A stretch of 64,000 nucleotides of DNA from Xanthobacter autotrophicus. Lineage in GTDB: Bacteria > Pseudomonadota > Alphaproteobacteria > Rhizobiales > Xanthobacteraceae. Location of the stretch: the NCBI RefSeq assembly GCF_030015065.1, contig NZ_JAIVFN010000007.1:1-64000 (forward strand). Direction: 5' to 3'. Below the pieces are notes generated by a model. That model made no database searches. It saw only the letters and a program-made list of their open reading frames with translations, and was not told the origin of the DNA. Each line of letters begins with the position of its first letter. The stretch's first letter is position 1. Shown here one piece after another: positions 1 through 64,000 of the stretch. The position numbers and the translations under genes were made by a program.

Positions 1-73
1 CTCGATCTTCCTTTTGTTTTTTTTAATGATCCGCCGCTCACCGATCTCTACCCCTATTAAGTCTTCGGCAGCG

Positions 74-1753
74 TCAGCTGTGTTTATGAGACAAGTTCGG
101 CCCACCGCCGCCTTCCGGCGCGGTCCAGGTGATGTTCTGGTTCGGATCCTTGATGTCGCAGGTCTTGCAGTGCACGCAGTTCTGCGCGTTGATCTGGAAG
201 CGCGGCGCGTCCGCCCCCTCCTCGATCCACTCATAGACGCCGGCCGGGCAGTAGCGGTTGGACGGGCCGGCATAGATGTCGTGCTCGGACGCCTTCTGCA
301 GGGCCATGTCCTTCACCACCAGATGCACCTGCTGGTTCTCCTCGTGGTTGGTGTTGGAGAGGAACACCGAGGACAGCTTGTCGAAGGTGAGCACGCCATC
401 CGGCCGGGGATAGGCGATCTTCTTGCAGTCCTTGGCCGGCTTCAGCGAGGCGGCGTCGGTCTTGCCGTGCTTCAGGGTGCCGAACAGGGAGAAGCCCAGC
501 GTGTTGGTCCACATGTCCAGCGCGCCGAGCGGGATGCCGACGAAGGTGCCGAGCTTCGACCACAGCGGCTTCACATTGCGCACCTTCTTCAGGTCCGCGC
601 CGATGGCGGACGAGCGCCACGCCGCCTCGTAGCTCGCAAGCTCATCATGGCCGCGATCCTCGGCGAGCGCGCCGGCGAGGTGATCGGCGGCGAGGATGCC
701 GGAGAGCACCGCATTGTGGCTGCCCTTGATGCGCGGCACGTTCACGAAGCCCGCCGCGCAGCCCACCAGCACGCCGCCGGGGAAAGAGAGCTTGGGCACG
801 CTCTGGTACCCGCCTTCCGAGAGGGCGCGGGCGCCGTAGGCGATGCGCTTGCCGCCCTCGAAGGTGTCGCGGAAGAAGGGATGAGTCTTGAAGCGCTGGA
901 ACTCGTCGAAGGGAGAGAGCCAAGGGTTCTGGTAGTTGAGGTGGACCACGAAGCCCACCATCACCTGCTCGTCCTCCATGTGGTAGAGGAAGGCGCCGCC
1001 GCCGGTCTTGCCGTCGAGCGGCCAGCCGAAGCCGTGCTGCACCAAACCGGGCCTGTGCTTCTCCGGCTTCACCTTCCACAATTCCTTGAGGCCGATGCCG
1101 AATTTCGGGACGTCGCGGCCGGCATCGAGGCCGTATTTCGCGATGAGCTGCTTGGTGAGGTGGCCGCGCGCACCCTCGGCGAACACGGTGTAGCGGCCCC
1201 GCAGTTCCATGCCGCGGGTGAACTCGGCCTTCATCTCGCCGTTCTTGTCGACGCCCATGTCGCCGGTGGCGATGCCTGCCACGGCGCCCTTCTCGTCATA
1301 GAGGATCTCGTCGGCGGCAAAGCCGGGATAGATCTCGACCCCCAGCGCCTCGGCCTTGGCGGCGAGGAAGCGGCAGACATTGCCGAGCGAGCCGACGAAA
1401 TTGCCGTGATTGTTCATCAGCGGCGGCATGGCGAAATTGGGCAGGCGGATGCCGCCGGCGGGGCCGAGCAGATAGAAATGATCATCCGACACCTGGACCG
1501 AGAGCGGGGCGTCCGCCTCCTCCCGCCAGCCGGGGACGAGCGCATCGAGACCAACCGGATCAATGACGGCGCCGGAGAGGATGTGGGCGCCCACCTCCGA
1601 GCCTTTCTCCACCACCACCACCGAGATCTCGCTGCCGCGCTCGGCCGCCTGCTGCTTCAGGCGAATGGCGGTGGCAAGCCCGGCAGGCCCGGCGCCGACC
1701 ACCACCACGTCATAATCCATGCCTTCGCGTTCAGGCAGTTCCGCCTCGCTCAT
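74..1753 (-). CDS. Electron transfer flavoprotein-ubiquinone oxidoreductase (ETF-QO)
   Basis: This 559-residue protein passes electrons from reduced electron transfer flavoprotein (fatty-acid and amino-acid oxidation) to ubiquinone at the inner membrane. An FAD-binding Rossmann motif, GAGPAG, lies at residues 20-25. The C-terminal ferredoxin-like domain supplies four cysteines at about 502, 526, 529 and 532 (the last three as CVHCKTC) that should hold one 4Fe-4S cluster. Length matches the family. The ATG at 1753 is preceded by a GGGGAG/GAGG purine stretch. It stands alone on the minus strand, divergent from the uracil-DNA glycosylase gene. Identification by family motifs is secure; regulation is not evident apart from the shared intergenic palindrome. 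Confidence 0.96.
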   Translation of the reverse strand: MSEAELPEREGMDYDVVVVGAGPAGLATAIRLKQQAAERGSEISVVVVEKGSEVGAHILSGAVIDPVGLDALVPGWREEADAPLSVQVSDDHFYLLGPAGGIRLPNFAMPPLMNNHGNFVGSLGNVCRFLAAKAEALGVEIYPGFAADEILYDEKGAVAGIATGDMGVDKNGEMKAEFTRGMELRGRYTVFAEGARGHLTKQLIAKYGLDAGRDVPKFGIGLKELWKVKPEKHRPGLVQHGFGWPLDGKTGGGAFLYHMEDEQVMVGFVVHLNYQNPWLSPFDEFQRFKTHPFFRDTFEGGKRIAYGARALSEGGYQSVPKLSFPGGVLVGCAAGFVNVPRIKGSHNAVLSGILAADHLAGALAEDRGHDELASYEAAWRSSAIGADLKKVRNVKPLWSKLGTFVGIPLGALDMWTNTLGFSLFGTLKHGKTDAASLKPAKDCKKIAYPRPDGVLTFDKLSSVFLSNTNHEENQQVHLVVKDMALQKASEHDIYAGPSNRYCPAGVYEWIEEGADAPRFQINAQNCVHCKTCDIKDPNQNITWTAPEGGGGPNLSHKHS

Positions 1754-1975
1754 GCCTCAAGCTCCCCTGTCTCTCGTTCCTTGCTTGGACTTTTTCCACG
1801 GTTGCAGCGCAATGACAATCGGCTCAATGCCGCATACGACAATCCATTGCCTTATACGAGCAAATGGTGATCCGGCCCGGCAAGCGGGACGTGGCACGGG
1901 AGGCGGCAAGCGACGCCCGGCCCCGCCCGGCAAGCCGGCCGGCCAAGGCGTTCTCCTTGCTGCGGCCGGAGGGCA

Positions 1976-2012
1976 GCGCACCGAGCAAATTGATGCAATC
2001 TGCTCGGTGCGC
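1976..2012. promoter_or_regulatory. 37-bp near-perfect palindrome upstream of the uracil-DNA glycosylase gene
   Basis: Arms GCGCACCGAGCA (1976-1987) and TGCTCGGTGCGC (2001-2012) are exact reverse complements. The 13-base spacer contains a second nested dyad, ATTG-ATG-CAAT. It ends 16 bases before the glycosylase ATG and lies between two divergent genes. It could be a dimeric repressor operator, or a hairpin in the 5' leader if transcription starts upstream of it. The dyad is directly visible; the function is inference. Confidence 0.6.
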
Positions 2013-2028
2013 GCACTAGAATGGAATT

Positions 2029-2916
2029 ATGACTCTGACGCCCCGTGACGACCTCGCCGATATCCTCGCTTTCTATCAGGAGGCGGGCGTGGACGTGGCC
2101 GTGGGCGAGGCGCCGGTGAATCGTTTCGCCGAAAGCGCGGCGGAGCAGACCCGGGCCCGGCGCCCACCGGCGGTTCAGGTTCCCGACACGCCTTCGCCCC
2201 ATGGCATCGTCGGGCGTCCGCAGGCTGCCGCCGCACGCCCCACCCCCACGGCGCCGCCCCGTTCCAACGCTGCGTCCGCTTCGGGCGCCTCGGCGCTGGT
2301 CACCCAGCCGCCGGACGAGGCGGTGATGTCGGCGCGGGAGGCGGCGCGGAACGCCGAAAGCCTGGACGCCCTGCGCGCCATCCTCGACGGTTTCGACGGC
2401 TGCGCCCTGAAGCGCACCGCGAGCCGACTGGTGTTCGCCGACGGCAATCCGCAGGCGAAGGTGATGTTCGTGGGCGAGGCGCCGGGCCGCGACGAGGACC
2501 AGCAGGGCCTGCCCTTCGTCGGCCGCTCGGGCCGGCTGCTGGACCTGATGATGGCGGCCATCGGCCTCGACCGCACCAGCGCCTACATCGCCAACGTCAT
2601 CCCCTGGCGCCCGCCGGGCAACCGCACGCCGACGCCCCAGGAAACGGCGGTGTGCCTGCCCTTCATCAAGCGCCAGATCGAATTGGCGGACCCGGACATT
2701 CTGGTGTGCCTCGGCGGCCCGTCGGCGCAGGCGCTGCTCGCCACCACAGAGGGCATCACCAAGCTGCGCGGGCGGTTCATGGACTATGAGACCGGCACCC
2801 GCACCATTCGCGCCATCGCCACCTTCCATCCCGCCTATCTGCTGCGCACGCCGCTGGGCAAGCGCCTCGCCTGGCGGGACATGCTGGCGGTGGAAGCCGC
2901 GCTGAAGGGCGCGTGA
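2029..2916 (+). CDS. Uracil-DNA glycosylase, family 4-like
   Basis: This 295-residue base-excision repair enzyme should remove uracil from DNA. After a poorly conserved, Pro/Ala-rich N-terminal 100 residues, the glycosylase domain shows motif A GEAPGRDED (149-157), the PFVG and WRPPGNR segments, and motif B HPAYLLR (267-273). Family-4 enzymes usually bind a 4Fe-4S cluster through four cysteines, but only Cys125, Cys209 and Cys227 occur here; the partner expected three residues after Cys125 is Lys128. The cluster may therefore be altered or absent in this lineage. The ATG at 2029 has only a weak ribosome-binding site (GGA) and follows the 37-bp palindrome. Confidence 0.88.
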   Translation: MTLTPRDDLADILAFYQEAGVDVAVGEAPVNRFAESAAEQTRARRPPAVQVPDTPSPHGIVGRPQAAAARPTPTAPPRSNAASASGASALVTQPPDEAVMSAREAARNAESLDALRAILDGFDGCALKRTASRLVFADGNPQAKVMFVGEAPGRDEDQQGLPFVGRSGRLLDLMMAAIGLDRTSAYIANVIPWRPPGNRTPTPQETAVCLPFIKRQIELADPDILVCLGGPSAQALLATTEGITKLRGRFMDYETGTRTIRAIATFHPAYLLRTPLGKRLAWRDMLAVEAALKGA

Positions 2917-3031
2917 TACCAAAACGGCCTTTTGTCTTTGACCGGTGCCGGGAGGGCTCCGCTCAGGCGCCCCGCGGGTCCAGAACCGACCGCTGACGCG
3001 TCAGGCGCATCGCCCATTGGCATGACGCCCT

Positions 3032-3529
3032 TCAGAGGCCGTTGCCCAGTTCCCCCTCGACGAGGGCGAGGCCGCCCAGCGGCGCGCTGACGAGGGAGGA
3101 GTTGCGGTAGCGGGGATCGTCGGTGACTTCCTCGCCCACCCAATCGGGCAGCGCGACCCGCTCGTCCGCGCGGGCGAGTTCCACCTCGGCCATGACCAGC
3201 CCGTCATTCTCGCCCTCGAACACGTCGACGGTCCAGAGCTTGCCGGCATGCTCCAGAAAATAGCGCGTCTTCTCGATGAGGGGACGCGAGCACAGGGTCT
3301 CGAGCATGACCTCGGCATCTTGGAGGGGAATGGGATATTCGAACTCGGCGCGGCTGAGGCCCTGGGTCTTGCCCTTCACGGTGATGAAGGCTTCTGCGCC
3401 GGCGATGCGTATGCGCACCGTGGCTCCGTCGCCGAGGGACAGATAGCCCTGCCGGATGGCGCAGGCCCGCGCGCCGGCGCGCCAGCGGTTCGATTTGACG
3501 AGGAATTTGCGCTCGATTTCGACAGGCAT
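3032..3529 (-). CDS. CYTH domain protein (inorganic triphosphatase / adenylate cyclase-like fold)
   Basis: This 165-residue cytosolic protein begins with the CYTH signature EIERKFLV (residues 4-11) and contains further acidic and basic tunnel residues (VRIRI, TVKGK, EFEYPI, EVEL) typical of the triphosphate tunnel fold. Small stand-alone bacterial CYTH proteins usually hydrolyse inorganic triphosphate with a divalent metal; some are adenylate cyclases. Nothing in the neighbourhood distinguishes these. It is a single gene on the minus strand, downstream of and convergent with the uracil-DNA glycosylase gene. Confidence 0.87.
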   Translation of the reverse strand: MPVEIERKFLVKSNRWRAGARACAIRQGYLSLGDGATVRIRIAGAEAFITVKGKTQGLSRAEFEYPIPLQDAEVMLETLCSRPLIEKTRYFLEHAGKLWTVDVFEGENDGLVMAEVELARADERVALPDWVGEEVTDDPRYRNSSLVSAPLGGLALVEGELGNGL

Positions 3530-3556
3530 CAGCTGCTTGACCCCATAGCCGGCAGC

Positions 3557-3571
3557 TTAACCCCATTTTAC
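3557..3571. promoter_or_regulatory. Possible CtrA-like site, TTAA-N7-TTAC
   Basis: The sequence TTAA, seven bases, TTAC lies 28 bases upstream of the CYTH start. The alphaproteobacterial CtrA consensus is TTAA-N7-TTAA, so this has one mismatch. In this GC-rich DNA such AT-rich half-sites are uncommon, but a single near-match is weak evidence. Confidence 0.2.
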
Positions 3572-3723
3572 GGGGGCCCGTCCAGAGCGAGGGCGGTTCC
3601 ATGGCACCGCCCGACGAAAGAAAACGATTTCGGCACCTTGCCTGCGTCAGAAGGCAGCGGCAGGGGACAGCGGAGGCCGGGTGGGGGTGCGGCCGGAGGT
3701 TGCCCGGCCGCACCAGAACCGCG

Positions 3724-5385
3724 TTAAGCGTGCACCTTGCCGCCCTGGGTTTTTGCGTCCTTGGCTTTGGCCTCATGAGACTTGGCCTCATGAGACTTGG
3801 CCTCATGAGCTTTGGCCTCATGAGCTTTGGACGGGTGCGCCTTGGGCGAGCGGACCGCTGGCGTGTCCACGTCATGGCGGGAGGGCGGGCTGTCAGCGCC
3901 GATGGTGGTGATGCGCATGATGTTGGTGGTGCCGGGCCTGGCGAAGGGCACGCCGGCGGTGATGGCCAGCCGGTCCCCCGGCTTGCCCAGGCCATGCTCC
4001 ACCGCCGTGCGCACCGCCGTATCCACCATGTCGCCGAAGGAATGGATGTCCTCCTTCATGTGCACGGCGTGCACCGCATAGGAGAGGGCGAGGCGCCGCG
4101 CGGTCTCCATCTTCGGGGTAAGGCCAAGGATCGGGATGGCCGGGCGCTCGCGCGCCGCCCGCAGGCCCGTGGTGCCCGACAGGGTGAAGGCCACCAGCGC
4201 CGAGGCGTCCACCGCGATGGCGGCCTGGTAGGTGGCCTTGGTCACCGCGTCGCCGATGGTCTTGCCCCATTCCGCCTGGGTGGCATCCAGCACCTGCCGG
4301 TAGCCGGGATCGCATTCCACGTGGCGGATGATGTCGTCCATGAAGGTGACGGCCTCCACCGGGAACTGGCCCGCCGCCGTCTCCGCCGAGAGCATCACGC
4401 AGTCGGCGCCCTCATAGACCGCGGTGGCCACGTCCGACACCTCGGCGCGGGTGGGCACCGGGGCGGTGATCATGGATTCCAGCATCTGGGTGGCGACGAT
4501 GACCGGGCGGCCATATTTGCGCGCCTCGGCGATCATCCGCTTCTGCAGCGCCGGCACCTCGGCCAGCGAGATTTCGACGCCGAGGTCGCCGCGGGCCACC
4601 ATGATGGAATCGGACAGTTCCACCAGCTCGGTGAGGTGCTCCACCGCCGACGGCTTCTCCATCTTCAGCATCACCGCCGCGCGGTCCTTGATGAGGGCGC
4701 GCGCCTCGTGGATGTCCTCCGGCCGCTGCACGAAGGAGAGGGCGATCCACTCCACCCCCGCCTCGCAGGCGAATTCCAGGTCGAGGCGGTCCTTCTCGGT
4801 GAGCGGCGACAGCGGCAGCACCACGTCTGGGATGTTGAAGCCCTTGTTGTTGGAGAGCTTCACGCCCGCCACCACCTGGGCCTCCAGGAAGCCCTCGCCC
4901 TTCTTCACCACCTTGAGGCGCACCTTGCCGTCGTCGCACAGCACGGTGGAGCCGACCGTGAGGGCGGCGAGGATGTCCGGGTGCGGGATCGGCACGCGGG
5001 TCTCGTCGCCGAGCCGGTCCACGTCGGCGTCGAAATGCAGGATGTCGCCGGCCTTGATGGCGATGGCGCCGTCCTTGAAGCGGCCGATGCGCAGCTTCGG
5101 CCCCTGCATGTCGGCGATGACGCCGATGGGCCGGTTCATCTCCTTCTCCAGCCGGCGGATGCGGTCCAGCACCACGCCGTGATCGGCCTGGGTGCCATGG
5201 CTGAAATTGAGGCGGAACACGTCCACGCCCGCGAGGAACAGCGCCTTCAGCTTCTCCTCGCTGTTGGAGGCGGGGCCGACGGTGGCGACGATCTTGGTGG
5301 AGCGCTGGCGCTTCAGGGGCTGGCGCTGCGGTTCACCGTGCAACTCACCCTGCGACTCGGGCTGTTCTTGGCGCTTTGTGGGCAT
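3724..5385 (-). CDS. pyk: Pyruvate kinase with a repetitive Lys/His-rich C-terminal tail
   Basis: This 553-residue enzyme converts phosphoenolpyruvate and ADP to pyruvate and ATP. The catalytic core starts at STKIVATVGPAS and includes FRLNFSHG, the metal/phosphate region MVARGDLGVE, and the MLSAETAAG motif. The ATG at 5385 is chosen because a strong GGAGG sits eight bases upstream; an in-frame start at 5496 lacks this. About 28 extra residues precede the core, and about 58 follow the usual end (TNIMRITTIG), including four or five HEAKA/HEAKS pentapeptides. It lies downstream of gcl-hyi-glxR on the same strand, which fits a route from glyoxylate to pyruvate, although the gap of 355 bp before it suggests its own promoter. 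Confidence 0.95.
   Translation of the reverse strand: MPTKRQEQPESQGELHGEPQRQPLKRQRSTKIVATVGPASNSEEKLKALFLAGVDVFRLNFSHGTQADHGVVLDRIRRLEKEMNRPIGVIADMQGPKLRIGRFKDGAIAIKAGDILHFDADVDRLGDETRVPIPHPDILAALTVGSTVLCDDGKVRLKVVKKGEGFLEAQVVAGVKLSNNKGFNIPDVVLPLSPLTEKDRLDLEFACEAGVEWIALSFVQRPEDIHEARALIKDRAAVMLKMEKPSAVEHLTELVELSDSIMVARGDLGVEISLAEVPALQKRMIAEARKYGRPVIVATQMLESMITAPVPTRAEVSDVATAVYEGADCVMLSAETAAGQFPVEAVTFMDDIIRHVECDPGYRQVLDATQAEWGKTIGDAVTKATYQAAIAVDASALVAFTLSGTTGLRAARERPAIPILGLTPKMETARRLALSYAVHAVHMKEDIHSFGDMVDTAVRTAVEHGLGKPGDRLAITAGVPFARPGTTNIMRITTIGADSPPSRHDVDTPAVRSPKAHPSKAHEAKAHEAKSHEAKSHEAKAKDAKTQGGKVHA
3771..3830 (-). repeat. Four tandem 15-bp repeats inside the pyruvate kinase 3' end
   Basis: Four consecutive 15-base units (plus-strand CCTCATGAGACTTGG twice, then CCTCATGAGCTTTGG twice) encode the pentapeptides HEAKS/HEAKA. 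The period is a multiple of three, so copy-number change would keep the frame. The near-identity of the units suggests recent slippage expansion. Confidence 0.9.
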
Positions 5386-5740
5386 TGGGACTTTCCTCCG
5401 GCTCCCGCGATTGTTCACGCCTTGATTGTGCGTCTTGTTGAGTCGAGCGTTCTTAGGGGCATCATGCGCGCCCTTCGTGTACGCATAAAGTCGCATAAAC
5501 GGCAGCAGCGCTGACGGATAGCCGGGCGGGCCGTTTCACCCGGGGACGGCCCCGCCGCCCGGTCCGCTCGGAGGGAAACGCCGGGCCTCGGCGCCTCGGC
5601 ATCCCGTCCTGGAGGGCGCGCGCCCGGATCGGCCCCGGATCGGCGTTTGGCGGTCCCCTGCCCGCATCCGCCCGTCATGGCAGGCGCCCTGCCCTCCCCC
5701 GCGTGCGGGGGAGGGAAAATCGGCGACGGCGCGGCGCGCC
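5386..5740. other. Intergenic stretch between glxR and pyk
   Basis: This 355-bp gap carries no convincing gene. It contains the pyk ribosome-binding site just upstream of 5385 and a CCCTCCCCCGC hairpin near 5700. In particular there is no glycerate kinase gene here, where many relatives place one. Confidence 0.7.
5692..5715. repeat. CCCTCnCCCGC-type hairpin repeat, copy 1
   Basis: CCCTCCCCCGC (5692-5702) and GCGGGGGAGGG (5705-5715) form a perfect 11-bp stem. It follows glxR on the minus strand and may serve as its terminator, though no T tract follows. Related hairpins occur near 6680, 24230, 51250 and 63060, so this is a dispersed intergenic element. Confidence 0.7.
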
Positions 5741-6619
5741 TCACGCCACGTCGTGGTTGGCCATCAGCTCGAGCGCCTTCACCATGGCGGAGTGGTCCCA
5801 CTTGGAGCCGCCATGGGCGGCGCAGGTGTTGAACAGCTCCTGGGCGGTGGCGGTGTTGGGCAGGGCGACGCCGAGGGCGCGGGCGCTCTGGAGCGCGAGG
5901 TTGAGGTCCTTCTGGTGCAGCTCGATGCGGAAGCCCGGATCGAAAGTGCGCTTCACCATGCGCTCGCCGTGCACCTCGAGGATCTTGGACGAGGCGAAGC
6001 CGCCCATGAGCGCCTGGCGCACCTTGGCCGGGTCGGCGCCCGCCTTGGAGGCGAACAGCAGGGCCTCGGCCACCGCCTCGATGGTCAGCGCGACGATGAT
6101 CTGGTTCGCGACCTTGGTGGTCTGGCCGTCGCCGTTGCCGCCCACGAGGGTGATGTTCTTGCCCATCTTCTCGAACAGGGGCTTCACCTTCTCGAACGCG
6201 CCCTCCGGCCCGCCGATCATGATGGTCAGCGAGGCGGCCTTGGCGCCCACCTCGCCGCCGGAGACCGGGGCGTCGAGATAGTCGCAGCCGAGCGCGTTGA
6301 TCTTCTCCGCGAAGCCCTTGGTGGCCACCGGCGAGATGGAGCTCATGTCCACCACGATCTTGCCCGCGGACAGGCCCTCGGCGACGCCGCCCTTGCCGAA
6401 CAGGGCCCCTTCCACATGCGGAGTGTCCGGCACCATGGTGATGATGATGTCGGCGGCCTTCGCCACGTCCGCGGAGGAGGCGCAGGCGGTGGCGCCCTTC
6501 GCCGTCAGCTCCGCGGGGATGCGGAACACGTCATAGACGAACAGGGTGTGGCCGGCGTCGATGAGGTGACCCGCCATGGGGGACCCCATGATGCCGAGGC
6601 CGATGAATCCGACGTTCAT
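5741..6619 (-). CDS. glxR: 2-hydroxy-3-oxopropionate (tartronate semialdehyde) reductase
   Basis: This 292-residue NAD(P)-dependent enzyme of the beta-hydroxyacid dehydrogenase family reduces tartronate semialdehyde to D-glycerate. It starts with the dinucleotide-binding motif GFIGLGIMG (residues 3-11) and has the substrate-binding segment DAPVSGGEVGA and the catalytic-lysine region KVANQ, all typical of GarR/GlxR. The ATG at 6619 has AGGAGA ten bases upstream, which is preferred over a longer reading. It is the third gene of a gcl-hyi-glxR run, so the specific substrate assignment rests on context as well as family. Confidence 0.94.
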   Translation of the reverse strand: MNVGFIGLGIMGSPMAGHLIDAGHTLFVYDVFRIPAELTAKGATACASSADVAKAADIIITMVPDTPHVEGALFGKGGVAEGLSAGKIVVDMSSISPVATKGFAEKINALGCDYLDAPVSGGEVGAKAASLTIMIGGPEGAFEKVKPLFEKMGKNITLVGGNGDGQTTKVANQIIVALTIEAVAEALLFASKAGADPAKVRQALMGGFASSKILEVHGERMVKRTFDPGFRIELHQKDLNLALQSARALGVALPNTATAQELFNTCAAHGGSKWDHSAMVKALELMANHDVA

Positions 6620-6675
6620 GTGCGTTTCTCCTGAAGAGCTCTCATTTGCATCTGCCGCACGTGCGGCCGGAAGGC

Positions 6676-6705
6676 GCCCCCTCCCCCGCAAGCGGGAGAG
6701 GGGGC
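6676..6705. repeat. CCCTCnCCCGC-type hairpin repeat, copy 2
   Basis: A long stem forms around CCCCCTCCCCCGC-AA-GCGGGAGAGGGGG with one C-A mismatch, in the gap between hyi and glxR. It is a second member of the dispersed hairpin family and could attenuate read-through from hyi into glxR. Confidence 0.7.
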
Positions 6706-6715
6706 CGCGTCGTGC

Positions 6716-7495
<780 letters not shown>

Positions 7496-7523
7496 GCGTC
7501 TCTCCGCGGGCTGAGCCTTGGGC

Positions 7524-7630
7524 CAGAGCATTTTTCCGCTCGCCTTGGCTCACGGAAATCGCTCTAGAGTTTTGCGTTAACGCGTTTTCTTCACGCGAAC
7601 CGGTATCCACTTCGCTTGAAAACGCTTTAG
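7524..7630. repeat. Dispersed rhizobial-type extragenic repeat between gcl and hyi
   Basis: This roughly 105-bp block contains GCGTTTTC (7582-7589) pairing with GAAAACGC (7618-7625) around a CACGCGAACCGGTATCC core, preceded by GGAAATCGCTCTAGAG. From memory, similar blocks recur between genes in Hyphomicrobiales genomes; a second copy was not found in this window. It sits directly upstream of hyi and could fold in the mRNA. Confidence 0.55.
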
Positions 7631-7755
7631 TCACGCCGCCATGCCCCGGCCTTCCGGGGCATCCACGGCTTATGGAAAGGGGCGAAGGGCGGCAAAGGGC
7701 ACCCCCCGGAGGAACCGGAGGATGCCGCACATGCCGGGAGCGGAGCCTGCGGGGA

Positions 7756-9531
7756 TTATTCCGCCGGCTCCAGGGCGCGGACCTGATCCAGCGGCACGTC
7801 GAGGATTTCCTCGAACTCGTTGACCGCGTTGATCTCCACCCCCATGGCGATGTTGGTGACGCGCTCCAGGATGAATTCCAGCACCACCGGCACCTGATGC
7901 TCGTCCATGAGCTTCTGGGCGTTGGCGAAGGCGTCCTTGAACTCGTTGGGGGTGCGCACGCGGATGGCCTTGCAGCCGAGGCCCTCGGCCACCGCCACAT
8001 GATCCACGCCGTAGGCACCGGCCTCCTCCGAGTTGATATTGTCGAAGGCGAGGCTCACCTCGAAGTCCATGTTGAAGCCGCGCTGCGCCTGCCGGATGAG
8101 GCCGAGATAGGAGTTGTTCACCACCACGTGCAGGTAGGGCAGCTTGTGCTGGGCGCCCACCGCCAGCTCCTCCACGAGGAACTGGAAATCATAATCGCCC
8201 GAGAGCGCCACGATCTTGGCATCGGGCCGCGCGGCGCGCACGCCGAGGGCCGCCGGCAGGGTCCAGCCGAGCGGGCCGGCCTGGCCGCAATTGATCCAGT
8301 GGCGCGGATTGTAGACGTGCAGGAACTGCGCGCCGGCGATCTGCGACAGGCCGATGGTGGACACATAGGTGACGTCGCGGCCCAGCGCCTCGTTCATCTC
8401 CTCATAGACCCGCTGGGGCTTCAGCGGCACCACGTCGAAGTGGGACTTGCGCAGCATGGTCTGCTTGCGCTCCAGGCATTCGCCGGCCCACGCCGACCAG
8501 TCCGGCAGCTTGCCGGCAGCTTTCAGCGCCTTCGCCGCGGCCACGAACAGCTCCAGCGCCGCTTTGGCGTCGGAGACGATGCCGAAATCCGGCCCGAACA
8601 CGCGGCCGATCTGGGTCGGCTCGATGTCCACATGGATGAACTTGCGTCCCTCCGTATAGACCTCCACCGATCCGGTGTGGCGGTTGGCCCAGCGGTTGCC
8701 GATGCCGACCACAAAGTCGGACGCGAGCAGGTTGGCGTTGCCGTAGCGGTGCGAGGTCTGCAGGCCGCACATGCCGGCCATCAACGGATGGTCGTCGGGG
8801 ATGGTGCCCCAACCCATGAGGGTGGGGATGACCGGGATGCCGGTCAGCTCGGCGAATTCCACCAGCAGGTCGGAGGCATCCGCATTGATGACGCCGCCGC
8901 CGGAGACGATCAGCGGGCGCTGCGCGCCGAGGATCATCTCCATGGCCTTGTCGATCTGTGCCTGCGTCGCCGCCGGCTTGTAGACCGGCAGGCTGGCATA
9001 GGTCTCCTCGTCAAACTCGATCTCGGCGAGCTGCACGTCGATGGGCAGGTCGATGAGCACCGGGCCGGGACGGCCCGAGCGCATGACATGGAACGCCTGC
9101 TGGAACACCATGGGGACGAGGGCCGGCTCGCGCACGGTCACCGCCCACTTGGTGACCGGCTTGGCGATGGATTCGATGTCCACCGCCTGAAAGTCTTCCT
9201 TGTACAGACGGGCGCGGGGCGCCTGGCCGGTGATGCACAGGATCGGGATGGAATCCGCCGAGGCCGAATAGAGCCCGGTGATCATGTCGGTGCCGGCGGG
9301 GCCGGAGGTGCCGATGCACACGCCGATATTGCCGGCCACCGCACGGGTATAGCCCTCGGCCATGTGGGAGGCGCCCTCCACGTGGCGCGCCAGAACGTGG
9401 CGGATGGAGCCGCGCGCCTTCATGGCGGAATAGAGCGGGTTGATGGCCGCGCCCGGCACGCCGAAGGCGCAGCGGATGCCTTCCTTCTCAAGGACACGGA
9501 CGGCGGCATCGACAGCACGCATGCGGGCCAT
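7756..9531 (-). CDS. gcl: Glyoxylate carboligase (tartronate-semialdehyde synthase)
   Basis: This 591-residue thiamine-diphosphate enzyme condenses two glyoxylates into tartronate semialdehyde and carbon dioxide. The N-terminus [18 protein letters not shown] and [11 protein letters not shown] are diagnostic: Gcl has Val where most ThDP enzymes carry the catalytic Glu, as in the GVPGAAI motif here. The ThDP/Mg motif starts at GDYDFQF and continues to VVNNSYLG. The ATG at 9531 has AGGAGGAAG upstream. It is the first gene of gcl-hyi-glxR and feeds glyoxylate, for example from photorespiratory glycolate or purine breakdown, to glycerate. No regulator gene adjoins it. Confidence 0.97.
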
Positions 9532-9714
9532 GGCTCTTCCTCCTGTTGGTCTTATTGACTTGCATTCTGAATACGCCCCGGCCGTCTTCGCTTCTATGGG
9601 AAGAAACGGAATGACATTGATGCCATGAGAGAAACAATCATGCGCACCGCCGTCATTCTCCCGGTCCGGTCGCGGTGCTAGCCTGCCGAGCGGGACGGAA
9701 GGCGGGAGGCGGGG

Positions 9715-10014
9715 ATGAACAAGCCGGCGCTCATTCGGGGCTTGGTGTGGGGCACGCTGGTGCTGGGCGTTTCGGGCGCCGTACCGGCGTTCACGCCGGC
9801 TGCGCAGGCCCAGGCGCTGAGCGAATTATCGTGCCGCGCGCTGTGGTATCAGCGCAATGCCGTCTATGCGGAGCGCGGCTACTGCTTCAAGACGGCGGAC
9901 GCCATCGCCACCTTCGGCGAGCGCTGCTTCCCGCCCTACGGCCAGCTCACCCCGTCCCAGCAGCGCTACGTGGACGAGGTGAAGATGTGGGAGGCGCGCA
10001 AGGGCTGCCGCTGA
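9715..10014 (+). CDS. Secreted YARHG-domain protein
   Basis: This 99-residue protein has a signal peptide (positively charged start, hydrophobic residues 8-25, AQA cleavage region near 32-34) and then a YARHG-type domain: [20 protein letters not shown], with cysteines at both ends of the domain and GERCF later. Four cysteines in the mature part suggest periplasmic disulfides. The domain is common in small exported bacterial proteins and has no established function. It is divergent from gcl and upstream of pncB on the same strand. The ATG at 9715 follows a GGAGGCGGGG purine run. Confidence 0.8.
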
Positions 10015-10110
10015 GCGGAATTTGCTGCGAACGGATCGCATCGCGCGCCGGCATGCTATAGGTAGGATGCCTGCCCCCCCGGAGCCGTCCGCGACCGGAC
10101 GCCGCCTCCC

Positions 10111-10143
10111 AAGACGACGCCAATGATAAGACGACGCCAATGA
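10111..10143 (+). repeat. Tandem 16-bp duplication overlapping the pncB start codon
   Basis: AAGACGACGCCAATGA occurs at 10111-10126 and again at 10128-10143, so the pncB start region is duplicated with a 17-bp period. The upstream copy opens a six-codon reading frame (MIRRRQ, ATG at 10123) whose TGA overlaps the pncB ATG as ATGA. Confidence 0.85.
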
Positions 10144-11432
10144 CCGACATCGCGACGCGCGTCTACAACCACACCTGGAAGATCGACCCCATCGTGCGCT
10201 CCGTGCTCGACACGGACTTCTACAAGCTCTTGATGGGGCAGACGATCTTCAACCGCCATCGGGCGACACGCGTCACCTTCGGCATCCATAACCGCTCCAC
10301 CCACATCCGGCTGGCCGAGATCATCGACGTGGGCGCCCTGCGCGAGCAGCTCGACCATGTGCGTTCCTTGAAGCTCACCCGGGGCGAGAGCACCTGGCTG
10401 CGCGGCAACATGTTCTACGGCAAGCGGCAGATGTTCTCGCCGGACTATGTGGCCTGGCTGGAGGGCTTCCGCTTCCCCGCCTATCACCTGGAGAAGCGCG
10501 ACGGGCAGTATGAGCTGACCTTCGAGGGGCCGTGGGTCGAGACCACCATGTGGGAGATCCCGGCGCTTGCCATCATCAACGAACTGCGCTCGCGCGCCGT
10601 GCTCAAGGGCATGGGCAAGTTCGAGCTGCAGATCCTCTATGCCCGTGCCATGGCACGGGTGTGGGAGAAGGTGCAGTTCCTGAAGACCCTCGCCCCCGTC
10701 AACATCGCCGATTTCGGCACCCGCCGCCGCCATGGCTTCCTGTGGCAGGACTGGTGCGTGCAGGCGCTGATCGAGGGGCTCGGCGAGGGCTTCCTCGGCA
10801 CCTCCAACTGCCTCATCGCCATGCGGCGCGAGGTGGAGGCCACCGGCACCAATGCCCACGAGCTGCCCATGGTCTATGCGGCGCTGGCCCGCAACGAGGA
10901 GGAGCTGCGCTGGGCGCCCTATCAGGTGCTCGCCGACTGGCAGGAGGATTATGACGGCAACCTGCGCGTCATCCTGCCCGACACCTACGGCACCAGCGGC
11001 TTCCTCGCCCATGCCCCCGACTGGGTGGCGCACTGGACCGGAATCCGCATCGACAGCAAGGAGCCGGTGGCGGGCGGCGAGGAGGCCATCGCCTGGTGGA
11101 AGGCGCGGGGACAGGACCCGCAGGACAAGCTCGCCATCTTCTCCGACGCCCTCGATGCCGAGGAGGTGGCGCGCATCCATCGCACCTTCCTCGGGCGCAT
11201 GCGGCTCGGCTTCGGCTGGGGCACGCTGCTGACCAACGACTTCCGCGGCCTCGCCCCGAATGGCGCGCTCGATCCCATCTCCATCGTCTGCAAGGTGGTC
11301 TCCGCCAATGGCCGCCAGGCGGTGAAGCTCTCCGACAATCCCACCAAGGCCATGGGCCCCGCCGACGAGATCGAGCGCTACAAGCGGGTGTTCGAGGTGG
11401 GCGCGCAGGTGGCCCGCCGCGCCGTGGTCTGA
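10140..11432 (+). CDS. pncB: Nicotinate phosphoribosyltransferase
   Basis: This 430-residue enzyme makes nicotinate mononucleotide from nicotinate and PRPP, the entry step of NAD salvage. Family motifs include [12 protein letters not shown] near residue 22, FGTRRRHGF, and [14 protein letters not shown], which contains the histidine that is phosphorylated in characterised PncB. Length fits the bacterial enzyme. There is no good Shine-Dalgarno directly before the ATG at 10140; instead a duplicated start region creates a short leader frame overlapping it as ATGA, so translational coupling may set expression. It stands between a YARHG gene and a peroxiredoxin gene. Confidence 0.95.
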
Positions 11433-11624
11433 GCGGGCGCTCCCGGGCGGGAGCCGAGGCCGGCCTTGCCCATGGCCCCCGACCGCCGCGCGCGAAGATC
11501 GGGGCGGCGGACCCACGCCCCATCATCCCCGTTTCGTCCGGACCCGGGCCCACGCCCCGTTGCCCGCTTATACGCCCGCACGCACGCAATCGGGCGTAAT
11601 TCACCTTTAAATGCATCGACGATG

Positions 11625-11633
11625 TGGTATAAT
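11625..11633 (+). promoter_or_regulatory. Extended -10 promoter element for the peroxiredoxin gene
   Basis: TGGTATAAT contains a perfect TATAAT (11628-11633) with the TGn extension, in an AT-rich patch unusual for this DNA, 42 bases before the peroxiredoxin ATG. No strong -35 box is seen, which is tolerated with an extended -10. Transcription would start near 11640. Confidence 0.5.
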
Positions 11634-11674
11634 TTCAATATCAACGCGTTTTATATGTGATATTGGAGCAGAAC

Positions 11675-12313
11675 ATGGCGACCCTGCGACTTGGCGACGT
11701 GGTTCCCGATTTCGAGGCCGTGACCACCGAAGGCCCCATCAAGTTTCACGAGTGGCTCGGCGACAGCTGGGGCATCCTGTTCTCCCACCCCAAGAACTTC
11801 ACCCCGGTCTGCACCACCGAGCTTGGCCAGGTGGCGCACCTGAAGGGCGAGTTCGACAAGCGCGGCGTGAAGGTGATCGGCCTGTCGGTGGACACCATCG
11901 AGAACCACCCGGCCTGGGTGGGCGACATCAAGGACGCCACCGGCGCCACCCTGAACTTCCCGCTGATCGCCGACGCGGACAAGAAGGTCTCCGACCTCTA
12001 CGACCTCATCCATCCCAACGCGAACGACACACTCACCGTGCGGTCGGTGTTCATCATCGGGCCGGACAAGAAGCTGAAGCTGTCCCTCACCTATCCGGCC
12101 TCCACCGGCCGCAACTTTGCCGAGATCCTGCGGGTGGTGGACAGCCTCCAGCTCACCGCCAAGCACTCGGTGGCGACCCCGGTGGACTGGAAGCATGGCG
12201 ACGACGTGATCATCGTCCCGTCCCTGTCCGACGACGCGGCGAAGGAGAAGTTCCCCGACGGCTGGAAGACCGTAAAGCCCTATCTGCGCGTGGTGCGCCA
12301 GCCCGGCGCCTGA
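11675..12313 (+). CDS. 1-Cys peroxiredoxin (Prx6/AhpC-TSA family)
   Basis: This 212-residue thiol peroxidase reduces hydrogen peroxide and organic hydroperoxides. The peroxidatic cysteine is in FTPVCTTELG at about residue 47, preceded by LFSHPKNF. The C-terminal 1-Cys Prx domain (TPVDWKHGDDVII ... YLRVVRQP) places it in the Prx6 group rather than 2-Cys AhpC. The ATG at 11675 has GGAG eight bases upstream, which favours it over 11657. A promoter-like TATAAT lies upstream and a hairpin terminator follows, so it is probably monocistronic. Confidence 0.95.
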   Translation: MATLRLGDVVPDFEAVTTEGPIKFHEWLGDSWGILFSHPKNFTPVCTTELGQVAHLKGEFDKRGVKVIGLSVDTIENHPAWVGDIKDATGATLNFPLIADADKKVSDLYDLIHPNANDTLTVRSVFIIGPDKKLKLSLTYPASTGRNFAEILRVVDSLQLTAKHSVATPVDWKHGDDVIIVPSLSDDAAKEKFPDGWKTVKPYLRVVRQPGA

Positions 12314-12358
12314 GGGGGCCTCATCCAGCTTCTGCCGCGGGCGCGTCCCGCGGCATCC

Positions 12359-12386
12359 GGTCCGGCCGGCTCGTGCCGGCCGGACC
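12359..12386. terminator. Hairpin terminator between convergent peroxiredoxin and CBS genes
   Basis: GGTCCGGCCGGC and GCCGGCCGGACC form a perfect 12-bp stem with a TCGT loop, 45 bases after the peroxiredoxin stop and just before the CBS gene stop. The T tract is short (CGTTT), so efficiency is uncertain; it may serve both strands. Confidence 0.6.
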
Positions 12387-12390
12387 CGTT

Positions 12391-12822
12391 TCAGGCCGAC
12401 ATGATGTAGTCGCGCAGCTGCGCGCTCTCGCGCTCCATCTCCTCGACGCGGAACTTCACCACATCGCCGATGGAGATGATGCCCACGAGCTTGTCGCCCG
12501 ACACCACGGGCACGTGGCGGAAGCGGCCGCGCGTCATGCGCTCCATGATCACCGGAATGGTCTCGTCGGGGGTACAGGTCACCACCGCGCGCGTCATCAC
12601 GCTCGACAGCGGCTCGGCGAGCACGCCGACGCCCTGCTCGCCGATGAGGCGCACCACGTCCCGCTCCGAAATGATGCCTTCCACGCTCATGGCGTCGTCA
12701 ACCACCACGATGGCGCCGATGCGGCGCCCGGCAAGGCGCGCCACGGCATCGCCCACGGTCGCGTCCGGCCCGATGGTGCAGATGTCGCTGCCCTTGCGGC
12801 TGAGGATGACGCTCACGGTCAT
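12391..12822 (-). CDS. CBS-domain pair protein
   Basis: This 143-residue cytosolic protein is essentially two tandem CBS motifs: residues about 10-65 (TIGPDATVGDAVARLAGRRIGAI, IISERDVVR) and 75-130 (CTPDETIPVIMERM, RHVPVV, GIISIGDVVK). Such free-standing Bateman modules bind adenine nucleotides and act as sensors for partner enzymes or channels; the partner cannot be deduced here. The ATG at 12822 has GGGAG ten bases upstream. It follows the rhomboid gene on the same strand with a 171-bp gap. Confidence 0.9.
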   Translation of the reverse strand: MTVSVILSRKGSDICTIGPDATVGDAVARLAGRRIGAIVVVDDAMSVEGIISERDVVRLIGEQGVGVLAEPLSSVMTRAVVTCTPDETIPVIMERMTRGRFRHVPVVSGDKLVGIISIGDVVKFRVEEMERESAQLRDYIMSA

Positions 12823-12993
12823 TGGTGTTTGCTCCCTTCTCACAGTCCAGGGACCGGCTTCGCGATTGGCCGGTCTTCTCTGGCTCATTGCCCGAATGCG
12901 TGATGATCCCTCGCATCGCGCTGCGACGCAAGCGCGCAGTCAGCGCCGTGCAACGCAACCGCCGTCCGGCGGCAGAAGGCTTCCCCCGGGCGC

Positions 12994-13725
12994 TCAGCCC
13001 GAAGGGGCGCGGCTGGCGCGACGGGGGACGGGATCGAACAGGGAGAACAGCAGCAGGCCGGCGACGAATCCGCCCACATGGGCCTGCCAGGCGATCTGCG
13101 CGCCGTCCGCCCCCGGCAGGGATACCCCGACGGCGAACAGCAGGTTGAGGGCGAAGAAGGCGCCCACGAACACCAGCGCCCGGCGATCGCGGAGACTGTC
13201 CAGGAGCGAGCCGGCGGGCTGGTGGTCGGCGAAGAGGACGCGCCGGCCCGACAGGGCCGCGCCGGGGGCGAAGGCGAAGCGCACCGCCGCCGCCATGGCG
13301 CCGGATACCGACGCCGACGCGCCGATGAGCGGCAGCAGCTCGTCCGGATAGCTGACATAGTGCGCCAGCGCGCCGCCCGCCGCCGTCACCGCGAAGAAGG
13401 CCACGAACCGGGCCGAGCCGAAGCGCCGCGCCACCGGCGTGCCGAAGGCCAGCAGCCAGACCAGGTTGACGATCAGGTGCATCCAGTTGGCGTGCAGGAC
13501 GGCGTAGCTCACCGTGGTCCACACCTTCGGCCCGAAGCCGCCGGGCAGGTAGAACACGGTGTCCGGCAGGGAGTAGCGGGCCGGGATGAAGGCGAAATAG
13601 GTCAGGACCTCAAGGTCTGCCTCGTCCGACAGCACCAGGACCCGCAGCGCGTGGATCAGCACCATGCCGAGCGCCAGCGCCGAGATGGCCGCAGGCACGT
13701 TGAAGATGGGCTGCCGATCCGGCAT
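12994..13725 (-). CDS. Rhomboid-family intramembrane serine protease
   Basis: This roughly 243-residue multi-pass inner-membrane protein cleaves substrates within the membrane. It shows the loop segment HANWMHLIVN, the catalytic serine motif GASASVSGAM, and the catalytic histidine in HVGGFVAGLLLF; together these make an active Ser-His dyad likely. Hydrophobic helices are spaced through the protein (ISALALGMVLIHAL, VFVGAFFALNLLFAVG). The start is uncertain: ATG at 13725 begins MPDRQPIFN, and a GTG at 13761 is also in frame; neither has a good ribosome-binding site. Substrate unknown. Confidence 0.88.
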   Translation of the reverse strand: MPDRQPIFNVPAAISALALGMVLIHALRVLVLSDEADLEVLTYFAFIPARYSLPDTVFYLPGGFGPKVWTTVSYAVLHANWMHLIVNLVWLLAFGTPVARRFGSARFVAFFAVTAAGGALAHYVSYPDELLPLIGASASVSGAMAAAVRFAFAPGAALSGRRVLFADHQPAGSLLDSLRDRRALVFVGAFFALNLLFAVGVSLPGADGAQIAWQAHVGGFVAGLLLFSLFDPVPRRASRAPSG

Positions 13726-13949
13726 GCCGGGGAAGGAAGGGCTACGGGACACCGCCTGCACATAGGAGGCGGGACACCGCCCGGCAAGCCCAAAGGTTGA
13801 CGCGCCCCTGCGGCGGCTTTGCCGGGCCCCTGCGCAACCGGCCTCGGCGCACGGGTTTCATCCGCCGCGCGCAGGCCGGGGCGAACGCTGGCGGCGCCCC
13901 GTCACCGTACCGGCCGCGCCCCGGAAAGGGCACGACCGGCGGGATGATC

Positions 13950-16900
13950 CTACTCGGCCGGGGCCGGGTGCTGCGGGGTCTCGGCCTTCGCCGCGCGGCG
14001 GGCGCCGAGACCGGCGAGCCAGCGGGCGAAGACGTAGAAGGTGGGTGTGAAGATCAGGCCGAACAGGGTCACGCCGATCATGCCGGCGAACACGGCGGTG
14101 CCCAGCGCCTGCCGCAGCTCCGCGCCGGCGCCGGTGGCCCACACCAGCGGCACCACGCCGAGGATGAAGGCCAGCGAGGTCATGATGATGGGACGCAGCC
14201 TGAGCCGCGCCGCCTCCACCGCCGCCTCGCGCCGGCCATGGCCCTGGTCTTCCAGCTGCTTGGCGAACTCGACGATGAGGATGGCGTTCTTGGCGGCAAG
14301 GCCGATGAGCACGATGAAGCCCACCTGGGTCAGGATGTTGTTGTCCTGACCCCGCAGGATCACGCCGATGAGCGCCGCCACCAGGCACATGGGCACGATG
14401 AGGATGACCGCCAGAGGCAGGGTCAGGCTCTCATACTGGGCCGCCAGCACCAGGAACACGAACACCACGCCCAGCGCGAAGGCGAAGATGGCGGTGTTGC
14501 CGGCCTTCTGCTGCTGGTAAGCCAGCGCCGTCCATTCATAGGAGAAGCCCTGCGGCAGCACCTTCGCCGCCAGATCCTGCATGATCTGGATGGCCTGGCC
14601 CTGCGAATAGCCGGGGGCCGGCGAGCCGTCGAGTTCGGCGGCGGGATAGAGATTGTAGCGCGGCACCCGGTAGGGACCGGAAATGTCGCGCACCGTGGTG
14701 AAGGAGCCGAGCGGCACCGTCTCCCCGCCCGCGGTCCGCACCCGGATCGAGAGCACGTCCTTGGGATCGAGCCGGAACGGCGCATCGGCCTGGGCCTGCA
14801 CCCGGAAGGTGCGGCCGAACAGGTTGAAGTCGTTGACGTAGGAGGAGCCGATATAGGTCTGCAACGCGGCGAACAGGTCGGCGGTGTTCACCCGCAGCAG
14901 CTGCGCCTTCTGCCGGTCGATGTCGAGGAACAGCTGGGGCGTCGAGGTCTCGAACAGCGAATAGACCTGCATCAGCCCCGGGGTCTGCGCAGCGGCGCCC
15001 ATCATGGCATAGGTGGCGTTGCGCAGGGCGAGGAGGCCCGAGCCGGAGCGGTCCTCGATCATCATGCGGAAGCCGCCGGCATTGCCGATGCCCTGCACCG
15101 GCGGCGGCTGCACCACGATCATCTGGGCTTCCTGGATGCCCGCCATCTTGCCGAACAGCACCCTCTGCACCGCCGCCGCCGTCTGCTCGGGATGGCCCTC
15201 CCGCTCGGGGAAGGGCTTCAGGATCACGAACATGGCGCCCGCGTTCGGCGCGTTGGTGAAGGTGGCGCCCGAGAAGCCGGCGATGTTGATGACGCGGCTG
15301 ACGCCCGGCGTGCCGAGCACCAGGTCGCCGGCCTGCTTCATCACCGTCTCGGTGCGCTGCATGGAGGCGCCGGGCGGCAGCTGGGCGGCGATGATGAGAT
15401 AGCCGCGGTCCTGCTGCGGGATGAAGCCCTGGGGCGTGGTGGTGAACAGATAGCCGCCGAAGGCAACGATGCCCGCATAGACGATGAGCACCAGCGCCAC
15501 CACCCGCACCAGCCGCGCGGTCAGATAGGCATAGCCGTTGCCGAGCCCCTCGAAGGCGCGGTTGAAGAGGCCGAAGAAGCCCACCACCGGCCGGGCGTAC
15601 CAAGCCGGCTTCTGGTGCACCGAGCGGTGCGGCTTCAGCAGCAGCGCGCACATGGCCGGCGACAGGGTCAGCGACACCAGCAGCGAGATCAGCGTGGAGC
15701 CGGCGATGGTGAGGGCGAACTGGCGATAGAATTCGCCGGACAGGCCGGTGATGAAGGCGGTGGGCACGAACACCGCCGTCAGCACCAGCGAGATGGCCAC
15801 CAGCGCGCCGCCCACCTCGTCCATGGTCTTGTAGGCGGCATCCCGCGGGGAGAGGCCCGCCTCGATGTTGCGCTCCACATTCTCCACCACCACGATGGCG
15901 TCATCCACCACGATGCCGATGGCCAGCACCAGGCCGAACAGGGACAGGTTGTTCAGCGAGAAGCCGAACAGGCCCATGACGAAGAAGGTGCCGATGAGCG
16001 AGATCGGGATGGCGAGGATGGGGATGATCGCCGCCCGCCAGCTCTGGAGGAACAGGATCACCACCAGCACCACCAGCACGATGGCCTCGCCGATGGTGTG
16101 CACCACCGCATCCACCGACTGCTGGATGAACTGGGTGGGGTTGTAGTAGATGCCGTACTTCAGCCCCTCGGGGAAGGTCTTGCCGATGCGCGCCATCTCC
16201 GCCACCACCGCGTTGCCGGTGGCGAGGGCGTTGGAGCCGGGGCGCTGGAACACGCCGAGCTGGATCGAGATGTCCTTGTCGAGGAACGAGGTCGAGGCAT
16301 AGTCCTGGGCCGCGATCTCCACCCGGCCCACGTCCTTCAGCCGCACCAGCGCCTGGTCGGTCTGCTTGATGACGATGTCGGAGAAGGCCCGCGCGTCCGT
16401 AAGCCGGCCGAGGGTGCGCACCGCGATCTGGAAGGCGCGCTGCTCCGGCACCGGCGGCGCGTTGAGCACGCCGGAAGCCACCTGCACGTTCTGCGCCTTG
16501 AGCGCCGCCACCACGTCCGTGGTGGTGAGGTTGAGCTGGGACAGCCGGTTCGGATCGAGCCAGATCTGCATGGCGTATTCGCGCGAGCCGAACACGGTGA
16601 TGGAGCCCACGCCGTCGATGCGCGAGAGCACGTCCTTGATCTCGATATTGGCGAAGTTCGAGATGAAGAGCGGATCGCGCGAGCCGTCGGGCGAATACAG
16701 GCTGACCACCAGCATCAGGTCGGGCGAGGACTTGGCCGTGACCACGCCCACCTGCTGCACTTCGCTCGGCAGGCGCGGCTGGGCGATGGCGACGCGGTTC
16801 TGCACCTGCACCTGGGCGATGTCGAGGTTGGTGCCGATGTCGAAGGTGACGGAAATGGAGAAGCGGCCGTCCGCCGTCGAGTTGGACGACAGGTAGAGCA

Positions 16901-17129
16901 TGCGCTCCACGCCGTTGATCTGCTGCTCGATGGGCGCGACCACGGTCTCGGCGACAATCTCCGCCGAGGCGCCGGGATATTGCCCGGTCACGGTGATCAC
17001 CGGCGGGGCGATGTCCGGATACTGGGCCACCGGCAGGCGCAGGTAGGTCACCGCGCCGAGGATCATGACGACGGCGGAGACCACCGAGGCGAAGATGGGG
17101 CGGTCGATGAAGAAGTGTGAGAAGCGCAT
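13950..17129 (-). CDS. RND multidrug efflux permease (AcrB/MexB-like, HAE1 family)
   Basis: This 1059-residue inner-membrane pump exports hydrophobic compounds using the proton gradient. It starts with the typical FFIDRPIFASV, has PVAQYPDIAPP near residue 35, the proton-relay aspartates in GIVVDDAIVVVENVERN, and the matching lysine in GLAAKNAILIVEFAKQ. Twelve membrane segments and two large periplasmic loops are implied by length. It begins ten bases after the adaptor gene, so the two are an operon. No outer-membrane channel gene accompanies them, suggesting a shared TolC-like partner elsewhere. Substrate range cannot be read from the sequence. Confidence 0.96.
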   Translation of the reverse strand: MRFSHFFIDRPIFASVVSAVVMILGAVTYLRLPVAQYPDIAPPVITVTGQYPGASAEIVAETVVAPIEQQINGVERMLYLSSNSTADGRFSISVTFDIGTNLDIAQVQVQNRVAIAQPRLPSEVQQVGVVTAKSSPDLMLVVSLYSPDGSRDPLFISNFANIEIKDVLSRIDGVGSITVFGSREYAMQIWLDPNRLSQLNLTTTDVVAALKAQNVQVASGVLNAPPVPEQRAFQIAVRTLGRLTDARAFSDIVIKQTDQALVRLKDVGRVEIAAQDYASTSFLDKDISIQLGVFQRPGSNALATGNAVVAEMARIGKTFPEGLKYGIYYNPTQFIQQSVDAVVHTIGEAIVLVVLVVILFLQSWRAAIIPILAIPISLIGTFFVMGLFGFSLNNLSLFGLVLAIGIVVDDAIVVVENVERNIEAGLSPRDAAYKTMDEVGGALVAISLVLTAVFVPTAFITGLSGEFYRQFALTIAGSTLISLLVSLTLSPAMCALLLKPHRSVHQKPAWYARPVVGFFGLFNRAFEGLGNGYAYLTARLVRVVALVLIVYAGIVAFGGYLFTTTPQGFIPQQDRGYLIIAAQLPPGASMQRTETVMKQAGDLVLGTPGVSRVINIAGFSGATFTNAPNAGAMFVILKPFPEREGHPEQTAAAVQRVLFGKMAGIQEAQMIVVQPPPVQGIGNAGGFRMMIEDRSGSGLLALRNATYAMMGAAAQTPGLMQVYSLFETSTPQLFLDIDRQKAQLLRVNTADLFAALQTYIGSSYVNDFNLFGRTFRVQAQADAPFRLDPKDVLSIRVRTAGGETVPLGSFTTVRDISGPYRVPRYNLYPAAELDGSPAPGYSQGQAIQIMQDLAAKVLPQGFSYEWTALAYQQQKAGNTAIFAFALGVVFVFLVLAAQYESLTLPLAVILIVPMCLVAALIGVILRGQDNNILTQVGFIVLIGLAAKNAILIVEFAKQLEDQGHGRREAAVEAARLRLRPIIMTSLAFILGVVPLVWATGAGAELRQALGTAVFAGMIGVTLFGLIFTPTFYVFARWLAGLGARRAAKAETPQHPAPAE

Positions 17130-17138
17130 CTTCTCACC

Positions 17139-18311
17139 TCACTTCGCGGTCGTGGCGGCGGCTGCGGGCGGCGGGCTGGCCTCCGCCATCTGCGGGTTGA
17201 CGGTGACGCCGGGCCGCACGCGCATGAGGCCGTTGACCACCACCTTGTCCTCCGCCGTGAGGCCGGAGCGGATCACCCGCATGTCGCCCACCAGCGGCCC
17301 CAGGGTGACCACCTTCTGCAGCACCTTGTTCTCCGGCCCGATCACATAGACGAACTTGTTCACCTGCTCGGTGCCGATGGCGGCGTCCGGCACCGCCAGC
17401 GACTGGTAGGGGGCGGACGAGTCGAGGCGGATGCGGGCGAACATGCCGGGGCGGAACAGGCCGTTCTTGTTCTCGAACACGGCACGGCCACGGATGGTGC
17501 CGGTTTCCCGGTCGATGACGTTGTTCAGGAAGTCGAGCTTGCCCGGGTGGATGAAATCCTTGTCGTCGATGAGCTTGAGGGCGACCGGGTCGCCGGAAAC
17601 GTCGGCCCCGCCCTTGCGGCGCAGGATGCGCAGCAGGGCGGCCTCGTCGATGGTGAACTCGAAGCGTATGGGATCGGTGGAGACGATCACCGCGAGCAGG
17701 GTGGGCGTCGCGCCCGATCCCGCCGCCACATAGTTGCCCACCGACACCCGCCGGTCGCCGATCCGGCCCGACACCGGGGCGCGCACCTCGGTGAAGGTGA
17801 GATCGAGCTGGGCGGAACGGACGGCAGCCTCCTGCGACAGCTCCGTCGCGGCGGCTGCGCGCGCGGCCTGGGTGCGCTGGTCGAAGGTCTGCTTGGAGAT
17901 GGCGTTCGAGGTGCGGTCCTCAAGCAGCGTCCTGGCGCGGTCGAGGTCCGCCTTGGTGAAGTCCAGATTGGCCTTGGCCTGATCCAGGTTGGCCTTGGCC
18001 TGGTCGAGGGCGATCAGGTACGGGCGCTGGTCGATGGTGAAGAGCAGGTCGCCCTCCTTCACCATCTGGCCGTCGGTGAAATGGATCTTGTCGAGATAGC
18101 CGGCGACGCGGGCCCGCACGTTCACCTCGTCGATGGCGACGAAGCGGCCCACATACTCGTCCTGGTCGGTGACGGTCTTGGTCTGGGGCGTGGCCACCGT
18201 GACCTGGGGCGGGGGCGGCGCACCCTGCTGCTGGGCGGAAGGCTGTCCGCACGCGGCAAGCGGCAAGGTGAGCGCAGCGACGAGGACCCAAAGGCGCGGG
18301 GCAGGCGTCAT
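17139..18311 (-). CDS. RND efflux periplasmic adaptor lipoprotein
   Basis: This 390-residue membrane-fusion protein links the RND permease to an outer-membrane channel. The N-terminus ends in a lipobox, LPLAACG, so Cys at about residue 21 should be lipidated. A biotinyl-lipoyl-like domain (VNVRARVAGYLDKIHFTDGQMVKEGDLLFTID) flanks an alpha-helical hairpin with repeats of the heptad-like unit LDQAKANLDQAKANLD, followed by beta-barrel domains (VRAPVSGRIGDR). The ATG at 18311 has AGGAGC upstream and replaces a longer reading from 18485. It is transcribed first, ahead of the permease. Confidence 0.95.
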   Translation of the reverse strand: MTPAPRLWVLVAALTLPLAACGQPSAQQQGAPPPPQVTVATPQTKTVTDQDEYVGRFVAIDEVNVRARVAGYLDKIHFTDGQMVKEGDLLFTIDQRPYLIALDQAKANLDQAKANLDFTKADLDRARTLLEDRTSNAISKQTFDQRTQAARAAAATELSQEAAVRSAQLDLTFTEVRAPVSGRIGDRRVSVGNYVAAGSGATPTLLAVIVSTDPIRFEFTIDEAALLRILRRKGGADVSGDPVALKLIDDKDFIHPGKLDFLNNVIDRETGTIRGRAVFENKNGLFRPGMFARIRLDSSAPYQSLAVPDAAIGTEQVNKFVYVIGPENKVLQKVVTLGPLVGDMRVIRSGLTAEDKVVVNGLMRVRPGVTVNPQMAEASPPPAAAATTAK

Positions 18312-18481
18312 GGCAATCCGGCTCCTGAGCGGTGAAACATCCGCCAACGAAGATTTTGGAGAAGGTTCGGCACCCCCCGCAACTGACGAGCCGAAACCGG
18401 AAGACGGCGCATCCGATAGCATATGCTGCTGCGATGCAAAACGGTTGATCCCGGCAAAATTCCGAGATCGTCGCCGGCCTG

Positions 18482-20032
18482 TCATTGCGGCAACGGCGGC
18501 GCCCGTCGACCCGTGACCCCGGCGATGAAGCCGCGCCCGAGCAGAACAATGGTCGCGCCAGCGTAGACCAGGGCGCCGGCCAGGATCACCAGCAGCAGCA
18601 TCACTTCCGCGCGAGCCGGCAGGTCCGCCTGCAACACGGCGCCGGCCAGCAGCTGCGTGCCGAAGAGGCTCGCGCCCACCAGAACGCCCACCCCGAGAAG
18701 GCGCAGCAGGTGCCCCCCCAGCGCCGCGTCACCCACCGGATAGCCGCGCCGCAGGGCGAAGAAGACCAGAAGCCCCACATTGATCCAGCCGCCCGCCGCC
18801 GTGGCGAGGGCAAGGCCCACCTGGGCGAGGCTGCCCATGAGCGCGAACTTCAGCGCCACGTTGAGCGCCACCGCCGTGAGCGAGGCGATCATGGGCGTGC
18901 GGGTATCGCCCCGGGCGTGGAAGGGCGCGATGAAGGCGCGCACCACCACGAAGGCGAGGAGGCCCACCCCATAGGCCTGCAGCGTCGCCGCCGCCGCCGC
19001 GGCATCGGCATTGGTGAAGGCGCCGCGGGCGAACAGCGCCCGCATGGTCAGGTCCGGCACCAGCAGCGCGGCCGCCACGAAGGGCAGCGCGAGGAGGGCG
19101 GCCAGCTCGATGGCGCGCGCCTGCGAATAGGCGGCGCCGCGATCGTCCTTCGCGGCGAGGCGCCGCGACATTTCCGGCAGCAGCACCGTGCCCACCGCGA
19201 TGCCCACCACGCCGATGGGCAGCTGGTTGATGCGGTCCGCATAATAGAGCGCCGAGAGCGCGCCCGCCGGCAGGAAGGTGGCGATGATGGTATCGGCGAA
19301 CAGCGCGATCTGCACCCCCGCCGAGCCGATCACCGCCGGGCCCAGCGCCTTGAGGAACTGCCGCGTGCCGGGATCGAGCTTCGGCCGGCCGAACCTCAGC
19401 CCGATGCCGTGGCGTTCCGCATCGAGCCCCACCGCGAACAGCTGCGCCACGCCGGAGATGAGCACGCCCCACGCCGCCGCATGTCCGGCGGTGGGAAAGA
19501 GCGCCGCGCCCAGGAGCGTGCCCACCATGCACACATTCATGAGGATGGGCGCCGCCGCCGCCATGGCGAAGCGGTCGGACGCATTCAGCGCGCCGGAGAC
19601 CAGCGTCGCCACCGAGATCAGCGCCAGGTAGGGAAAGGTGATGCGCGTGAGCGTCACCGCCAGGCCGAACCGCTCGGGGTCATCCGCGAGGCCCGGCGCC
19701 AGCAGCGCCACGAATTGCGGCGTGAAGCCCAGGGCCAGGGCGAGGAGCACGGCATGGACCAGCGCCATGGCGGTGAGGATCTCGTCGGCGAACGCCCGCG
19801 CCGAGGCGGCACCGTCCTGCTCCCGGAGCCGCGCATAGGTGGGCACGAAGGCGGCGTTGAAGGCGCCCTCGGCGAAGATGGCGCGGAAATGGTTGGGCAG
19901 GCGGAAGGCGACGAGGAAGGCGTCCGCTACCGGCCCCGCGCCCAGCACGGCTGCCATCACCACGTCGCGGATGAAGCCGGCGAGGCGCGAGACGAGCGTC
20001 AGCCCGCCGACGGAAAGGATGTTGCGGAACAT
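18482..20032 (-). CDS. murJ: Lipid II flippase MurJ
   Basis: This 516-residue polytopic inner-membrane protein moves lipid II across the membrane for peptidoglycan synthesis. The start MFRNILSVGGLTLVSRLAGFIRD and the loop FVAFRLPNHFRAIFAEGAFNAAFVP carry the conserved arginines of the MurJ/MviN family; about 14 hydrophobic segments follow. The ATG at 20032 is chosen by family alignment, as the longer frame to 20428 adds non-conserved sequence. It has no strong ribosome-binding site. It lies just upstream of the efflux adaptor gene on the same strand but the functions are unrelated. Confidence 0.96.
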   Translation of the reverse strand: MFRNILSVGGLTLVSRLAGFIRDVVMAAVLGAGPVADAFLVAFRLPNHFRAIFAEGAFNAAFVPTYARLREQDGAASARAFADEILTAMALVHAVLLALALGFTPQFVALLAPGLADDPERFGLAVTLTRITFPYLALISVATLVSGALNASDRFAMAAAAPILMNVCMVGTLLGAALFPTAGHAAAWGVLISGVAQLFAVGLDAERHGIGLRFGRPKLDPGTRQFLKALGPAVIGSAGVQIALFADTIIATFLPAGALSALYYADRINQLPIGVVGIAVGTVLLPEMSRRLAAKDDRGAAYSQARAIELAALLALPFVAAALLVPDLTMRALFARGAFTNADAAAAAATLQAYGVGLLAFVVVRAFIAPFHARGDTRTPMIASLTAVALNVALKFALMGSLAQVGLALATAAGGWINVGLLVFFALRRGYPVGDAALGGHLLRLLGVGVLVGASLFGTQLLAGAVLQADLPARAEVMLLLVILAGALVYAGATIVLLGRGFIAGVTGRRAPPLPQ

Positions 20033-20358
20033 GGGAACGGGCGGCCCCAGAAACGGTTTCGAGCGAAGCGGACACCCCGTCGCATCCGGAAAGCGTGTCA
20101 ACGCGAGGATGCACCGAACAGGTGGCCGGACCCTAAAGGGCCGCGCGGCGGGAGGGAAGGCGTCAGTCCGCCCCCTCCCCGCGCCGGCCTCCGGGGTTCG
20201 AGGGCGGCCGCAGGGCACGACCAAGGCGATATCCGGCCGGCCCGATAGCGGGGGCATGCCCCGCCGCATACCGTTGGCCTCGCCACGCCATGCAACCCAT
20301 GATAGCATTAAAGGGTTGGATGCTTGCCGCCGCACGCGGCATGGAAGGGGTTGGGGCG
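20033..20358. other. Divergent intergenic region, murJ / small secreted protein
   Basis: This 326-bp gap separates divergent genes and should contain both promoters. No clear -35/-10 pair, repeat or RNA gene stands out. Confidence 0.5.
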
Positions 20359-20571
20359 ATGAACAAACTGTTATGGGCACCTCTGTTCGGGGTGCTGGCC
20401 ATGGCGGCGGCCGGCCGCGACCAGGCACTGGCGCAGGGGACCAAAACCATCGACCAGATGCGGCAGGAGTGCCTGGCCGAAAATCCTCCGGCGCGGCAGG
20501 CGGACCGCTCGACCCTCATCTCGCGCTGCATCGAGCGCAAGAAGGAAGAGGCCAGCAAGAAAAAGTCCTGA
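20359..20571 (+). CDS. Small putative periplasmic protein of unknown function
   Basis: This 70-residue protein has a short signal peptide (MNKLLWAPLFGVLAMAAAG, cleavage likely near ALAQ) followed by a charged mature part containing RQECLAENPP and SRCIERKKEEASKKKS, with two cysteines and a lysine-rich end. The ATG at 20359 follows a G-rich GGGGTTGGGG stretch that can act as ribosome-binding site. I do not recognise a family. It is a single gene between divergent murJ and convergent rnhA. Confidence 0.6.
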   Translation: MNKLLWAPLFGVLAMAAAGRDQALAQGTKTIDQMRQECLAENPPARQADRSTLISRCIERKKEEASKKKS

Positions 20572-20722
20572 CTGGCCGTCCGGACCACCGGGAAGGCATC
20601 GCCCGGTCCCTCAAGTCAGGCCCGGCGGTGCGCCGGTCAGCCGTGTCGAACCGCCGGCGACGCCGTGCGGAAACGCCTTCCGGCTCCCGCGCGGGACGGC
20701 CGGGGGCCGGCTCGAGGCCCCC

Positions 20723-21181
20723 TCAGGCGCCGCCGAGCCGGCCCTTCAGCTTGAACGGCGCCATGCCCGCGCGGGCCAGTTCGTCCGCGCGCTCGTTCTC
20801 GGCGTGGCCGGCATGGCCCTTCACCCAGTGCCAGCGGATGGTATGGCGCTTCAGCGCCGCGTCGAGCCGCTCCCACAGGTCCTGGTTCTTCACCGGCTTC
20901 CTGTCGGCGGTGCGCCAGCCGTTGCGCTTCCAGCCGTGCATCCACTTGGTGACGCCGTCCTTCAGATAGGCGCTGTCGGTGTGCAGATCGACCGCGCAGG
21001 GCTCCTTGAGCGCCTCCAGCGCGGAGATGGCGCCCATCAGCTCCATGCGGTTGTTGGTGGTCAGCGGCTCGCCACCGCTCAGCTCCCGCTCGTGGGCGCC
21101 GAAGCGCAGGATCGCGCCCCAGCCGCCGGGGCCGGGATTGCCCGAGCAGGCCCCGTCCGTGAACACCGCCACCTCTTTCAT
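20723..21181 (-). CDS. rnhA: Ribonuclease HI
   Basis: This 152-residue cytosolic nuclease degrades RNA in RNA-DNA hybrids. The four metal-binding acidic residues are present in [15 protein letters not shown] (Asp8), NRMELMGA (Glu), TDSAYLKDG (Asp) and ENERADELA (Asp), and the [10 protein letters not shown] loop has the catalytic His. Its ATG overlaps the thrB stop as ATGA, so translation is probably coupled. The longer reading to 21466 runs inside thrB and is rejected. ispH-thrB-rnhA is a conserved order in Hyphomicrobiales. Confidence 0.97.
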
Positions 21182-22143
21182 GCCGCCAGACCGTAATCCT
21201 GCGCACTGTCCACCGCCTGGTGGAAGCGCAGCTTCCTGAGATATTCCAGCGGGTCCTTGGGACGCACCAGCGCGCCCTCCGGCACGTTCAGCCAGTCCAC
21301 GAGGCGGGTCAGCAGGAAGCGCAGCGCGGCGCCGCGGGCAAGGCGCGGCAGGGCGGCTTTCTCCTTGTCCGAAAGCGGCCGCACCGCCTCGTAGCCGGAC
21401 AGCAGCGCCCGCCCCTTGGTGACGTTGTAGGCCCCGTCCGGCTCGAAGCACCACGCATTGAGGCACACCGCCACGTCATAGGCGAGGAAGTCGGTGCAGG
21501 CGAAGTAGAAGTCGATGATGCCGGAGAGCTTTTCGTCGAGGAAGAAGGCATTGTCCGGGAACAGGTCGGCATGGATGACGCCCGCCGGCAGGCCCTTCGG
21601 CCAGCTCGCCTCCAGCGTCGCCAGCTCCGCCGCGATGGCGGCGGCAAGGCCCGGCGCGACACCGTCCGCCTGCCCGTCCGCCGCCTCGAACAAGGGCCGC
21701 CAGCCGGCGACGGAGAGATTGTTGGCCCGCGCCAGGGCGAAGTCCGCGCCGGCCAGATGCAGCCGGGCGAGGCCCCGCCCCAGCTCGGCGCAATGCTCGG
21801 CCGTGGGCCGGCGCACCGACACGCCCGGCAGGAAGGTGACCATGGCCGCCGGCCGCCCCGCAATCTCCGAGAGCACCGCCCCCGAACGCTGCGCCACCGG
21901 CTGTGGGCACGACAGGCCCCGCGCCGCCAGATGCTCCATGAGGCCGATGAAGAACGGCAAATCGTCCCGGTTCACCCGCTTCTCGTAGAGGGTGAGGATG
22001 TAGCTGCCGCGCGTGGTCTGAACCAGGAAGTTGGAGTTCTCCACCCCCTCCGCGATGCCGTGGAAAGAGGTGAGCGTGCCCACGTCATAGCCGGACAGGA
22101 AGGCTTCAAGCTCCGCCGGCGAAACATCCGTATAGACCGCCAC
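21178..22143 (-). CDS. thrB: Homoserine kinase (ThrB, aminoglycoside-phosphotransferase-like type)
   Basis: This 321-residue kinase phosphorylates L-homoserine for threonine synthesis. It belongs to the APH/choline-kinase fold rather than the GHMP type: [16 protein letters not shown] at the start, the catalytic loop [11 protein letters not shown], and the metal-binding [15 protein letters not shown]. Length matches rhizobial ThrB. It starts three bases after the ispH stop and overlaps rnhA by four bases, giving a three-gene operon of isoprenoid, amino-acid and RNA functions. Confidence 0.95.
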
Positions 22144-22146
22144 GAT

Positions 22147-23154
22147 CTACTCCGCCGCATCCGGCCGCAAAGCACGCGGCAGGGGGAAGAACACGTCTTC
22201 TTCCGTGGAGGTCACGGTCTCGACCGTCACGGCGAAGCGTTCGGCGAAGGCGTCGATGATCTCTTCCACCAGCACCTCGGGGGCCGAGGCGCCAGCGGTA
22301 ACGCCGAGGCTGGCGATGCCGGAGAACATCGTCCAGTCGATCTCTGCCGCCCGCTGCACCAGCACGGCGCGGGCGCAGCCGGCGCGCTCGGCCGCCTCGC
22401 GCAGGCGCTGGGAATTGGAGGAATTGGGGGCGCCCACCACCACCAGCGCATCCACCTTGGGCGCGATGGCTTTGACCGCCTCCTGCCGGTTGGTGGTGGC
22501 GTAGCAGATGTCTTCCTTGTGCGGCTCGCAGAGCGCGGGGAAGCGCTCGCGCAGGATGGCGACCATCTCGGCGGTATCGTCCAGCGACAGGGTGGTCTGG
22601 GTCACATAAGCGAGGTTTTCGGGATCGCGCGGCATCACGGCGCGCGCCTCCGCGGCGGTCTCGATCAGGGTGAAGGCGCCGTCGGGCAGCTGGCCGATGG
22701 TGCCCACCACCTCCGGATGGCCCTGATGGCCGATGAGCAGGATGTGCCGGCCCTTGCGGAAATGCACCTGCGCCTCGCGGTGCACCTTGGTCACCAGCGG
22801 GCAGGTGGCGTCGATGGCGAACAGCTTGCGGGCCGCCGCCTCGTCCGGCACCGCCTTCGGCACGCCGTGGGCGGAGAAGATGACCGGCGCGGCGGTGTCC
22901 GGCACCTCGTCCAGCTCCTCCACGAAGACGGCGCCCTTCCGCTTGAGGTCTTCCACCACGTATTTGTTGTGCACGATCTCGTGGCGCACATAGACCGGCG
23001 CGCCGTAGAGCTTCAGCGCCTGCTCCACGGCGTCGATGGCCCGCACCACGCCCGCGCAGAAGCCGCGCGGCGCGGCAAGAAGGACCTTGAGCGGCGGCTT
23101 TGCGGCGGCATCCAGCTTTTCGGAGGCGTCCATGGCAGGCTCGAATTGGGGCAT
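22147..23154 (-). CDS. ispH: 4-hydroxy-3-methylbut-2-enyl diphosphate reductase
   Basis: This 335-residue iron-sulfur enzyme performs the last step of the non-mevalonate pathway, yielding isopentenyl and dimethylallyl diphosphate. The three cluster cysteines are in [13 protein letters not shown] (Cys33), DATCPLVTK and [11 protein letters not shown]; the substrate-binding [11 protein letters not shown] motif is intact. Both ATG 23154 and ATG 23133 are possible starts; neither has a strong ribosome-binding site. It leads the ispH-thrB-rnhA operon and is divergent from trcR. Confidence 0.96.
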
Positions 23155-23479
23155 CGGGCGAATTGGCGGCCTCGCGGCGCCCCTGTCAAGCCGGCGCGAC
23201 GGCGCGCCGGCGATTTCGGGCGGTCATCCCGGCACCGCTCATTTTGCCGGCCGGCGCGCGCGGCAATTGCAACTTGCCCCCGGCGCGCTTATGTTGGCGC
23301 CATCCCGGATATAAGCGATGAGTTCCGTGGTCCGCCCCAGGGGAGGGGTGGCCTTGCGAACCCGCATACACCGACACCATCACATCCCGGCGCCGGCACC
23401 GACCAAGCCCAGGCGCCACAGGACCGAACAAGCCCGAGGACCGAAGCGTCCGACGACCAACAAGCCGCAAGAGGCCGCC
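23155..23479. other. Divergent intergenic region, ispH / trcR
   Basis: This 325-bp region should hold promoters for both directions. No convincing gene is seen; a reading frame from 23318 that runs into trcR has arginine/proline-rich, non-conserved sequence and is treated as leader. Confidence 0.5.
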
Positions 23480-24184
23480 ATGTCGAACATACCTTTGATG
23501 CCCAAGGCCACCGCCGTCTGGCTCGTGGACAACACCGCGCTCTCCTTCGAGCAGATCGGCGATTTCTGCAAGCTGCACCCCCTCGAGGTGAAGGGCATCG
23601 CCGACGGCGAGGTGGCGCAGGGAATCAAGGGACTCGACCCCATCTCCACCGGCCAGCTTTCCCGCGACGAGATCACCCTCGCCGAGAAGGACCCCAACCG
23701 GCGCCTCAAGCTGCTGGAATCCAAGGTCCGCCTGCCGGAGCAGAAGAAGCGCCGCGGGCCGCGCTACACCCCGGTCTCGCGCCGCCACGACCGGCCTAAC
23801 GCCATCCTCTGGCTGCTGCGCAACCATGCCGAGCTGAAGGATGCGCAGATCATCCGCCTGGTGGGCACCACCAAGGCCACCATCCAGTCCATCAAGGACC
23901 GCACCCACTGGAACTCGGCCCAGCTCTCACCCATGGACCCGGTGACGCTGGGCCTGTGCAGCCAGATCGACCTCGACCTCGAAGTCCAGCGCGCCGCCAA
24001 GGATCGCCCCGCCACCGCGATGGAGGACCGCGGCGCCACCCTGCTGCCGGCGGACGTCACCACCGGGAAGGAGGACCACGAGGAGGAGGCCCCCAAGGGC
24101 CGCGAATCCCTCGACCTGGAGACGGTGTTTGCCAAGCTTGGCGGCTCGAAGAAGGGCGAGAGCGAGGACGACGACGAGGAGTGA
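23480..24184 (+). CDS. trcR: TrcR family (DUF1013) cell-cycle transcriptional regulator
   Basis: This 234-residue cytosolic protein belongs to the alphaproteobacterial DUF1013/TrcR family, linked to cell-cycle transcription. Recognisable segments are MSNIPLMPKATAVWLVDNTALSFEQI (start), KLHPLEVKGIADGEV, RRGPRYTPVSRRHDRPNAI and LVGTTKATIQSIKDRTHWN, which look like helix-turn-helix-type repeats. The C-terminal 50 residues are acidic and variable (EEEAPKGRESLDLETVF, SEDDDEE). The ATG at 23480 has GAGG upstream. It is divergent from ispH and is followed by a strong bidirectional terminator. Mechanistic role is from family knowledge only. Confidence 0.88.
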   Translation: MSNIPLMPKATAVWLVDNTALSFEQIGDFCKLHPLEVKGIADGEVAQGIKGLDPISTGQLSRDEITLAEKDPNRRLKLLESKVRLPEQKKRRGPRYTPVSRRHDRPNAILWLLRNHAELKDAQIIRLVGTTKATIQSIKDRTHWNSAQLSPMDPVTLGLCSQIDLDLEVQRAAKDRPATAMEDRGATLLPADVTTGKEDHEEEAPKGRESLDLETVFAKLGGSKKGESEDDDEE

Positions 24185-24223
24185 TACCCGGCCCGCCCCC
24201 TCGGGATCGTTCATCCACAGACG

Positions 24224-24256
24224 AAAAAGCCCTCTCCCGCCGGGAGAGGGCTTTTT
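24224..24256. terminator. Bidirectional intrinsic terminator (hairpin repeat family, copy 3)
   Basis: A 16-bp perfect stem built on AAAAAGCCCTCTCCCG / CGGGAGAGGGCTTTTT with one central base has T5 on either strand, between convergent trcR and the universal stress gene. The GC part is the CCCTCTCCCGC element seen elsewhere in the window. Confidence 0.9.
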
Positions 24257-24356
24257 GCGTTTCCGCCGGAAACGCCAGCCGATGCCAGCCGATGCCAGGC
24301 GGGTCACCACCCGGGCCGGCCCCTGGTCGATGAGCCGGCCTCGACGGCCATGCGCA

Positions 24357-25187
24357 TCAATGGGCCATCAGCACCGGCACGGTCATGGTGGCGAGGATCT
24401 CGCGGGTCACACCACCCAGCACCAGCTCGCGGATCCGGGAATGCCCGTAGCCTCCCATCACCACGAAATCGGCGCCCTGGTCGGACACTTCGTTGAGGAT
24501 GGCGGCGGCCACCGGCTCGCCGGATGACATCGGCAGCTTGCGCACCTTGGCGTTGAGGCCGTGGCGGGCGAGATGGCGGGCCACCTCCGCGCCGGCGGTG
24601 TCCTCGCCCTCCTCGTGGGCGACCACGCGGAAGATCTCCACCTCCTTCACGCGATGCAGGAGGGGCAGCGCCTCGGCCAGCGCCCGGGCCGCGGACCGGC
24701 TGCCGTCCCAGGCCACCACCGCGCGCTCGGCGGCGAAGGGCTTGGTCTGCACATACGGCACGATGAGCACCGCCCGGCCGGATTCCATCAGCACGGTCTC
24801 GGCGATCACCTCCTCAGGACCGGGACGGTCCGGATCGGGCTGGGCCACCACCGTGAGGTCGAACAGCCGCGCCATCTCGGCGAAGCTGTTGGCGGCCACG
24901 CCCAGCGACGCGGACAGGCTGCGCACCTCGTGCGCCACCCCCGCAGCGCTCGCGGCGGCGATGAAGCGTGCCGACGCCTTCTCGGCGGCCGCCTGGTTTT
25001 CCAGCACCTGCGCATCGATGAAGTCGGTGGGAAGGGCGCCCATGTAGAAGGGCGGCACATCAATCTCATAAGCGACCGAGAGGCCGGTGATATGAGCACC
25101 GAAGCTTGAGGCGAGGCTCGCCGCGAAATCGCAGGCGCGATCCGTCTCGACCCCTTGGGCGAGATTGACCAGAATGTCGCGAATCAT
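24357..25187 (-). CDS. Universal stress protein with two UspA domains
   Basis: This 276-residue cytosolic protein has two UspA-like domains: residues 1-150 (RDILVNLAQGVETDRACDFAA) and about 155-276 (AVVAWDGSRSAARALAEALPLL ... VMGGYGHSRIRELVLGG). The second has the GxxG-x9-G-type nucleotide loop, so ATP binding is likely there; the first lacks a clear one. Such tandem proteins respond to starvation, oxygen limitation or stress, but the specific role is unknown. It is divergent from the GT2 gene. Confidence 0.92.
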   Translation of the reverse strand: MIRDILVNLAQGVETDRACDFAASLASSFGAHITGLSVAYEIDVPPFYMGALPTDFIDAQVLENQAAAEKASARFIAAASAAGVAHEVRSLSASLGVAANSFAEMARLFDLTVVAQPDPDRPGPEEVIAETVLMESGRAVLIVPYVQTKPFAAERAVVAWDGSRSAARALAEALPLLHRVKEVEIFRVVAHEEGEDTAGAEVARHLARHGLNAKVRKLPMSSGEPVAAAILNEVSDQGADFVVMGGYGHSRIRELVLGGVTREILATMTVPVLMAH

Positions 25188-25456
25188 CTCGTAAGGCCCC
25201 CATTCGGCCGTTTGAACGACGCGACCTTACCCTAAACTCGCCCAAAGTCTCGGGTCTTGATATCCCGCAATCGCGGCCGTTTCTTCGCGACCGCGGCCCG
25301 CCAAATGACGACGCGGCCGCCTTGGGGGAAGACGGCCGCGTCAATGGCACGATCAATGGGGGGAATGATCGCGCTGGCACCTCAACGCGGGAGCGGAGCA
25401 CGGGTTCCGCGTCCCTTGAAAAAATTTCTGCTCCTTTTCGGGGTGGAGGCGGCTAG

Positions 25457-26539
25457 ATGAACCTGCATTCTCTGCGCGGGCCGAGCGGAAGTATCATGAC
25501 ACCAGATCTCAGCATCGTCGTTCCGCTCTACAACGAGGCCGAAGGCCTGCCCTCCTTCCATGCCAGCCTGAACGCCGCCGCATCCACCGAGGCGCGCGCC
25601 CGCGGCCTCCACATGGAGATCGTCTATGTGGACGACGGCAGCCGCGACGACAGCGCGGCCATCGCCGCCACCCTGCCCGTGCTCGGCATCGACATCCAGG
25701 TGGTGGCGCTGTCGCGCAATTTCGGCAAGGAAGCCGCGCTCATGGCCGGCCTCGACCATGCCCGCGGCGACGCCGTGATGTTCATGGACGGCGACGGCCA
25801 GCACCCGCCCGAGATGATCCCCACCTTCCTGCGCCTGTGGAAGGACGAGGACTATGACGTCGCCTATGCGGTGAAGGCCGACCGCTCGGACGAGGCGACG
25901 AGCCGACGCCTGTTCGTGCGCGCCTTCTACAAGCTCCTGAACTTCGGCGCCGCCACCACCATTCCCGAGGACGCGGCCGACTTCCGCATCCTCTCCCCGC
26001 GCGCGGCGGCCGCCCTGCGGCGCATGCCGGAGCGCAACCGCTTCTTCAAGGGCCTGTCGAGCTGGATCGGCTTCCGCCAGATCGCCGTGCCCTACCGGCC
26101 GGCGGCGCGCGCGCACGGCTCCACCTCCTTCAATTTCCTGCGCCTGCTCGGACTGTCCATGGAGGCGCTGACCTCCTTCTCGCCGGCGCCGCTGCGCCTT
26201 GCGGCGGCGTTCGGCGCCGCGCTGGCCGGGCTGGCGCTGCTCTATGGCAGCTGGATCGTGGTGGAGCGCCTCGTCTGGGGCATCCCGCTGCCGGGTTATC
26301 CCTCCATCGTCGTGGGCCTGATGGTGATCGGCGGCACGCAGCTGCTGGTGATGGGGCTGATGGGCGAGTACGTCGCCCGCATCCTCTCCGAGATCAAGGC
26401 GCGCCCGGTCTATTACGTGGCCGACCACGTGCTGAACCGCGCCGGTGCCGAGGCCTCCGGCCACCCGCTGGCCGGACAACCCATGGGCGGGCCGGGCCTA
26501 TCCTATCCGGCGGCGCTGGCCTCGAGGGCCGAGCCGTGA
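25457..26539 (+). CDS. GT2 glycosyltransferase, polyprenyl-phosphate sugar synthase type (GtrB/DPM1-like)
   Basis: This 360-residue inner-membrane enzyme probably transfers a sugar from a nucleotide donor to polyprenyl phosphate. The GT-A domain has SIVVPLYNEAEGL, YVDDGSRDDS, and the DxD-like FMDGDGQHPPEMI; two hydrophobic helices near residues 240-300 (LRLAAAFGAALAGLALLYG, IVVGLMVIGGTQLLVMGL) anchor it, as in GtrB. The ATG at 25457 has GGAGG seven bases upstream. It overlaps the next gene as GTGA, so both probably act on one lipid-linked sugar. The sugar is unknown. Confidence 0.9.
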   Translation: MNLHSLRGPSGSIMTPDLSIVVPLYNEAEGLPSFHASLNAAASTEARARGLHMEIVYVDDGSRDDSAAIAATLPVLGIDIQVVALSRNFGKEAALMAGLDHARGDAVMFMDGDGQHPPEMIPTFLRLWKDEDYDVAYAVKADRSDEATSRRLFVRAFYKLLNFGAATTIPEDAADFRILSPRAAAALRRMPERNRFFKGLSSWIGFRQIAVPYRPAARAHGSTSFNFLRLLGLSMEALTSFSPAPLRLAAAFGAALAGLALLYGSWIVVERLVWGIPLPGYPSIVVGLMVIGGTQLLVMGLMGEYVARILSEIKARPVYYVADHVLNRAGAEASGHPLAGQPMGGPGLSYPAALASRAEP

Positions 26540-27384
26540 AGCGCGTGGTGCTGTGCGCCGACGACTACGCCATCTCGCCCGGCGTGTCGGAGGCGATCCG
26601 CCGGCTGATCGCGGCGCGGCGCATCAACGCCACCTCGGTCATGACCGTGTTCGACGGCCTGATCGAGGAAGCCGACTGCCTCCTGGCCGCGGCCGAGGGC
26701 ACCGATGCCAGCATCGGCCTGCATGTCACCCTCACCGGCACCTTCCCCCCACTCACCCGCGGCATCGCCGGCGCAGACGGCCACTTCCCCGCTTTGTCCC
26801 GGGTGGTGGTCGCGGCCCTGTCGCGGCGCCTCGACGCGCAGGCGGTCGAGGCAGAGGTCGAGGCGCAGTTCCAGGCCTTCCTCGACGCCTTCGGGCGGCC
26901 GCCGGATCATGTGGACGGGCACCAGCACGTGCACGTGCTGCCGGTGGTGCGCAAGGCGGTCCTCACCGCCACCGCCCGCTTCGCCCCCCGCGCCTGGCTG
27001 CGCGACGTGACGCCGGCCAGGGCGGCGCTGCACGGCTTCGACGTGAAGGGCAGGCTCATCGGCGCCTTCGCCAGCGGCTTCGCGCGCGATGCGACGCCCT
27101 TCGGCCTCGCCACCAATCGCGGCTTCGGCGGTGCCTACGACTTCTCCGCCGACCACGATTTCGCGACCCTGCTCACCCATTTCCTGAAGGGCGTGCCCGA
27201 TGGCGGGCTGGTGATGGTGCATCCCGGCCGGGTGGACGACCCCCTCACCGCGCGCGATCCCCTGACCCAGCAGCGCGAGGTGGAATATGCCGTGCTCCAC
27301 GGGGAGGCGATGCCCGCCATCCTCGACGCGGCCGACGTGAGCCTCGCACTGCCGGACGGGCTGCGGAACACAGCTGCGGCGTGA
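26536..27384 (+). CDS. ChbG/HpnK family carbohydrate deacetylase
   Basis: This 282-residue protein has the YdjC/ChbG fold: VVLCADDYAISPGVSEAI near the start holds the metal-binding Asp-Asp, IGLHVTLTG supplies His, and HVDGHQHVHVLP supplies further metal ligands. Relatives remove acetyl groups from N-acetylated sugars; HpnK members sit in hopanoid gene clusters. Translation starts at GTG 26536, overlapping the GT2 stop by four bases. The coupling suggests it deacetylates the sugar attached by the upstream transferase. No hopanoid genes are nearby, so the HpnK name is family-level only. Confidence 0.87.
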   Translation: MKRVVLCADDYAISPGVSEAIRRLIAARRINATSVMTVFDGLIEEADCLLAAAEGTDASIGLHVTLTGTFPPLTRGIAGADGHFPALSRVVVAALSRRLDAQAVEAEVEAQFQAFLDAFGRPPDHVDGHQHVHVLPVVRKAVLTATARFAPRAWLRDVTPARAALHGFDVKGRLIGAFASGFARDATPFGLATNRGFGGAYDFSADHDFATLLTHFLKGVPDGGLVMVHPGRVDDPLTARDPLTQQREVEYAVLHGEAMPAILDAADVSLALPDGLRNTAAA

Positions 27385-27424
27385 ACGAAAAAGGCTCCCC
27401 GCAGGGCGGAGGAGCCTTCTTCGT
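27385..27424. terminator. Bidirectional terminator between the deacetylase gene and scoB
   Basis: ACGAAAAAGGCTCC pairs with GGAGCCTTCTTCGT with one mismatch, giving a 14-bp stem whose flanks are A/T rich on both strands, between convergent genes. Confidence 0.75.
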
Positions 27425-27440
27425 CAGGAGCGGGACGCGC

Positions 27441-28085
27441 TCAGGCGAGGCCCACCTCGAACTTGGCCGCCGTCTTGGCCTTGACCTCGTCAAGGCTGAC
27501 GCCCGGCGCCAGTTCCTTCAGCACCAGCGTGCCGCCGCGCTTCGTGAACTCGAACACGGCGAGGTCGGTGATGACGAAGTCGGTCACATGGGTGCCGGTG
27601 AGCGGGAGGGTGCAGCGCTCCACCAGCTTCGGCGCGCCGGACTTCTCCACGTGCTCCATCAGCACGATGACCTCCTTGGCGCCGGCCACCAGATCCATGG
27701 CCCCGCCCATGCCCTTCACCATCTTGCCGGGCACCATCCAGTTGGCGATGTCGCCCTGCTCCGACACCTGCATGGAGCCGAGGATGGAGAGGTCCATATG
27801 GCCGCCGCGGATCATGGCGAACGAGTCGGACGAGGAGAAATAGGATGTGTCCGGCACCTCGGTCACGGTCTGCTTGCCGGCGTTGATGAGGTCGGGATCC
27901 TCCTCGCCCTCGTAAGGGAAGGGGCCGATGCCGAGCATGCCGTTCTCGCTCTGGAAGCTCACGGTCATGCCGGGGGGCAGCGCATTGGCGACCAGGGTGG
28001 GGATGCCGATGCCGAGGTTCACGTAGAAGCCGTCGCGGATCTGCTGGGCGGCGCGGGCCGCCATCTCGTCACGGGTCCAGGCCAT
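27441..28085 (-). CDS. 3-oxoacid CoA-transferase subunit B
   Basis: This 214-residue subunit forms with the preceding gene a CoA transferase that activates acetoacetate (SCOT) or a related 3-oxoacid using succinyl-CoA. The catalytic glutamate is in [19 protein letters not shown] and [13 protein letters not shown] are family motifs. Its ATG overlaps the subunit A stop (TGATG), indicating coupled translation and 1:1 assembly. The longer reading to 28328 lies within subunit A and is rejected. A protocatechuate-pathway role (PcaJ) cannot be excluded, but no pca genes are nearby. Confidence 0.94.
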
Positions 28086-28804
28086 CACTTCACCTCCTCG
28101 GGGCGCTTGCGGGTGGTCACCTTCTCGATGCGCTTCTCGGCGCCCTTGCTGACGACGATGCGGTCCACATAGATGCCGGGGGTATGGATGGTGTCGGGAT
28201 CGAGGTCGCCGATCTCCACCAGTTCCTCCACCTCGGCGATGGTCACCTTGCCGGCGGTGGCCATCATCGGGTTGAAGTTGCGCGCCGTCTTGCGATAGAC
28301 GAGGTTGCCTTCCTTGTCGGCCTTCCACGCCTTGATGATGGACAGGTCGGCGATGAGGCCGGTCTCCAGCACATAGTGCTGGCCATTGAACTCGCGGGTC
28401 GGCTTGCCCTCGGCGATGATCGTGCCGTAGCCGGTCTTGGTGTAGAAGCCGGGAATGCCGGCGCCGCCCGCACGGATGCGCTCGGCCAGCGTGCCCTGCG
28501 GGTTGAACTCCAGCTCGAGATCGCCGGCGAGATAAAGCTGCTCGAACAGCTTGTTCTCACCCACGTAGGACGAGATCATCTTCTTGATCTGGCCGTTGGC
28601 GAGCAGGATGCCGAGGCCGAAATCGTCCACGCCGCAATTGTTCGACACGACGGTGAGGTGCTTGGGCCCAAGTTCGCGGATCGCGGCGATCAGATTCTCG
28701 GGAATGCCGCAGAGGCCGAACCCCCCCGCCATGATCAGCTGGCCGTCGGAGACGACGCCCTCCAGGGCACTTTTCGCGTCCGGGTACACCTTGTGTCGCA
28801 TCAT
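28085..28804 (-). CDS. 3-oxoacid CoA-transferase subunit A
   Basis: This 239-residue subunit carries the CoA-binding [13 protein letters not shown] loop (residues 27-39), [25 protein letters not shown] and GAGIPGFYT motifs of SCOT/PcaI-type transferases. Two adjacent ATGs begin the gene after a GAGGAGG ribosome-binding site. It is the first gene of the pair with subunit B. Probable role: use of ketone bodies released from polyhydroxybutyrate, inferred from family and the nearby SDR gene. Confidence 0.94.
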
Positions 28805-28894
28805 TTCCTCCTCGGCGCTGACGCCTCGATGACCTTAAGAGGCCGGCCCCTCAAGCGGAAGCGGGACCGTGCGGAATTGCGCGCCGCAGCGCCG

Positions 28895-29662
28895 TCACAG
28901 GGATGAGACGAGGTGGCCGCCATCGACCACCAGCGTCGTCCCGGTCACGTAGCGGGCGGCGTCGGAGCACAGGAACAGGAGCGGGCCCTCGAGATCGTCG
29001 AGGGTGCCGAGGCGGCGGGAGGGAATACGCTTGATCAGCGCCTCGCCCGCCGGACTCGAGAAGAAATCGCGGTTGAGGTCGGTTTCCACATAGCCGGGGC
29101 ACAAAGCGTTGGCCTGGATGGAGTGCCGCGCCCATTCGAGCGCCATGGACTTCGTCAGCTGCACCAGGGCCGCCTTGGAGGCCGCATAGGCCGCCACCTG
29201 CCCGGCGATGCGCAGGCCAAGGATCGACGCCACATTGACGATGCGGCCGCCGCGCCCTGCCTTCGCCATGGCGCGCGCCGCCTCCCTGCCCACCAGGAAG
29301 CCACCCTTCAGGTTGGTGTCGAGGATGCGGTCCCACGCCTCGGCGGTCTCGTCCATGAGCGGCGTGGTGCCGGTGACGCCGGCATTGTTGACGAGGATGT
29401 CGAGGCCGCCGAACGCCGCCACCACCTCCCCCACCGCCGCTGCGGCAGAGGCCTCGTCGCAGACATCGAGGGCGACGGGCAGCGCGGTGCCGCCGGCAGC
29501 CTCGATGCGGGCGCACAATTCGGCGCAGGCGTCACGCCGGCGCGCGGCCACCGCCACGCGCGCCCCGGCGGCAGCCAGCCGCTCGGCAAAAAAGGCCCCG
29601 AGACCTCCGGACGCGCCCGTCACCAGGGCGGAGCGACCGTCGAGGGAGACACGAAAATCCAT
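28895..29662 (-). CDS. Short-chain dehydrogenase/reductase (SDR)
   Basis: This 255-residue NAD(P)-dependent oxidoreductase shows the classical SDR motifs: TGASGGLG (residues 15-22), LVNNAGVTG, catalytic Ser in VNVASILGLR, and YAASK with the catalytic Tyr and Lys. The end, YVTGTTLVVDGGHLVS, is typical. The ATG at 29662 has AGAGAAG upstream; extra in-frame sequence to 29839 is not conserved. It is 90 bp upstream of the CoA-transferase pair on the same strand, so a hydroxyacyl substrate such as 3-hydroxybutyrate is possible but unproven. Confidence 0.9.
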   Translation of the reverse strand: MDFRVSLDGRSALVTGASGGLGAFFAERLAAAGARVAVAARRRDACAELCARIEAAGGTALPVALDVCDEASAAAAVGEVVAAFGGLDILVNNAGVTGTTPLMDETAEAWDRILDTNLKGGFLVGREAARAMAKAGRGGRIVNVASILGLRIAGQVAAYAASKAALVQLTKSMALEWARHSIQANALCPGYVETDLNRDFFSSPAGEALIKRIPSRRLGTLDDLEGPLLFLCSDAARYVTGTTLVVDGGHLVSSL

Positions 29663-29906
29663 GGATCGCTTCTCTGGATCGTTTCTCTCACCAGCGCGGA
29701 GACCGTTGCCCGGCTCTTCGGGAGGGCGCCTGTGTTTCATAGACGTGGCCCAAGGCGGGACGCAAGGGGCTGCGGAGGGCGGCAGGCCATCCGCATGGGG
29801 ACGCGGCTGCATCCCCGGATACCGGATGCCGCAATACACAACTATTGATTGATTTATATCAGCTTAATAACCTGAGGATGTCGGGACGCTGGGGTCAGGA
29901 GGTGGC

Positions 29907-30330
29907 ATGGGCTACGCCATCAACACACGCCATCGACTTGAGCAGGACGGCCGCGCGGTGGAGCGCATCGCTTCACCGGCATCGCACACGGGCGGCGCGT
30001 TCGGGCGGACGCCGCACATCCTCATCATGCACTTCACCTACGGCGCCTCGGCCCTCTCCAGCGCCCATTGGTTCCAGGACAACCCCTGCAAGTCCTCCGC
30101 CCATGTCGTCGTCGACCGCGACGGCTCGACGATCCAGTGCGTGGATTTCCACACCGCCGCCAATCATGCCGGGCGCTCGTCATGGGGCGGGCTGACCTCG
30201 TTCAACGACAAGTCGTTCGGCATCGAGCTCGCCAACTGGGGCTATCTGGAGCCCGGCCCCGGCGGCACCTGGCGGTCCTATACGAACGTGCCCATCGCCA
30301 GCCCCTTCCTCGCCGCCCACAGGAACGCAC
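29907..30330 (+). pseudogene. N-acetylmuramoyl-L-alanine amidase, truncated at the C-terminus
   Basis: The first roughly 137 residues match peptidoglycan amidases of the amidase_2 type: GYAINTRHRLEQDG, LIMHFTYGAS with the first zinc His, SSAHVVVDRDGSTIQ, FHTAANHAG, and FGIELANWGYL with the catalytic Glu. Homology stops after LAAHRN. The remaining reading frame is arginine/proline-rich and runs antisense into moaE. The C-terminal half, which carries the second zinc His and the Asp of the GHDD-PGRK-DPG region, is missing, so the product cannot be active. It is probably a deletion relic, perhaps of a prophage lysin. Confidence 0.75.
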
Positions 30331-30402
30331 GGCGCCTTCCTTGTCTGAGGGCGGGTGCGGGTCGCCGGAGCGCGTCGCGGGGAAAGGCAATCGCCGAGAG
30401 GG

Positions 30403-30879
30403 TCAGTCCCGCGCCCAGCGCTCGGCCGCCGCGTCGTCGCTGGCCTTGGCCTCGACCCAGGCGCCGGCCTCGGGGCCTTGCCCCGCCAACTCCTCCTTCT
30501 TCCAGAAGGGGGCGCTGGTCTTCAGCCAGTCCATGAGGAACTCCGCCGCCGCGAACGCCGCAGCACGGTGCGCCGAGGCGGTGGCGACGAAGACGATGGG
30601 GTCGCCGGGCACCAGCCGTCCGTGCCGGTGCACCACGATGGCGCCGAGCAGCGGCCAGCGCGCGCGGGCCTCCGCCACGTGGCGCTCGATCTCCTCCTCC
30701 GCCATGCCGGGATAATGCTCCAGGGTGAGCGCCGCGAGGGCCGCGCCCTCCGCCCCTGCATCGGCCCGGCACAGGCCGGTGAAGGTGACGATGCCGCCCA
30801 CATCGGTGCGCCCTTGCGCAAGGCGCGCCGCCTCGGCCGCCGCGTCGAAGGGTTCGCGCTGGATGCGGACGGAAAACAC
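30403..30879 (-). CDS. moaE: Molybdopterin synthase catalytic subunit
   Basis: This 158-residue subunit inserts two sulfurs into precursor Z to make molybdopterin, using thiocarboxylated MoaD. Recognisable motifs are GGIVTFTGLCRAD, LEHYPGMAEEEIER, VVHRHGRLVPGDPIVFVATASAHRAAAF, and the active-site lysine in LKTSAPFWKKE. The start is GTG at 30879, three bases after the moaD stop. It is the last gene of a uvrC-pgsA-moaD-moaE run. Confidence 0.95.
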   Translation of the reverse strand: MFSVRIQREPFDAAAEAARLAQGRTDVGGIVTFTGLCRADAGAEGAALAALTLEHYPGMAEEEIERHVAEARARWPLLGAIVVHRHGRLVPGDPIVFVATASAHRAAAFAAAEFLMDWLKTSAPFWKKEELAGQGPEAGAWVEAKASDDAAAERWARD

Positions 30880-30882
30880 GGC

Positions 30883-31134
30883 TCAGCCTCCGGTCATGGG
30901 CGGGAAGAAGGCCACTTCCCGCACCCCGGCCAGCGGCGCGTCCGGCTTCACGTGGCGCCGGTCGAGGGCGGCGCGGACCACGGCCGCATTCTCGAAGGCG
31001 TGAGCGTGGGCCTCGTCGCGGCCGGCGAGCCAGCGGGCGAGATCGGCCACGGTCGCCACCTCCGGCGGCGGCGCCACCTCTTCCTCCGCCACCCCGACGC
31101 GCTCGCGCAGCCAGGCGAAATACAGGATCTTCAC
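30883..31134 (-). CDS. moaD: Molybdopterin synthase sulfur-carrier subunit
   Basis: This 83-residue ubiquitin-fold protein ends in the required Gly-Gly (FFPPMTGG), which is thiocarboxylated to donate sulfur to MoaE. The start KILYFAWLRERVGV is typical of MoaD. It begins at GTG 31134, overlapping the pgsA stop as GTGA, so it is translated together with pgsA and moaE. Confidence 0.95.
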   Translation of the reverse strand: MKILYFAWLRERVGVAEEEVAPPPEVATVADLARWLAGRDEAHAHAFENAAVVRAALDRRHVKPDAPLAGVREVAFFPPMTGG

Positions 31135-31796
31135 CGCTCGTCCTCCACCAGGTGGCGGGCGCCGGCCCGGAAATAATCATAGCCTGTATAGAGCGTGAGC
31201 ACGGCCGAGACCCACAGCAGCGTCAGCCCCACGAGGTTCACCCCCGGCAGCACGCTCTCCCCGGCCGGCCCCGTGATGAGCACGCCCACGGCGACGAGCT
31301 GGAGCGTGGTCTTCCACTTGGCGAGGCGGGAGACCGGCACCGAGACGCGCAGCTCGGCCAGGAACTCGCGCAGGCCGGACACCAGGATCTCCCGGCACAG
31401 GATGACGATGGCCGCCCACAGGGACCAGCCCCGTATGGTGCCGTCGGAGGCGAACATCAGCAGGCAGGTGGAGACCAGCAGCTTGTCGGCGATGGGGTCC
31501 AGCATCCGCCCGATGGCCGATTGCTGCGACCAGGCGCGGGCGAGATAGCCGTCGAAGAAATCCGTGACCGCGGCTGCAATGTAGAGCACGAGCGCCACCC
31601 AGCGCAGCCACAGCCCGCCCTCCAGGATGTCGGACCAGAACAGGCAGGCCGCCACCAGCGGCACCGCCAGGCAGCGCGAATAGGTGAGGATGTTGGGCAG
31701 CGAGAGCGCGTGGCCCCGCCCGCCCCGGCCGGGCGCGGTGGTGGGAGAACGGGTCGCTGCCTCTGCCATCACATCTCTGCCGTCGGAGTCCGCCAT
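31131..31796 (-). CDS. pgsA: CDP-diacylglycerol--glycerol-3-phosphate 3-phosphatidyltransferase
   Basis: This 221-residue inner-membrane enzyme makes phosphatidylglycerophosphate, the precursor of phosphatidylglycerol and cardiolipin. The CDP-alcohol phosphatidyltransferase motif is complete: DFFDGYLARAWSQQSAIGRMLDPIADK, in which the three Asp are catalytic. Several membrane helices surround it. An N-terminal stretch of about 30 residues (Asp/Arg/Gly rich) precedes the conserved SLPNILTYSR, so the true start could be slightly downstream. uvrC lies upstream, moaD overlaps downstream. Confidence 0.95.
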   Translation of the reverse strand: MADSDGRDVMAEAATRSPTTAPGRGGRGHALSLPNILTYSRCLAVPLVAACLFWSDILEGGLWLRWVALVLYIAAAVTDFFDGYLARAWSQQSAIGRMLDPIADKLLVSTCLLMFASDGTIRGWSLWAAIVILCREILVSGLREFLAELRVSVPVSRLAKWKTTLQLVAVGVLITGPAGESVLPGVNLVGLTLLWVSAVLTLYTGYDYFRAGARHLVEDER

Positions 31797-31887
31797 TGCC
31801 CGCGCCCTCAGGACGCGGACGGGTTCTATTTAGGCCGCGCGGGCGGCGGGCGAAAGCCTCCCCGCGCGCGGCGCGCCGCGGCAAGCG

Positions 31888-34206
31888 TCAGCCCGGCGGC
31901 CGCTCATGAAAATAATCATAGACCGCTTTGGCGGTGCCGGCATTGATGCCCGCCACCTGCTCGAGGTCGGCGAGGGACGCGCGCTCGATGGCCTTGAGCG
32001 TGCCGAAATGGCGCAGCAGCGCGCGCTTGCGTGTGGGCCCGACGCCGGGAATGGCCTGAAGCCCGGCCTCGGTGATGTCCTTCTTGCGCCGGGCGCGATG
32101 GGAGCCGATGGCGAAGCGGTGCGCCTCGTCGCGCAGGCGCTGGATAAAATACAGCACCGGATCGCGCGGCTCCATGCGGAAGGGCGTGCGGCCGGGCAGG
32201 AAGAACTGCTCGCGCCCCGCCTCGCGGTCGAGCCCCTTGGCGATGCCCACCAGCGGCACGTCGGTGATGCCCAGTTCGTCCAGCACCGCGCGCGCCGCAT
32301 TGAGCTGGCCGAGCCCGCCGTCGATGAGCACGAGGTCGGGCCACGGCGAGGCTTCGGTGGCGTCCGCGAGCGCTTCCGCCTCCTCCCGGCCGGGCAGGGG
32401 CTGCTCGTCCGGTCCCGCGCTCGAAGGCACCGCTTTCACCTGCGTCGGCGTGACCGGCCCGGCAGAACCGCCGTCATGGCCGGGCTCGTCCCGGCCATCC
32501 ACGCCCGGCGGCCGGGCGCCTTCTTCCACGTGCGCGGGCTCCGCGTGGATGCCCGGCACAGGGCCGGGCATGACGGGCGGCGCAGCGGATTGGAGCGCGC
32601 GCACCTCGCCAGCGGCACCGCTTCTCCCTTCCGTTGCGTCCGGCTCCCGGACGCCCGGCGCGGGCTCCCCCGCGCGCGGCGCCTCCTTGAGCAGCCGCGA
32701 GAAGCGGCGGCGCAGCACCTCGCGCATCATGCCGAAATCGTCGCCGGGCACGATGTCCGCCGACTTGATGTTGAACTTGCGGTACTGGGATTTGCGGAAG
32801 CCTTCCGGCCCCGCCACGATCATGCCGCCCACCGCATTGGTGCCCATGATGTGGGAATTGTCGTAGACCTCGATGCGCTGCGGCGGTCCCTTGAGACCGA
32901 AGGCCGCCGCCACCCCCTCCAGCAGCCGCGCCTGGGTGGCGCTCTCCGCGAGGGTGCGGGCGAGGGCCTCGCGGGCATTCTGGAGCGCATGGTCCACGAG
33001 GTCGCGCTTCTCGCCGCGCTGGGGCACGGCGATCTCGATGCGGTGGCCGGCCTTCTCCGAGAGCGCCTCGGCGAGGAGCGCCCCGTCCTCCACCTTGTGG
33101 GACAACAGGATGAGGCGCGGACAGGGCTTGTCCTCGTAGAACTGGGCCAGGAAGGCGCCCAGCACCTCGGCTTCCGAAAGCGAGCGGTCGGCGCGGGGAT
33201 AGTAGGCCCGGTTGCCCCAGTTCTGCCCGGTGCGGAAGAAGAACACCTCGATGCAGGTAGCCCCGCCCTGCTGGTGGCAGGCGAACACGTCCGCCTCCTC
33301 CACCCCGCGCGGATTGATGCCCTGCGACCCCTGAACGGCGGACAGCGCGGCGAGGCGATCACGCAGGCGGGCGGCGCGCTCGAACTCCAGCTCCTGGGAG
33401 GCGGCCTCCATCTCCTGTGCCAGCTCTTCCTTAACGGCGCGCGAGCGGCCGGAGAGGAAGGCGCGGGCCTCGCGCACCAGTTCGGCATAATCGGAATGGC
33501 TCACCTCTCCGGTGCAGGGGCCGGCGCAGCGCTTGATCTGGTGGAGGAGGCACGGGCGCGTGCGGTTCTCGTAATAGCTGTCGGAACACGAGCGCAGCAG
33601 GAAGGCGCGCTCCAGCGCGTTGATGGTGCGGTCCACCGCCCACACGCTGGCGAACGGCCCGTAATAATCCCCCGGCCGGTTGCGCGCGCCGCGGTGCTTG
33701 GTGATCTGCGGCGAGACGTGATCGGCGGTGATGAGGATATAGGGGAACGACTTGTCGTCCCGCAGCAGCACGTTGAAGCGCGGCTTCAGCTGCTTGATGA
33801 GGTTGGCCTCCAGCAGCAGAGCCTCCGGCTCGGTGCGGGTGGAGACGAATTCCATGGACGCGGTGGCCGCGATCATCCGCGCGATGCGGTTGGTATGGCC
33901 CACGGGGCGGGTATAGCTGAGCACCCGCTTTTTGATACTCTTGGCCTTGCCCACATAGAGCACCGTGCTGTCCGCCGCGATCATGCGGTAGACGCCGGGG
34001 CCCGCGGGCGCGTGCTTCGCCGCGCGGATGATGGCCTCGCGGCCGCTGGCGAGGCTTTCCGCGCCGGGCTCAGGCGCGTCGCCCGCGTCGAGGGCGAGGA
34101 GGCCGGCCTCCTCCGCCTCCTCCATCTCGTCCGATTCGGACGGAAGGGCGGCCTGGTCACGGGCCATGGCGATCTCGGGCGGGTCGATGGGGCGTCTGCC
34201 GGTCAT
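31888..34206 (-). CDS. uvrC: Excinuclease ABC subunit UvrC with an in-frame repeat insertion
   Basis: This 772-residue nuclease makes both incisions in UvrABC nucleotide-excision repair. The N-terminal GIY-YIG domain ([21 protein letters not shown], about residue 68 on), the UVR motif (about 265-290), the RNase H-like domain ([30 protein letters not shown]) and the C-terminal helix-hairpin-helix pair ([25 protein letters not shown]) are intact. It is longer than usual because about 100 low-complexity residues split the nuclease domain between RLLKEAP and [10 protein letters not shown]. Residues 544-579 of this insert are a translated palindromic repeat. Insertion at a natural surface loop may leave activity intact. 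Confidence 0.95.
32471..32576. repeat. Palindromic repeat element inserted in frame within uvrC
   Basis: The 33-base arms at 32471-32503 (CCGTCATGGCCGGGCTCGTC...) and 32544-32576 are inverted, matching in most positions and sharing the ends CCGTCATG and CATCCACG. Each arm is itself partly palindromic. Read through, it encodes [11 protein letters not shown] ... [10 protein letters not shown], a phrase I know as a translation of a widespread intergenic repeat of Bradyrhizobium-type genomes. Here it has no stop codon in the uvrC frame. Confidence 0.85.
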
Positions 34207-34336
34207 GAGGGCTATGTAATGCGCCCGGCCGCCAGATGAAATCGCCGGTGGCTCCCGGCCGTTAACGCCCGCTCAACCACGCCGCCAAAGCCCCGACCTA
34301 CCCGGGTGGCGCACCGGTGGGCGCTTTGGTGTCTTT

Positions 34337-34378
34337 GTATTTATAAATCAAATACTTGCAGGCTTAACCGGGCGTTAG
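34337..34378 (+). promoter_or_regulatory. AT-rich dyad and CtrA-like site upstream of the first outer-membrane barrel gene
   Basis: GTATTT-ATAAATC-AAATAC (34337-34355) is an inverted repeat in a sharply AT-rich island. It is followed by TTAA-CCGGGCG-TTAG (34364-34378), one mismatch from the CtrA consensus. Both lie 117-158 bp before the ATG at 34495 and are the likely promoter/operator area. Confidence 0.35.
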
Positions 34379-34494
34379 CCATCCGCGCTGCCGGGGGCTT
34401 GGGGACAGATTTGGGCAAGGTTCGTCTGCGAGGGTGCGCCGAGTGCCGGACCGAAACCTCCGGCAGCACCTGGCAGCACCTGGAGGACCCGTTC

Positions 34495-35106
34495 ATGCGT
34501 TCCCGTCTGCTTGCTTCCGCCGCGCTGGTGGCGGGAGTAACCCTCGCCGCCCCGGCGGTCGCAGCCGACCTCTCCGGTCGCTATCCCGCGCCCTACGTGC
34601 AGCCCGTGGCGGCCTTCACCTGGACCGGCTTCTATATCGGCGCGAATGCCGGCTATGGCTGGGGCTCCACCGTGAACAGCGATCCGGGCGGGTTCATCGG
34701 CGGTGTCCAGGCCGGCTACAATTTCCAGTTCGCCAGCCCGTTCGTGCTGGGCATCGAGGCCGACTTCAACCTCTCCGGCCTGTCCGCAGGGGGCTACAGC
34801 CTCAATTATCTGGGCACGGTGCGCGGCCGCCTCGGCTGGGCGTTCGACCGGTTCCTGGTCTACAGCACGGGCGGCCTTGCCTATGGCCAGGGCAGCCTGG
34901 AGATCCTCGGCCTCTCCTCCAATTCGACCCAGACCGGATGGACCATCGGCGCCGGCGCGGAGATGGCCTTCGATCGCAACTGGAGCGCACGCGCCGAATA
35001 TCTTTACGTAGACCTCGGCAGCGCAACCTATCCGACAGTGATCGGACCCGTGGAAAGTGGCATCAACGCCAATATTCTGCGGGCCGGCGTCAATTATCGC
35101 TTCTGA
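34495..35106 (+). CDS. Outer-membrane beta-barrel protein, Omp25/RopB-like (first of three)
   Basis: This 203-residue protein has a signal peptide (MRSRLLASAALVAGVTLAAPAVA, AVAA-D cleavage) and an eight-stranded opacity-type barrel. The hallmark FTWTGFYIGANAGYGWG begins at about residue 37 of the precursor; later strands include GGVQAGYNFQF, VRGRLGWAFDRFLVY, WTIGAGAEMAF, ARAEYLYVDLG and the C-terminal ...NYRF, whose terminal Phe is the usual barrel-assembly signal. GGAGG lies eight bases before the ATG. Paralogous to the next two genes; followed by a terminator, so transcribed separately. Function: structural or adhesion-type porin, not specified by sequence. Confidence 0.93.
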   Translation: MRSRLLASAALVAGVTLAAPAVAADLSGRYPAPYVQPVAAFTWTGFYIGANAGYGWGSTVNSDPGGFIGGVQAGYNFQFASPFVLGIEADFNLSGLSAGGYSLNYLGTVRGRLGWAFDRFLVYSTGGLAYGQGSLEILGLSSNSTQTGWTIGAGAEMAFDRNWSARAEYLYVDLGSATYPTVIGPVESGINANILRAGVNYRF

Positions 35107-35137
35107 TCAGGTTGCATGACCCAGCGGCATAAATTGA

Positions 35138-35174
35138 GGCAAAACCTTGGAAGCATCTCGGGTTTGCCTTTTTT
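35138..35174 (+). terminator. Intrinsic terminator after the first barrel gene
   Basis: GGCAAAACC pairs with GGGTTTGCC (one mismatch), followed directly by six T residues, 31 bases after the stop codon. Confidence 0.8.
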
Positions 35175-35351
35175 ACGAAATGATCCGTCACAAGCCTGAA
35201 CAATTGCTAGGATTTTGCCACATCTATGCCCGGTTTGATTTTGCGGGTGTGGCACGAGAGTTACAGACGCCCGCACCCCGGGACTGTATGAAGGAACCAC
35301 CCATCGGCGACGCCCCCGGGCCGAGCCGGATGACAAACAAAGGTAATGAAC

Positions 35352-36050
35352 ATGTTGAAGCGTGCACTTCTGGGCGCCACTGCCCTCGCTCTCCTCGCCG
35401 GCTCTGCGTCCGCGGCGGATCTCGCCAACCGCTACCCTGTGAAGGCGGCGCCCATTCCGGTGCAGGTGTTCTCTTGGACCGGCTTCTACATCGGCGGCAA
35501 CGTCGGCTGGGGCTGGGCTGACAACACCTACGACTTCACCCCGTTCGGCTCGCCCTACAGCTATTCCTACAGCCCCGGCAGCAGCAACGGTTTCATCGGC
35601 GGTTTCCAGCTCGGCTATAATTACCAGTTCGCCAACAACGTCGTGATCGGCGCCGAGGCCGATTTCGACTGGTCCGACATCGGCAGCTCCACCATCGCCG
35701 TGGGCGGCCCGCTGACCGGCGGCGAAATCTCGCAGAACATCGACTATTTCGGCACCATCCGCGCCCGCCTCGGCTTCGCCATGGATCGCTTCCTGCCGTA
35801 CATCACCGGCGGCGCGGCCTGGGCCAAGCAGAACTTCAGCGACTTCTACGGCGCCACCTACGACGACACCAAGTGGGGCTGGACCGCCGGCGCCGGCGTC
35901 GAGTACGCCATCACCAACAACTGGACCGTCAAGGCCGAGTATCTCTATCTCGGCTTCGACAAGAACTCCGCCACCGACTTCTACGGCGACACCTATTCCG
36001 TGGGCTCGAACATCAGCACCGCCAAGCTCGGCGTGAACTACAAGTTCTGA
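35352..36050 (+). CDS. Outer-membrane beta-barrel protein (second of three)
   Basis: This 232-residue paralogue has a signal peptide (MLKRALLGATALALLAGSASAA-D) and the barrel motifs [91 protein letters not shown] and the terminal NYKF. Of two possible ATGs, 35352 is preferred because AAAGG is eight bases upstream; 35346 is too close. The AAAGG site and the terminator after it suggest a strongly expressed single gene. A Tyr/Ser/Pro-rich loop (YSYSYSPGSSNG) near residue 70 distinguishes it from its neighbours. Confidence 0.93.
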   Translation: MLKRALLGATALALLAGSASAADLANRYPVKAAPIPVQVFSWTGFYIGGNVGWGWADNTYDFTPFGSPYSYSYSPGSSNGFIGGFQLGYNYQFANNVVIGAEADFDWSDIGSSTIAVGGPLTGGEISQNIDYFGTIRARLGFAMDRFLPYITGGAAWAKQNFSDFYGATYDDTKWGWTAGAGVEYAITNNWTVKAEYLYLGFDKNSATDFYGDTYSVGSNISTAKLGVNYKF

Positions 36051-36086
36051 TCCCACGCCCCGTGCGTGAGCGCATGACGTGACACT

Positions 36087-36117
36087 GGGCTTCCGGCCGA
36101 TGGCCGGGAGCCCTTTT
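36087..36117 (+). terminator. Intrinsic terminator after the second barrel gene
   Basis: GGGCTTCCGGCC and GGCCGGGAGCCC form a 12-bp stem (one G-T pair) with a GAT loop, then TTTT, 36 bases after the stop. Confidence 0.85.
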
Positions 36118-36271
36118 CGTTTGGACCCGCCTGCCGGTCGCACGCATTCGTGAACGCCGGACCGGTCACCAGCCCTGTGCCGCCACGGCTTTGCCGCCGA
36201 TCCGCCCCGCCTGCGCCGGCTCGACCGGCGAGGCTTGCGCCGCTATGATCCTTCCCTTCGGGAGCGGACCC

Positions 36272-36940
36272 ATGACGCGGATGCTCTTCGCCGGTTCGGT
36301 AGTGTCGGCCGCGCTCGTCTCGGGCGCGCTGATGGCTGCGCCCGCGGCAGCCGCGGACCTCGGGCGCACGGCCCCGGCGCTCCCGGCGGCACTTCCAGCC
36401 CCCGTCTTTTCATGGACCGGCTTTTATATCGGCGGCAATGCCGGCTATGGCTGGGGCTCCGGCCAGGATGATCCGGGCGTGGCCGGCATCGACCCCAAGG
36501 GTTGGTTCGGCGGCGGGCAGGTCGGCTATAATTACCAGTTCGGCAACAACATCGTGGCCGGTGTCGAGGCGGATATCCAGGGTGGCGACATCAGCGCCGG
36601 CACCTCCGGGCCGCTCGGGACCCTTGGATTGTCGAGCACCCTCGACCTGTTCGGCACGGTGCGCGGCCGGCTCGGCTACGCCTTCGGCCCGGTGCTGCCC
36701 TATGTCACGGGCGGCTTTGCCTGGGGCAACAATTCCATCGACTATCTGGGCGCCAGCCAGTCCCAGACCCATACCGGCTGGACCGCCGGCGCCGGCATCG
36801 AATATGCGCTCACCGACCACTGGACCGCCAAGACCGAGTATCTGTACACGGATCTCGGCTCCAAATCCTACGACACGATCGGGGTCAGCGCCGGGGTGAC
36901 CTCGCAGACCGCCAGGATCGGCATCAACTACAAGTTCTGA
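36272..36940 (+). CDS. Outer-membrane beta-barrel protein (third of three)
   Basis: This 222-residue paralogue has a signal peptide ending at about AAPAAAA-D, the signature [19 protein letters not shown], then [73 protein letters not shown] and the terminal NYKF. The ATG at 36272 has GGAG eight bases upstream. The last 17 bases overlap the 3' end of the convergent panD gene. It is closer to the second copy than to the first in its loop sequences. Confidence 0.93.
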
Positions 36941-37373
36941 GCGGGATCGGATTCTCCTCGCCCTGCTCGTCGCGCACGGCAAAATGGTAGGCGCCGTGGC
37001 TGTCGCGGGTGACCTCGTAGGTGAGGCGGCCGACAACCCGGTTCTCCTTGTCGAAGGTGAGGACGCGCGGGCGCAGCGCCACGATCTCGCCTTCCGGCAC
37101 ATAGACCGAATTGCAGATGATGACCTCGTCGCCGGGCTGGCAGGTGCGGGCGGCGGCGCCGTTGAGCACGCAGCAGCGCGAGCCGCGCTCGCCCAGGATG
37201 ACGTAGGTGGAGATGCGCGCGCCGGAATTGCGGTTCCAGATCTCGACGAACTCCAGCGGCAGGATCCCCGCCTCCTCGCAATGCTCGGGATCGAGCGTGA
37301 TGGAGCCGTGATAGTTCAGGTCGGCCCCCGTCACGGTGAGGCCGTGCAGCTTGCCGGCGACGATCTTGCGCAT
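36924..37373 (-). CDS. panD: Aspartate 1-decarboxylase precursor
   Basis: This 149-residue pyruvoyl enzyme makes beta-alanine for pantothenate and CoA. The self-cleavage site is the Gly-Ser in [10 protein letters not shown] (about residues 24-25), where Ser becomes the pyruvoyl group; [19 protein letters not shown] at the start, [14 protein letters not shown] and [18 protein letters not shown] are family motifs. It is somewhat longer than the usual 120-130 residues because of a C-terminal tail ([19 protein letters not shown]...) that overlaps the convergent barrel gene by 17 bp. The long upstream reading to 37628 is not conserved. Confidence 0.94.
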
Positions 37374-37683
37374 GTTCGCTCGTCCTCCCCCTTCCAGATC
37401 GCTTGCGGGTCGGCCCCCACGAACGAAGCAGTCCCACGTGGTGACGCGCGCCTGACGCGCGGCACGCCCTTCGCGCCGCGGAACGGCGAGCGCGAAAAGC
37501 GCGCTGTGATAAGCCCTGCGGCGGATGGAGGAAAGAGGCACGCGCCGCACCCGCGGACGGCCCCGGTAACACGCGGATGCAATTCTTGAACGTGGCACCA
37601 CCCCCGGATTGACGCCGCTCCTCGCCATTTAAACTGTGAATGTGCTAGGAGCCCGCTTCGTATCATGATTGATGAGGGCTGAA

Positions 37684-38718
37684 ATGGCTCATACGGCAGC
37701 GCCCGGCACGGAGCGCGCCCGGGTTCGCCCGAAGGACGACCAGCCGGTGCGGATCGGTGTCACCGGCATCGGCATCATGGGCTCCAACCACGCCCGCGTG
37801 CTGTCCCAGCTTCCCGGCGCGGAGCTCGTCGCCGTCGCCGATCCGGACCAGGAGCAGGCGCAGCGGGTGGCGAGCTTCCTCGGCTGTCAGGCGGTGGGCG
37901 ACCACCGCGCGCTGCTCGACCTCGGCCTCGACGCCGTGGTGGTGGCGGCGCCCACCCACCTGCACCACCCCATCGCCCTCGACGTCATCGCAGCCGGCTG
38001 CTCGGTGCTGGTGGAAAAGCCCGTCGCCTCCACGGTTGAGGAAGGCCGCGAGATCGTCGCCGCCGCCCGCGACAAGGGCGTGACCCTGATGATCGGCCAT
38101 GTGGAGCGCTTCAATCCCGCCGTCCGGGCGGTGAAGGACGCCATCCGCGACGAGAACCTGCTGTCGATCGCCATCACGAGGGTGGGGCCGTTCCCGCCGC
38201 GCATGTCCAACGTGGGCGTGGTGATCGACCTTGCGGTGCACGACATCGACCTCATCCGCTGGTTCACCGGCTCGGATATCCTCGAGGTGCAGCCGCAGAC
38301 CTCCGCCGCCATCGCCGAGCGCGAGGACATCGCCCTCCTCCAGTTCCGCACCACCTCGGGCGTGCTCGCCCACATCAACACCAACTGGCTGACGCCGTTC
38401 AAGGCGCGCACGGTGCATGTGGCGACCTCGAAGAAATACGTCATCGGCGATCTCCTCACCCGCCAGGTGACCGAGCATTTCGACTACCGGCCGGACGGCT
38501 CCTATTCCACCCGCCACCTGCCGGTGGCCTATGCCGAGCCGCTGCGCGCCGAGCTGGAGAACTTCCTCTCCGCCGTGCGCACCGGCCGAGCGCCGGAAGT
38601 GACCGGCGAGGAAGGCGTGTCGAGCCTGGAGATCGCCATCTCCTGCCTGCCGGGTTCGGCGGCCGCCAAGACGGCGCCCTCCGAGGCCTCGGCCGAGAAG
38701 CGCCGCGCCTTGGGCTGA
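37684..38718 (+). CDS. Gfo/Idh/MocA-family nucleotide-sugar dehydrogenase, GnnA/WlbA-like
   Basis: This 344-residue NAD-dependent oxidoreductase has a Rossmann domain (RIGVTGIGIMGSNHARVL, about residues 22-39), VEKPVASTVEEG with the conserved EKP, and the C-terminal Gfo/Idh domain starting IGHVERFNPAV. The ATG at 37684 has GAGGG upstream; two earlier starts are possible. A DegT aminotransferase gene follows 283 bp downstream. Pairs of this kind oxidise the 3-OH of UDP-GlcNAc (GnnA) or UDP-GlcNAcA (WlbA) so that the partner can aminate it. GnnA is favoured because lipid A of related genera contains 2,3-diaminoglucose; this remains inference. Confidence 0.85.
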   Translation: MAHTAAPGTERARVRPKDDQPVRIGVTGIGIMGSNHARVLSQLPGAELVAVADPDQEQAQRVASFLGCQAVGDHRALLDLGLDAVVVAAPTHLHHPIALDVIAAGCSVLVEKPVASTVEEGREIVAAARDKGVTLMIGHVERFNPAVRAVKDAIRDENLLSIAITRVGPFPPRMSNVGVVIDLAVHDIDLIRWFTGSDILEVQPQTSAAIAEREDIALLQFRTTSGVLAHINTNWLTPFKARTVHVATSKKYVIGDLLTRQVTEHFDYRPDGSYSTRHLPVAYAEPLRAELENFLSAVRTGRAPEVTGEEGVSSLEIAISCLPGSAAAKTAPSEASAEKRRALG

Positions 38719-39001
38719 GCGCGCAGCGCGGGCCGGGGCGGCCACGGCCGCCTGCGGGCCCTTGGCGCCTCGCAGCGGCGCGCTTCATACCAAGGGACCT
38801 GAGCCTGGCTCACCGGCCCTTGGCCCAGTCCGCGCAGCGCCCGGCTGCTGCCGGCACCGGCCTCAAGATGTGCAGCCCGGAAACGCCCGCGTTGCGGAGC
38901 GACACCCTCCCGGCGCCGGTCGAAGACCGGGGCCCTGGTCCAGCGCCCCGCCGCACCCGCGCCATTCCGCCCGCCCGACGGGCACCTGACAGGGATCATC
39001 C

Positions 39002-40186
39002 ATGACGTCTCCCGCGACGGCCAAGAGCATCACGGCTTCCAGCATGCCTCAGAACGCCCCCATCGCCTTCATCGACCTTGCCGCCCAGCGCGCGCGCATC
39101 GGCGCCCGCATCGACCAGAAGGTGCTGGACGTTCTCGCCTCCTGCCGGTTCGTGAACGGGCCGGAGGTGGGCGCGTTCGAGGAGCAGCTCGCGGCCTTCG
39201 CCGGCGCCAGGCATGCCGTCTCCTGCTCCAGCGGCACCGACGCGCTGGCGCTGCTGCTGATGGCCTGGGGCGTGAAGGCGGGCGATGCGGTGTTCTGCCC
39301 GGCCTTCACCTTCTGCGCCACCGCCGAGGTGGTGCCCTATGTGGGCGCGACCCCGGTGTTCGTGGACGTGAAGGCCGACACCTTCAACATGGACCCGGAA
39401 AGCCTGGAGCAGGCCATCGCAGTGGCCGTCGAGCAGGGGCTGACCCCGCGCGTGGTGATCCCGGTGGACCTGTTCGGCCAGCCGGCCGACTATGACGCGC
39501 TCCTGCCCATCGCCGAAAAACATGGCCTGAAGGTGCTGTGCGACACCGCCCAGGGTTTCGGCGGCACCTGGAACAACAAGCGCACCGGCTCCATCGGCGA
39601 CGCCACCGCCACCTCCTTCTTTCCGGCCAAGCCGCTCGGCTGCTATGGCGACGGCGGCGCCATCCTCACCGACGACGCCGAGCTGGTCACCGTGCTCAAG
39701 AGCCTGCGCGAGCACGGCCAGGGCGTGGACAAGTACCAGAACGTGCGCATCGGCATGACGGGGCGCCTCGACACCATCCAGGCGGCGGTGCTGATCGAGA
39801 AGCTCGCCATCTTCGAGGAGGAGATCGCGGCGCGCGAGCGGGTGGCGCGGCGCTACAACGCGCTTTTGAAGGATGTCGCCACGGTGCCGGCGGTGGACCC
39901 GCGCGCCACCTCGGTGTGGGCGCAATACACCATCCGCCTCGCCCCCGGCGTGCGCGACGGCCTCGCCGACAGGCTGAGGGCGCAGGGCGTGCCCACGGCG
40001 GTCTATTACCGCCTGCCCATGCACCTGCAGCCGGCCTACAAGCACTATCCCTCCGCCGGTGCCATCCTGCCGGTGTGCGAGACCCTGGCGGAGGAGGTCA
40101 TCTCCCTGCCCATGCACGCCTATCTCGACGAGACCACGCAGGACCGCATTGTCGCGGCGGTGAAGCAGGCCCTCGCCGAGGGCTGA
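39002..40186 (+). CDS. DegT/DnrJ/EryC1/StrS sugar aminotransferase, GnnB/WlbC-like
   Basis: This 394-residue PLP enzyme should transaminate a keto-sugar nucleotide. The start IAFIDLAAQRARI, SCSSGTDALALLLMAWGV, FCPAFTFCATAEVVPYVGATPVFVD, CDTAQGFGGTWNN, the Schiff-base lysine in SFFPAKPLGCYGDGGAI, and RIGMTGRLDTIQAAVL are all canonical. It follows the Gfo/Idh gene, and together they would make a 3-amino-3-deoxy derivative such as UDP-GlcNAc3N. A perfect intrinsic terminator follows. The exact sugar cannot be decided without structure or mutant data. Confidence 0.88.
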   Translation: MTSPATAKSITASSMPQNAPIAFIDLAAQRARIGARIDQKVLDVLASCRFVNGPEVGAFEEQLAAFAGARHAVSCSSGTDALALLLMAWGVKAGDAVFCPAFTFCATAEVVPYVGATPVFVDVKADTFNMDPESLEQAIAVAVEQGLTPRVVIPVDLFGQPADYDALLPIAEKHGLKVLCDTAQGFGGTWNNKRTGSIGDATATSFFPAKPLGCYGDGGAILTDDAELVTVLKSLREHGQGVDKYQNVRIGMTGRLDTIQAAVLIEKLAIFEEEIAARERVARRYNALLKDVATVPAVDPRATSVWAQYTIRLAPGVRDGLADRLRAQGVPTAVYYRLPMHLQPAYKHYPSAGAILPVCETLAEEVISLPMHAYLDETTQDRIVAAVKQALAEG

Positions 40187-40201
40187 GGGGGCCACTCAGG
40201 C

Positions 40202-40239
40202 AAAGACCACCGGAAGCGCCTGCTTCCGGTGGTCTTTTT
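40202..40239. terminator. Strong intrinsic terminator after the aminotransferase gene
   Basis: AAAGACCACCGGAAGC and GCTTCCGGTGGTCTTT form a perfect 16-bp stem with a GCCT loop and a T5 tail, between convergent genes. Confidence 0.92.
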
Positions 40240-40282
40240 GTTTGGCGATGATCCGGCTCAGCCGTTCACGTCAGCCCGCGCC

Positions 40283-41389
40283 TTACTTGCCGCGCTTGAA
40301 GCTGTTCCAGGTCTTGGTGATGACCCGTTGCACCGGCGGCTCGTTGGTGGTGACGATGAACAACCGGTCGAACGTTTCCTTGTCCGGGTAGATGGCCGGA
40401 TTGTTCAGGATATCCTTGTCGATGAACTTCTGGGATTCCAGATTTCCGTTGGCATAGGAAATGAAATTGGAGTTCTTCGCCGCCACTTCGGGGCGCATCA
40501 TGTAGTTGATGAAGACGAGGGCGTTGTCGATATTCTTCGCATCCTTGGGGATGGCGAAATTGTCGAACCACATGAGCGCGCCCTGCTTGGGGATCACGTA
40601 TGCCACGTTCACCGGCGGCTTCTTGGTCTTCTTCGCGGCCTCGGCGGCGCGGGCCTTGGCCTGGAACACGTCACCCGACCAGCCCACCGCCAGACAGATG
40701 TCGCCGCGAGCCAGGGCGTTGATATAGCCCGACGAATCGAACTTCTTGATATAGGGTCGAACCGACATGAGCAGTTCGCCGGCCTTGGCGATGTCATCCG
40801 GGTTCTTGGAGTTGGGATCGAGCCCCAGATACTTCATGGCGGAGGGGATCACCTCCTCCGGGCCGTCCAGGAAATAGACGCCGCAATCCTTGAGCTTGGA
40901 CAGGATCTCCGGCTTGAACACGATATCCCACGTATTCATGGGAATGTCGCCGAGCCGTTCCTTCACCTTGTCCACATTGTAGCCGATGCCGGTGGTGCCC
41001 CACATGTAGTTGACGGCGTGGGCGTTGTCCGGATCGTAGACGGCGAGGCGCTTGGTCACCTCGGGCCAGGCGTATTGCAGGTTCGGGATCTTCGACTTGT
41101 CGAGGGTCAGGAAGATGCCCGCCTTGATCTGCCGCTGCAGGAAGGAGCCGGACGGCACCACCACATCGTAGCCGGTCTTGCCCGCCAGCAGCTTCGTCTC
41201 CAGCACCTCGTTGCTGTCGAAGACGTCATAGCGAACCTTGATGCCGGTTTCCTTGGTGAAGTCCTCCAGCACGGTCGGGTCAATATAATCGGACCAGTTG
41301 AAGACGTTGAGGACCTTGTCCTGCGCCGACGCCGCCCCGGTCAGGCTCAGCGTGGCCATCAGAACTGCCGCTACGATATGACGACGCAT
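40283..41389 (-). CDS. Polyamine ABC transporter periplasmic binding protein, PotF-like
   Basis: This 368-residue protein has a signal peptide (MRRHIVAAVLMATLSLTGAASA-Q) and the PotD/PotF fold: VLNVFNWSDYIDPTVLEDFTKETG, YDVFDSNEVLETKLLAGKTGYDVVVPSG, NYMWGTTGIGYN and GWSGDVFQA are the segments that contact putrescine or spermidine in relatives. AGGAGAG precedes the ATG. It follows the puuA-like gene on the same strand (97 bp gap). No ATPase or permease genes adjoin it, so it must share a transporter encoded elsewhere. Confidence 0.93.
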   Translation of the reverse strand: MRRHIVAAVLMATLSLTGAASAQDKVLNVFNWSDYIDPTVLEDFTKETGIKVRYDVFDSNEVLETKLLAGKTGYDVVVPSGSFLQRQIKAGIFLTLDKSKIPNLQYAWPEVTKRLAVYDPDNAHAVNYMWGTTGIGYNVDKVKERLGDIPMNTWDIVFKPEILSKLKDCGVYFLDGPEEVIPSAMKYLGLDPNSKNPDDIAKAGELLMSVRPYIKKFDSSGYINALARGDICLAVGWSGDVFQAKARAAEAAKKTKKPPVNVAYVIPKQGALMWFDNFAIPKDAKNIDNALVFINYMMRPEVAAKNSNFISYANGNLESQKFIDKDILNNPAIYPDKETFDRLFIVTTNEPPVQRVITKTWNSFKRGK

Positions 41390-41486
41390 CCGCCGCTCTC
41401 CTCTGGAAAGGGGCTGTTTTTACCTTTGCCCCATGGCGCCAAGGCTATGTCGTCGAGCAGGGGTCCTCAACAGGAAACGCGGCGGT

Positions 41487-42890
41487 TCACAGATACGTTT
41501 CATACTCCAAAGGAAGAATGACCCTGCGGAAGGCGTTGAGTTCCTCCTGCTTCATCACCGCGTAGATCCGCCGGTAGTCCGTCCCGAAAGCGCGGGCGAT
41601 GAAATCGGAGCCGGCAAAGCGGGTGACCGCCACTTCCATGTCGGGGGAAAGGCGTTCGGCGGCCTCGTGCTCGTAGGCGTTGCCGGACAAGGGGGCCGGC
41701 GGCTCGATTGTCTGCTCCAGCCCCTCCAGCATGCCGGCGAGGATCGCCGCGAGCACGAGATGGGGGTGGGCCTCCGCACCGGCGATGCGGTGCTCCAGCC
41801 GGCGGGCGTGCAGCGGCCCGTTGGGCACGCGCACCGCCACCAGGCGGTTGTCGAAGCCCCAGCTGACCGAGGTCGGCGCATAGCTGCCCGGCACCAGGCG
41901 GCGATAGCCGTTGAAGCTCGGCACGAAGATCAGCGTCGCGTCGGCCATGGTGGCGAGCAGCCCGCCCGCCGCATGGCGCAGCGCCGCGTCCCCGACCCCG
42001 TCCGGCCGGGCGAACAGGTTGCCGCCGCCCTGCTCCATCAGGCTCGCATGGACGTGCATGCCGTTGCCGGCGAAGTCCGCCAGCGGCTTGGCCATGAAGG
42101 TGGCCCTCAGCCCATGCCGGCGCGCCACCCCGTCGATCAGGCGGCGCAGCAGCACCGCGTCGTCGGCCGCCCCCAGCGCATCCACCCGGTGATAAAGATT
42201 GACCTCGAATTGGCCCGGCGCCGCCTCCGAGATCACGGTGTCGGCCGGCAACCCCTGCACGGCGCAGGCGGCGCGCATGTCGTGCAGAACCTCGGCGAAG
42301 GCGTCGAGGTCCGACATGGCATACATGTTCTGCCGTGCCTGCCCCGTGGCCTGGAACACCGGCTCGGGCGGCGCGCCGGGGGCGGTGCCGGGCTTCAGGA
42401 GGTAGAATTCCAGCTCGAAGGCGACGCAGGGCGAGAGCCCGCGCGCGGCGAAGCGCTCCACCACGGCGGCGAGTTGCTGGCGCGGGTCCAGCTTCCACGG
42501 CGCGCCGCGGGCCGACCCGTCCGGCTCGTGCATGGTGATGAGCACCTGCGCCGTGGGGCGCGGCGCCCAGGGCACCGGCTTCAGCGTGCCCGGAACCGGC
42601 CAGCACAACCCGTCCTTGTCGCCTGTCTCCATGTGGATTTCGGTGGCTTCCACCTCGCAGCCCCAGATGTCGAGGCCGAAGATGGAGAGGGGAATGGCGA
42701 CGCCGTCCTTCCAGATCTTGCGCATGGAATGGCCGGGAATCCATTTGCCGCGAAGCACCCCCGAGGTGTCGGGCAGAAGGACTTCCACCACCTCCGGCTC
42801 ACCGAAGGCTGAAAGATAGGCCGCGACCTCGTCCGCGCCCCCGGGGGCCGCGGCATCTTCGGGTCTTCGACCGGAAACCGAGGTCGGCAT
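41487..42890 (-). CDS. Glutamine-synthetase-family enzyme, probably gamma-glutamylputrescine synthetase (PuuA-like)
   Basis: This 467-residue ligase has the GS beta-grasp and catalytic domains: PDTSGVLRGKWIP, FELEFYLLKPG (metal-binding Glu), SEAAPGQFEVNLYHR, FMAKPLADFAGNGMHVHASL, FVPSFNGYRRLVPGSYAP and RVPNGPLHARRLEHRIAGAEAHPHLVLAA. The sequence resembles PuuA/SpuI rather than nitrogen-assimilating GlnA, as the adenylylation loop of GlnA is not apparent. Upstream of a PotF-like binding protein, it probably starts putrescine breakdown by glutamylation. GGAG lies five bases before the ATG. Confidence 0.88.
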   Translation of the reverse strand: MPTSVSGRRPEDAAAPGGADEVAAYLSAFGEPEVVEVLLPDTSGVLRGKWIPGHSMRKIWKDGVAIPLSIFGLDIWGCEVEATEIHMETGDKDGLCWPVPGTLKPVPWAPRPTAQVLITMHEPDGSARGAPWKLDPRQQLAAVVERFAARGLSPCVAFELEFYLLKPGTAPGAPPEPVFQATGQARQNMYAMSDLDAFAEVLHDMRAACAVQGLPADTVISEAAPGQFEVNLYHRVDALGAADDAVLLRRLIDGVARRHGLRATFMAKPLADFAGNGMHVHASLMEQGGGNLFARPDGVGDAALRHAAGGLLATMADATLIFVPSFNGYRRLVPGSYAPTSVSWGFDNRLVAVRVPNGPLHARRLEHRIAGAEAHPHLVLAAILAGMLEGLEQTIEPPAPLSGNAYEHEAAERLSPDMEVAVTRFAGSDFIARAFGTDYRRIYAVMKQEELNAFRRVILPLEYETYL

Positions 42891-43149
42891 GACACTCCAT
42901 TCAAAAAAACAGCGATTTCCCGGTTATCCAAGCGCGATCCTCGGGAACCTTCAAGCGCCACGATGATTATGCACCGGGAGTGGTACCGGGCGCATGGCGC
43001 GCGGGGCTGCGCTGGCGCATTGCAACGGAACAAGACCATCCCATGAGGACAACAGCGGGACGCCTGACAGGTCCACTCCCTGCGGCGCGCCTCAGGGACG
43101 CATCCGCCGCTCAGAGGCCGTCATGCGAGGGGGCTCCATTGCGCTGGTG

Positions 43150-43660
43150 ATGCCCCGCGGCCTTTCGCGCAGTCGTGGCGCGGCTTTGCCCTGCGCGCCG
43201 GCCTCAGCGCCATCTCCATCTCGCTGGTCTACCGGGCTCAGGACGACGCCGCCGACGTGACCCATACCCTGCGCTTGATGAACGCGATATCATAGGCTTA
43301 GGTGATAATCCGGCAGGCCGAAAGCGCCAAACGCGGCTCTCTCATCGCCGGTGGCGGGGGGCTTCCTGCGCTTCTCGGGGGAATCGAAGGCCCGCGCCCT
43401 GCCGACCCTCGACGACATCGCCAGCCTGACGCCGGACAAGCCGGCCCAGCAGGTCCGCGTCGCGGAAGCGCGGCCACTCCTGGCAACCCTCTTCGTGGCC
43501 TTCGATCGCGCCATCGCGCTGCGCTGCAGCGGCGGTGCCGAGGGCACGCAATCGAACCTGGAGGCCGACCCCACCGAAGGCGCCATGACCCGTCTCGGGA
43601 TGCGGCTCATCGACATGAAGGCGCCAGGCGCCTCCATGCCCGTGACCGGATGCCCGGTCC
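43150..43660 (+). pseudogene. Degraded CHASE3-domain sensor protein fragment
   Basis: Reading from 43173, SWRGFALRAGLSAISISLVYRAQ looks like a membrane helix, then DVTHTLRLMNAIS, two in-frame TAG codons (43293, 43299), then RQAESAKRGSLIAG. After a six-G run (43356-43361) the homology continues in the +1 frame as GGFLRF ... ALPTLDDIASLTPDKPAQQVRVAEARPLLATLFVAFDRAIAL. These match a CHASE3 extracellular sensor domain. No histidine kinase or other output domain follows, and the tail overlaps the 3' end of the 2Fe-2S ferredoxin gene. Two nonsense mutations, one frameshift and truncation show it is dead. Confidence 0.7.
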
Positions 43661-44014
43661 TCAGATGCGCGGAACGATGATGAGCCGCTCCACCGGCTTG
43701 CCGCCGAGGAGGTGGGAGGAGACGATCTCGTCGATGTCTTCCGGGGTCTTGGGCGTGTACCAGATGCCCTGCGGATAGACGACCATGATGGGTCCCGCCT
43801 GGCAGAAGCTGAGGCAGCCCGAGGAGGTCATGGCGATGTCGCGCCGTCCCGACGCCTCCAGCTTCTTGCCCAGCCGCTCCCACAGGGGCGCCGCACCGTT
43901 GGCCCCGCACGAGCCGCGCGGATGCTGGGGCGGCCGCTGCGTGAAGCAGCAGAAGACGTGGTAGGTATAAACCTGCGGGATATCGAGGACTTCGCTTTCG
44001 GCAGCTTCAGACAT
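43661..44014 (-). CDS. Thioredoxin-like 2Fe-2S ferredoxin
   Basis: This 117-residue protein belongs to the thioredoxin-like (Shethna-type) 2Fe-2S ferredoxins. The cysteines FCCFTQRPPQHPRGSCG in the N-terminal part and SGCLSFCQAGP in the middle fit the C-x10-12-C ... C-x3-C cluster pattern, and the end PVERLIIVPRI is typical. It carries electrons for an unknown partner. The ATG at 44014 is chosen by family length; no strong ribosome-binding site is seen and upstream in-frame sequence is not conserved. Its 3' end abuts the CHASE3 pseudogene; the next gene upstream, cysP-like, is 273 bp away. Confidence 0.87.
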   Translation of the reverse strand: MSEAAESEVLDIPQVYTYHVFCCFTQRPPQHPRGSCGANGAAPLWERLGKKLEASGRRDIAMTSSGCLSFCQAGPIMVVYPQGIWYTPKTPEDIDEIVSSHLLGGKPVERLIIVPRI

Positions 44015-44287
44015 GACGGCTCGCGGCTCGGTGGGGCTGGTCTGGAGCCATTCAAAATACGTGCCGGGGAGGCGTCCGCCTCCGAAACTCAAGCGCAGGC
44101 AAGATGTTCCTACCGCCCTGGCCGGGCGCGCGGGAGAACGCCGGCACCGGCCAAAGCCGACAGGGCGGGAATGCGACACAGGCCTGAGGCGCCCACCCCT
44201 TCGCTGCGACCTGGGGCGGCCGGGCCGCCGGAACGCGCTTGCACGCCCCCGCAGGCCCCACCCGCTTCGATCACCTCGATCCCTCGA

Positions 44288-45310
44288 TCATTTGGCGCTG
44301 AACAGGGAATCCAGCCTGGCGCCGGAGGCGAAGTGCTCGGCCTGGAGCTTCTGCCAGCCGCCGAACACCTCCTCCACCTTCACGAGGCGCACCGGCGGGA
44401 ACTGGGCCTTGAAGGCTTCCGCCACCTTGGGGTCCACCACCCGGTGGAAGGCCTTGGCGGCGACGGTCTGGCCGGCCGGCGAATAGAGGAAGTCGAGATA
44501 GGCCGTGGCCGAGGCGCGCGAGCCGCGCTTGTCCACCACCTTGTCCACCACCGCCACCGGGAACTCCGCGAGCAGGCTCACGGAGGGCACCACGGTCTGC
44601 AGCTTGCGGTCGGGATAGAGGCCCTCGATGGTCCGCGTCTCGGCCTCGAAGGTCACCAGCACGTCGCCGGTCTCGCGCTCCACGAAGGTGGTGGTGGCGG
44701 CGCGGCCGCCGGTGTCGAACACCGGCACGTTGGCAAGCAGCTTCTTCACGAAGGCGTCGGCCTTGGCGGCGTCGCCCTTGTTCTGCTCCAGCGCGAAGGC
44801 ATAGGCGGCCAGATAGGTGTAGCGCGCATTGCCCGAGGTCTTGGGGTTGGGGAAGATGACCTTGACGTCGTCGCGCACCAGGTCCGACCAGTCCTTGATG
44901 CCCTTGGGATTGCCGGCGCGCACCAGGAAGGCGGGGAAGGAATAGTACGGCGAGGCGGCATTGGGGAATTTTGCCTGCCAGTCCTTGGCCACGAAGCCGG
45001 CCTTGGCCAGCGTATCCACGTCGATCACCTGATTGAAGGTAACCACGTCCGCCTCCAGCCCCTCGATGATGGCGCGGGCCTGGCGCGAGGAGCCGGCATG
45101 GCTCTGGTTCACGGTCAGCTCCTGGCCGGTCTTCTCCTTCCAGAAGGGGATGAACTCGGCATTCACGGCGGTGAACAGCTCGCGGGAGATGTCATAGGAG
45201 ACGTTGAGCAGCGAGTTCGGTCCCTGCTGGGCAAAGGCCGGCAGGGCGCCGACCGGCGCGGCAGCGGCGCCGGCGAGCGCAAGAGCAAGTACGGCGCGGC
45301 GGGTAATCAT
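44288..45310 (-). CDS. Sulfate ABC transporter substrate-binding protein (Sbp/CysP)
   Basis: This 340-residue periplasmic protein has a Tat-like or Sec signal peptide (MITRRAVLALALAGAAAAPVGALPAFAQ) and the sulfate-binding signatures LLNVSYDISRELFTAVNAEF, NQSHAGSSRQARAIIEGLEADVVTFNQ, IFPNPKTSGNARYTYLAAYA, TFEAE. The GGGAGAGG before the ATG at 45310 sets the start. No CysT/W/A permease or ATPase genes accompany it, so it probably works with a transporter elsewhere. An array of TTTCA/TGAAA dyads lies just upstream and may control it in response to sulfur supply. Confidence 0.94.
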   Translation of the reverse strand: MITRRAVLALALAGAAAAPVGALPAFAQQGPNSLLNVSYDISRELFTAVNAEFIPFWKEKTGQELTVNQSHAGSSRQARAIIEGLEADVVTFNQVIDVDTLAKAGFVAKDWQAKFPNAASPYYSFPAFLVRAGNPKGIKDWSDLVRDDVKVIFPNPKTSGNARYTYLAAYAFALEQNKGDAAKADAFVKKLLANVPVFDTGGRAATTTFVERETGDVLVTFEAETRTIEGLYPDRKLQTVVPSVSLLAEFPVAVVDKVVDKRGSRASATAYLDFLYSPAGQTVAAKAFHRVVDPKVAEAFKAQFPPVRLVKVEEVFGGWQKLQAEHFASGARLDSLFSAK

Positions 45311-45328
45311 GAAGCCTCTCCCATCCAC

Positions 45329-45381
45329 ATTTCATATTAGGTGAAATGCATAATTCACATGAGCCATGCATAGCATGTGAA
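45329..45381. promoter_or_regulatory. Two inverted repeats upstream of the sulfate-binding protein gene
   Basis: ATTTCA-N7-TGAAAT (45329-45347) and TTCACATG-N12-CATGTGAA (45354-45381) form two adjacent dyads with a shared TTTCA-type half-site, in the only AT-rich patch around, 19-71 bp before the start. They look like operators for a dimeric regulator and probably overlap the promoter. The regulator is unknown. Confidence 0.5.
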
Positions 45382-45474
45382 ATTTGGGATGTGAACCGCC
45401 CGTGCGGCAGGCCGGGGCCGCCGTGGCGGGCCGGGAGGGGCGGCACCGTCACCCCCGGCCCGCCCCGCTTCGCA

Positions 45475-46461
45475 TCAGAGCCCGAGCAGGGCCATGCCGG
45501 CCTCGGGATAGCGCGTGCCGGCCACCGCCTCGGGCGCGAACAGGGCGTCGAGGACCATGATCTCGTCCGGCTTCAGGCGGATGGCGGCCGCCGCCGCGTT
45601 CTCCTCCAGATATTTGATGCGCCTGGTGCCAGGGATGGGGACCACATGCTCCTGCTTGCCGAGGATCCAGGCCAGGGCGATCTGGGCGCTGGTCGCCCCC
45701 TTCGTCGCGGCGAAATCCTTCAGCGCCTCGGTCAGCTTGAGGTTCTGCGCCAGCGCCGCGCCGGTGAAGCGGGGATTGGCGCGGCGGAAATCATCGGGCG
45801 CAAGGCTGTCCGGGCTCGTCACCGTGCCGGTGAGGAAGGAGCGCCCCAGCGGACTGTAGGCGACGAAGGCGATGCCAAGGTCCCGGCAAGCGTCCAGCAT
45901 CCCGGCTTCCGGCTCTCGGCTCCAGAGCGAATATTCGATCTGCACCGCCGTGATCGGATGCACCTTGTGGGCGCGCCGCAGGGTCTCCACCGAACATTCG
46001 GAGAGCCCGAGGAAGCGCACCTTCCCCGCCTCCACCAGGCCCTTCATGGCCCCCACCGTCTCCTCGATGGGCGTCCTGGGGTCCACGCGGTGCTGGTAAT
46101 AAAGGTCGATGGTGTCGATGCCCAGCCGCCCGAGGCTGGCGTCGCAGGCGGCGCGCACATAGTCCGGCGTGCCGGAAACGCCGAGGCGCTCGCCATTGGG
46201 TCCGCGCACATTGCCGAACTTGGTGGCGAGGATCACCTCCGCGCGCCGGCCCCTGAGGAAGCGCCCCAGCAGGCGCTCATTGTGGCCGACGCCGTACATA
46301 TCTGCGGTATCGAAGAAATTTATGCCGAGATCGAGGGCCGCTGCTAGGGTTGCCAGCGACTGCTCATCGTCGCTGGGGCCGTAGAATTCGGACATGCCCA
46401 TGCAGCCGAGGCCGATGGCGGACACGGAAAGACCCGAGCGACCGAGGGGACGGTGGTCCAT
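45475..46461 (-). CDS. Aldo/keto reductase
   Basis: This 328-residue NADPH-dependent TIM-barrel enzyme has the AKR pattern: [45 protein letters not shown] (catalytic Asp and Tyr), [16 protein letters not shown] (Lys), [10 protein letters not shown] (His) and [17 protein letters not shown] (cofactor phosphate). It resembles the AKR13/YakC group. The ATG at 46461 has GAGG six bases upstream. It is divergent from a TetR regulator with an operator-like dyad between them, so it is probably induced by a reactive aldehyde or other toxic compound. Confidence 0.92.
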
Positions 46462-46520
46462 GGGGGACCTCATGAGGATGAGAGGGATCGCAAACGGCGC
46501 GACACGCGCTGGCCGTATGT

Positions 46521-46543
46521 GTAAACTACACCGTACCGTTTAC
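46521..46543. promoter_or_regulatory. Operator-like dyad between aldo/keto reductase and tetR
   Basis: GTAAAC (46521-46526) and GTTTAC (46538-46543) are perfect inverted 6-bp arms around TACACCGTACC, in the 90-bp gap between divergent genes and eight bases before the regulator ATG. The position is typical for TetR autorepression. Confidence 0.5.
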
Positions 46544-46551
46544 CTCTGTCA

Positions 46552-47214
46552 ATGACCCCCAAGCCCGCTCCACCCATGCCGACGCCCCCTGACCCCGCAG
46601 CAGCCTCCCCGGCTGCGAGCAGGCCCCGCCGCGACACCCGCGGCACCACCGCGCGCATTCGCGCGGCCGCCCGCGGCCTGTTCCTCGAGAAGGGCTATGA
46701 GGGCACCTCCATGGATGCGGTGGCCGCCGCGGCGCCGGTCTCCAAGCGCACGCTCTACCAGCACTTTCCCGGCAAGGCCGACCTGTTCGGCGCGGTGATC
46801 GACGAGGCGTGGTCCCATTTCACCCGCGCGCCCCTCATCCCCGCCGAGGCCAGCGGCGACCCGCGCGCCGTTCTGCGCGCCTATGTGGGCCGCCTGACGG
46901 AGCACTGGGCCCGGCCGGAGGTGATCCCGCTGCTGCGTCTGGTCATTGCCGAGGCGCCGCGCTTTCCCGAACTGTCGCAGGCCTATTTCGCCGCCGGCAA
47001 GGAGCCGGCGGTGAAAGGGCTCGCCGCCTATCTCGCCGCCCTCGTCGCCGAGGGCCGGCTGCCGGCGGGGCTCGACCCGCAGCTCGCGGCGGCACAGTTT
47101 CTCGGTGCCATCAAGGAGCCCCTGTTCTGGCCGCGCGTGCTCGGCGTGCCGGTCGCCTTCGATGCGGCGGAGGCGGTGGAGCGGGCCATGGATGCGGTGC
47201 TGGGCAAGGCCTAG
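46552..47214 (+). CDS. TetR/AcrR family transcriptional regulator
   Basis: This 220-residue repressor has an N-terminal helix-turn-helix domain (TTARIRAAARGLFLEKGYEGTSMDAVAAAAPVSKRTLYQHFPGKADLFGAVI, about residues 31-82) and a C-terminal ligand domain (REAL: LGAIKEPLFWPRVLG) of the TetR_C_7/AefR type. The first 25 residues are Pro/Ala-rich; an ATG at 46576 is an alternative start. It is divergent from an aldo/keto reductase gene, its probable target, and probably controls itself through the dyad just before its start. Ligand unknown. Confidence 0.92.
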   Translation: MTPKPAPPMPTPPDPAAASPAASRPRRDTRGTTARIRAAARGLFLEKGYEGTSMDAVAAAAPVSKRTLYQHFPGKADLFGAVIDEAWSHFTRAPLIPAEASGDPRAVLRAYVGRLTEHWARPEVIPLLRLVIAEAPRFPELSQAYFAAGKEPAVKGLAAYLAALVAEGRLPAGLDPQLAAAQFLGAIKEPLFWPRVLGVPVAFDAAEAVERAMDAVLGKA

Positions 47215-47228
47215 CGGTTCGACCGCTA
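47212..47228 (+). terminator. Short hairpin overlapping the tetR stop codon
   Basis: TAGCGGT-TCG-ACCGCTA is a perfect 7-bp stem that begins in the TAG stop and is followed by a weak CTCTTT run. It may end tetR transcription before ndk. Confidence 0.4.
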
Positions 47229-47362
47229 CTCTTTGATCTACCAGGCACCAAAATACCGCCGCCCCGGCCCTTCCCTTGCCGCGTCACCCCGCGGCTGCTA
47301 AGAGCCGCGCCATCCGCGGGACATTCGCGGCATCCCACCAGCAACAGACAGGACGGTCCCCC

Positions 47363-47785
47363 ATGGCGATCGAGCGCACCTTCTCGATCATCAAGCCCGA
47401 CGCCACGCGTCGCAACCTCACCGGCGCCGTGAATGCCGTCATCGAGACGGCCGGCCTGCGCATCGTGGCCCAGAAGCGCATCGCGATGACCAAGGCGCAG
47501 GCCGAGACCTTCTATGCCGTGCACAAGGAGCGTCCCTTCTTCGGCGACCTCGTCGCCTTCATGACCTCCGGCCCCGTGGTGGTGCAGGTTCTGGAAGGCG
47601 AGAACGCCGTCGCCCGCTACCGCGAAGTGATGGGCGCCACCAACCCGGCCAATGCGGCGGACGGCACCATCCGCAAGCTGTTCGCGGAATCCATCGAGGC
47701 GAACTCGGCCCACGGTTCCGACAGCGTCGAGAATGCGGCGGTGGAAATCGCCCAGTTCTTCTCCGGCAACGAGATCGTCGGCTGA
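47363..47785 (+). CDS. ndk: Nucleoside diphosphate kinase
   Basis: This 140-residue enzyme balances nucleoside triphosphate pools. Every family landmark is present: [18 protein letters not shown], the phosphorylated histidine in [13 protein letters not shown] (His near residue 117), and [24 protein letters not shown]. The ATG at 47363 fits family length; the in-frame extension to 47276 is not conserved. It stands alone between tetR and a repeat-bearing gap. Confidence 0.97.
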
Positions 47786-47970
47786 GCGGACAGGGTGCGG
47801 CGATGCATCCGCATCGCGGCACCACCCGCCGGAGACGGCCATGCGTTCTGATGCCGCAGCGCGTGAACGAATTTGTGCGCTGCGGCGTCCGGTTTTACTT
47901 GAGGCCGGACCTTGGGGCAGGTTAGCGTAGCGTCAAAATTCATAATACGGCGCACAAGACGCAGAATACC

Positions 47971-48152
47971 ACCCGCACAAGCGGGGATCCAAGGCCCGGG
48001 GTGGGAACCATGTCGCTCGATTCACCAGTGCTCTGGCTGGCGCTGCTGCAAAAACCGGATCAATGTTCTCCTGCCGCGCGGGTACGCCGGCGCGACCGCC
48101 TGAGGCCAGGACGACCGAACATCGCGCGCTAGGATCCCCGCTGGTGTGACCC
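47971..48152. repeat. Repeat element bounded by imperfect 20-bp inverted repeats
   Basis: ACCCGCACAAGCGGGGATCC (47971-47990) and, inverted, GGATCCCCGCTGGTGTGACC (about 48133-48152) share the core CAGCGGGGATCC or a one-base variant, flanking about 140 bp. Translated, the left end reads IPPAQAGIQ, a phrase I know from dispersed non-coding repeats in proteobacteria. It has no transposase and is probably a short non-autonomous element. Confidence 0.55.
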
Positions 48153-48225
48153 GATCCGGCCCGACAGGGAACCGCCCGATCGGCCGCTTTTCCCGGCCCA
48201 CAATGGTTTAGCGCCAGCTACCAAG

Positions 48226-48258
48226 GCGCACGAGCACAGGTATAGGGAAGTCGTGCGC
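48226..48258 (+). promoter_or_regulatory. Leader hairpin upstream of the TerC-family gene
   Basis: GCGCACGA (48226-48233) and TCGTGCGC (48251-48258) are exact inverted repeats around a 17-base loop, about 50 bases before the start codon. It may fold in the mRNA leader. I could not match it to the yybP-ykoY manganese riboswitch consensus. Confidence 0.4.
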
Positions 48259-48306
48259 ACAGCGTTGCCACGCGCGGGGCGATCCCTTGCGCAGCAGGAG
48301 TAGACG

Positions 48307-49047
48307 ATGGATTTCACAGCGCCCACCTTCTGGGTCTCGCTTCTGCAGATCATCTGGATCGATCTGCTGCTCTCCGGCGACAATGCGGTCGTCATCGCGC
48401 TGGCCTGCCGTTCGCTGCCACCCCAGCAGCGCAAATGGGGCATCCTGCTGGGCGCCGGGGCGGCGGTGGGGCTGCGCATCCTGTTCGCCCTCGCCGTCAC
48501 GGTGCTGCTGGGCGTGCCGTTCCTGAAGGTGGCGGGCGGCCTGCTGCTGTTCTGGATCGCCATCAAGCTGGTCACCGACAATGACGGCGACAGCCACGAG
48601 GTGGCGGCCTCCGACAGCCTGTGGAAGGCGGTGCGCACCATCGCCATCGCCGACGCGGTCATGAGCCTCGACAATGTGGTGGCCATCGCCGCCGCCGCGC
48701 GCGGGCACTGGGAATTGTTCGTGTTCGGCCTGCTTTTGACCATCCCGCTCATCGTCTTCGGCTCGCAGCTGCTGCTGCGGCTGCTCACCCGCTTCCCCAT
48801 CCTGATCTGGGCCGGCGCGGCGCTGCTCGGCTGGATCGCCGGCGAGATGCTGGTGGGCGATGTAACGTCCCTCAACCTCCTCCAGCAGATCGACCCGTCG
48901 CTGGTGAAGGTGGACGACCACGGCATGCATCCGGCGGCGCTGCCCCATTATGTGGCGAGCGTCATCGGCGCCGCCATCGTGCTGGGCACGGGCTACGTGC
49001 TGCGCAACCGGGCGCGGGCCACGGCGGAGGCCGGGCACGGCGCCTGA
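48307..49047 (+). CDS. TerC/YjbE-family integral membrane protein (probable metal exporter)
   Basis: This 246-residue inner-membrane protein has about seven hydrophobic segments and the TerC-family acidic motifs in membrane helices: WIDLLLSGDNAVVIALACRSLP (residues about 17-38) and IAIADAVMSLDNVVAIAAAARGH (about 115-137). Relatives export manganese or load it onto exoenzymes. AGCAGGAG before the ATG gives good initiation. A perfect terminator hairpin follows 28 bases after the stop, so the downstream oxidoreductase gene is separate. Substrate is inferred from family only. Confidence 0.9.
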   Translation: MDFTAPTFWVSLLQIIWIDLLLSGDNAVVIALACRSLPPQQRKWGILLGAGAAVGLRILFALAVTVLLGVPFLKVAGGLLLFWIAIKLVTDNDGDSHEVAASDSLWKAVRTIAIADAVMSLDNVVAIAAAARGHWELFVFGLLLTIPLIVFGSQLLLRLLTRFPILIWAGAALLGWIAGEMLVGDVTSLNLLQQIDPSLVKVDDHGMHPAALPHYVASVIGAAIVLGTGYVLRNRARATAEAGHGA

Positions 49048-49075
49048 TGCCAGCCGCACCGCCGGCGGGTGAAAT

Positions 49076-49105
49076 GGGGGCGACGGCGACCGTCGCCCCC
49101 TTTAT
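49076..49105 (+). terminator. Intrinsic terminator after the TerC-family gene
   Basis: GGGGGCGACGG and CCGTCGCCCCC form a perfect 11-bp stem with a CGA loop, followed by TTTAT. Its position argues against an oxidoreductase start at 49075. Confidence 0.85.
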
Positions 49106-49115
49106 CTTGCGGGCC

Positions 49116-51236
49116 ATGAACGTGCATGCCCCGAACACGTCGCGCGCCACCGACCGTCCCGTCACGACACGCGCCTCCGTCTGCCCCCATGACTGCCCCT
49201 CCACCTGCGCCCTCGAGGTGGACGTGATGGGCGACGGCCGCATCGGCCGCGTGCGCGGGGCCAAAGCCCAGAGCTACACCGCTGGCGTCATCTGCGCGAA
49301 GGTGGCCCGCTATGCGGAGCGGGCGAACCATCCCGACCGCCTCACCCATCCGCTGATGCGCACCGGCCCCAAGGGCTCCGGCCAGTTCACCCGCATCTCC
49401 TGGGACGAGGCCCTCGACCGCATCGCCGAAGGCCTGCTGGAGGCCGAGCGCGCCCACGGCGCCCAATCGGTGTGGCCCTATTATTATGCCGGCACCATGG
49501 GCCTGGTGATGCGCGACGGCATCAACCGGCTGACCCATGCCAAGGGCTATTCGCGCTTCTTCGCCACCATCTGCGTGAACCCGGCCTGGAGCGGCTACAT
49601 GGCGGGCGCCGGGCGCATCTCCGGCGCCGACCCGCGCGAGATGGCGGCCTCCGATCTCATCACTTTGTGGGGCACCAACGCGGTCTCCACCCAGGTCAAC
49701 GTGATGACCCACGCCATGCGCGCCCGCAAGGAGCGCGGGGCGAAGCTGGCAGTGGTGGATGTCTATCGCACCCCCACCATGGAGCAGGCGGACATTCCGC
49801 TCCTCATCCGTCCCGGCACCGACGGGGCGCTCGCCTGCGCGGTCATGCACGTGCTGTTCCGCGACGGCCACGCCGACCGCGCCTATCTCGACCGCTACGC
49901 GCGGGACAGCGAGGCGATGGAAGCCCACCTCGAAACCCGCACGCCGGACTGGGCCGCCGCCATCTGCGGGCTCCCGGCGGACGAGATCGAGGCCTATGCG
50001 CGCCTCGTCGGCGCCACGCCCCGCGCCTTCTTCCGCATCGGCTACGGCTTCTCCCGCTCCCGCAACGGGGCGGTGAATATGCATGCGGTCTGCTCCATTC
50101 CGGTGGTGGCGGGCAGCTGGCAGCATGAGGGCGGAGGGGCGCTGCATTCGCTGTCGGGCACCTATGGCTGGCGCAAGAAGATGATCGAGGGCCTCGACCT
50201 CCTCGATCCCAGGACCCGCCAGCTCGACCAGTCGCGCATCGGCCCCATCCTCATGGGGGAGGAGGACGCGCTGGCCGGCGGCGGGCCGGTGAAGGCCCTG
50301 TTCATCCAGAACACCAATCCGGTGGCCATCGCCCCGGAGCAGGAGAAGGTACGGGCGGGCTTCGCGCGCGAGGACCTGTTCGTGGCGGTGCACGAGCAGT
50401 TCATGACCGACACGGCGCGCCTCGCCGACATCGTGCTGCCCGCCACCATGTTCACCGAGCATGACGACCTCTACCAGGCGGGCGGACATCCCCACATCCA
50501 GCTCGGGCCGAAGCTGGTGGAGCCGCCGGGCGAGTGCCGCTCCAACCATGAGGTCATCGCCGCTTTGGCCCGGCGCCTGGGCGCGGAGCATCCCGGCTTC
50601 GCCATGACCCCGCGCGAGCTCATCGACTGGACCCTGCGCGAGAGCGGCCGCGCGCCCGTCGACGAGCTGGAGAAGGCGCGTTTCATCGAGGTGGCGCAGA
50701 GCTTCGAGGACGCGCATTTCCTCAACGGCTTCGCCCACCGCGACAAGCGCTTCCACTTCGCCGTGGACTGGGCCAATCTCGGCTTTCCGGCCCCCGCCAG
50801 GTTCGGCCCGGTGGCGGACATGCCTTCCCTGCCCGACCACTGGGCGGTGATCGAGGAGGCGACGGCCGAGCACCCGTTCCGCCTCGTCACCGCACCGGCG
50901 CGCAACTTCCTCAATTCCTCCTTCACCGAGACCCCCACCTCCGTGGCGCGGGAGGGCGAGCCTTCCCTGCTGATCCATCCGGACGACGCGGCGGCGCTGG
51001 GCGTCACCACCGGCGACCTCGTGGCGGTGGAAAACCCGCGCGGCCGAGTGGTGCTCAAGGCGCGGCTGTTCGACGGCGTGCGGCGGGGCGTGGTGGTCTC
51101 GGAGCAGATCCAGCCGGCACGGGCCCATCGCGAGGGCCGCGGCATCAACACGCTGACCGGGGCCGATCCGGTGGCCCCGGTGGGCGGCGCGGCGTTCCAC
51201 GACAACCGGGTGCGGGTGGAGAAGCTGGCGGACTGA
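49116..51236 (+). CDS. Molybdopterin-dependent oxidoreductase with one 4Fe-4S cluster
   Basis: This 706-residue cytosolic enzyme belongs to the DMSO-reductase superfamily. The N-terminal cluster cysteines are in SVCPHDCPSTCALEV and GVICAKV; the molybdopterin-binding domain follows (RISWDEALDRIAEGL, TLWGTNAVSTQVN, VVDVYRTPTMEQADIPLLIRPGTDGALACAVMHVL, FIQNTNPVAIAPEQ) and the C-terminal moldicin domain starts near residue 590 (LLIHPDDAAALGVTTGDLVAVENPRGRV). There is no twin-arginine signal. No partner subunits are nearby. ATG 49116 lies after the terminator hairpin. Substrate unknown; it resembles unassigned alphaproteobacterial single-subunit members. Confidence 0.9.
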   Translation: MNVHAPNTSRATDRPVTTRASVCPHDCPSTCALEVDVMGDGRIGRVRGAKAQSYTAGVICAKVARYAERANHPDRLTHPLMRTGPKGSGQFTRISWDEALDRIAEGLLEAERAHGAQSVWPYYYAGTMGLVMRDGINRLTHAKGYSRFFATICVNPAWSGYMAGAGRISGADPREMAASDLITLWGTNAVSTQVNVMTHAMRARKERGAKLAVVDVYRTPTMEQADIPLLIRPGTDGALACAVMHVLFRDGHADRAYLDRYARDSEAMEAHLETRTPDWAAAICGLPADEIEAYARLVGATPRAFFRIGYGFSRSRNGAVNMHAVCSIPVVAGSWQHEGGGALHSLSGTYGWRKKMIEGLDLLDPRTRQLDQSRIGPILMGEEDALAGGGPVKALFIQNTNPVAIAPEQEKVRAGFAREDLFVAVHEQFMTDTARLADIVLPATMFTEHDDLYQAGGHPHIQLGPKLVEPPGECRSNHEVIAALARRLGAEHPGFAMTPRELIDWTLRESGRAPVDELEKARFIEVAQSFEDAHFLNGFAHRDKRFHFAVDWANLGFPAPARFGPVADMPSLPDHWAVIEEATAEHPFRLVTAPARNFLNSSFTETPTSVAREGEPSLLIHPDDAAALGVTTGDLVAVENPRGRVVLKARLFDGVRRGVVVSEQIQPARAHREGRGINTLTGADPVAPVGGAAFHDNRVRVEKLAD

Positions 51237-51247
51237 CCCAGGATCGT

Positions 51248-51270
51248 CCCTCTCCCGCCTGGGGAGAGGG
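51248..51270. repeat. CCCTCTCCC hairpin repeat, copy 4
   Basis: CCCTCTCCC-GCCTG-GGGAGAGGG is a 9-bp perfect stem between the convergent oxidoreductase and purN genes, with no T tract. It may still stop transcription from both sides. Confidence 0.7.
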
Positions 51271-51276
51271 GTCGCC

Positions 51277-51945
51277 TCACACCGCCGGCACCACCAGCGG
51301 GGCAAGCCCGCCCTTGGCGCCTTCGATGGCCACACGCTCGTCGGCCACGCTCAGCCGGCCGGCGGCGAGGAGTTCCAGGCCCTTGGGGTAGATGACATGT
51401 TCCTGCTCCAGCACCCGGTCGGCGAGCACGTCCGGCGTGTCGCCGGGCTCGATGGGCACCACGGCCTGAAGGATGATCGGCCCCTCGTCCATCTCCGCGC
51501 GCACGAAATGCACGGTGCAGCCATGCACCCGCACCCCCGCCTCCAACGCCCGCTCATGGGTGTGGAGGCCCTTGAAGCTCGGCAGCAGGGAGGGATGCAC
51601 GTTGATCATGCGGTTGCGCCAGCGCTCCACCAGCCAGGGCGTGAGCAGGCGCATGAAGCCGGCGAGGCAGACGATCTCGATGCCCTCCGCCTTCAGGTGC
51701 GCGTCCAGCGCCGCGTCGAAGGCGAGGCGGTCAGCATAGTCCTTGTGGGAGAGCACCAGGGTCGGGATGCCGTGCTCCCTGGCGAAATCCAGCCCCGCCG
51801 CGTCGGCACGGTTGGAGAGCACCAGGGCGATCTCGGCAGGGAAATCGTCCTGCTCGGCCGCGCGCACCAGCGCCGCCATGTTCGAGCCACGGCCCGAAAT
51901 GAGCACGGCCGTGCGCCGCGGCGAGTCGCTGGGGGCAAAGCTCAT
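51277..51945 (-). CDS. purN: Phosphoribosylglycinamide formyltransferase
   Basis: This 222-residue enzyme transfers a formyl group from 10-formyl-THF to GAR in purine synthesis. Motifs are [15 protein letters not shown] (phosphate loop), [37 protein letters not shown] with the catalytic Asn, His and downstream Asp ([10 protein letters not shown]). Its ATG overlaps the purM stop as ATGA, a standard coupled arrangement. Length fits. Confidence 0.96.
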
Positions 51946-53015
51946 GATGCGAACCTGAAATCGGTCGCACCCTCATAGGCCACATGGGCAGCGCCCTCGC
52001 CCGGCTCGATGACGCCGAGGCGGATGACGCATTCGCCCTGGTCGGCGAAGGCGTCGGCCACCGCCTCTTCCTCCTCCGCCGGCACCACCACGGCCATGCC
52101 GACGCCGCAGTTGAAGGCGCGCAGCATCTCTTCCGGCGCCACGGCGCCCACGGTGGCGAGCCAGCGGAACACCGGCGGCACCATGAGGTTGGTGAGGTCG
52201 ATGCGGGCCAGCGTGCCCTTGGGCAGCACCCGCGGCAGGTTCTCGGTAATGCCGCCACCGGTGATGTGGGCCAGCGCCTTCACCGAGCCGGTGGAACGGA
52301 TGACCGACAACACGCTCTTCACATAGAGCCGGGTGGGGGTGAGCAGGGCCGCGCCCAGCGCGTGGTCGGGCTGGAACGGGGCCGGATCGGACCAGCCGAG
52401 GCCCGAGCGCTCGACGATGCGGCGCACCAGCGAATAGCCGTTGGAATGTACCCCGGCCGAGGCGAGGCCGAGGATCACGTCGCCCGGCGCCACGTCCTTG
52501 CGCGGCAGCAGGTCGCCCCGCTCGACGGCCCCAAGGGAGAAGCCGGCGAGATCGTAGTCGCCGTCCTTGTACATGCCCGGCATCTCGGCAGTCTCGCCGC
52601 CGATGAGGGCGCAACCGGCCTCCTTGCAGGCGCGGGCGATGCCGGCGACGATGTGGGCGCCCACCTCCGGCGCGAGCCGGCCGGTGGCGAAATAGTCGAG
52701 GAACAGCAGCGGCTCGGCGCCCTGCACCACCAGATCGTTCACGCACATGGCCACGAGGTCGATGCCGATGGTGTCGTGCACGCCGGTATCAATGGCGATC
52801 TTGAGCTTGGTGCCCACCCCATCGGTGGTGGCGATGAGGAGCGGGTCGGCAAAGCCGGCCGCCTTCAGGTCGAACACCCCGCCGAATCCGCCGATGTCCG
52901 CGTCGGCGCCGGGGCGCGCGGTGGCCTTCACCAGCGGCTTGATGAGGTCGACCAGGCGGTTGCCCGCGTCGATGTCCACGCCCGCGTCGCGATAGGAAAG
53001 TCCGTCCTGAGCCAT
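51942..53015 (-). CDS. purM: Phosphoribosylformylglycinamidine cyclo-ligase
   Basis: This 357-residue ATP-dependent enzyme closes the imidazole ring to make AIR. The start [62 protein letters not shown] and [15 protein letters not shown] are all canonical. The ATG at 53015 has GAGGACC upstream; in-frame sequence to 53237 is not conserved. It is the first gene of the purM-purN pair. Confidence 0.97.
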
Positions 53016-53432
53016 AAGGTCCTCGTATCTCGCGCGGGGCTTAGCTTTGAATGCGGGGCAAAGCAAGGCAGGGCTGGCATGTGGCGAGCCGTGACAGGCC
53101 CCGCCGGCGACGGGGCGCCGGGCGGGCGCACCATTTTCCAGCCTCACGGTGGCCGCCAACGGCAGGCCGCGGGAGATCACGAACCGGCGGCCTGCGCCAT
53201 TCGACAGGCCGGGCCGGACGGGCTCAGGGGCAGGCAAGGTGGGGAGCGTCGATCACCCCGCGGCGGCAGGGAGGTCCGCCACCAGGAAATGGCGGCAAGC
53301 CCCGTTCCCCCGCCGGGCCATGCATTGCCCCGCACGCAGGCAAGGGATGGGCGTCGGCCCATCCCCGTTGCGATCGCGCACCCGTCCGCGCGGCGGTCCG
53401 GCCGAACCCGGCCCCGCTCGGGAGTGGGACGC
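53016..53432. other. Intergenic region between aqpZ and purM
   Basis: This 417-bp gap contains no recognisable gene. A hairpin GGGATGGGC-GTCG-GCCCATCCC (53344-53365) may end aqpZ transcription although it lacks a T tract. The purM promoter should lie near its low-coordinate end, but no clear boxes are seen. Confidence 0.5.
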
Positions 53433-54122
53433 TCAGTCCTCGAGCACCTTCAGCTTGAACAGCAGGCCGGCAAGATAGGCGCCCACCAGCGGCACCACGA
53501 TGAACAGCCAGAGCTGGCCGATGGCCTTGCCGCCGGCGAACAGGGCCGGGCCGATGGACCGCGCCGGGTTCACCGACACGCCGGTGACGGGGATGAACAC
53601 GATGTGGATCATCACCAGCGACAGGCCGATGGCGAGGCCCGCCGCCTGGGTGATGCCGGCCTTGGAGGTGGAGCCGAGGATCACCACCAGGAACACGAAG
53701 GTGCCCACCAGTTCCGCCACGATGGCCGCGCCGAGCCCGTAGCCGCCGATATAGCCCTCGCCCCAGCCGTTCTGGCCGAGGCCGGCGGTGGCGACATCGA
53801 AGCCCGCGAGCTTGCCCGAGGCGATGACGAACAGGATGGCCGCGCCGGCAATGCCGCCCAGCACCTGGGCGATGATGTACATGGGCACCTCGGACGTGGG
53901 CAGGCGCCCCGCCGCCCAGACGCCGATGGTGACCGCGGGATTGATGTGGCAGCCCGAGACATGGCCGATGCCATAGGCCATGGACGTGACCGCGAGGCCG
54001 AAGGCAAAGGCGATGGCGAGCATGCCGATGGGTGCCGAGCCGTAGCCCGTCAACACCGCCGAACCGCACCCGAACAGCACCAGAACGGCGGTGCCGATGA
54101 ACTCGGCGACATACTTGTTCAT
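53433..54122 (-). CDS. aqpZ: Aquaporin Z (MIP family water channel)
   Basis: This 229-residue inner-membrane channel has the two pore motifs HINPAVT and SVNPARS, with six helices between MNKYVAEFIGTAVLVLFGCG and LVGAYLAGLLFKL. The selectivity-filter context (NPAR preceded by GVSV; TGVSVNPARSIGPAL) is that of water channels rather than GlpF glycerol facilitators. The ATG at 54122 has GAGGAGGGG upstream. A small possible reading frame (54119-54331) ends in an ATGA overlap with it. Confidence 0.95.
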   Translation of the reverse strand: MNKYVAEFIGTAVLVLFGCGSAVLTGYGSAPIGMLAIAFAFGLAVTSMAYGIGHVSGCHINPAVTIGVWAAGRLPTSEVPMYIIAQVLGGIAGAAILFVIASGKLAGFDVATAGLGQNGWGEGYIGGYGLGAAIVAELVGTFVFLVVILGSTSKAGITQAAGLAIGLSLVMIHIVFIPVTGVSVNPARSIGPALFAGGKAIGQLWLFIVVPLVGAYLAGLLFKLKVLED

Positions 54123-54331
54123 CCCATCCCCTCCTCGATCGGCGCGCCGGCCCCGATCATCAGCAGCCAGGCACGCGCCCATTTCCCAGGCTCGCGGACG
54201 GCGCCGCTCCGGATGCCGGTGGCAACCCGACACAGTTCCCGCCCGCTGTGCGCGAGGATCCGTACCTGCTCGCGCGCCTGCCCAGCCAAAGCCGCATCGC
54301 AGCCAAGATCAAGCCCGCAATCCCAAATCAT
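54119..54331 (-). CDS. Possible 70-residue hypothetical protein overlapping aqpZ
   Basis: An open frame starting MIWDCGLDLGCDAALAGQ and ending EEGMG has its TGA overlapping the aqpZ ATG as ATGA, and the aqpZ ribosome-binding site lies inside it. It has four cysteines and no known motif. The overlap is consistent with coupling, but the frame is short, its third-position GC is lower than neighbours, and it may be chance. Confidence 0.25.
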   Translation of the reverse strand: MIWDCGLDLGCDAALAGQAREQVRILAHSGRELCRVATGIRSGAVREPGKWARAWLLMIGAGAPIEEGMG

Positions 54332-54681
54332 CGGCGCTCTCCACCGCATCTTGCCCGGCGACCTGGCCTGCGACCTGGCCTGGCGCGCCCGAAGCGGGCC
54401 GGCGGCCGCTCGCGGAAAGATGAACGGATTCCAAACGTCCGGGATGGCGCGGGTTCAGGGCGGCAGGCGTACACACATAGACGCGCATCCTCCGTTGGGG
54501 GGAAGACCACCGGCACGGCGCGCCCTATGCCCGGTGAAGCGACAAGGCGTGGAACGGTTCCGTGCGAAGCGGGCAGCCCCGAAGGAGTGAAATTGCCACA
54601 GAGAAACCAGCCGGGCCGGGTCGCGCATGACGGCGGATCCGCCCTCAAGTCCAGGACATGAATGCGTTTCGAGAGACTCCC
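54332..54681. other. Intergenic region upstream of the small secreted protein
   Basis: About 350 bp without a convincing gene. It includes a 12-bp tandem duplication of the GACCTGGCCTGC type at 54360-54383. No promoter boxes stand out. Confidence 0.45.
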
Positions 54682-54960
54682 ATGAAACGGTCTTCCATCA
54701 TCACCATGGTCGGCGCCACGCTTCTCGGCGTGAGCCTGCTCGGCGGCGACCTGGTGCGGGCATTCCCGGCCATGGGCCCGGATGCCCCGTCCGCGACCGC
54801 CGCCACCAGCGGCGCGCCCTACCGCTGGCAGGGCTACTGGAGCACCGGAAATGCGGTGGCGGCCGGAAACGGTAGCCTCTGCCCCTTCCGCAAGACCCTG
54901 TCCCTGTCGGGAGGCGCGCCCCGCCTGAAATGGCAGCGCGCCTGCCAGACACCGGTCTGA
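54682..54960 (+). CDS. Small secreted protein of unknown function
   Basis: This 92-residue protein has a signal peptide (MKRSSIITMVGATLLGVSLLGGDLVRA-F) and a short mature part with YRWQGYWSTGN, SLCPFRK and WQRACQTPV, in which two cysteines could form one disulfide. I do not recognise the family. The ATG at 54682 has GAGAG seven bases upstream. It precedes the large secreted protein gene by 160 bp on the same strand; a link is possible but unproven. Confidence 0.55.
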   Translation: MKRSSIITMVGATLLGVSLLGGDLVRAFPAMGPDAPSATAATSGAPYRWQGYWSTGNAVAAGNGSLCPFRKTLSLSGGAPRLKWQRACQTPV

Positions 54961-55120
54961 CGTCCGGGTCCGACGGGCGGCAGCCCTCGATCGGACCGGA
55001 CCCGGCATCGGCCGGACCGGTCCGTCCTCCCGAGGGCCGGCCCCAGCAAGGCACCGCTGACGCTTTCCCGCGAACATGCTAGTCCTCCGCCGCCCCGACG
55101 GATCGGAAGGGAGTGACTTC

Positions 55121-57640
55121 ATGACGCGACTTTGGACCGGCGTTTCTTCCGCCGTGCTCGCCACCGCCTTGCTCTGGAGCGCCAGCGGCCAGGCCCAGCA
55201 GGCCCAGCCCGCAGCCGCCCAGCAGGGCGCCGGCCAGCAGACCTCCGGCCAGGACGCGTCAGGCCTTCAGGCCCCGCTGCCATGGCCGCGGGATTTCTCC
55301 CTCGCCGGCGACCAGATGCTTCAGCTCTACCAGCCCCAGGTCGACAGCTGGACCGGCGACGTGATGTCCGGCCGCGCGGCGGTGGCCATCGGGCCCAAGT
55401 CCGGCACCCCCACCTACGGCATGGTTCGGTTCTCGGCCCGCGTCGCCGTGGACAAGCCGGCCGGGCTCGTCCACCTCGCCACCCTCGCCATCGAGGGCGT
55501 GGAAGTGCCCACCGATCCGGCCAAGGCCGCCCTGATCCGCTCGACCCTCCAGTCGCGCCTGCCGGCGGACGGCATGACCGTGCCGCTCGACCAGTTGCAG
55601 GCGAGCTACGCGGTCAACCAGGAGCTGGCCAAGCTCAAGAGCCAGCCGGTGGACAACACCCCGCCGCAGATCCTGTTCACCGCCTCCACCACCGTGCTGG
55701 TGCCCGTGGCCGGCACGCCGGTGCTGCGCCCCATCGCCGGCGCCGGCACCTTCCAGCGCGTGGTCAACACACGCCCGCTGCTGCTGCTCGACGAGGCCGG
55801 CACCTACCACCTGGAGGCGGGCGGCCACTGGTACGAGAGCCCCAGCCTCACCGGCACCTGGATCCTCACGCCCCAGATCTCGGACGCGCTCTCCGCCGCC
55901 GCCAAGGCCGCGAGCCAGGAGCACGCCCCCGACCCGCTGCTCGACAGCAAGGGCAAGCCCATCAACCCGGCCCCGGCCATCATCGTCGCCACCCAGCCCA
56001 CCGAGCTGATCCAGACCGACGGTCCGGCGCAGATGCTGCCGGTGGCCGGCACCAACCTGCTCACCATGAACAATGCGGACCATGCCGTGTTCATGGAGAC
56101 CACCAGCAACACCTATTACGTGCTCGTCTCCGGCCGCTGGTTCCGCGCCCCCGACCTCAAGGGACCCTGGGCGTTCGTGGCGAGCAACGCGCTGCCGAAG
56201 GATTTCGCGAAGATCTCGCCCAACGACCCCAAGGCCAACGTGCTGGTCTCCGTGGCCGGCACCCCGCAGGCCAAGGAGGCGGCCATCGCCGCCACCATCC
56301 CGCAGACCGCCACGGTGAAGCGCGACGTGACGCTCAAGGTCGCGTTCGACGGCGCGCCGCGGTTCGAGCCCATCGCGGGCACCGCGCTCAGCTATGCCAT
56401 CAACACGCCGACACCGGTGATCCAGCTCGACGCCCAGCGCTATTATGCGGTGAACAACGGCATCTGGTTCGTCGCCGGGAGCGCCACCGGTCCCTGGCGG
56501 GTGGCGGACGTGGTTCCGGACGTGATCTACACGATCCCGGTCGCCTCGCCGCTGCATTACGTCACCTATGTGCGCATCTATGCCACCACCCCCGAGGCGG
56601 TGGTGGTGGGCTACACGCCGGGCTACATGGGCGTGGTGGTGGCGCCGGGCGGCACCGTGGTCTACGGCACCGGCTACACCTGCCCGGGCTATGTGGGGGC
56701 CTACTGGTTCTCCTGCCCGGTCACCTACGGCCTCGGCGCCGGCTTCGCGCTGGGCGTGGCGGACGGGTTCGCCTTCGGCTTCGCGGCAGGCTGGCCCTGG
56801 GGCGCGGCGGTCACGCCCTATTGGGGCCCGTACTGGGCCGCCGGCTATGGTCCCTACGGACCGTGGGGCGGCCACTGGGGCTACACCAACATCAACCAGG
56901 CCAACCTCTATGGCCGCTGGGGCGGCGCCGCCACCGTGAACCACGCCTGGGGCACCACCTGGAACGGCACCGAATGGTCCGGCCGCGACTGGCACGGCAC
57001 CACCGGGGGCGGCACCAGCTTCGCCGGCCGCTCGGGCGCCGCGTTCAACCCCTATACCGGCAATTACGCTGCCGGTGCCGAGAACGCCCGCTACAATCCC
57101 GCCACCGGCGCCCGCGGTGAATCCCGCGCCGGGGTGGAAGGCAACGTCTATACGGGCAATGCCGCCGCCGGCCGTGAATCGGCGGGCTACAACCCCACCA
57201 CCGGCACCGGCCACGCCTCCCAGACCGCCATCACCGACCAAGACGGCAAGGTCAGCGTGGACAGCCGTGGCGTCGCCGGCAATGCCAAGACCGGCAATGC
57301 GGTGGCCTGGAACAACGGCCATGTGGCCGTGGACCACGACGGCAACGTCTACCAGCATACGGATTCCGGCTGGGCCAAGAACACCGGGTCGGGCTGGCAG
57401 AACGTGGACCGCAACACTGACACCAGCCGCCTCGACGACGAGGAGCGCGCCCGTTCCGTGAGCCAGCAGCGGGTCTCCGGCTATGGCGGGGGCGAGCACT
57501 TCGGCGGCGAGGGCTTTGACGGCGGCGACCGCTTCGGCTCGGGCGGCTTCGACCGCGGCTTCGGCGGCTATGGCGGTGGCGACCGCTTCGGCGGAGGTGG
57601 CTTTGGCGGCGGCTTCCGGGGCGGCGGTTTCCGCCGCTGA
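55121..57640 (+). CDS. Large secreted repeat protein of unknown function
   Basis: This 839-residue protein has a signal peptide (to about residue 26, SGQAQQAQ) and a Gln/Ala-rich linker, then a conserved WPRDFSLAGDQMLQLYQPQVDSW segment. Three related modules follow, each starting with PVAGT or PIAGT and ending with a W-F/Y ... G-P/T-W turn: about residues 193-245, 304-352 and 413-464. Next comes a Gly/Tyr/Trp-rich block (about 500-650), short Tyr-Asn-Pro-x-Thr-Gly repeats (YNPATG, YNPTTG), and a Gly/Phe/Arg-rich tail (GGGDRFGGGG). It is probably periplasmic or surface-exposed. Relatives are sometimes labelled carbohydrate-binding, but I see no firm basis for that. Confidence 0.8.
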   Translation: MTRLWTGVSSAVLATALLWSASGQAQQAQPAAAQQGAGQQTSGQDASGLQAPLPWPRDFSLAGDQMLQLYQPQVDSWTGDVMSGRAAVAIGPKSGTPTYGMVRFSARVAVDKPAGLVHLATLAIEGVEVPTDPAKAALIRSTLQSRLPADGMTVPLDQLQASYAVNQELAKLKSQPVDNTPPQILFTASTTVLVPVAGTPVLRPIAGAGTFQRVVNTRPLLLLDEAGTYHLEAGGHWYESPSLTGTWILTPQISDALSAAAKAASQEHAPDPLLDSKGKPINPAPAIIVATQPTELIQTDGPAQMLPVAGTNLLTMNNADHAVFMETTSNTYYVLVSGRWFRAPDLKGPWAFVASNALPKDFAKISPNDPKANVLVSVAGTPQAKEAAIAATIPQTATVKRDVTLKVAFDGAPRFEPIAGTALSYAINTPTPVIQLDAQRYYAVNNGIWFVAGSATGPWRVADVVPDVIYTIPVASPLHYVTYVRIYATTPEAVVVGYTPGYMGVVVAPGGTVVYGTGYTCPGYVGAYWFSCPVTYGLGAGFALGVADGFAFGFAAGWPWGAAVTPYWGPYWAAGYGPYGPWGGHWGYTNINQANLYGRWGGAATVNHAWGTTWNGTEWSGRDWHGTTGGGTSFAGRSGAAFNPYTGNYAAGAENARYNPATGARGESRAGVEGNVYTGNAAAGRESAGYNPTTGTGHASQTAITDQDGKVSVDSRGVAGNAKTGNAVAWNNGHVAVDHDGNVYQHTDSGWAKNTGSGWQNVDRNTDTSRLDDEERARSVSQQRVSGYGGGEHFGGEGFDGGDRFGSGGFDRGFGGYGGGDRFGGGGFGGGFRGGGFRR

Positions 57641-57676
57641 CGCGCCCTCAAGGCCGGGCGAGCGCCCGGCCCCTTG

Positions 57677-59500
57677 TCAGGCCGCCTGCCGCAACCGGTC
57701 GCCTTCTCCCGCGAGGAGGCGCTGGACCCGGGTCGGGGCGAACTCCTCCGGCACGGCGCACAGGCGGGTGCGGATCGCGAACCGGGCGAGACGCGGATCG
57801 GCGGTGACGACGGTGAAGGGAATGGCGAGCCCATAGCCCGCCAGCACCGGCGCCGCCCACAGGATCAGCACCGGGGAGACGACGGCAAGCCCCGCCGTCA
57901 CCGCGAGGCCGAACACGGTCTGCGGCCAGAAGGCCCGCGCCGCCGTCGCCCAGCTCACCCCATGGCCGTCACGGGCCTGCGCCATCCAGCCGGAACGCGC
58001 CCGGCCGAGCATCAGGCGGACGATCTCCAGCGTCACCGCCACGGCGGTGATGGCCGACAGCAGGAAAGAGAACACCAGCTCCACCGCCACCGAGGCGGCA
58101 AAGCGCCAGCCACCGCCATAGCGCGCCACCCCGCCCGGGGTCAGTACCACGTCGGCGACGCCGGCAAGCTTCGGCGCCAAGGCAAGCAACATCATCCCGC
58201 CATAGAGGCCGAGGGCGAGGCCGACCGGGTAATGCGCCACCGACGCAGCCTCCGCCGCCGCGAAGGGCAGCAGCGCGACGAGCAGCGGATGGGCCGGCAC
58301 GGTCACGAACATGAGGATGGCCCACACCAGCTGGAAGCGGCTCATGGGCTCAAGGCCGGCGGCAAAGCCGGGCTGGGCGAGCAGACGCAGATATTGCAGG
58401 TTGCCGAGGCACCAGCGCAGGTCGCGCGACACGAAGTCGGTGACGGCCGGCGGGTTCTCCTCGTAGCTCTCGCTCTCCACTGGCAGAACGCGCACCTCGT
58501 AGCCGGCGCGGCGCATCAGCACCGCCTCCACCTGGTCGTGGGACAGGATCGGCCCGCCGAGCGGCGGCGCGCCGGGCAGATGCGGCAGATGGCAGAAGGC
58601 GCGGAACGGCGCGACGCGGATCAGCGCGTTATGGCCCCAGAACGGCCCGCACTCCCCGGCCCACCAGGAGGCGCCCAGGGTGTAGCAGCGCATGCCGTGT
58701 CGCATGCCGAACTGGAACATGCGGGCGAACGCGCTCCGCGCCGGCAGTCCCACCACCAGGCTCTGGAGAATGCCGAGGCGCGGATGGGCGGCCATCAGGC
58801 GCACCATGCGCAGGATGGTGGCGGCACCCATCAGGCTGTCGGCATCCAGCGGCAGCATGAAGTCGTAGCGCGCGCCGGCGCCAGTGCAGAAATCACGGAT
58901 GTTGCCGGCCTTGAAGTCGGTGTTCTCCGGCCGGCGGCGATAGAAGATGCGGGACGCCCCCTCCTCGCTCCGCCACGCGGCCACCGCCGCCTCCTCCGCC
59001 GCCGCGATCTCGGGACGCGAGGTGTCGCTGAGCACATGGAAATCGAACAGGGCGCCGTGGCCGCTGGCGTCGAGGTCGGCCTTCACCGCCCTGAGGCGCG
59101 CCAGCGCCCGCGCCGGGTCCTCGTTGCGCACGGTGAGCAGAATGGCGGTGCGCGCCGTGAGCGCGCCCTGCGGCTCCGGCGGGGCGAGGAAGGGCGCCGC
59201 CGCCTCCACCCCGCGCCGGCGGGCGTGCAGCAGCACGAGGCCGGTGAGCGCATTCCAGAACCCGATGGCATTCCACGGCGTTATGGCGAGCGCGCACAGG
59301 AGGATCAGGCCATCCACGAGGGTGAAGCCGCCATGGGACCCGAGCAGGGCGACGCCCGCCAGCACGGCGGCGAGTGTCGCGCCGTTGGCCGCCAGCATGA
59401 ACAGCCGGCGCCGCGCGAGTGCCGCCAGCGGCTGGAGCAAAGCCGGGGTGAAATCGGCGGCGGGGCTGACCTGCGGCGGTGGACCGGACCTCGAAGACAT
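57677..59500 (-). CDS. opgH: Glucans biosynthesis glucosyltransferase H (OpgH/MdoH)
   Basis: This 607-residue inner-membrane GT2 enzyme polymerises glucose from UDP-glucose into periplasmic glucans. The processive-transferase residues are present: LPLDADSLM (DxD), GPILSHDQVEAVLM (catalytic Asp) and SRDLRWCLGNLQY (QxxRW-like, with Arg for Gln). Several transmembrane helices lie at both ends. It is shorter than the roughly 850-residue E. coli enzyme, as usual in this class. No opgG neighbours it. The ATG at 59500 has GGAGC upstream; further upstream sequence in frame is not conserved. Confidence 0.92.
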   Translation of the reverse strand: MSSRSGPPPQVSPAADFTPALLQPLAALARRRLFMLAANGATLAAVLAGVALLGSHGGFTLVDGLILLCALAITPWNAIGFWNALTGLVLLHARRRGVEAAAPFLAPPEPQGALTARTAILLTVRNEDPARALARLRAVKADLDASGHGALFDFHVLSDTSRPEIAAAEEAAVAAWRSEEGASRIFYRRRPENTDFKAGNIRDFCTGAGARYDFMLPLDADSLMGAATILRMVRLMAAHPRLGILQSLVVGLPARSAFARMFQFGMRHGMRCYTLGASWWAGECGPFWGHNALIRVAPFRAFCHLPHLPGAPPLGGPILSHDQVEAVLMRRAGYEVRVLPVESESYEENPPAVTDFVSRDLRWCLGNLQYLRLLAQPGFAAGLEPMSRFQLVWAILMFVTVPAHPLLVALLPFAAAEAASVAHYPVGLALGLYGGMMLLALAPKLAGVADVVLTPGGVARYGGGWRFAASVAVELVFSFLLSAITAVAVTLEIVRLMLGRARSGWMAQARDGHGVSWATAARAFWPQTVFGLAVTAGLAVVSPVLILWAAPVLAGYGLAIPFTVVTADPRLARFAIRTRLCAVPEEFAPTRVQRLLAGEGDRLRQAA

Positions 59501-59606
59501 GCATAGCTCCACTTGCCGGAACCGGCGCAAGGCTGAAAACCCATTCCCGCGTCCGCTGCCCCGAAGGCGGCGGCTGCCCCCTGAAGCGCTATACGAAGGC
59601 AAAGGC

Positions 59607-60611
59607 ATGGCCGCCGCTGATGCGTCAAAATGTCTCGATCGCACCGAGAGCCGGGCGCTCTGGACCGTTGGCCCCGGCGCGGCCGCCTTGCGCGCCGAAG
59701 AGCTGGCCCCACCCGCATCCGACGAAGCGCGGGTCATCACCCTGTGGAGCGCCATCAGCCGCGGCACGGAACGCCTCGTATTCCAGGGCCTCGCCGACCC
59801 CGTCCACCGCGCGCGCATGCGCGCGCCCTTGCAGCAGGGCGACTTCCCCTTCCCGGTCAAATACGGCTATTGCGCGGTCGGCCGGGTGGAGGCGGGCCCC
59901 GAGGCGCTGAACGGCCGCCTCGTCTTCGCCCTCGCCCCGCACCAGACGCGCTTCAACGCCCCCGCATCCATGCTGACGCCGCTACCGGAGGGACTGCCGC
60001 CCCGCCGCGCGACCCTGGCCGCCAACATGGAAACCGCCCTCAACGCCCTGTGGGACGGGAGCGCCGGCCCCGGCGACCGCATCGTCGTGGTGGGGGCTGG
60101 CCTCGTCGGCCTGCTGGTGGCCTATCTCGCTGCCCGCCTGCCGGGGGCGGAGGTGACGGTGATCGATCCGGACACGAGCCGCGCGGGTCTGGCGCGGGCC
60201 TTCGGTTCCGCTTTCGCCTCGTCCGGCGAAGGGATTGCCGACGCCGACCTCGTCTTCCACACCAGCGGCAGCGCCGCGGGCCTTGCCACCGCGCTCGCCA
60301 GCTGCGGCGAGGAGGCCCGCATGGTGGAGATGAGCTGGTATGGCGACAAGGGCGTGAATGCGCAGCTCGGCGGCGCCTTCCACCACCGGCGCCTCCAGAT
60401 CGTCTCTTCGCAGGTGGGCATGGTGAGCCCTTCCCGCCGCCCGCGCTGGAGCCACCGCCGGCGGCTGGAGAAGGCTCTGGCGCTCCTCGCGGACCACGCC
60501 CTTGATGCGCTCATCACCGAGGAGGTGGCCTTCGACGATCTGCCGCAGGCCCTGCCGCGTATCCTTGCGGACGGGGCGGAAGGCATCGCCACGGTGGTGC
60601 GCTACAAGTGA
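59607..60611 (+). CDS. Medium-chain dehydrogenase, BchC-like, lacking usual zinc ligands
   Basis: This 334-residue MDR-superfamily oxidoreductase has the N-terminal domain SAISRGTERLVFQG, where ordinary zinc alcohol dehydrogenases have a Cys; the SRGTE form is seen in BchC-type enzymes. The nucleotide-binding motif is VVVGAGLVGLLVA (about residues 158-170), followed by EVTVIDPD. No four-cysteine structural zinc lobe is visible. It is the first gene of a four-gene set, 68 bp before the pterin-synthase homologue, and is divergent from opgH. It probably oxidises or reduces a secondary alcohol on the pathway's core; substrate unknown. Confidence 0.8.
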   Translation: MAAADASKCLDRTESRALWTVGPGAAALRAEELAPPASDEARVITLWSAISRGTERLVFQGLADPVHRARMRAPLQQGDFPFPVKYGYCAVGRVEAGPEALNGRLVFALAPHQTRFNAPASMLTPLPEGLPPRRATLAANMETALNALWDGSAGPGDRIVVVGAGLVGLLVAYLAARLPGAEVTVIDPDTSRAGLARAFGSAFASSGEGIADADLVFHTSGSAAGLATALASCGEEARMVEMSWYGDKGVNAQLGGAFHHRRLQIVSSQVGMVSPSRRPRWSHRRRLEKALALLADHALDALITEEVAFDDLPQALPRILADGAEGIATVVRYK

Positions 60612-60679
60612 TGCCGACGGCACCGGCGTCGGACACGCGCCGCGCGGGCCTGCCCCGGAACCCACCAAGGGAGTTGTGC

Positions 60680-61111
60680 ATGTATGCGGTAGAGGTGCGG
60701 GACCACATCATGATCGCCCACAGCTTCAAGGGCGCCCTGTTCGGCCCCGCCCAGGCGCTGCATGGCGCCACCTTCGTGGTGGACGTGGCCTTCTACCGCC
60801 GGGAACTGACCGCCGAAGGCGTGGTGGTGGACATCGGCCGCGCCCACGACGCGCTCAAGGCCGTGCTCGGCCCGCTGAACTACAGGAACCTTGACGAGGT
60901 GCCGGACTTCGCCGGCCGCAACACCACCACGGAAGTGCTGTGCCGCCACGTCTTCGACAAGATGGCGCAGGCCGCGCGCGCCGGCGAACTGGGCGCGGGC
61001 AGCGAGGCGCTCACCCGCATCCGCGTGACGCTGCACGAATCCCACGTGGCCCGCGCCTGGTACGAGGCGGACCTCGCCGCCGACGAAGCCTCGCTCCAGC
61101 TTTTGTCCTGA
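60680..61111 (+). CDS. 6-pyruvoyl-tetrahydropterin synthase/QueD homologue with altered active site
   Basis: This 143-residue protein has the PTPS tunnelling fold: MIAHSFKG (His14 = first zinc ligand), LHGATFVVDV (His28 = second ligand), GVVVDIGRAHDAL, NTTTEVLCRHVFD and RVTLHES (Glu120 = substrate-anchoring Glu). The HGH motif is HGA (Ala30 for the third zinc His), the catalytic Cys position is Ala24, and the Asp-His pair of the LDHxxLN motif reads Asn67-Tyr68. The usual lyase or epimerase chemistry is therefore unlikely. It may bind a pterin or catalyse a different step. AGGGAG precedes ATG 60680; the GT4 gene follows seven bases after its stop. Confidence 0.8.
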   Translation: MYAVEVRDHIMIAHSFKGALFGPAQALHGATFVVDVAFYRRELTAEGVVVDIGRAHDALKAVLGPLNYRNLDEVPDFAGRNTTTEVLCRHVFDKMAQAARAGELGAGSEALTRIRVTLHESHVARAWYEADLAADEASLQLLS

Positions 61112-61118
61112 GATCGCG

Positions 61119-62162
61119 ATGCCCGTCGCCCTCGTCCATCCCGGCCCGCTCGACACGCCCACCGGAGGCTATGCCTACGACCGGCGCGTGCTCGCCGAGC
61201 TTCGGAAGACGGGCGTGGACATCGCGCCCCTGAGCCTCGACGGCGCCTTCCCCACCCCGTCGGGAGCAGAGGTGGACGCCGCCCTCGCCCGGCTCGCGGC
61301 GACGCCGCCGGACACCCTCCTCCTCGGTGACGGCCTCGCCTTCGGCGCCCTGCCGGCGGACCGGTTGAAGGCGCTGGGCCGGCGGCTCGTCGCGCTCGTG
61401 CATCACCCTCTGGCGCTGGAGACGGGCCTGTCGGCGGATCTCGCCGACCAGCTCTTTGCGAGCGAGAAAGCGGTGCTGAACGCGGCCGACGCGGTGGTCA
61501 CCGTGAGCCCCGAGACCGGCCGCACCCTGGTGGCACGCTATGGCGTTTCCCGAGAGCGGCTGACATTGGCCGTGCCCGGCACCGAGCCCATGGCCCGCGT
61601 GCCCGCCGATGGCGAGCCGCCTCGCCTCATCGCCGTGGGCTCGCTGACCCCGCGCAAGGGCTACGACATCCTGTTCGACGCCCTGGACATGATCGCCGAC
61701 CTCGACTTCTCCCTCGCCATTGCCGGCGCATCCCATCTCGATCCCGTCACGGCCGAGAGGGTCGCCGCGCGGGCGGCGGCGGCCCCGCGCGGAAATGTCC
61801 GGCTGCTGGGCCAGCTCGACCGCGCCGACCTCGATGCCGCTTATGAAGAAGCCGACATCTTCGTGCACCCCTCGCTTTATGAGGGCTATGGCATGGTACT
61901 GGCGGAGGCCATGCGGCGCGGCCTGCCCGTGGTGTGCACCACCGGCGGCGCGGCGGGCGAGACGGTGCCCGACGGCGCCGGCCTCAAGGTGCCGCCCGGC
62001 GATGCCGTGGCCCTCGCGGAGGCGCTGCGCAGCCTCATCGCCGACCCGGCCAGGCGCCGATCCTACGCCGATGCCGCCTTCGCCGCCGGGCAGCAACTGC
62101 CCTCCTGGGCCGACACCGCCGCCATCGTCGGCCGGGTGCTGGCGAAAACGAGCCTTACGTGA
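61119..62162 (+). CDS. GT4-family glycosyltransferase
   Basis: This 347-residue GT-B glycosyltransferase has the N-terminal HPGPLDTPTGGYAYDRRV loop, ALVHHPLALE, and the C-terminal donor-binding region LIAVGSLTPRKGYDILFDAL (about residues 168-187) and HPSLYEGYGMVLAEAMRRGLPVV with the EX7E motif. It is soluble or peripheral. Its TGA overlaps the next gene's GTG start (GTGA), and it begins seven bases after the PTPS homologue, so the three are almost certainly co-translated. The acceptor may be the small molecule made by the neighbours, by analogy with pterin glycosyltransferases of cyanobacteria; that is inference. Confidence 0.87.
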   Translation: MPVALVHPGPLDTPTGGYAYDRRVLAELRKTGVDIAPLSLDGAFPTPSGAEVDAALARLAATPPDTLLLGDGLAFGALPADRLKALGRRLVALVHHPLALETGLSADLADQLFASEKAVLNAADAVVTVSPETGRTLVARYGVSRERLTLAVPGTEPMARVPADGEPPRLIAVGSLTPRKGYDILFDALDMIADLDFSLAIAGASHLDPVTAERVAARAAAAPRGNVRLLGQLDRADLDAAYEEADIFVHPSLYEGYGMVLAEAMRRGLPVVCTTGGAAGETVPDGAGLKVPPGDAVALAEALRSLIADPARRRSYADAAFAAGQQLPSWADTAAIVGRVLAKTSLT

Positions 62163-63013
62163 CCCAAGCCACCACCACCTTCTCCGAGGACTGGCTCGCC
62201 CTGCGCGAGCCGGCCGACCACCGCTCCCGCAACATGGCCCTGGAGGGCGAGCTCGCGCGCAGCCTTGAAGATGTGGAGGAGCAGCGCATCGTCGATCTCG
62301 GCGCCGGTTCGGGATCGAACCTGCGGGCGCTGGCGCCGCGCCTCGGGCCGCGCCAGCGCTGGGTGCTGATGGATCATGACGGCGCCCTCGCGCAGGCCGC
62401 CCGCGCCCGGCTGAAGACCTTCGCGGACACTTGGCGGGAGGCGGGCGACATGCTGGTCCTCACCCTCGGCGCGCGGGAGATCCGGGTGGAGTTCGCCATC
62501 GCCGATCTCGCCCGCGACCCCGCCGCCCCCCGCGCCTTCGCGCCGCATCTCGTCACCGCCTCGGCGTTCCATGATCTGGTCTCGGCCGAGTGGTGCGCGC
62601 GTTTTGCGGAGGGACTCGCCGGCTCGGGCATCCTCATCCACGCCGCCCTCATCTGCGACGGGCAGGATGCCTGGGCGCCGCCCCACCCGGCGGATGCCGC
62701 CATCGCGGCCGGCTTTCGCGCCCATCAGGGCATCGACAAGGGCTTCGGCCCGGCGCTGGGCCCCGACGCGGCGCAGGCGCTCGGCGCGGCGCTGGCGCGG
62801 GCCGGCTACGACGTGGGGCAGGCGCAGAGCCCATGGCGCCTCGTGCCCGGCGACCGAACGCTGATCGCCAGGCTCGCGGCCGGCACGGCAGCCGCCGCAG
62901 TGGAGAGCGGCCGCGTCGGCGCCGCCACCGCGCAGGACTGGGCCCGCCACCGGGCCAACGCGGACGCCTGCGTCATCGGCCACCTGGATCTTCTGGCGGT
63001 GCCGCGCGGCTGA
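62159..63013 (+). CDS. Class I SAM-dependent methyltransferase
   Basis: This 284-residue enzyme has methyltransferase motif I, RIVDLGAGSGSNLRALAPRL (about residues 42-61), followed by VLMDHDGALAQAA (motif II acidic residue), and a segment ASAFHDLVSAEW resembling motif IV. The start is GTG at 62159, overlapping the GT4 stop by four bases. It closes the four-gene set. It could methylate the glycosylated product or the sugar; nothing in the sequence settles this. A hairpin repeat follows and ftsY is convergent. Confidence 0.85.
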   Translation: MTQATTTFSEDWLALREPADHRSRNMALEGELARSLEDVEEQRIVDLGAGSGSNLRALAPRLGPRQRWVLMDHDGALAQAARARLKTFADTWREAGDMLVLTLGAREIRVEFAIADLARDPAAPRAFAPHLVTASAFHDLVSAEWCARFAEGLAGSGILIHAALICDGQDAWAPPHPADAAIAAGFRAHQGIDKGFGPALGPDAAQALGAALARAGYDVGQAQSPWRLVPGDRTLIARLAAGTAAAAVESGRVGAATAQDWARHRANADACVIGHLDLLAVPRG

Positions 63014-63060
63014 ATAAGCGCTGTCCGGCCGATGCGGCGATGGCTCTTTCCCCTCCCCTG

Positions 63061-63084
63061 CCCTCCCCCGCAAGCGGGAGAGGG
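63061..63084. repeat. CCCTCnCCCGC-type hairpin repeat, copy 5
   Basis: CCCTCCCCCGC-AA-GCGGGAGAGGG forms an 11-bp stem with one mismatch between the convergent methyltransferase and ftsY genes. It closely matches copy 2 near 6680. Confidence 0.75.
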
Positions 63085-63106
63085 AGTTTCAACGGTTCGG
63101 CCGCCC

Positions 63107-64000
63107 TCAGTCCAGCCCGGCGATGGCGCGGGCGAAGTCGCGGGCGGCGAAGGGCTGGAGGTCCTCGGCCGCCTCGCCCACGCCGATGAGGTGCACCGGC
63201 AGCTTGTGCTTGGCCGCGATGGCCACCAGGATGCCGCCCCGCGCCGTGCCGTCGAGCTTGGTCATGACCAGCCCGGTCACCCCGGCGATGCGGGTGAAGG
63301 CTTCCACCTGCGACAGCGCGTTCTGGCCCACCGTGGCGTCGAGCACCAGCAGCACCGCATGGGGCGCCGAGGGCTCCAGCTTCTTGATGACGCGCACCAC
63401 CTTCTCCAGCTCCGCCATCAGCTCGGTGCGGTTCTGGAGCCGGCCGGCGGTGTCCACCATGAGGATGTCGGCCCCGGCCTCGCGTGCCTCCACCACCGCC
63501 TCATGGGCGACGCCGGCGGCGTCCGAGCCCTGCTCGCGGGCGATGACGGTGGCCCCGGTACGGGCACCCCACACCTTCAGCTGCTCGATGGCGGCGGCGC
63601 GGAAGGTGTCGCCGGCGGCGAGCACCACCTTCCTGCCCTCGCTCCGCCACTGGGCGGCGAGCTTGCCGATGGTGGTGGTCTTGCCGGAACCGTTGACCCC
63701 CACCATCAGCACCACGAAGGGCTTGTGCGCCGTGTCCACCACCAGCGGCTTCGCCACGGGGGCGAGGATGCGCTCCACCTCCTCCGCGATGAGGCTCTTC
63801 ACCTCCTCGGGGGAGATCATCTTGTCGTGCCGGCCCTTGCCCACGGATTCCACGATGCGCATGGCGGTCTCCACGCCGAGGTCGGCGCGGATGAGCACAT
63901 CCTCCAGCTCCTCCAGCGTCTCGGCATCAAGCTTGCGCTTGGAGACGAGGTCGGTGATGCCCTGCCCAAGGCTCGATGCCGTGCGCGCGAGCCCCGAGGC
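63107..64000 (-). CDS. ftsY: Signal recognition particle receptor FtsY (5' end outside window)
   Basis: The visible 297 residues are the NG domain of the SRP receptor GTPase, which docks ribosome-SRP complexes at the membrane. The N-domain helices ([33 protein letters not shown]) read through from the window edge, so the gene starts beyond 64000. GTPase motifs are [15 protein letters not shown] (P-loop), [19 protein letters not shown] and [10 protein letters not shown], and the end [12 protein letters not shown] is typical. A GTG at 63898 is internal, not the start. Confidence 0.97.

Follow-up and report, generated by a model that had tools for sequence, protein, structure and literature searches.

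A co-inherited four-gene operon of Xanthobacter autotrophicus with a proposed role in a GTP-derived pathway

Closest described systems

The closest solved relative of the PTPS homologue studied here is SCO6650 of Streptomyces coelicolor (3d7j), which belongs to the same type of PTPS homologue (E 1.6e-44, residues 1-130 aligned). The AQ-LHGAT and LNYRNLD stretches are common to both proteins, and both carry the same substitutions. This relative was overlooked in the preliminary description of the locus. To our knowledge SCO6650 has no known function, and we take it to be devoid of both the zinc site and the catalytic triad. A Streptomyces fungicidicus plasmid encodes a protein that shares about 92% identity with SCO6650, and its gene is located beside those of a dehydrogenase, a GT4 glycosyltransferase, a methyltransferase, a CDP-alcohol phosphatidyltransferase, a creatininase and a Met-type GTP cyclohydrolase II (RibA). 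The GTP cyclohydrolase II paralogue SCO6655 yields a formylated pyrimidine through a Met switch. Where the Streptomyces cluster has the CDP-alcohol phosphatidyltransferase, Xanthobacter has an OpgH-like GT2; its RibA is of the Tyr type, and its RibA and RibD_C genes are found on another contig.

The riboflavin pathway (RibA, the RibD reductase domain and the BrbF formamidase) resembles this system in a RibA with intact zinc cysteines, in RibD_C and, in some loci, in a creatininase-family protein (PMC9478397). It differs in that the four RibD_C proteins considered here are free of a deaminase domain and are joined to genes for a PTPS-fold protein, a GT4 and a methyltransferase. With the PTPS/QueD family (PF01242) the operon protein shares the fold family, the pterin-anchoring glutamate, a threonine and one zinc histidine, whereas two of the three zinc histidines and the cysteine have been lost, and the Asp and His of the triad have mostly been replaced. 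The cyanobacterial pterin glucosyltransferase BGluT has a GT4-type fold in common with the glycosyltransferase of the operon. The neighbouring membrane enzyme passes the NCBI model for MdoH (1005 bits, cut-off 884), but it differs from OpgH/MdoH in that its subfamily is confined to genomes with the operon and that the draft genome (99.89% complete) gave no PF04349 match for an OpgG/MdoG partner; among 14 controls, only E. coli matches PF04349. Among the open-licence papers listed in literature searches, none recognisably describes the four-gene set.

The operon and its enzymes

The window, which is the whole stretch of 64,000 nucleotides that was analysed, carries four consecutive genes on the forward (+) strand. 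They encode a medium-chain dehydrogenase (59607..60611), a PTPS-fold protein of the SCO6650 type (60680..61111), a GT4 glycosyltransferase (61119..62162) and a class I SAM methyltransferase from a family without a name (62159..63013). The gaps between them are 68, 7 and -4 bases, the last being a GTGA overlap at 62159-62162. A check against the sequence and its open reading frames thus found the compact operon of the preliminary description to be correct in coordinates, shared strand and spacing. The OpgH-like membrane GT2 (607 aa; 57677..59500, minus strand) is divergent from the operon, and the intergenic stretch between them (59501..59606) presumably contains the promoters. The other flank is occupied by ftsY, also on the minus strand (63107-63898 as the longest listed open reading frame). 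A search of seven loci for RNA control elements, including one (L170) that spans 59501..59606, gave no Rfam match at the gathering score.

The first gene had been described as encoding a BchC-like dehydrogenase. Its fold is indeed that of medium-chain dehydrogenases (TM about 0.75), but the resemblance to BchC is weak, with 47.7 bits against a cut-off of 291.25 for the NCBIfam equivalog. Three histidine columns (112, 218, 259) and not a single cysteine column are conserved in 34 homologues, and the enzyme is without the conserved Cys-His-Cys catalytic zinc site. The other three assignments were borne out: the PTPS homologue at family level (PF01242, 81.8 bits, cut-off 22.4), the GT4 glycosyltransferase by PF00534 (108.4 bits), and the SAM methyltransferase by its predicted structure (mean pLDDT 96.9), for which the Foldseek matches are SAM methyltransferases despite a weak PF13649 score (22.4 bits against a cut-off of 27). 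Glu255 and Glu263 of the GT4 form the E-x7-E motif and are among the conserved columns; the nearest solved structures are 6kih and 7qsg.

The PTPS homologue exhibits extensive substitutions at the positions that define known family members. Among 140 sequences of the SCO6650 type, the catalytic cysteine is replaced by alanine in all, the triad Asp by Asn in 110 (Asp is kept in 6), and the triad His by Tyr in 131 and by Phe in 8. His28 is the only zinc histidine that is kept: the second is Ala in 140/140, and the third is replaced by Leu, Val or Phe in at least 118/140. The pterin-anchoring glutamate is nevertheless invariant (140/140), and the nearby threonine is also kept. Judged by these residues, the protein is neither a QueD nor a PTPS.

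Inheritance and partner genes

The four genes are a single inherited unit. The distribution of the PTPS homologue is identical to that of the dehydrogenase, as both are present in the same 45 of 385 sampled alphaproteobacterial genomes, and the 40 genomes with the methyltransferase all fall among these 45; the GT4 belongs to a large general family. The set recurs in Alphaproteobacteria, on one gammaproteobacterial plasmid and on actinobacterial plasmids, and because of this recurrence and of the co-inheritance, the operon is not due to chance. Mere synteny is ruled out, as plasmids and distant orders also retain the set, and two genomes (G035 and G233) still hold the dehydrogenase or the methyltransferase at a place apart from the PTPS gene. 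The genes are thus kept together in related genomes, and the PTPS homologue and the GT4 do not fall into unrelated orthologous groups with other known partners, so that the earlier idea of a dedicated small-molecule route is supported. The plasmid neighbour tally covers 12 of 15 loci. The three left out (L120, L172 and L175), in which a Streptomyces plasmid carries the PTPS homologue by itself, are included in the 140 sequences above.

With regard to the membrane enzyme, the preliminary description had named the neighbour opgH and missed that it belongs to an operon-specific subfamily. All 19 of the 385 genomes that reach at least 472 bits carry the operon, and the next match scores 366 bits. 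Its aspartates 159, 219, 221 and 322 and its RxxRW motif (359-363) are kept in 67/67 aligned sequences. A distinctive type of CDP-alcohol phosphatidyltransferase shows a similar restriction, as 22 of its 23 carrier genomes have the operon; the remaining one (G127, 74% complete) is without the PTPS homologue. Among the 45 operon genomes, 19 have the OpgH-like enzyme, 22 the phosphatidyltransferase, none both and four neither, and the two types occur in different members of the same families (f17, f62 and f132). The probabilities calculated for this distribution take no account of phylogeny. When weak matches are included, the totals rise to 66 genomes for the OpgH-like enzyme and 112 for the phosphatidyltransferase, but we read these matches as generic family members because the score gaps are sharp. 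Some genomes with the phosphatidyltransferase also have flippase-like and sulfatase-like partner genes.

Of the 80 near loci, 58 have an OpgH-like gene of at least 40 bits in the vicinity of the operon, three of these matches being below 260 bits; at the same threshold, the number among the 44 distant loci is 10. Because the near loci represent the best 80 of 509 and many stop at contig edges, the class sample gives the fairer count. Two of these best 80 loci seemed at first to hold both membrane partners. In L060, the OpgH-like gene is full and the phosphatidyltransferase is generic (44 bits), while in L018 the phosphatidyltransferase is a true one (205 bits) and the OpgH-like gene next to it is a fragment (50 bits, a 76-codon ORF), which makes this locus a candidate for a recent switch of membrane partner.

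An additional GTP cyclohydrolase had been guessed at. One is present, of type II (RibA) rather than type I, and a RibD_C reductase comes along with it. RibA is found near the operon in 18 of the 44 distant loci and RibD_C in 35; RibD_C is absent from the vicinity in the other 9 and in the Streptomyces plasmid cluster. In Xanthobacter the two genes form a b561-RibD_C-RibA cassette on contig C22. An alignment of 60 RibA rows, in which the module RibA of this genome is counted three times, shows all three zinc cysteines in 57 rows; two rows end before the site, and the RibBA of this genome has lost the cysteines. The switch residue is Tyr in 54 rows, Met in one and a gap in five. The C22 RibA carries the three cysteines together with the Tyr, and of the two GTP cyclohydrolase II genes in the genome it is the only one with intact zinc cysteines. 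In RibD_C proteins from four genomes, this one included, the Pfam match is RibD_C alone, without a deaminase domain. Their best solved match is 2azn (84 bits), closely followed by the fused deaminase/reductase 2hxv (74 bits), so that this comparison argues only weakly for direct reduction of the diamino compound. The genome also has a full-length ribD. By eye, separate ribD and lumazine/riboflavin synthase-like ORFs are present on contig C1. Cytochrome b561 and YceI genes, located near the operon in 9 and 12 of the 44 distant loci, respectively, have no firm place in the scheme below.

Proposed pathway and alternatives

On balance, we favour a dedicated GTP-derived pathway that comprises the operon, RibA/RibD_C and a membrane enzyme, and that ends at the membrane. 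The best reading of its product is a glycosylated and probably methylated conjugate of the pyrimidine or pterin type, a glycosylated pterin being possible. RibA, encoded on C22 in Xanthobacter, would open GTP to 2,5-diamino-6-ribosylamino-pyrimidinone 5'-phosphate. In Streptomyces, the Met-type RibA and a creatininase-type formamidase could do so in two steps; this variant fits only the Streptomyces row, since the switch residue is Tyr instead of Met in six RibA rows linked to a creatininase. Deformylation of the formylated product of GTP by an enzyme of the creatininase family has been shown (PMC9478397). The stand-alone RibD_C would then convert the ribosyl moiety into a ribityl chain by reduction, and as it has no deaminase domain, the 2-amino group, a mark of pterins as opposed to flavins, would be kept. 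The PTPS-fold protein may hold this diaminopyrimidine, or a pterin derived from it, via its invariant glutamate and perform a new, zinc-independent chemistry. The zinc-less dehydrogenase would oxidise or reduce an alcohol or ketone, the GT4 would attach a sugar and the methyltransferase a methyl group. Finally, a membrane enzyme would complete the product: the OpgH-like GT2 in genomes of the Xanthobacter kind and, in others, the CDP-alcohol phosphatidyltransferase, in some cases with the flippase-like and sulfatase-like partners. As the two membrane enzymes are mutually exclusive, they allow a sharp prediction on the final location of the product.

More tentatively, the product could belong to a new class of glycoconjugates that are anchored in the membrane and built on a pteridine or diaminopyrimidine, with a GTP-derived head that is ribitylated without deamination, glycosylated, methylated and then joined by the OpgH-like enzyme to a glucan or by the phosphatidyltransferase to a phosphatidyl group. 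If so, there would be two chemotypes of one core, perhaps acting as a lipid-bound redox carrier with the linked cytochrome b561. The favoured GTP-derived pathway is undescribed and apparently complete, it concerns about one in nine of the sampled alphaproteobacterial genomes as well as the actinobacterial and gammaproteobacterial plasmids, and it gives the solved structure of SCO6650 a testable context. Since the public labels of the genes refer to queuosine, zinc dehydrogenases and glucans, it has been hidden.

The preliminary description had suggested a glycosylated or methylated pterin. It is unlikely that the product is a glycosylated and methylated pterin made from dihydroneopterin triphosphate by the GTP cyclohydrolase I route, with RibA and RibD_C as mere neighbours. 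Other bacteria are known to make pterin glycosides, and the glutamate and threonine kept in the PTPS homologue would suit such a product, but the cysteine, two of the zinc histidines and most of the triad needed for known pterin-making are gone, the recurrent cyclohydrolase is of type II (the type for which the loci were counted), and linkage of RibD_C to the operon is frequent. That same linkage, in a genome with its own full-length ribD, also makes it rather unlikely that RibA and RibD_C supply riboflavin while the four genes and the OpgH-like enzyme serve to modify a glycan or lipid of the envelope without any link to GTP. It is likewise difficult to find a place in glycan work for a PTPS-fold protein whose pterin glutamate is invariant, even though the GT2, GT4, methyltransferase, flippase-like and phosphatidyltransferase genes suit envelope chemistry. 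RibA near the operon may simply serve riboflavin, and the C22 enzyme probably does, because the RibBA of this genome has lost its cyclohydrolase zinc site.

A role in decorating osmoregulated periplasmic glucans made by OpgH would agree with the MdoH model and with the linkage seen in many genomes, but it is very unlikely given the missing OpgG/MdoG match and the 26 of 45 operon genomes without the OpgH subfamily, 22 of which carry the phosphatidyltransferase instead. Hardly credible is a second QueD in an operon for queuosine or another 7-deazapurine, even though 12 of 20 plasmid matches are publicly annotated as 6-carboxytetrahydropterin synthase. The queuosine role is ruled out by the residues of the PTPS homologue, which scores 39.7 bits with the QueD model (cut-off 89.25), and by a separate QueD gene, which adjoins a QueE-like ORF on contig C15.

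The four genes and their inheritance

The four genes of the operon were found to be inherited together, and they very probably form one dedicated pathway. The four open reading frames, their strand and their gaps, taken from the ORF listing and sequence of the window, are as the preliminary description had them. The host genome is a 5.04 Mb draft in which the window corresponds to C7:1-64000, and the closest relatives of its PTPS homologue (gene 2) belong to Xanthobacter, with 93-97% identity, which places the host in that genus. In the near loci, taken as the best 80 of 509, the PTPS homologue was present in 80, the GT4 in 78, the methyltransferase in 71 and the dehydrogenase in 64, many of these loci stopping at contig edges. 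A fairer sample comprised 385 genomes drawn evenly across Alphaproteobacteria. The PTPS homologue occurred in 45 of them (E up to 1e-12), the dehydrogenase in exactly those 45 and no others (E up to 1e-40), and the methyltransferase in 40, every one PTPS-bearing; it was not found at E up to 1e-15 in the operon genomes G053, G246, G277, G326 and G355. At least six families (f1, f2, f16, f30, f37 and f68) mix genomes with and without the gene set.

With regard to the 44 distant loci from this sample, the dehydrogenase was present in 43, the GT4 in 42 and the methyltransferase in 38. All four genes were found in 37, always on a single strand, and the order dehydrogenase-GT4-methyltransferase was observed in 35 of these. 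The sole locus lacking the dehydrogenase stops at a contig edge, and the same genome has this gene on another contig. No description of the gene set as a pathway was recognised in the largely open-licence literature searched; Streptomyces relatives of the system are partly known. Two unusual records were also encountered: a metagenome bin (H4_Bin_MAXBIN__051_1) with two cluster copies on two contigs (L051 and L063), and a possibly misnamed sequence record under Oceanobacillus sp. HTM 045 (L072), with an alphaproteobacterial-type cluster whose PTPS homologue shows 74% identity.

The proteins of the operon

Gene 2 encodes a PTPS-fold protein. Its nearest match among solved structures is Streptomyces coelicolor SCO6650 (3d7j; E 1.6e-44, runner-up 0.0038). 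The second PF01242 gene of the host genome is a canonical QueD adjoining a QueE-like ORF. Residues were counted in 140 SCO6650-type sequences, one from the window and the rest from 80 near, 44 distant and 15 plasmid loci, with catalytic, zinc and ring-holding roles assigned as in the PTPS/QueD family. The catalytic cysteine position is alanine in all 140, as is one zinc histidine position, while another is leucine, valine or phenylalanine in at least 118. Within the triad, the aspartate position is asparagine in 110 and the histidine position is tyrosine in 131. With the cysteine, two zinc histidines and most triad residues replaced, the gene 2 product cannot act by the PTPS or QueD mechanism; its zinc site and triad set it apart from PTPS/QueD, whereas it belongs to the SCO6650 type. 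Glu120 and Glu85 are invariant in 140/140 and Thr83 is kept in 133, so that residues that hold a pterin-like ring in this family are retained. The operon is missing from three Streptomyces plasmids (L120, L172 and L175) that bear a solitary SCO6650-type homologue; nearby lie MBL-fold and cupin genes, both being seen in L120 and L172.

Gene 1 encodes a medium-chain dehydrogenase, the predicted model of which (pLDDT 91.4) matched zinc alcohol dehydrogenases and related proteins (TM ~0.75). Across 34 aligned homologues there is no conserved cysteine column and just three histidine columns, so that the Cys-His-Cys catalytic zinc site normal for such enzymes is absent. The resemblance to BchC is distant by NCBIfam model score. 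Gene 3 is a GT4 carrying the E-x7-E motif in conserved columns. For gene 4, Pfam and NCBIfam gave no family apart from a weak methyltransferase match; its model (pLDDT 96.9) has a SAM methyltransferase fold, with TM no higher than 0.60 among the 50 matches listed.

Linked genes and a probable route from GTP

Within ~9 kb of the operon, the 44 distant loci carry RibD_C (35), RibA (18), CDP-alcohol phosphatidyltransferase (13), YceI (12), OpgH-like GT2 (10), cytochrome b561 (9), creatininase (8), FkbM methyltransferase (6) and sulfatase-like (5) genes. Pfam confirmed one example each of YceI, creatininase, RibD_C, b561 and CDP-alcohol phosphatidyltransferase, the YceI example (distant locus L157, 5663-6283) matching PF04264 at 136 bits, with 11 other distant loci carrying the family; the sulfatase-like protein had no Pfam match. 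Annotated plasmids bear similar clusters: those of Agrobacterium, Peteryoungia and Rhizobium include RibA, CDP-alcohol phosphatidyltransferase, flippase-like and sulfatase genes; that of Thiodictyon, CDP-alcohol phosphatidyltransferase and RibD, with no RibA nearby; that of Streptomyces, CDP-alcohol phosphatidyltransferase, creatininase and RibA, with no RibD nearby; and that of Microbacterium, CDP-alcohol phosphatidyltransferase, flippase-like and RibD genes, with no RibA nearby. In Xanthobacter, the b561-RibD_C-RibA cassette is located on contig C22, away from the operon, and the cluster is therefore split.

The data show the gene set itself, its joint inheritance, the lost residues and the exclusivity of the membrane partners; from these we infer each reaction, the reaction order and the product. 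The pathway probably begins at GTP via RibA and RibD_C; any exact product structure would be unlikely to be correct. The three zinc cysteines are kept in 57 of 60 RibA rows (the host's module RibA counted three times), that is, in every module row covering the site; two others are incomplete there, and the third is the host's own RibBA (L084, C83:17388-17837), which has lost them. Of the GTP cyclohydrolase II genes found in this genome, the module RibA on C22 (L083/L169) is therefore the only one with an intact zinc site. The RibA switch residue is tyrosine in 54 of the 60 rows and methionine in one, from Streptomyces. SCO6655 is a methionine-type enzyme that makes a formylated pyrimidine. PMC9478397 shows this pyrimidine to be deformylated by an enzyme of the creatininase family. 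A creatininase gene accompanies the methionine-type row, but the pairing is not strict, since six tyrosine-type rows carry one too. For the RibD_C encoded on the Agrobacterium plasmid the best match is 2azn (84 bits), ahead of 2hxv (74), a fused deaminase/reductase, and of 6p8c (73), and Pfam found no deaminase domain in four RibD_C proteins, which suggests that the 2-amino group may be retained.

Two mutually exclusive membrane partners

The preliminary description treated opgH as a flank; its subfamily, scoring 472 bits or more, was found in 19 of the 385 genomes, all 19 with the operon and several with the gene distant from it. The next match scores 366 bits, and generic OpgH (220-322 bits) is present also in operon-free genomes. 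The OpgH-like gene passes the NCBI MdoH model, but a Pfam model search did not find OpgG in the host genome. Upstream of it lies an 854-residue ORF (55076-57640, + strand) with a glycine-rich C-terminus.

The operon-linked CDP-alcohol phosphatidyltransferase, whose motif is retained in six aligned seeds, scores at least 137 bits in 23 genomes (next 60); 22 of these carry the operon, and the one that does not, G127, has a completeness of 74%. None of the 45 operon genomes has both partners, and four have neither: G064, with a completeness of 68%, and three small genomes of distant position (G161, G259 and G337). Families f17, f62 and f132 contain both partner types, in different members. Most simply, both partners would occupy the same late position in the pathway, or complete a single core in two different manners; the chances that the pathway is finished at the membrane are about even. 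An apparent double among the near loci, L060, proved false on inspection. The near locus of Microvirga tunisiensis (L018, 4309-6884) carries a module-type CDP-alcohol phosphatidyltransferase (205 bits), FkbM and sulfatase-like genes; a short fragment resembling OpgH (50 bits) lies beside them, which looks like the replacement of one membrane partner by the other.
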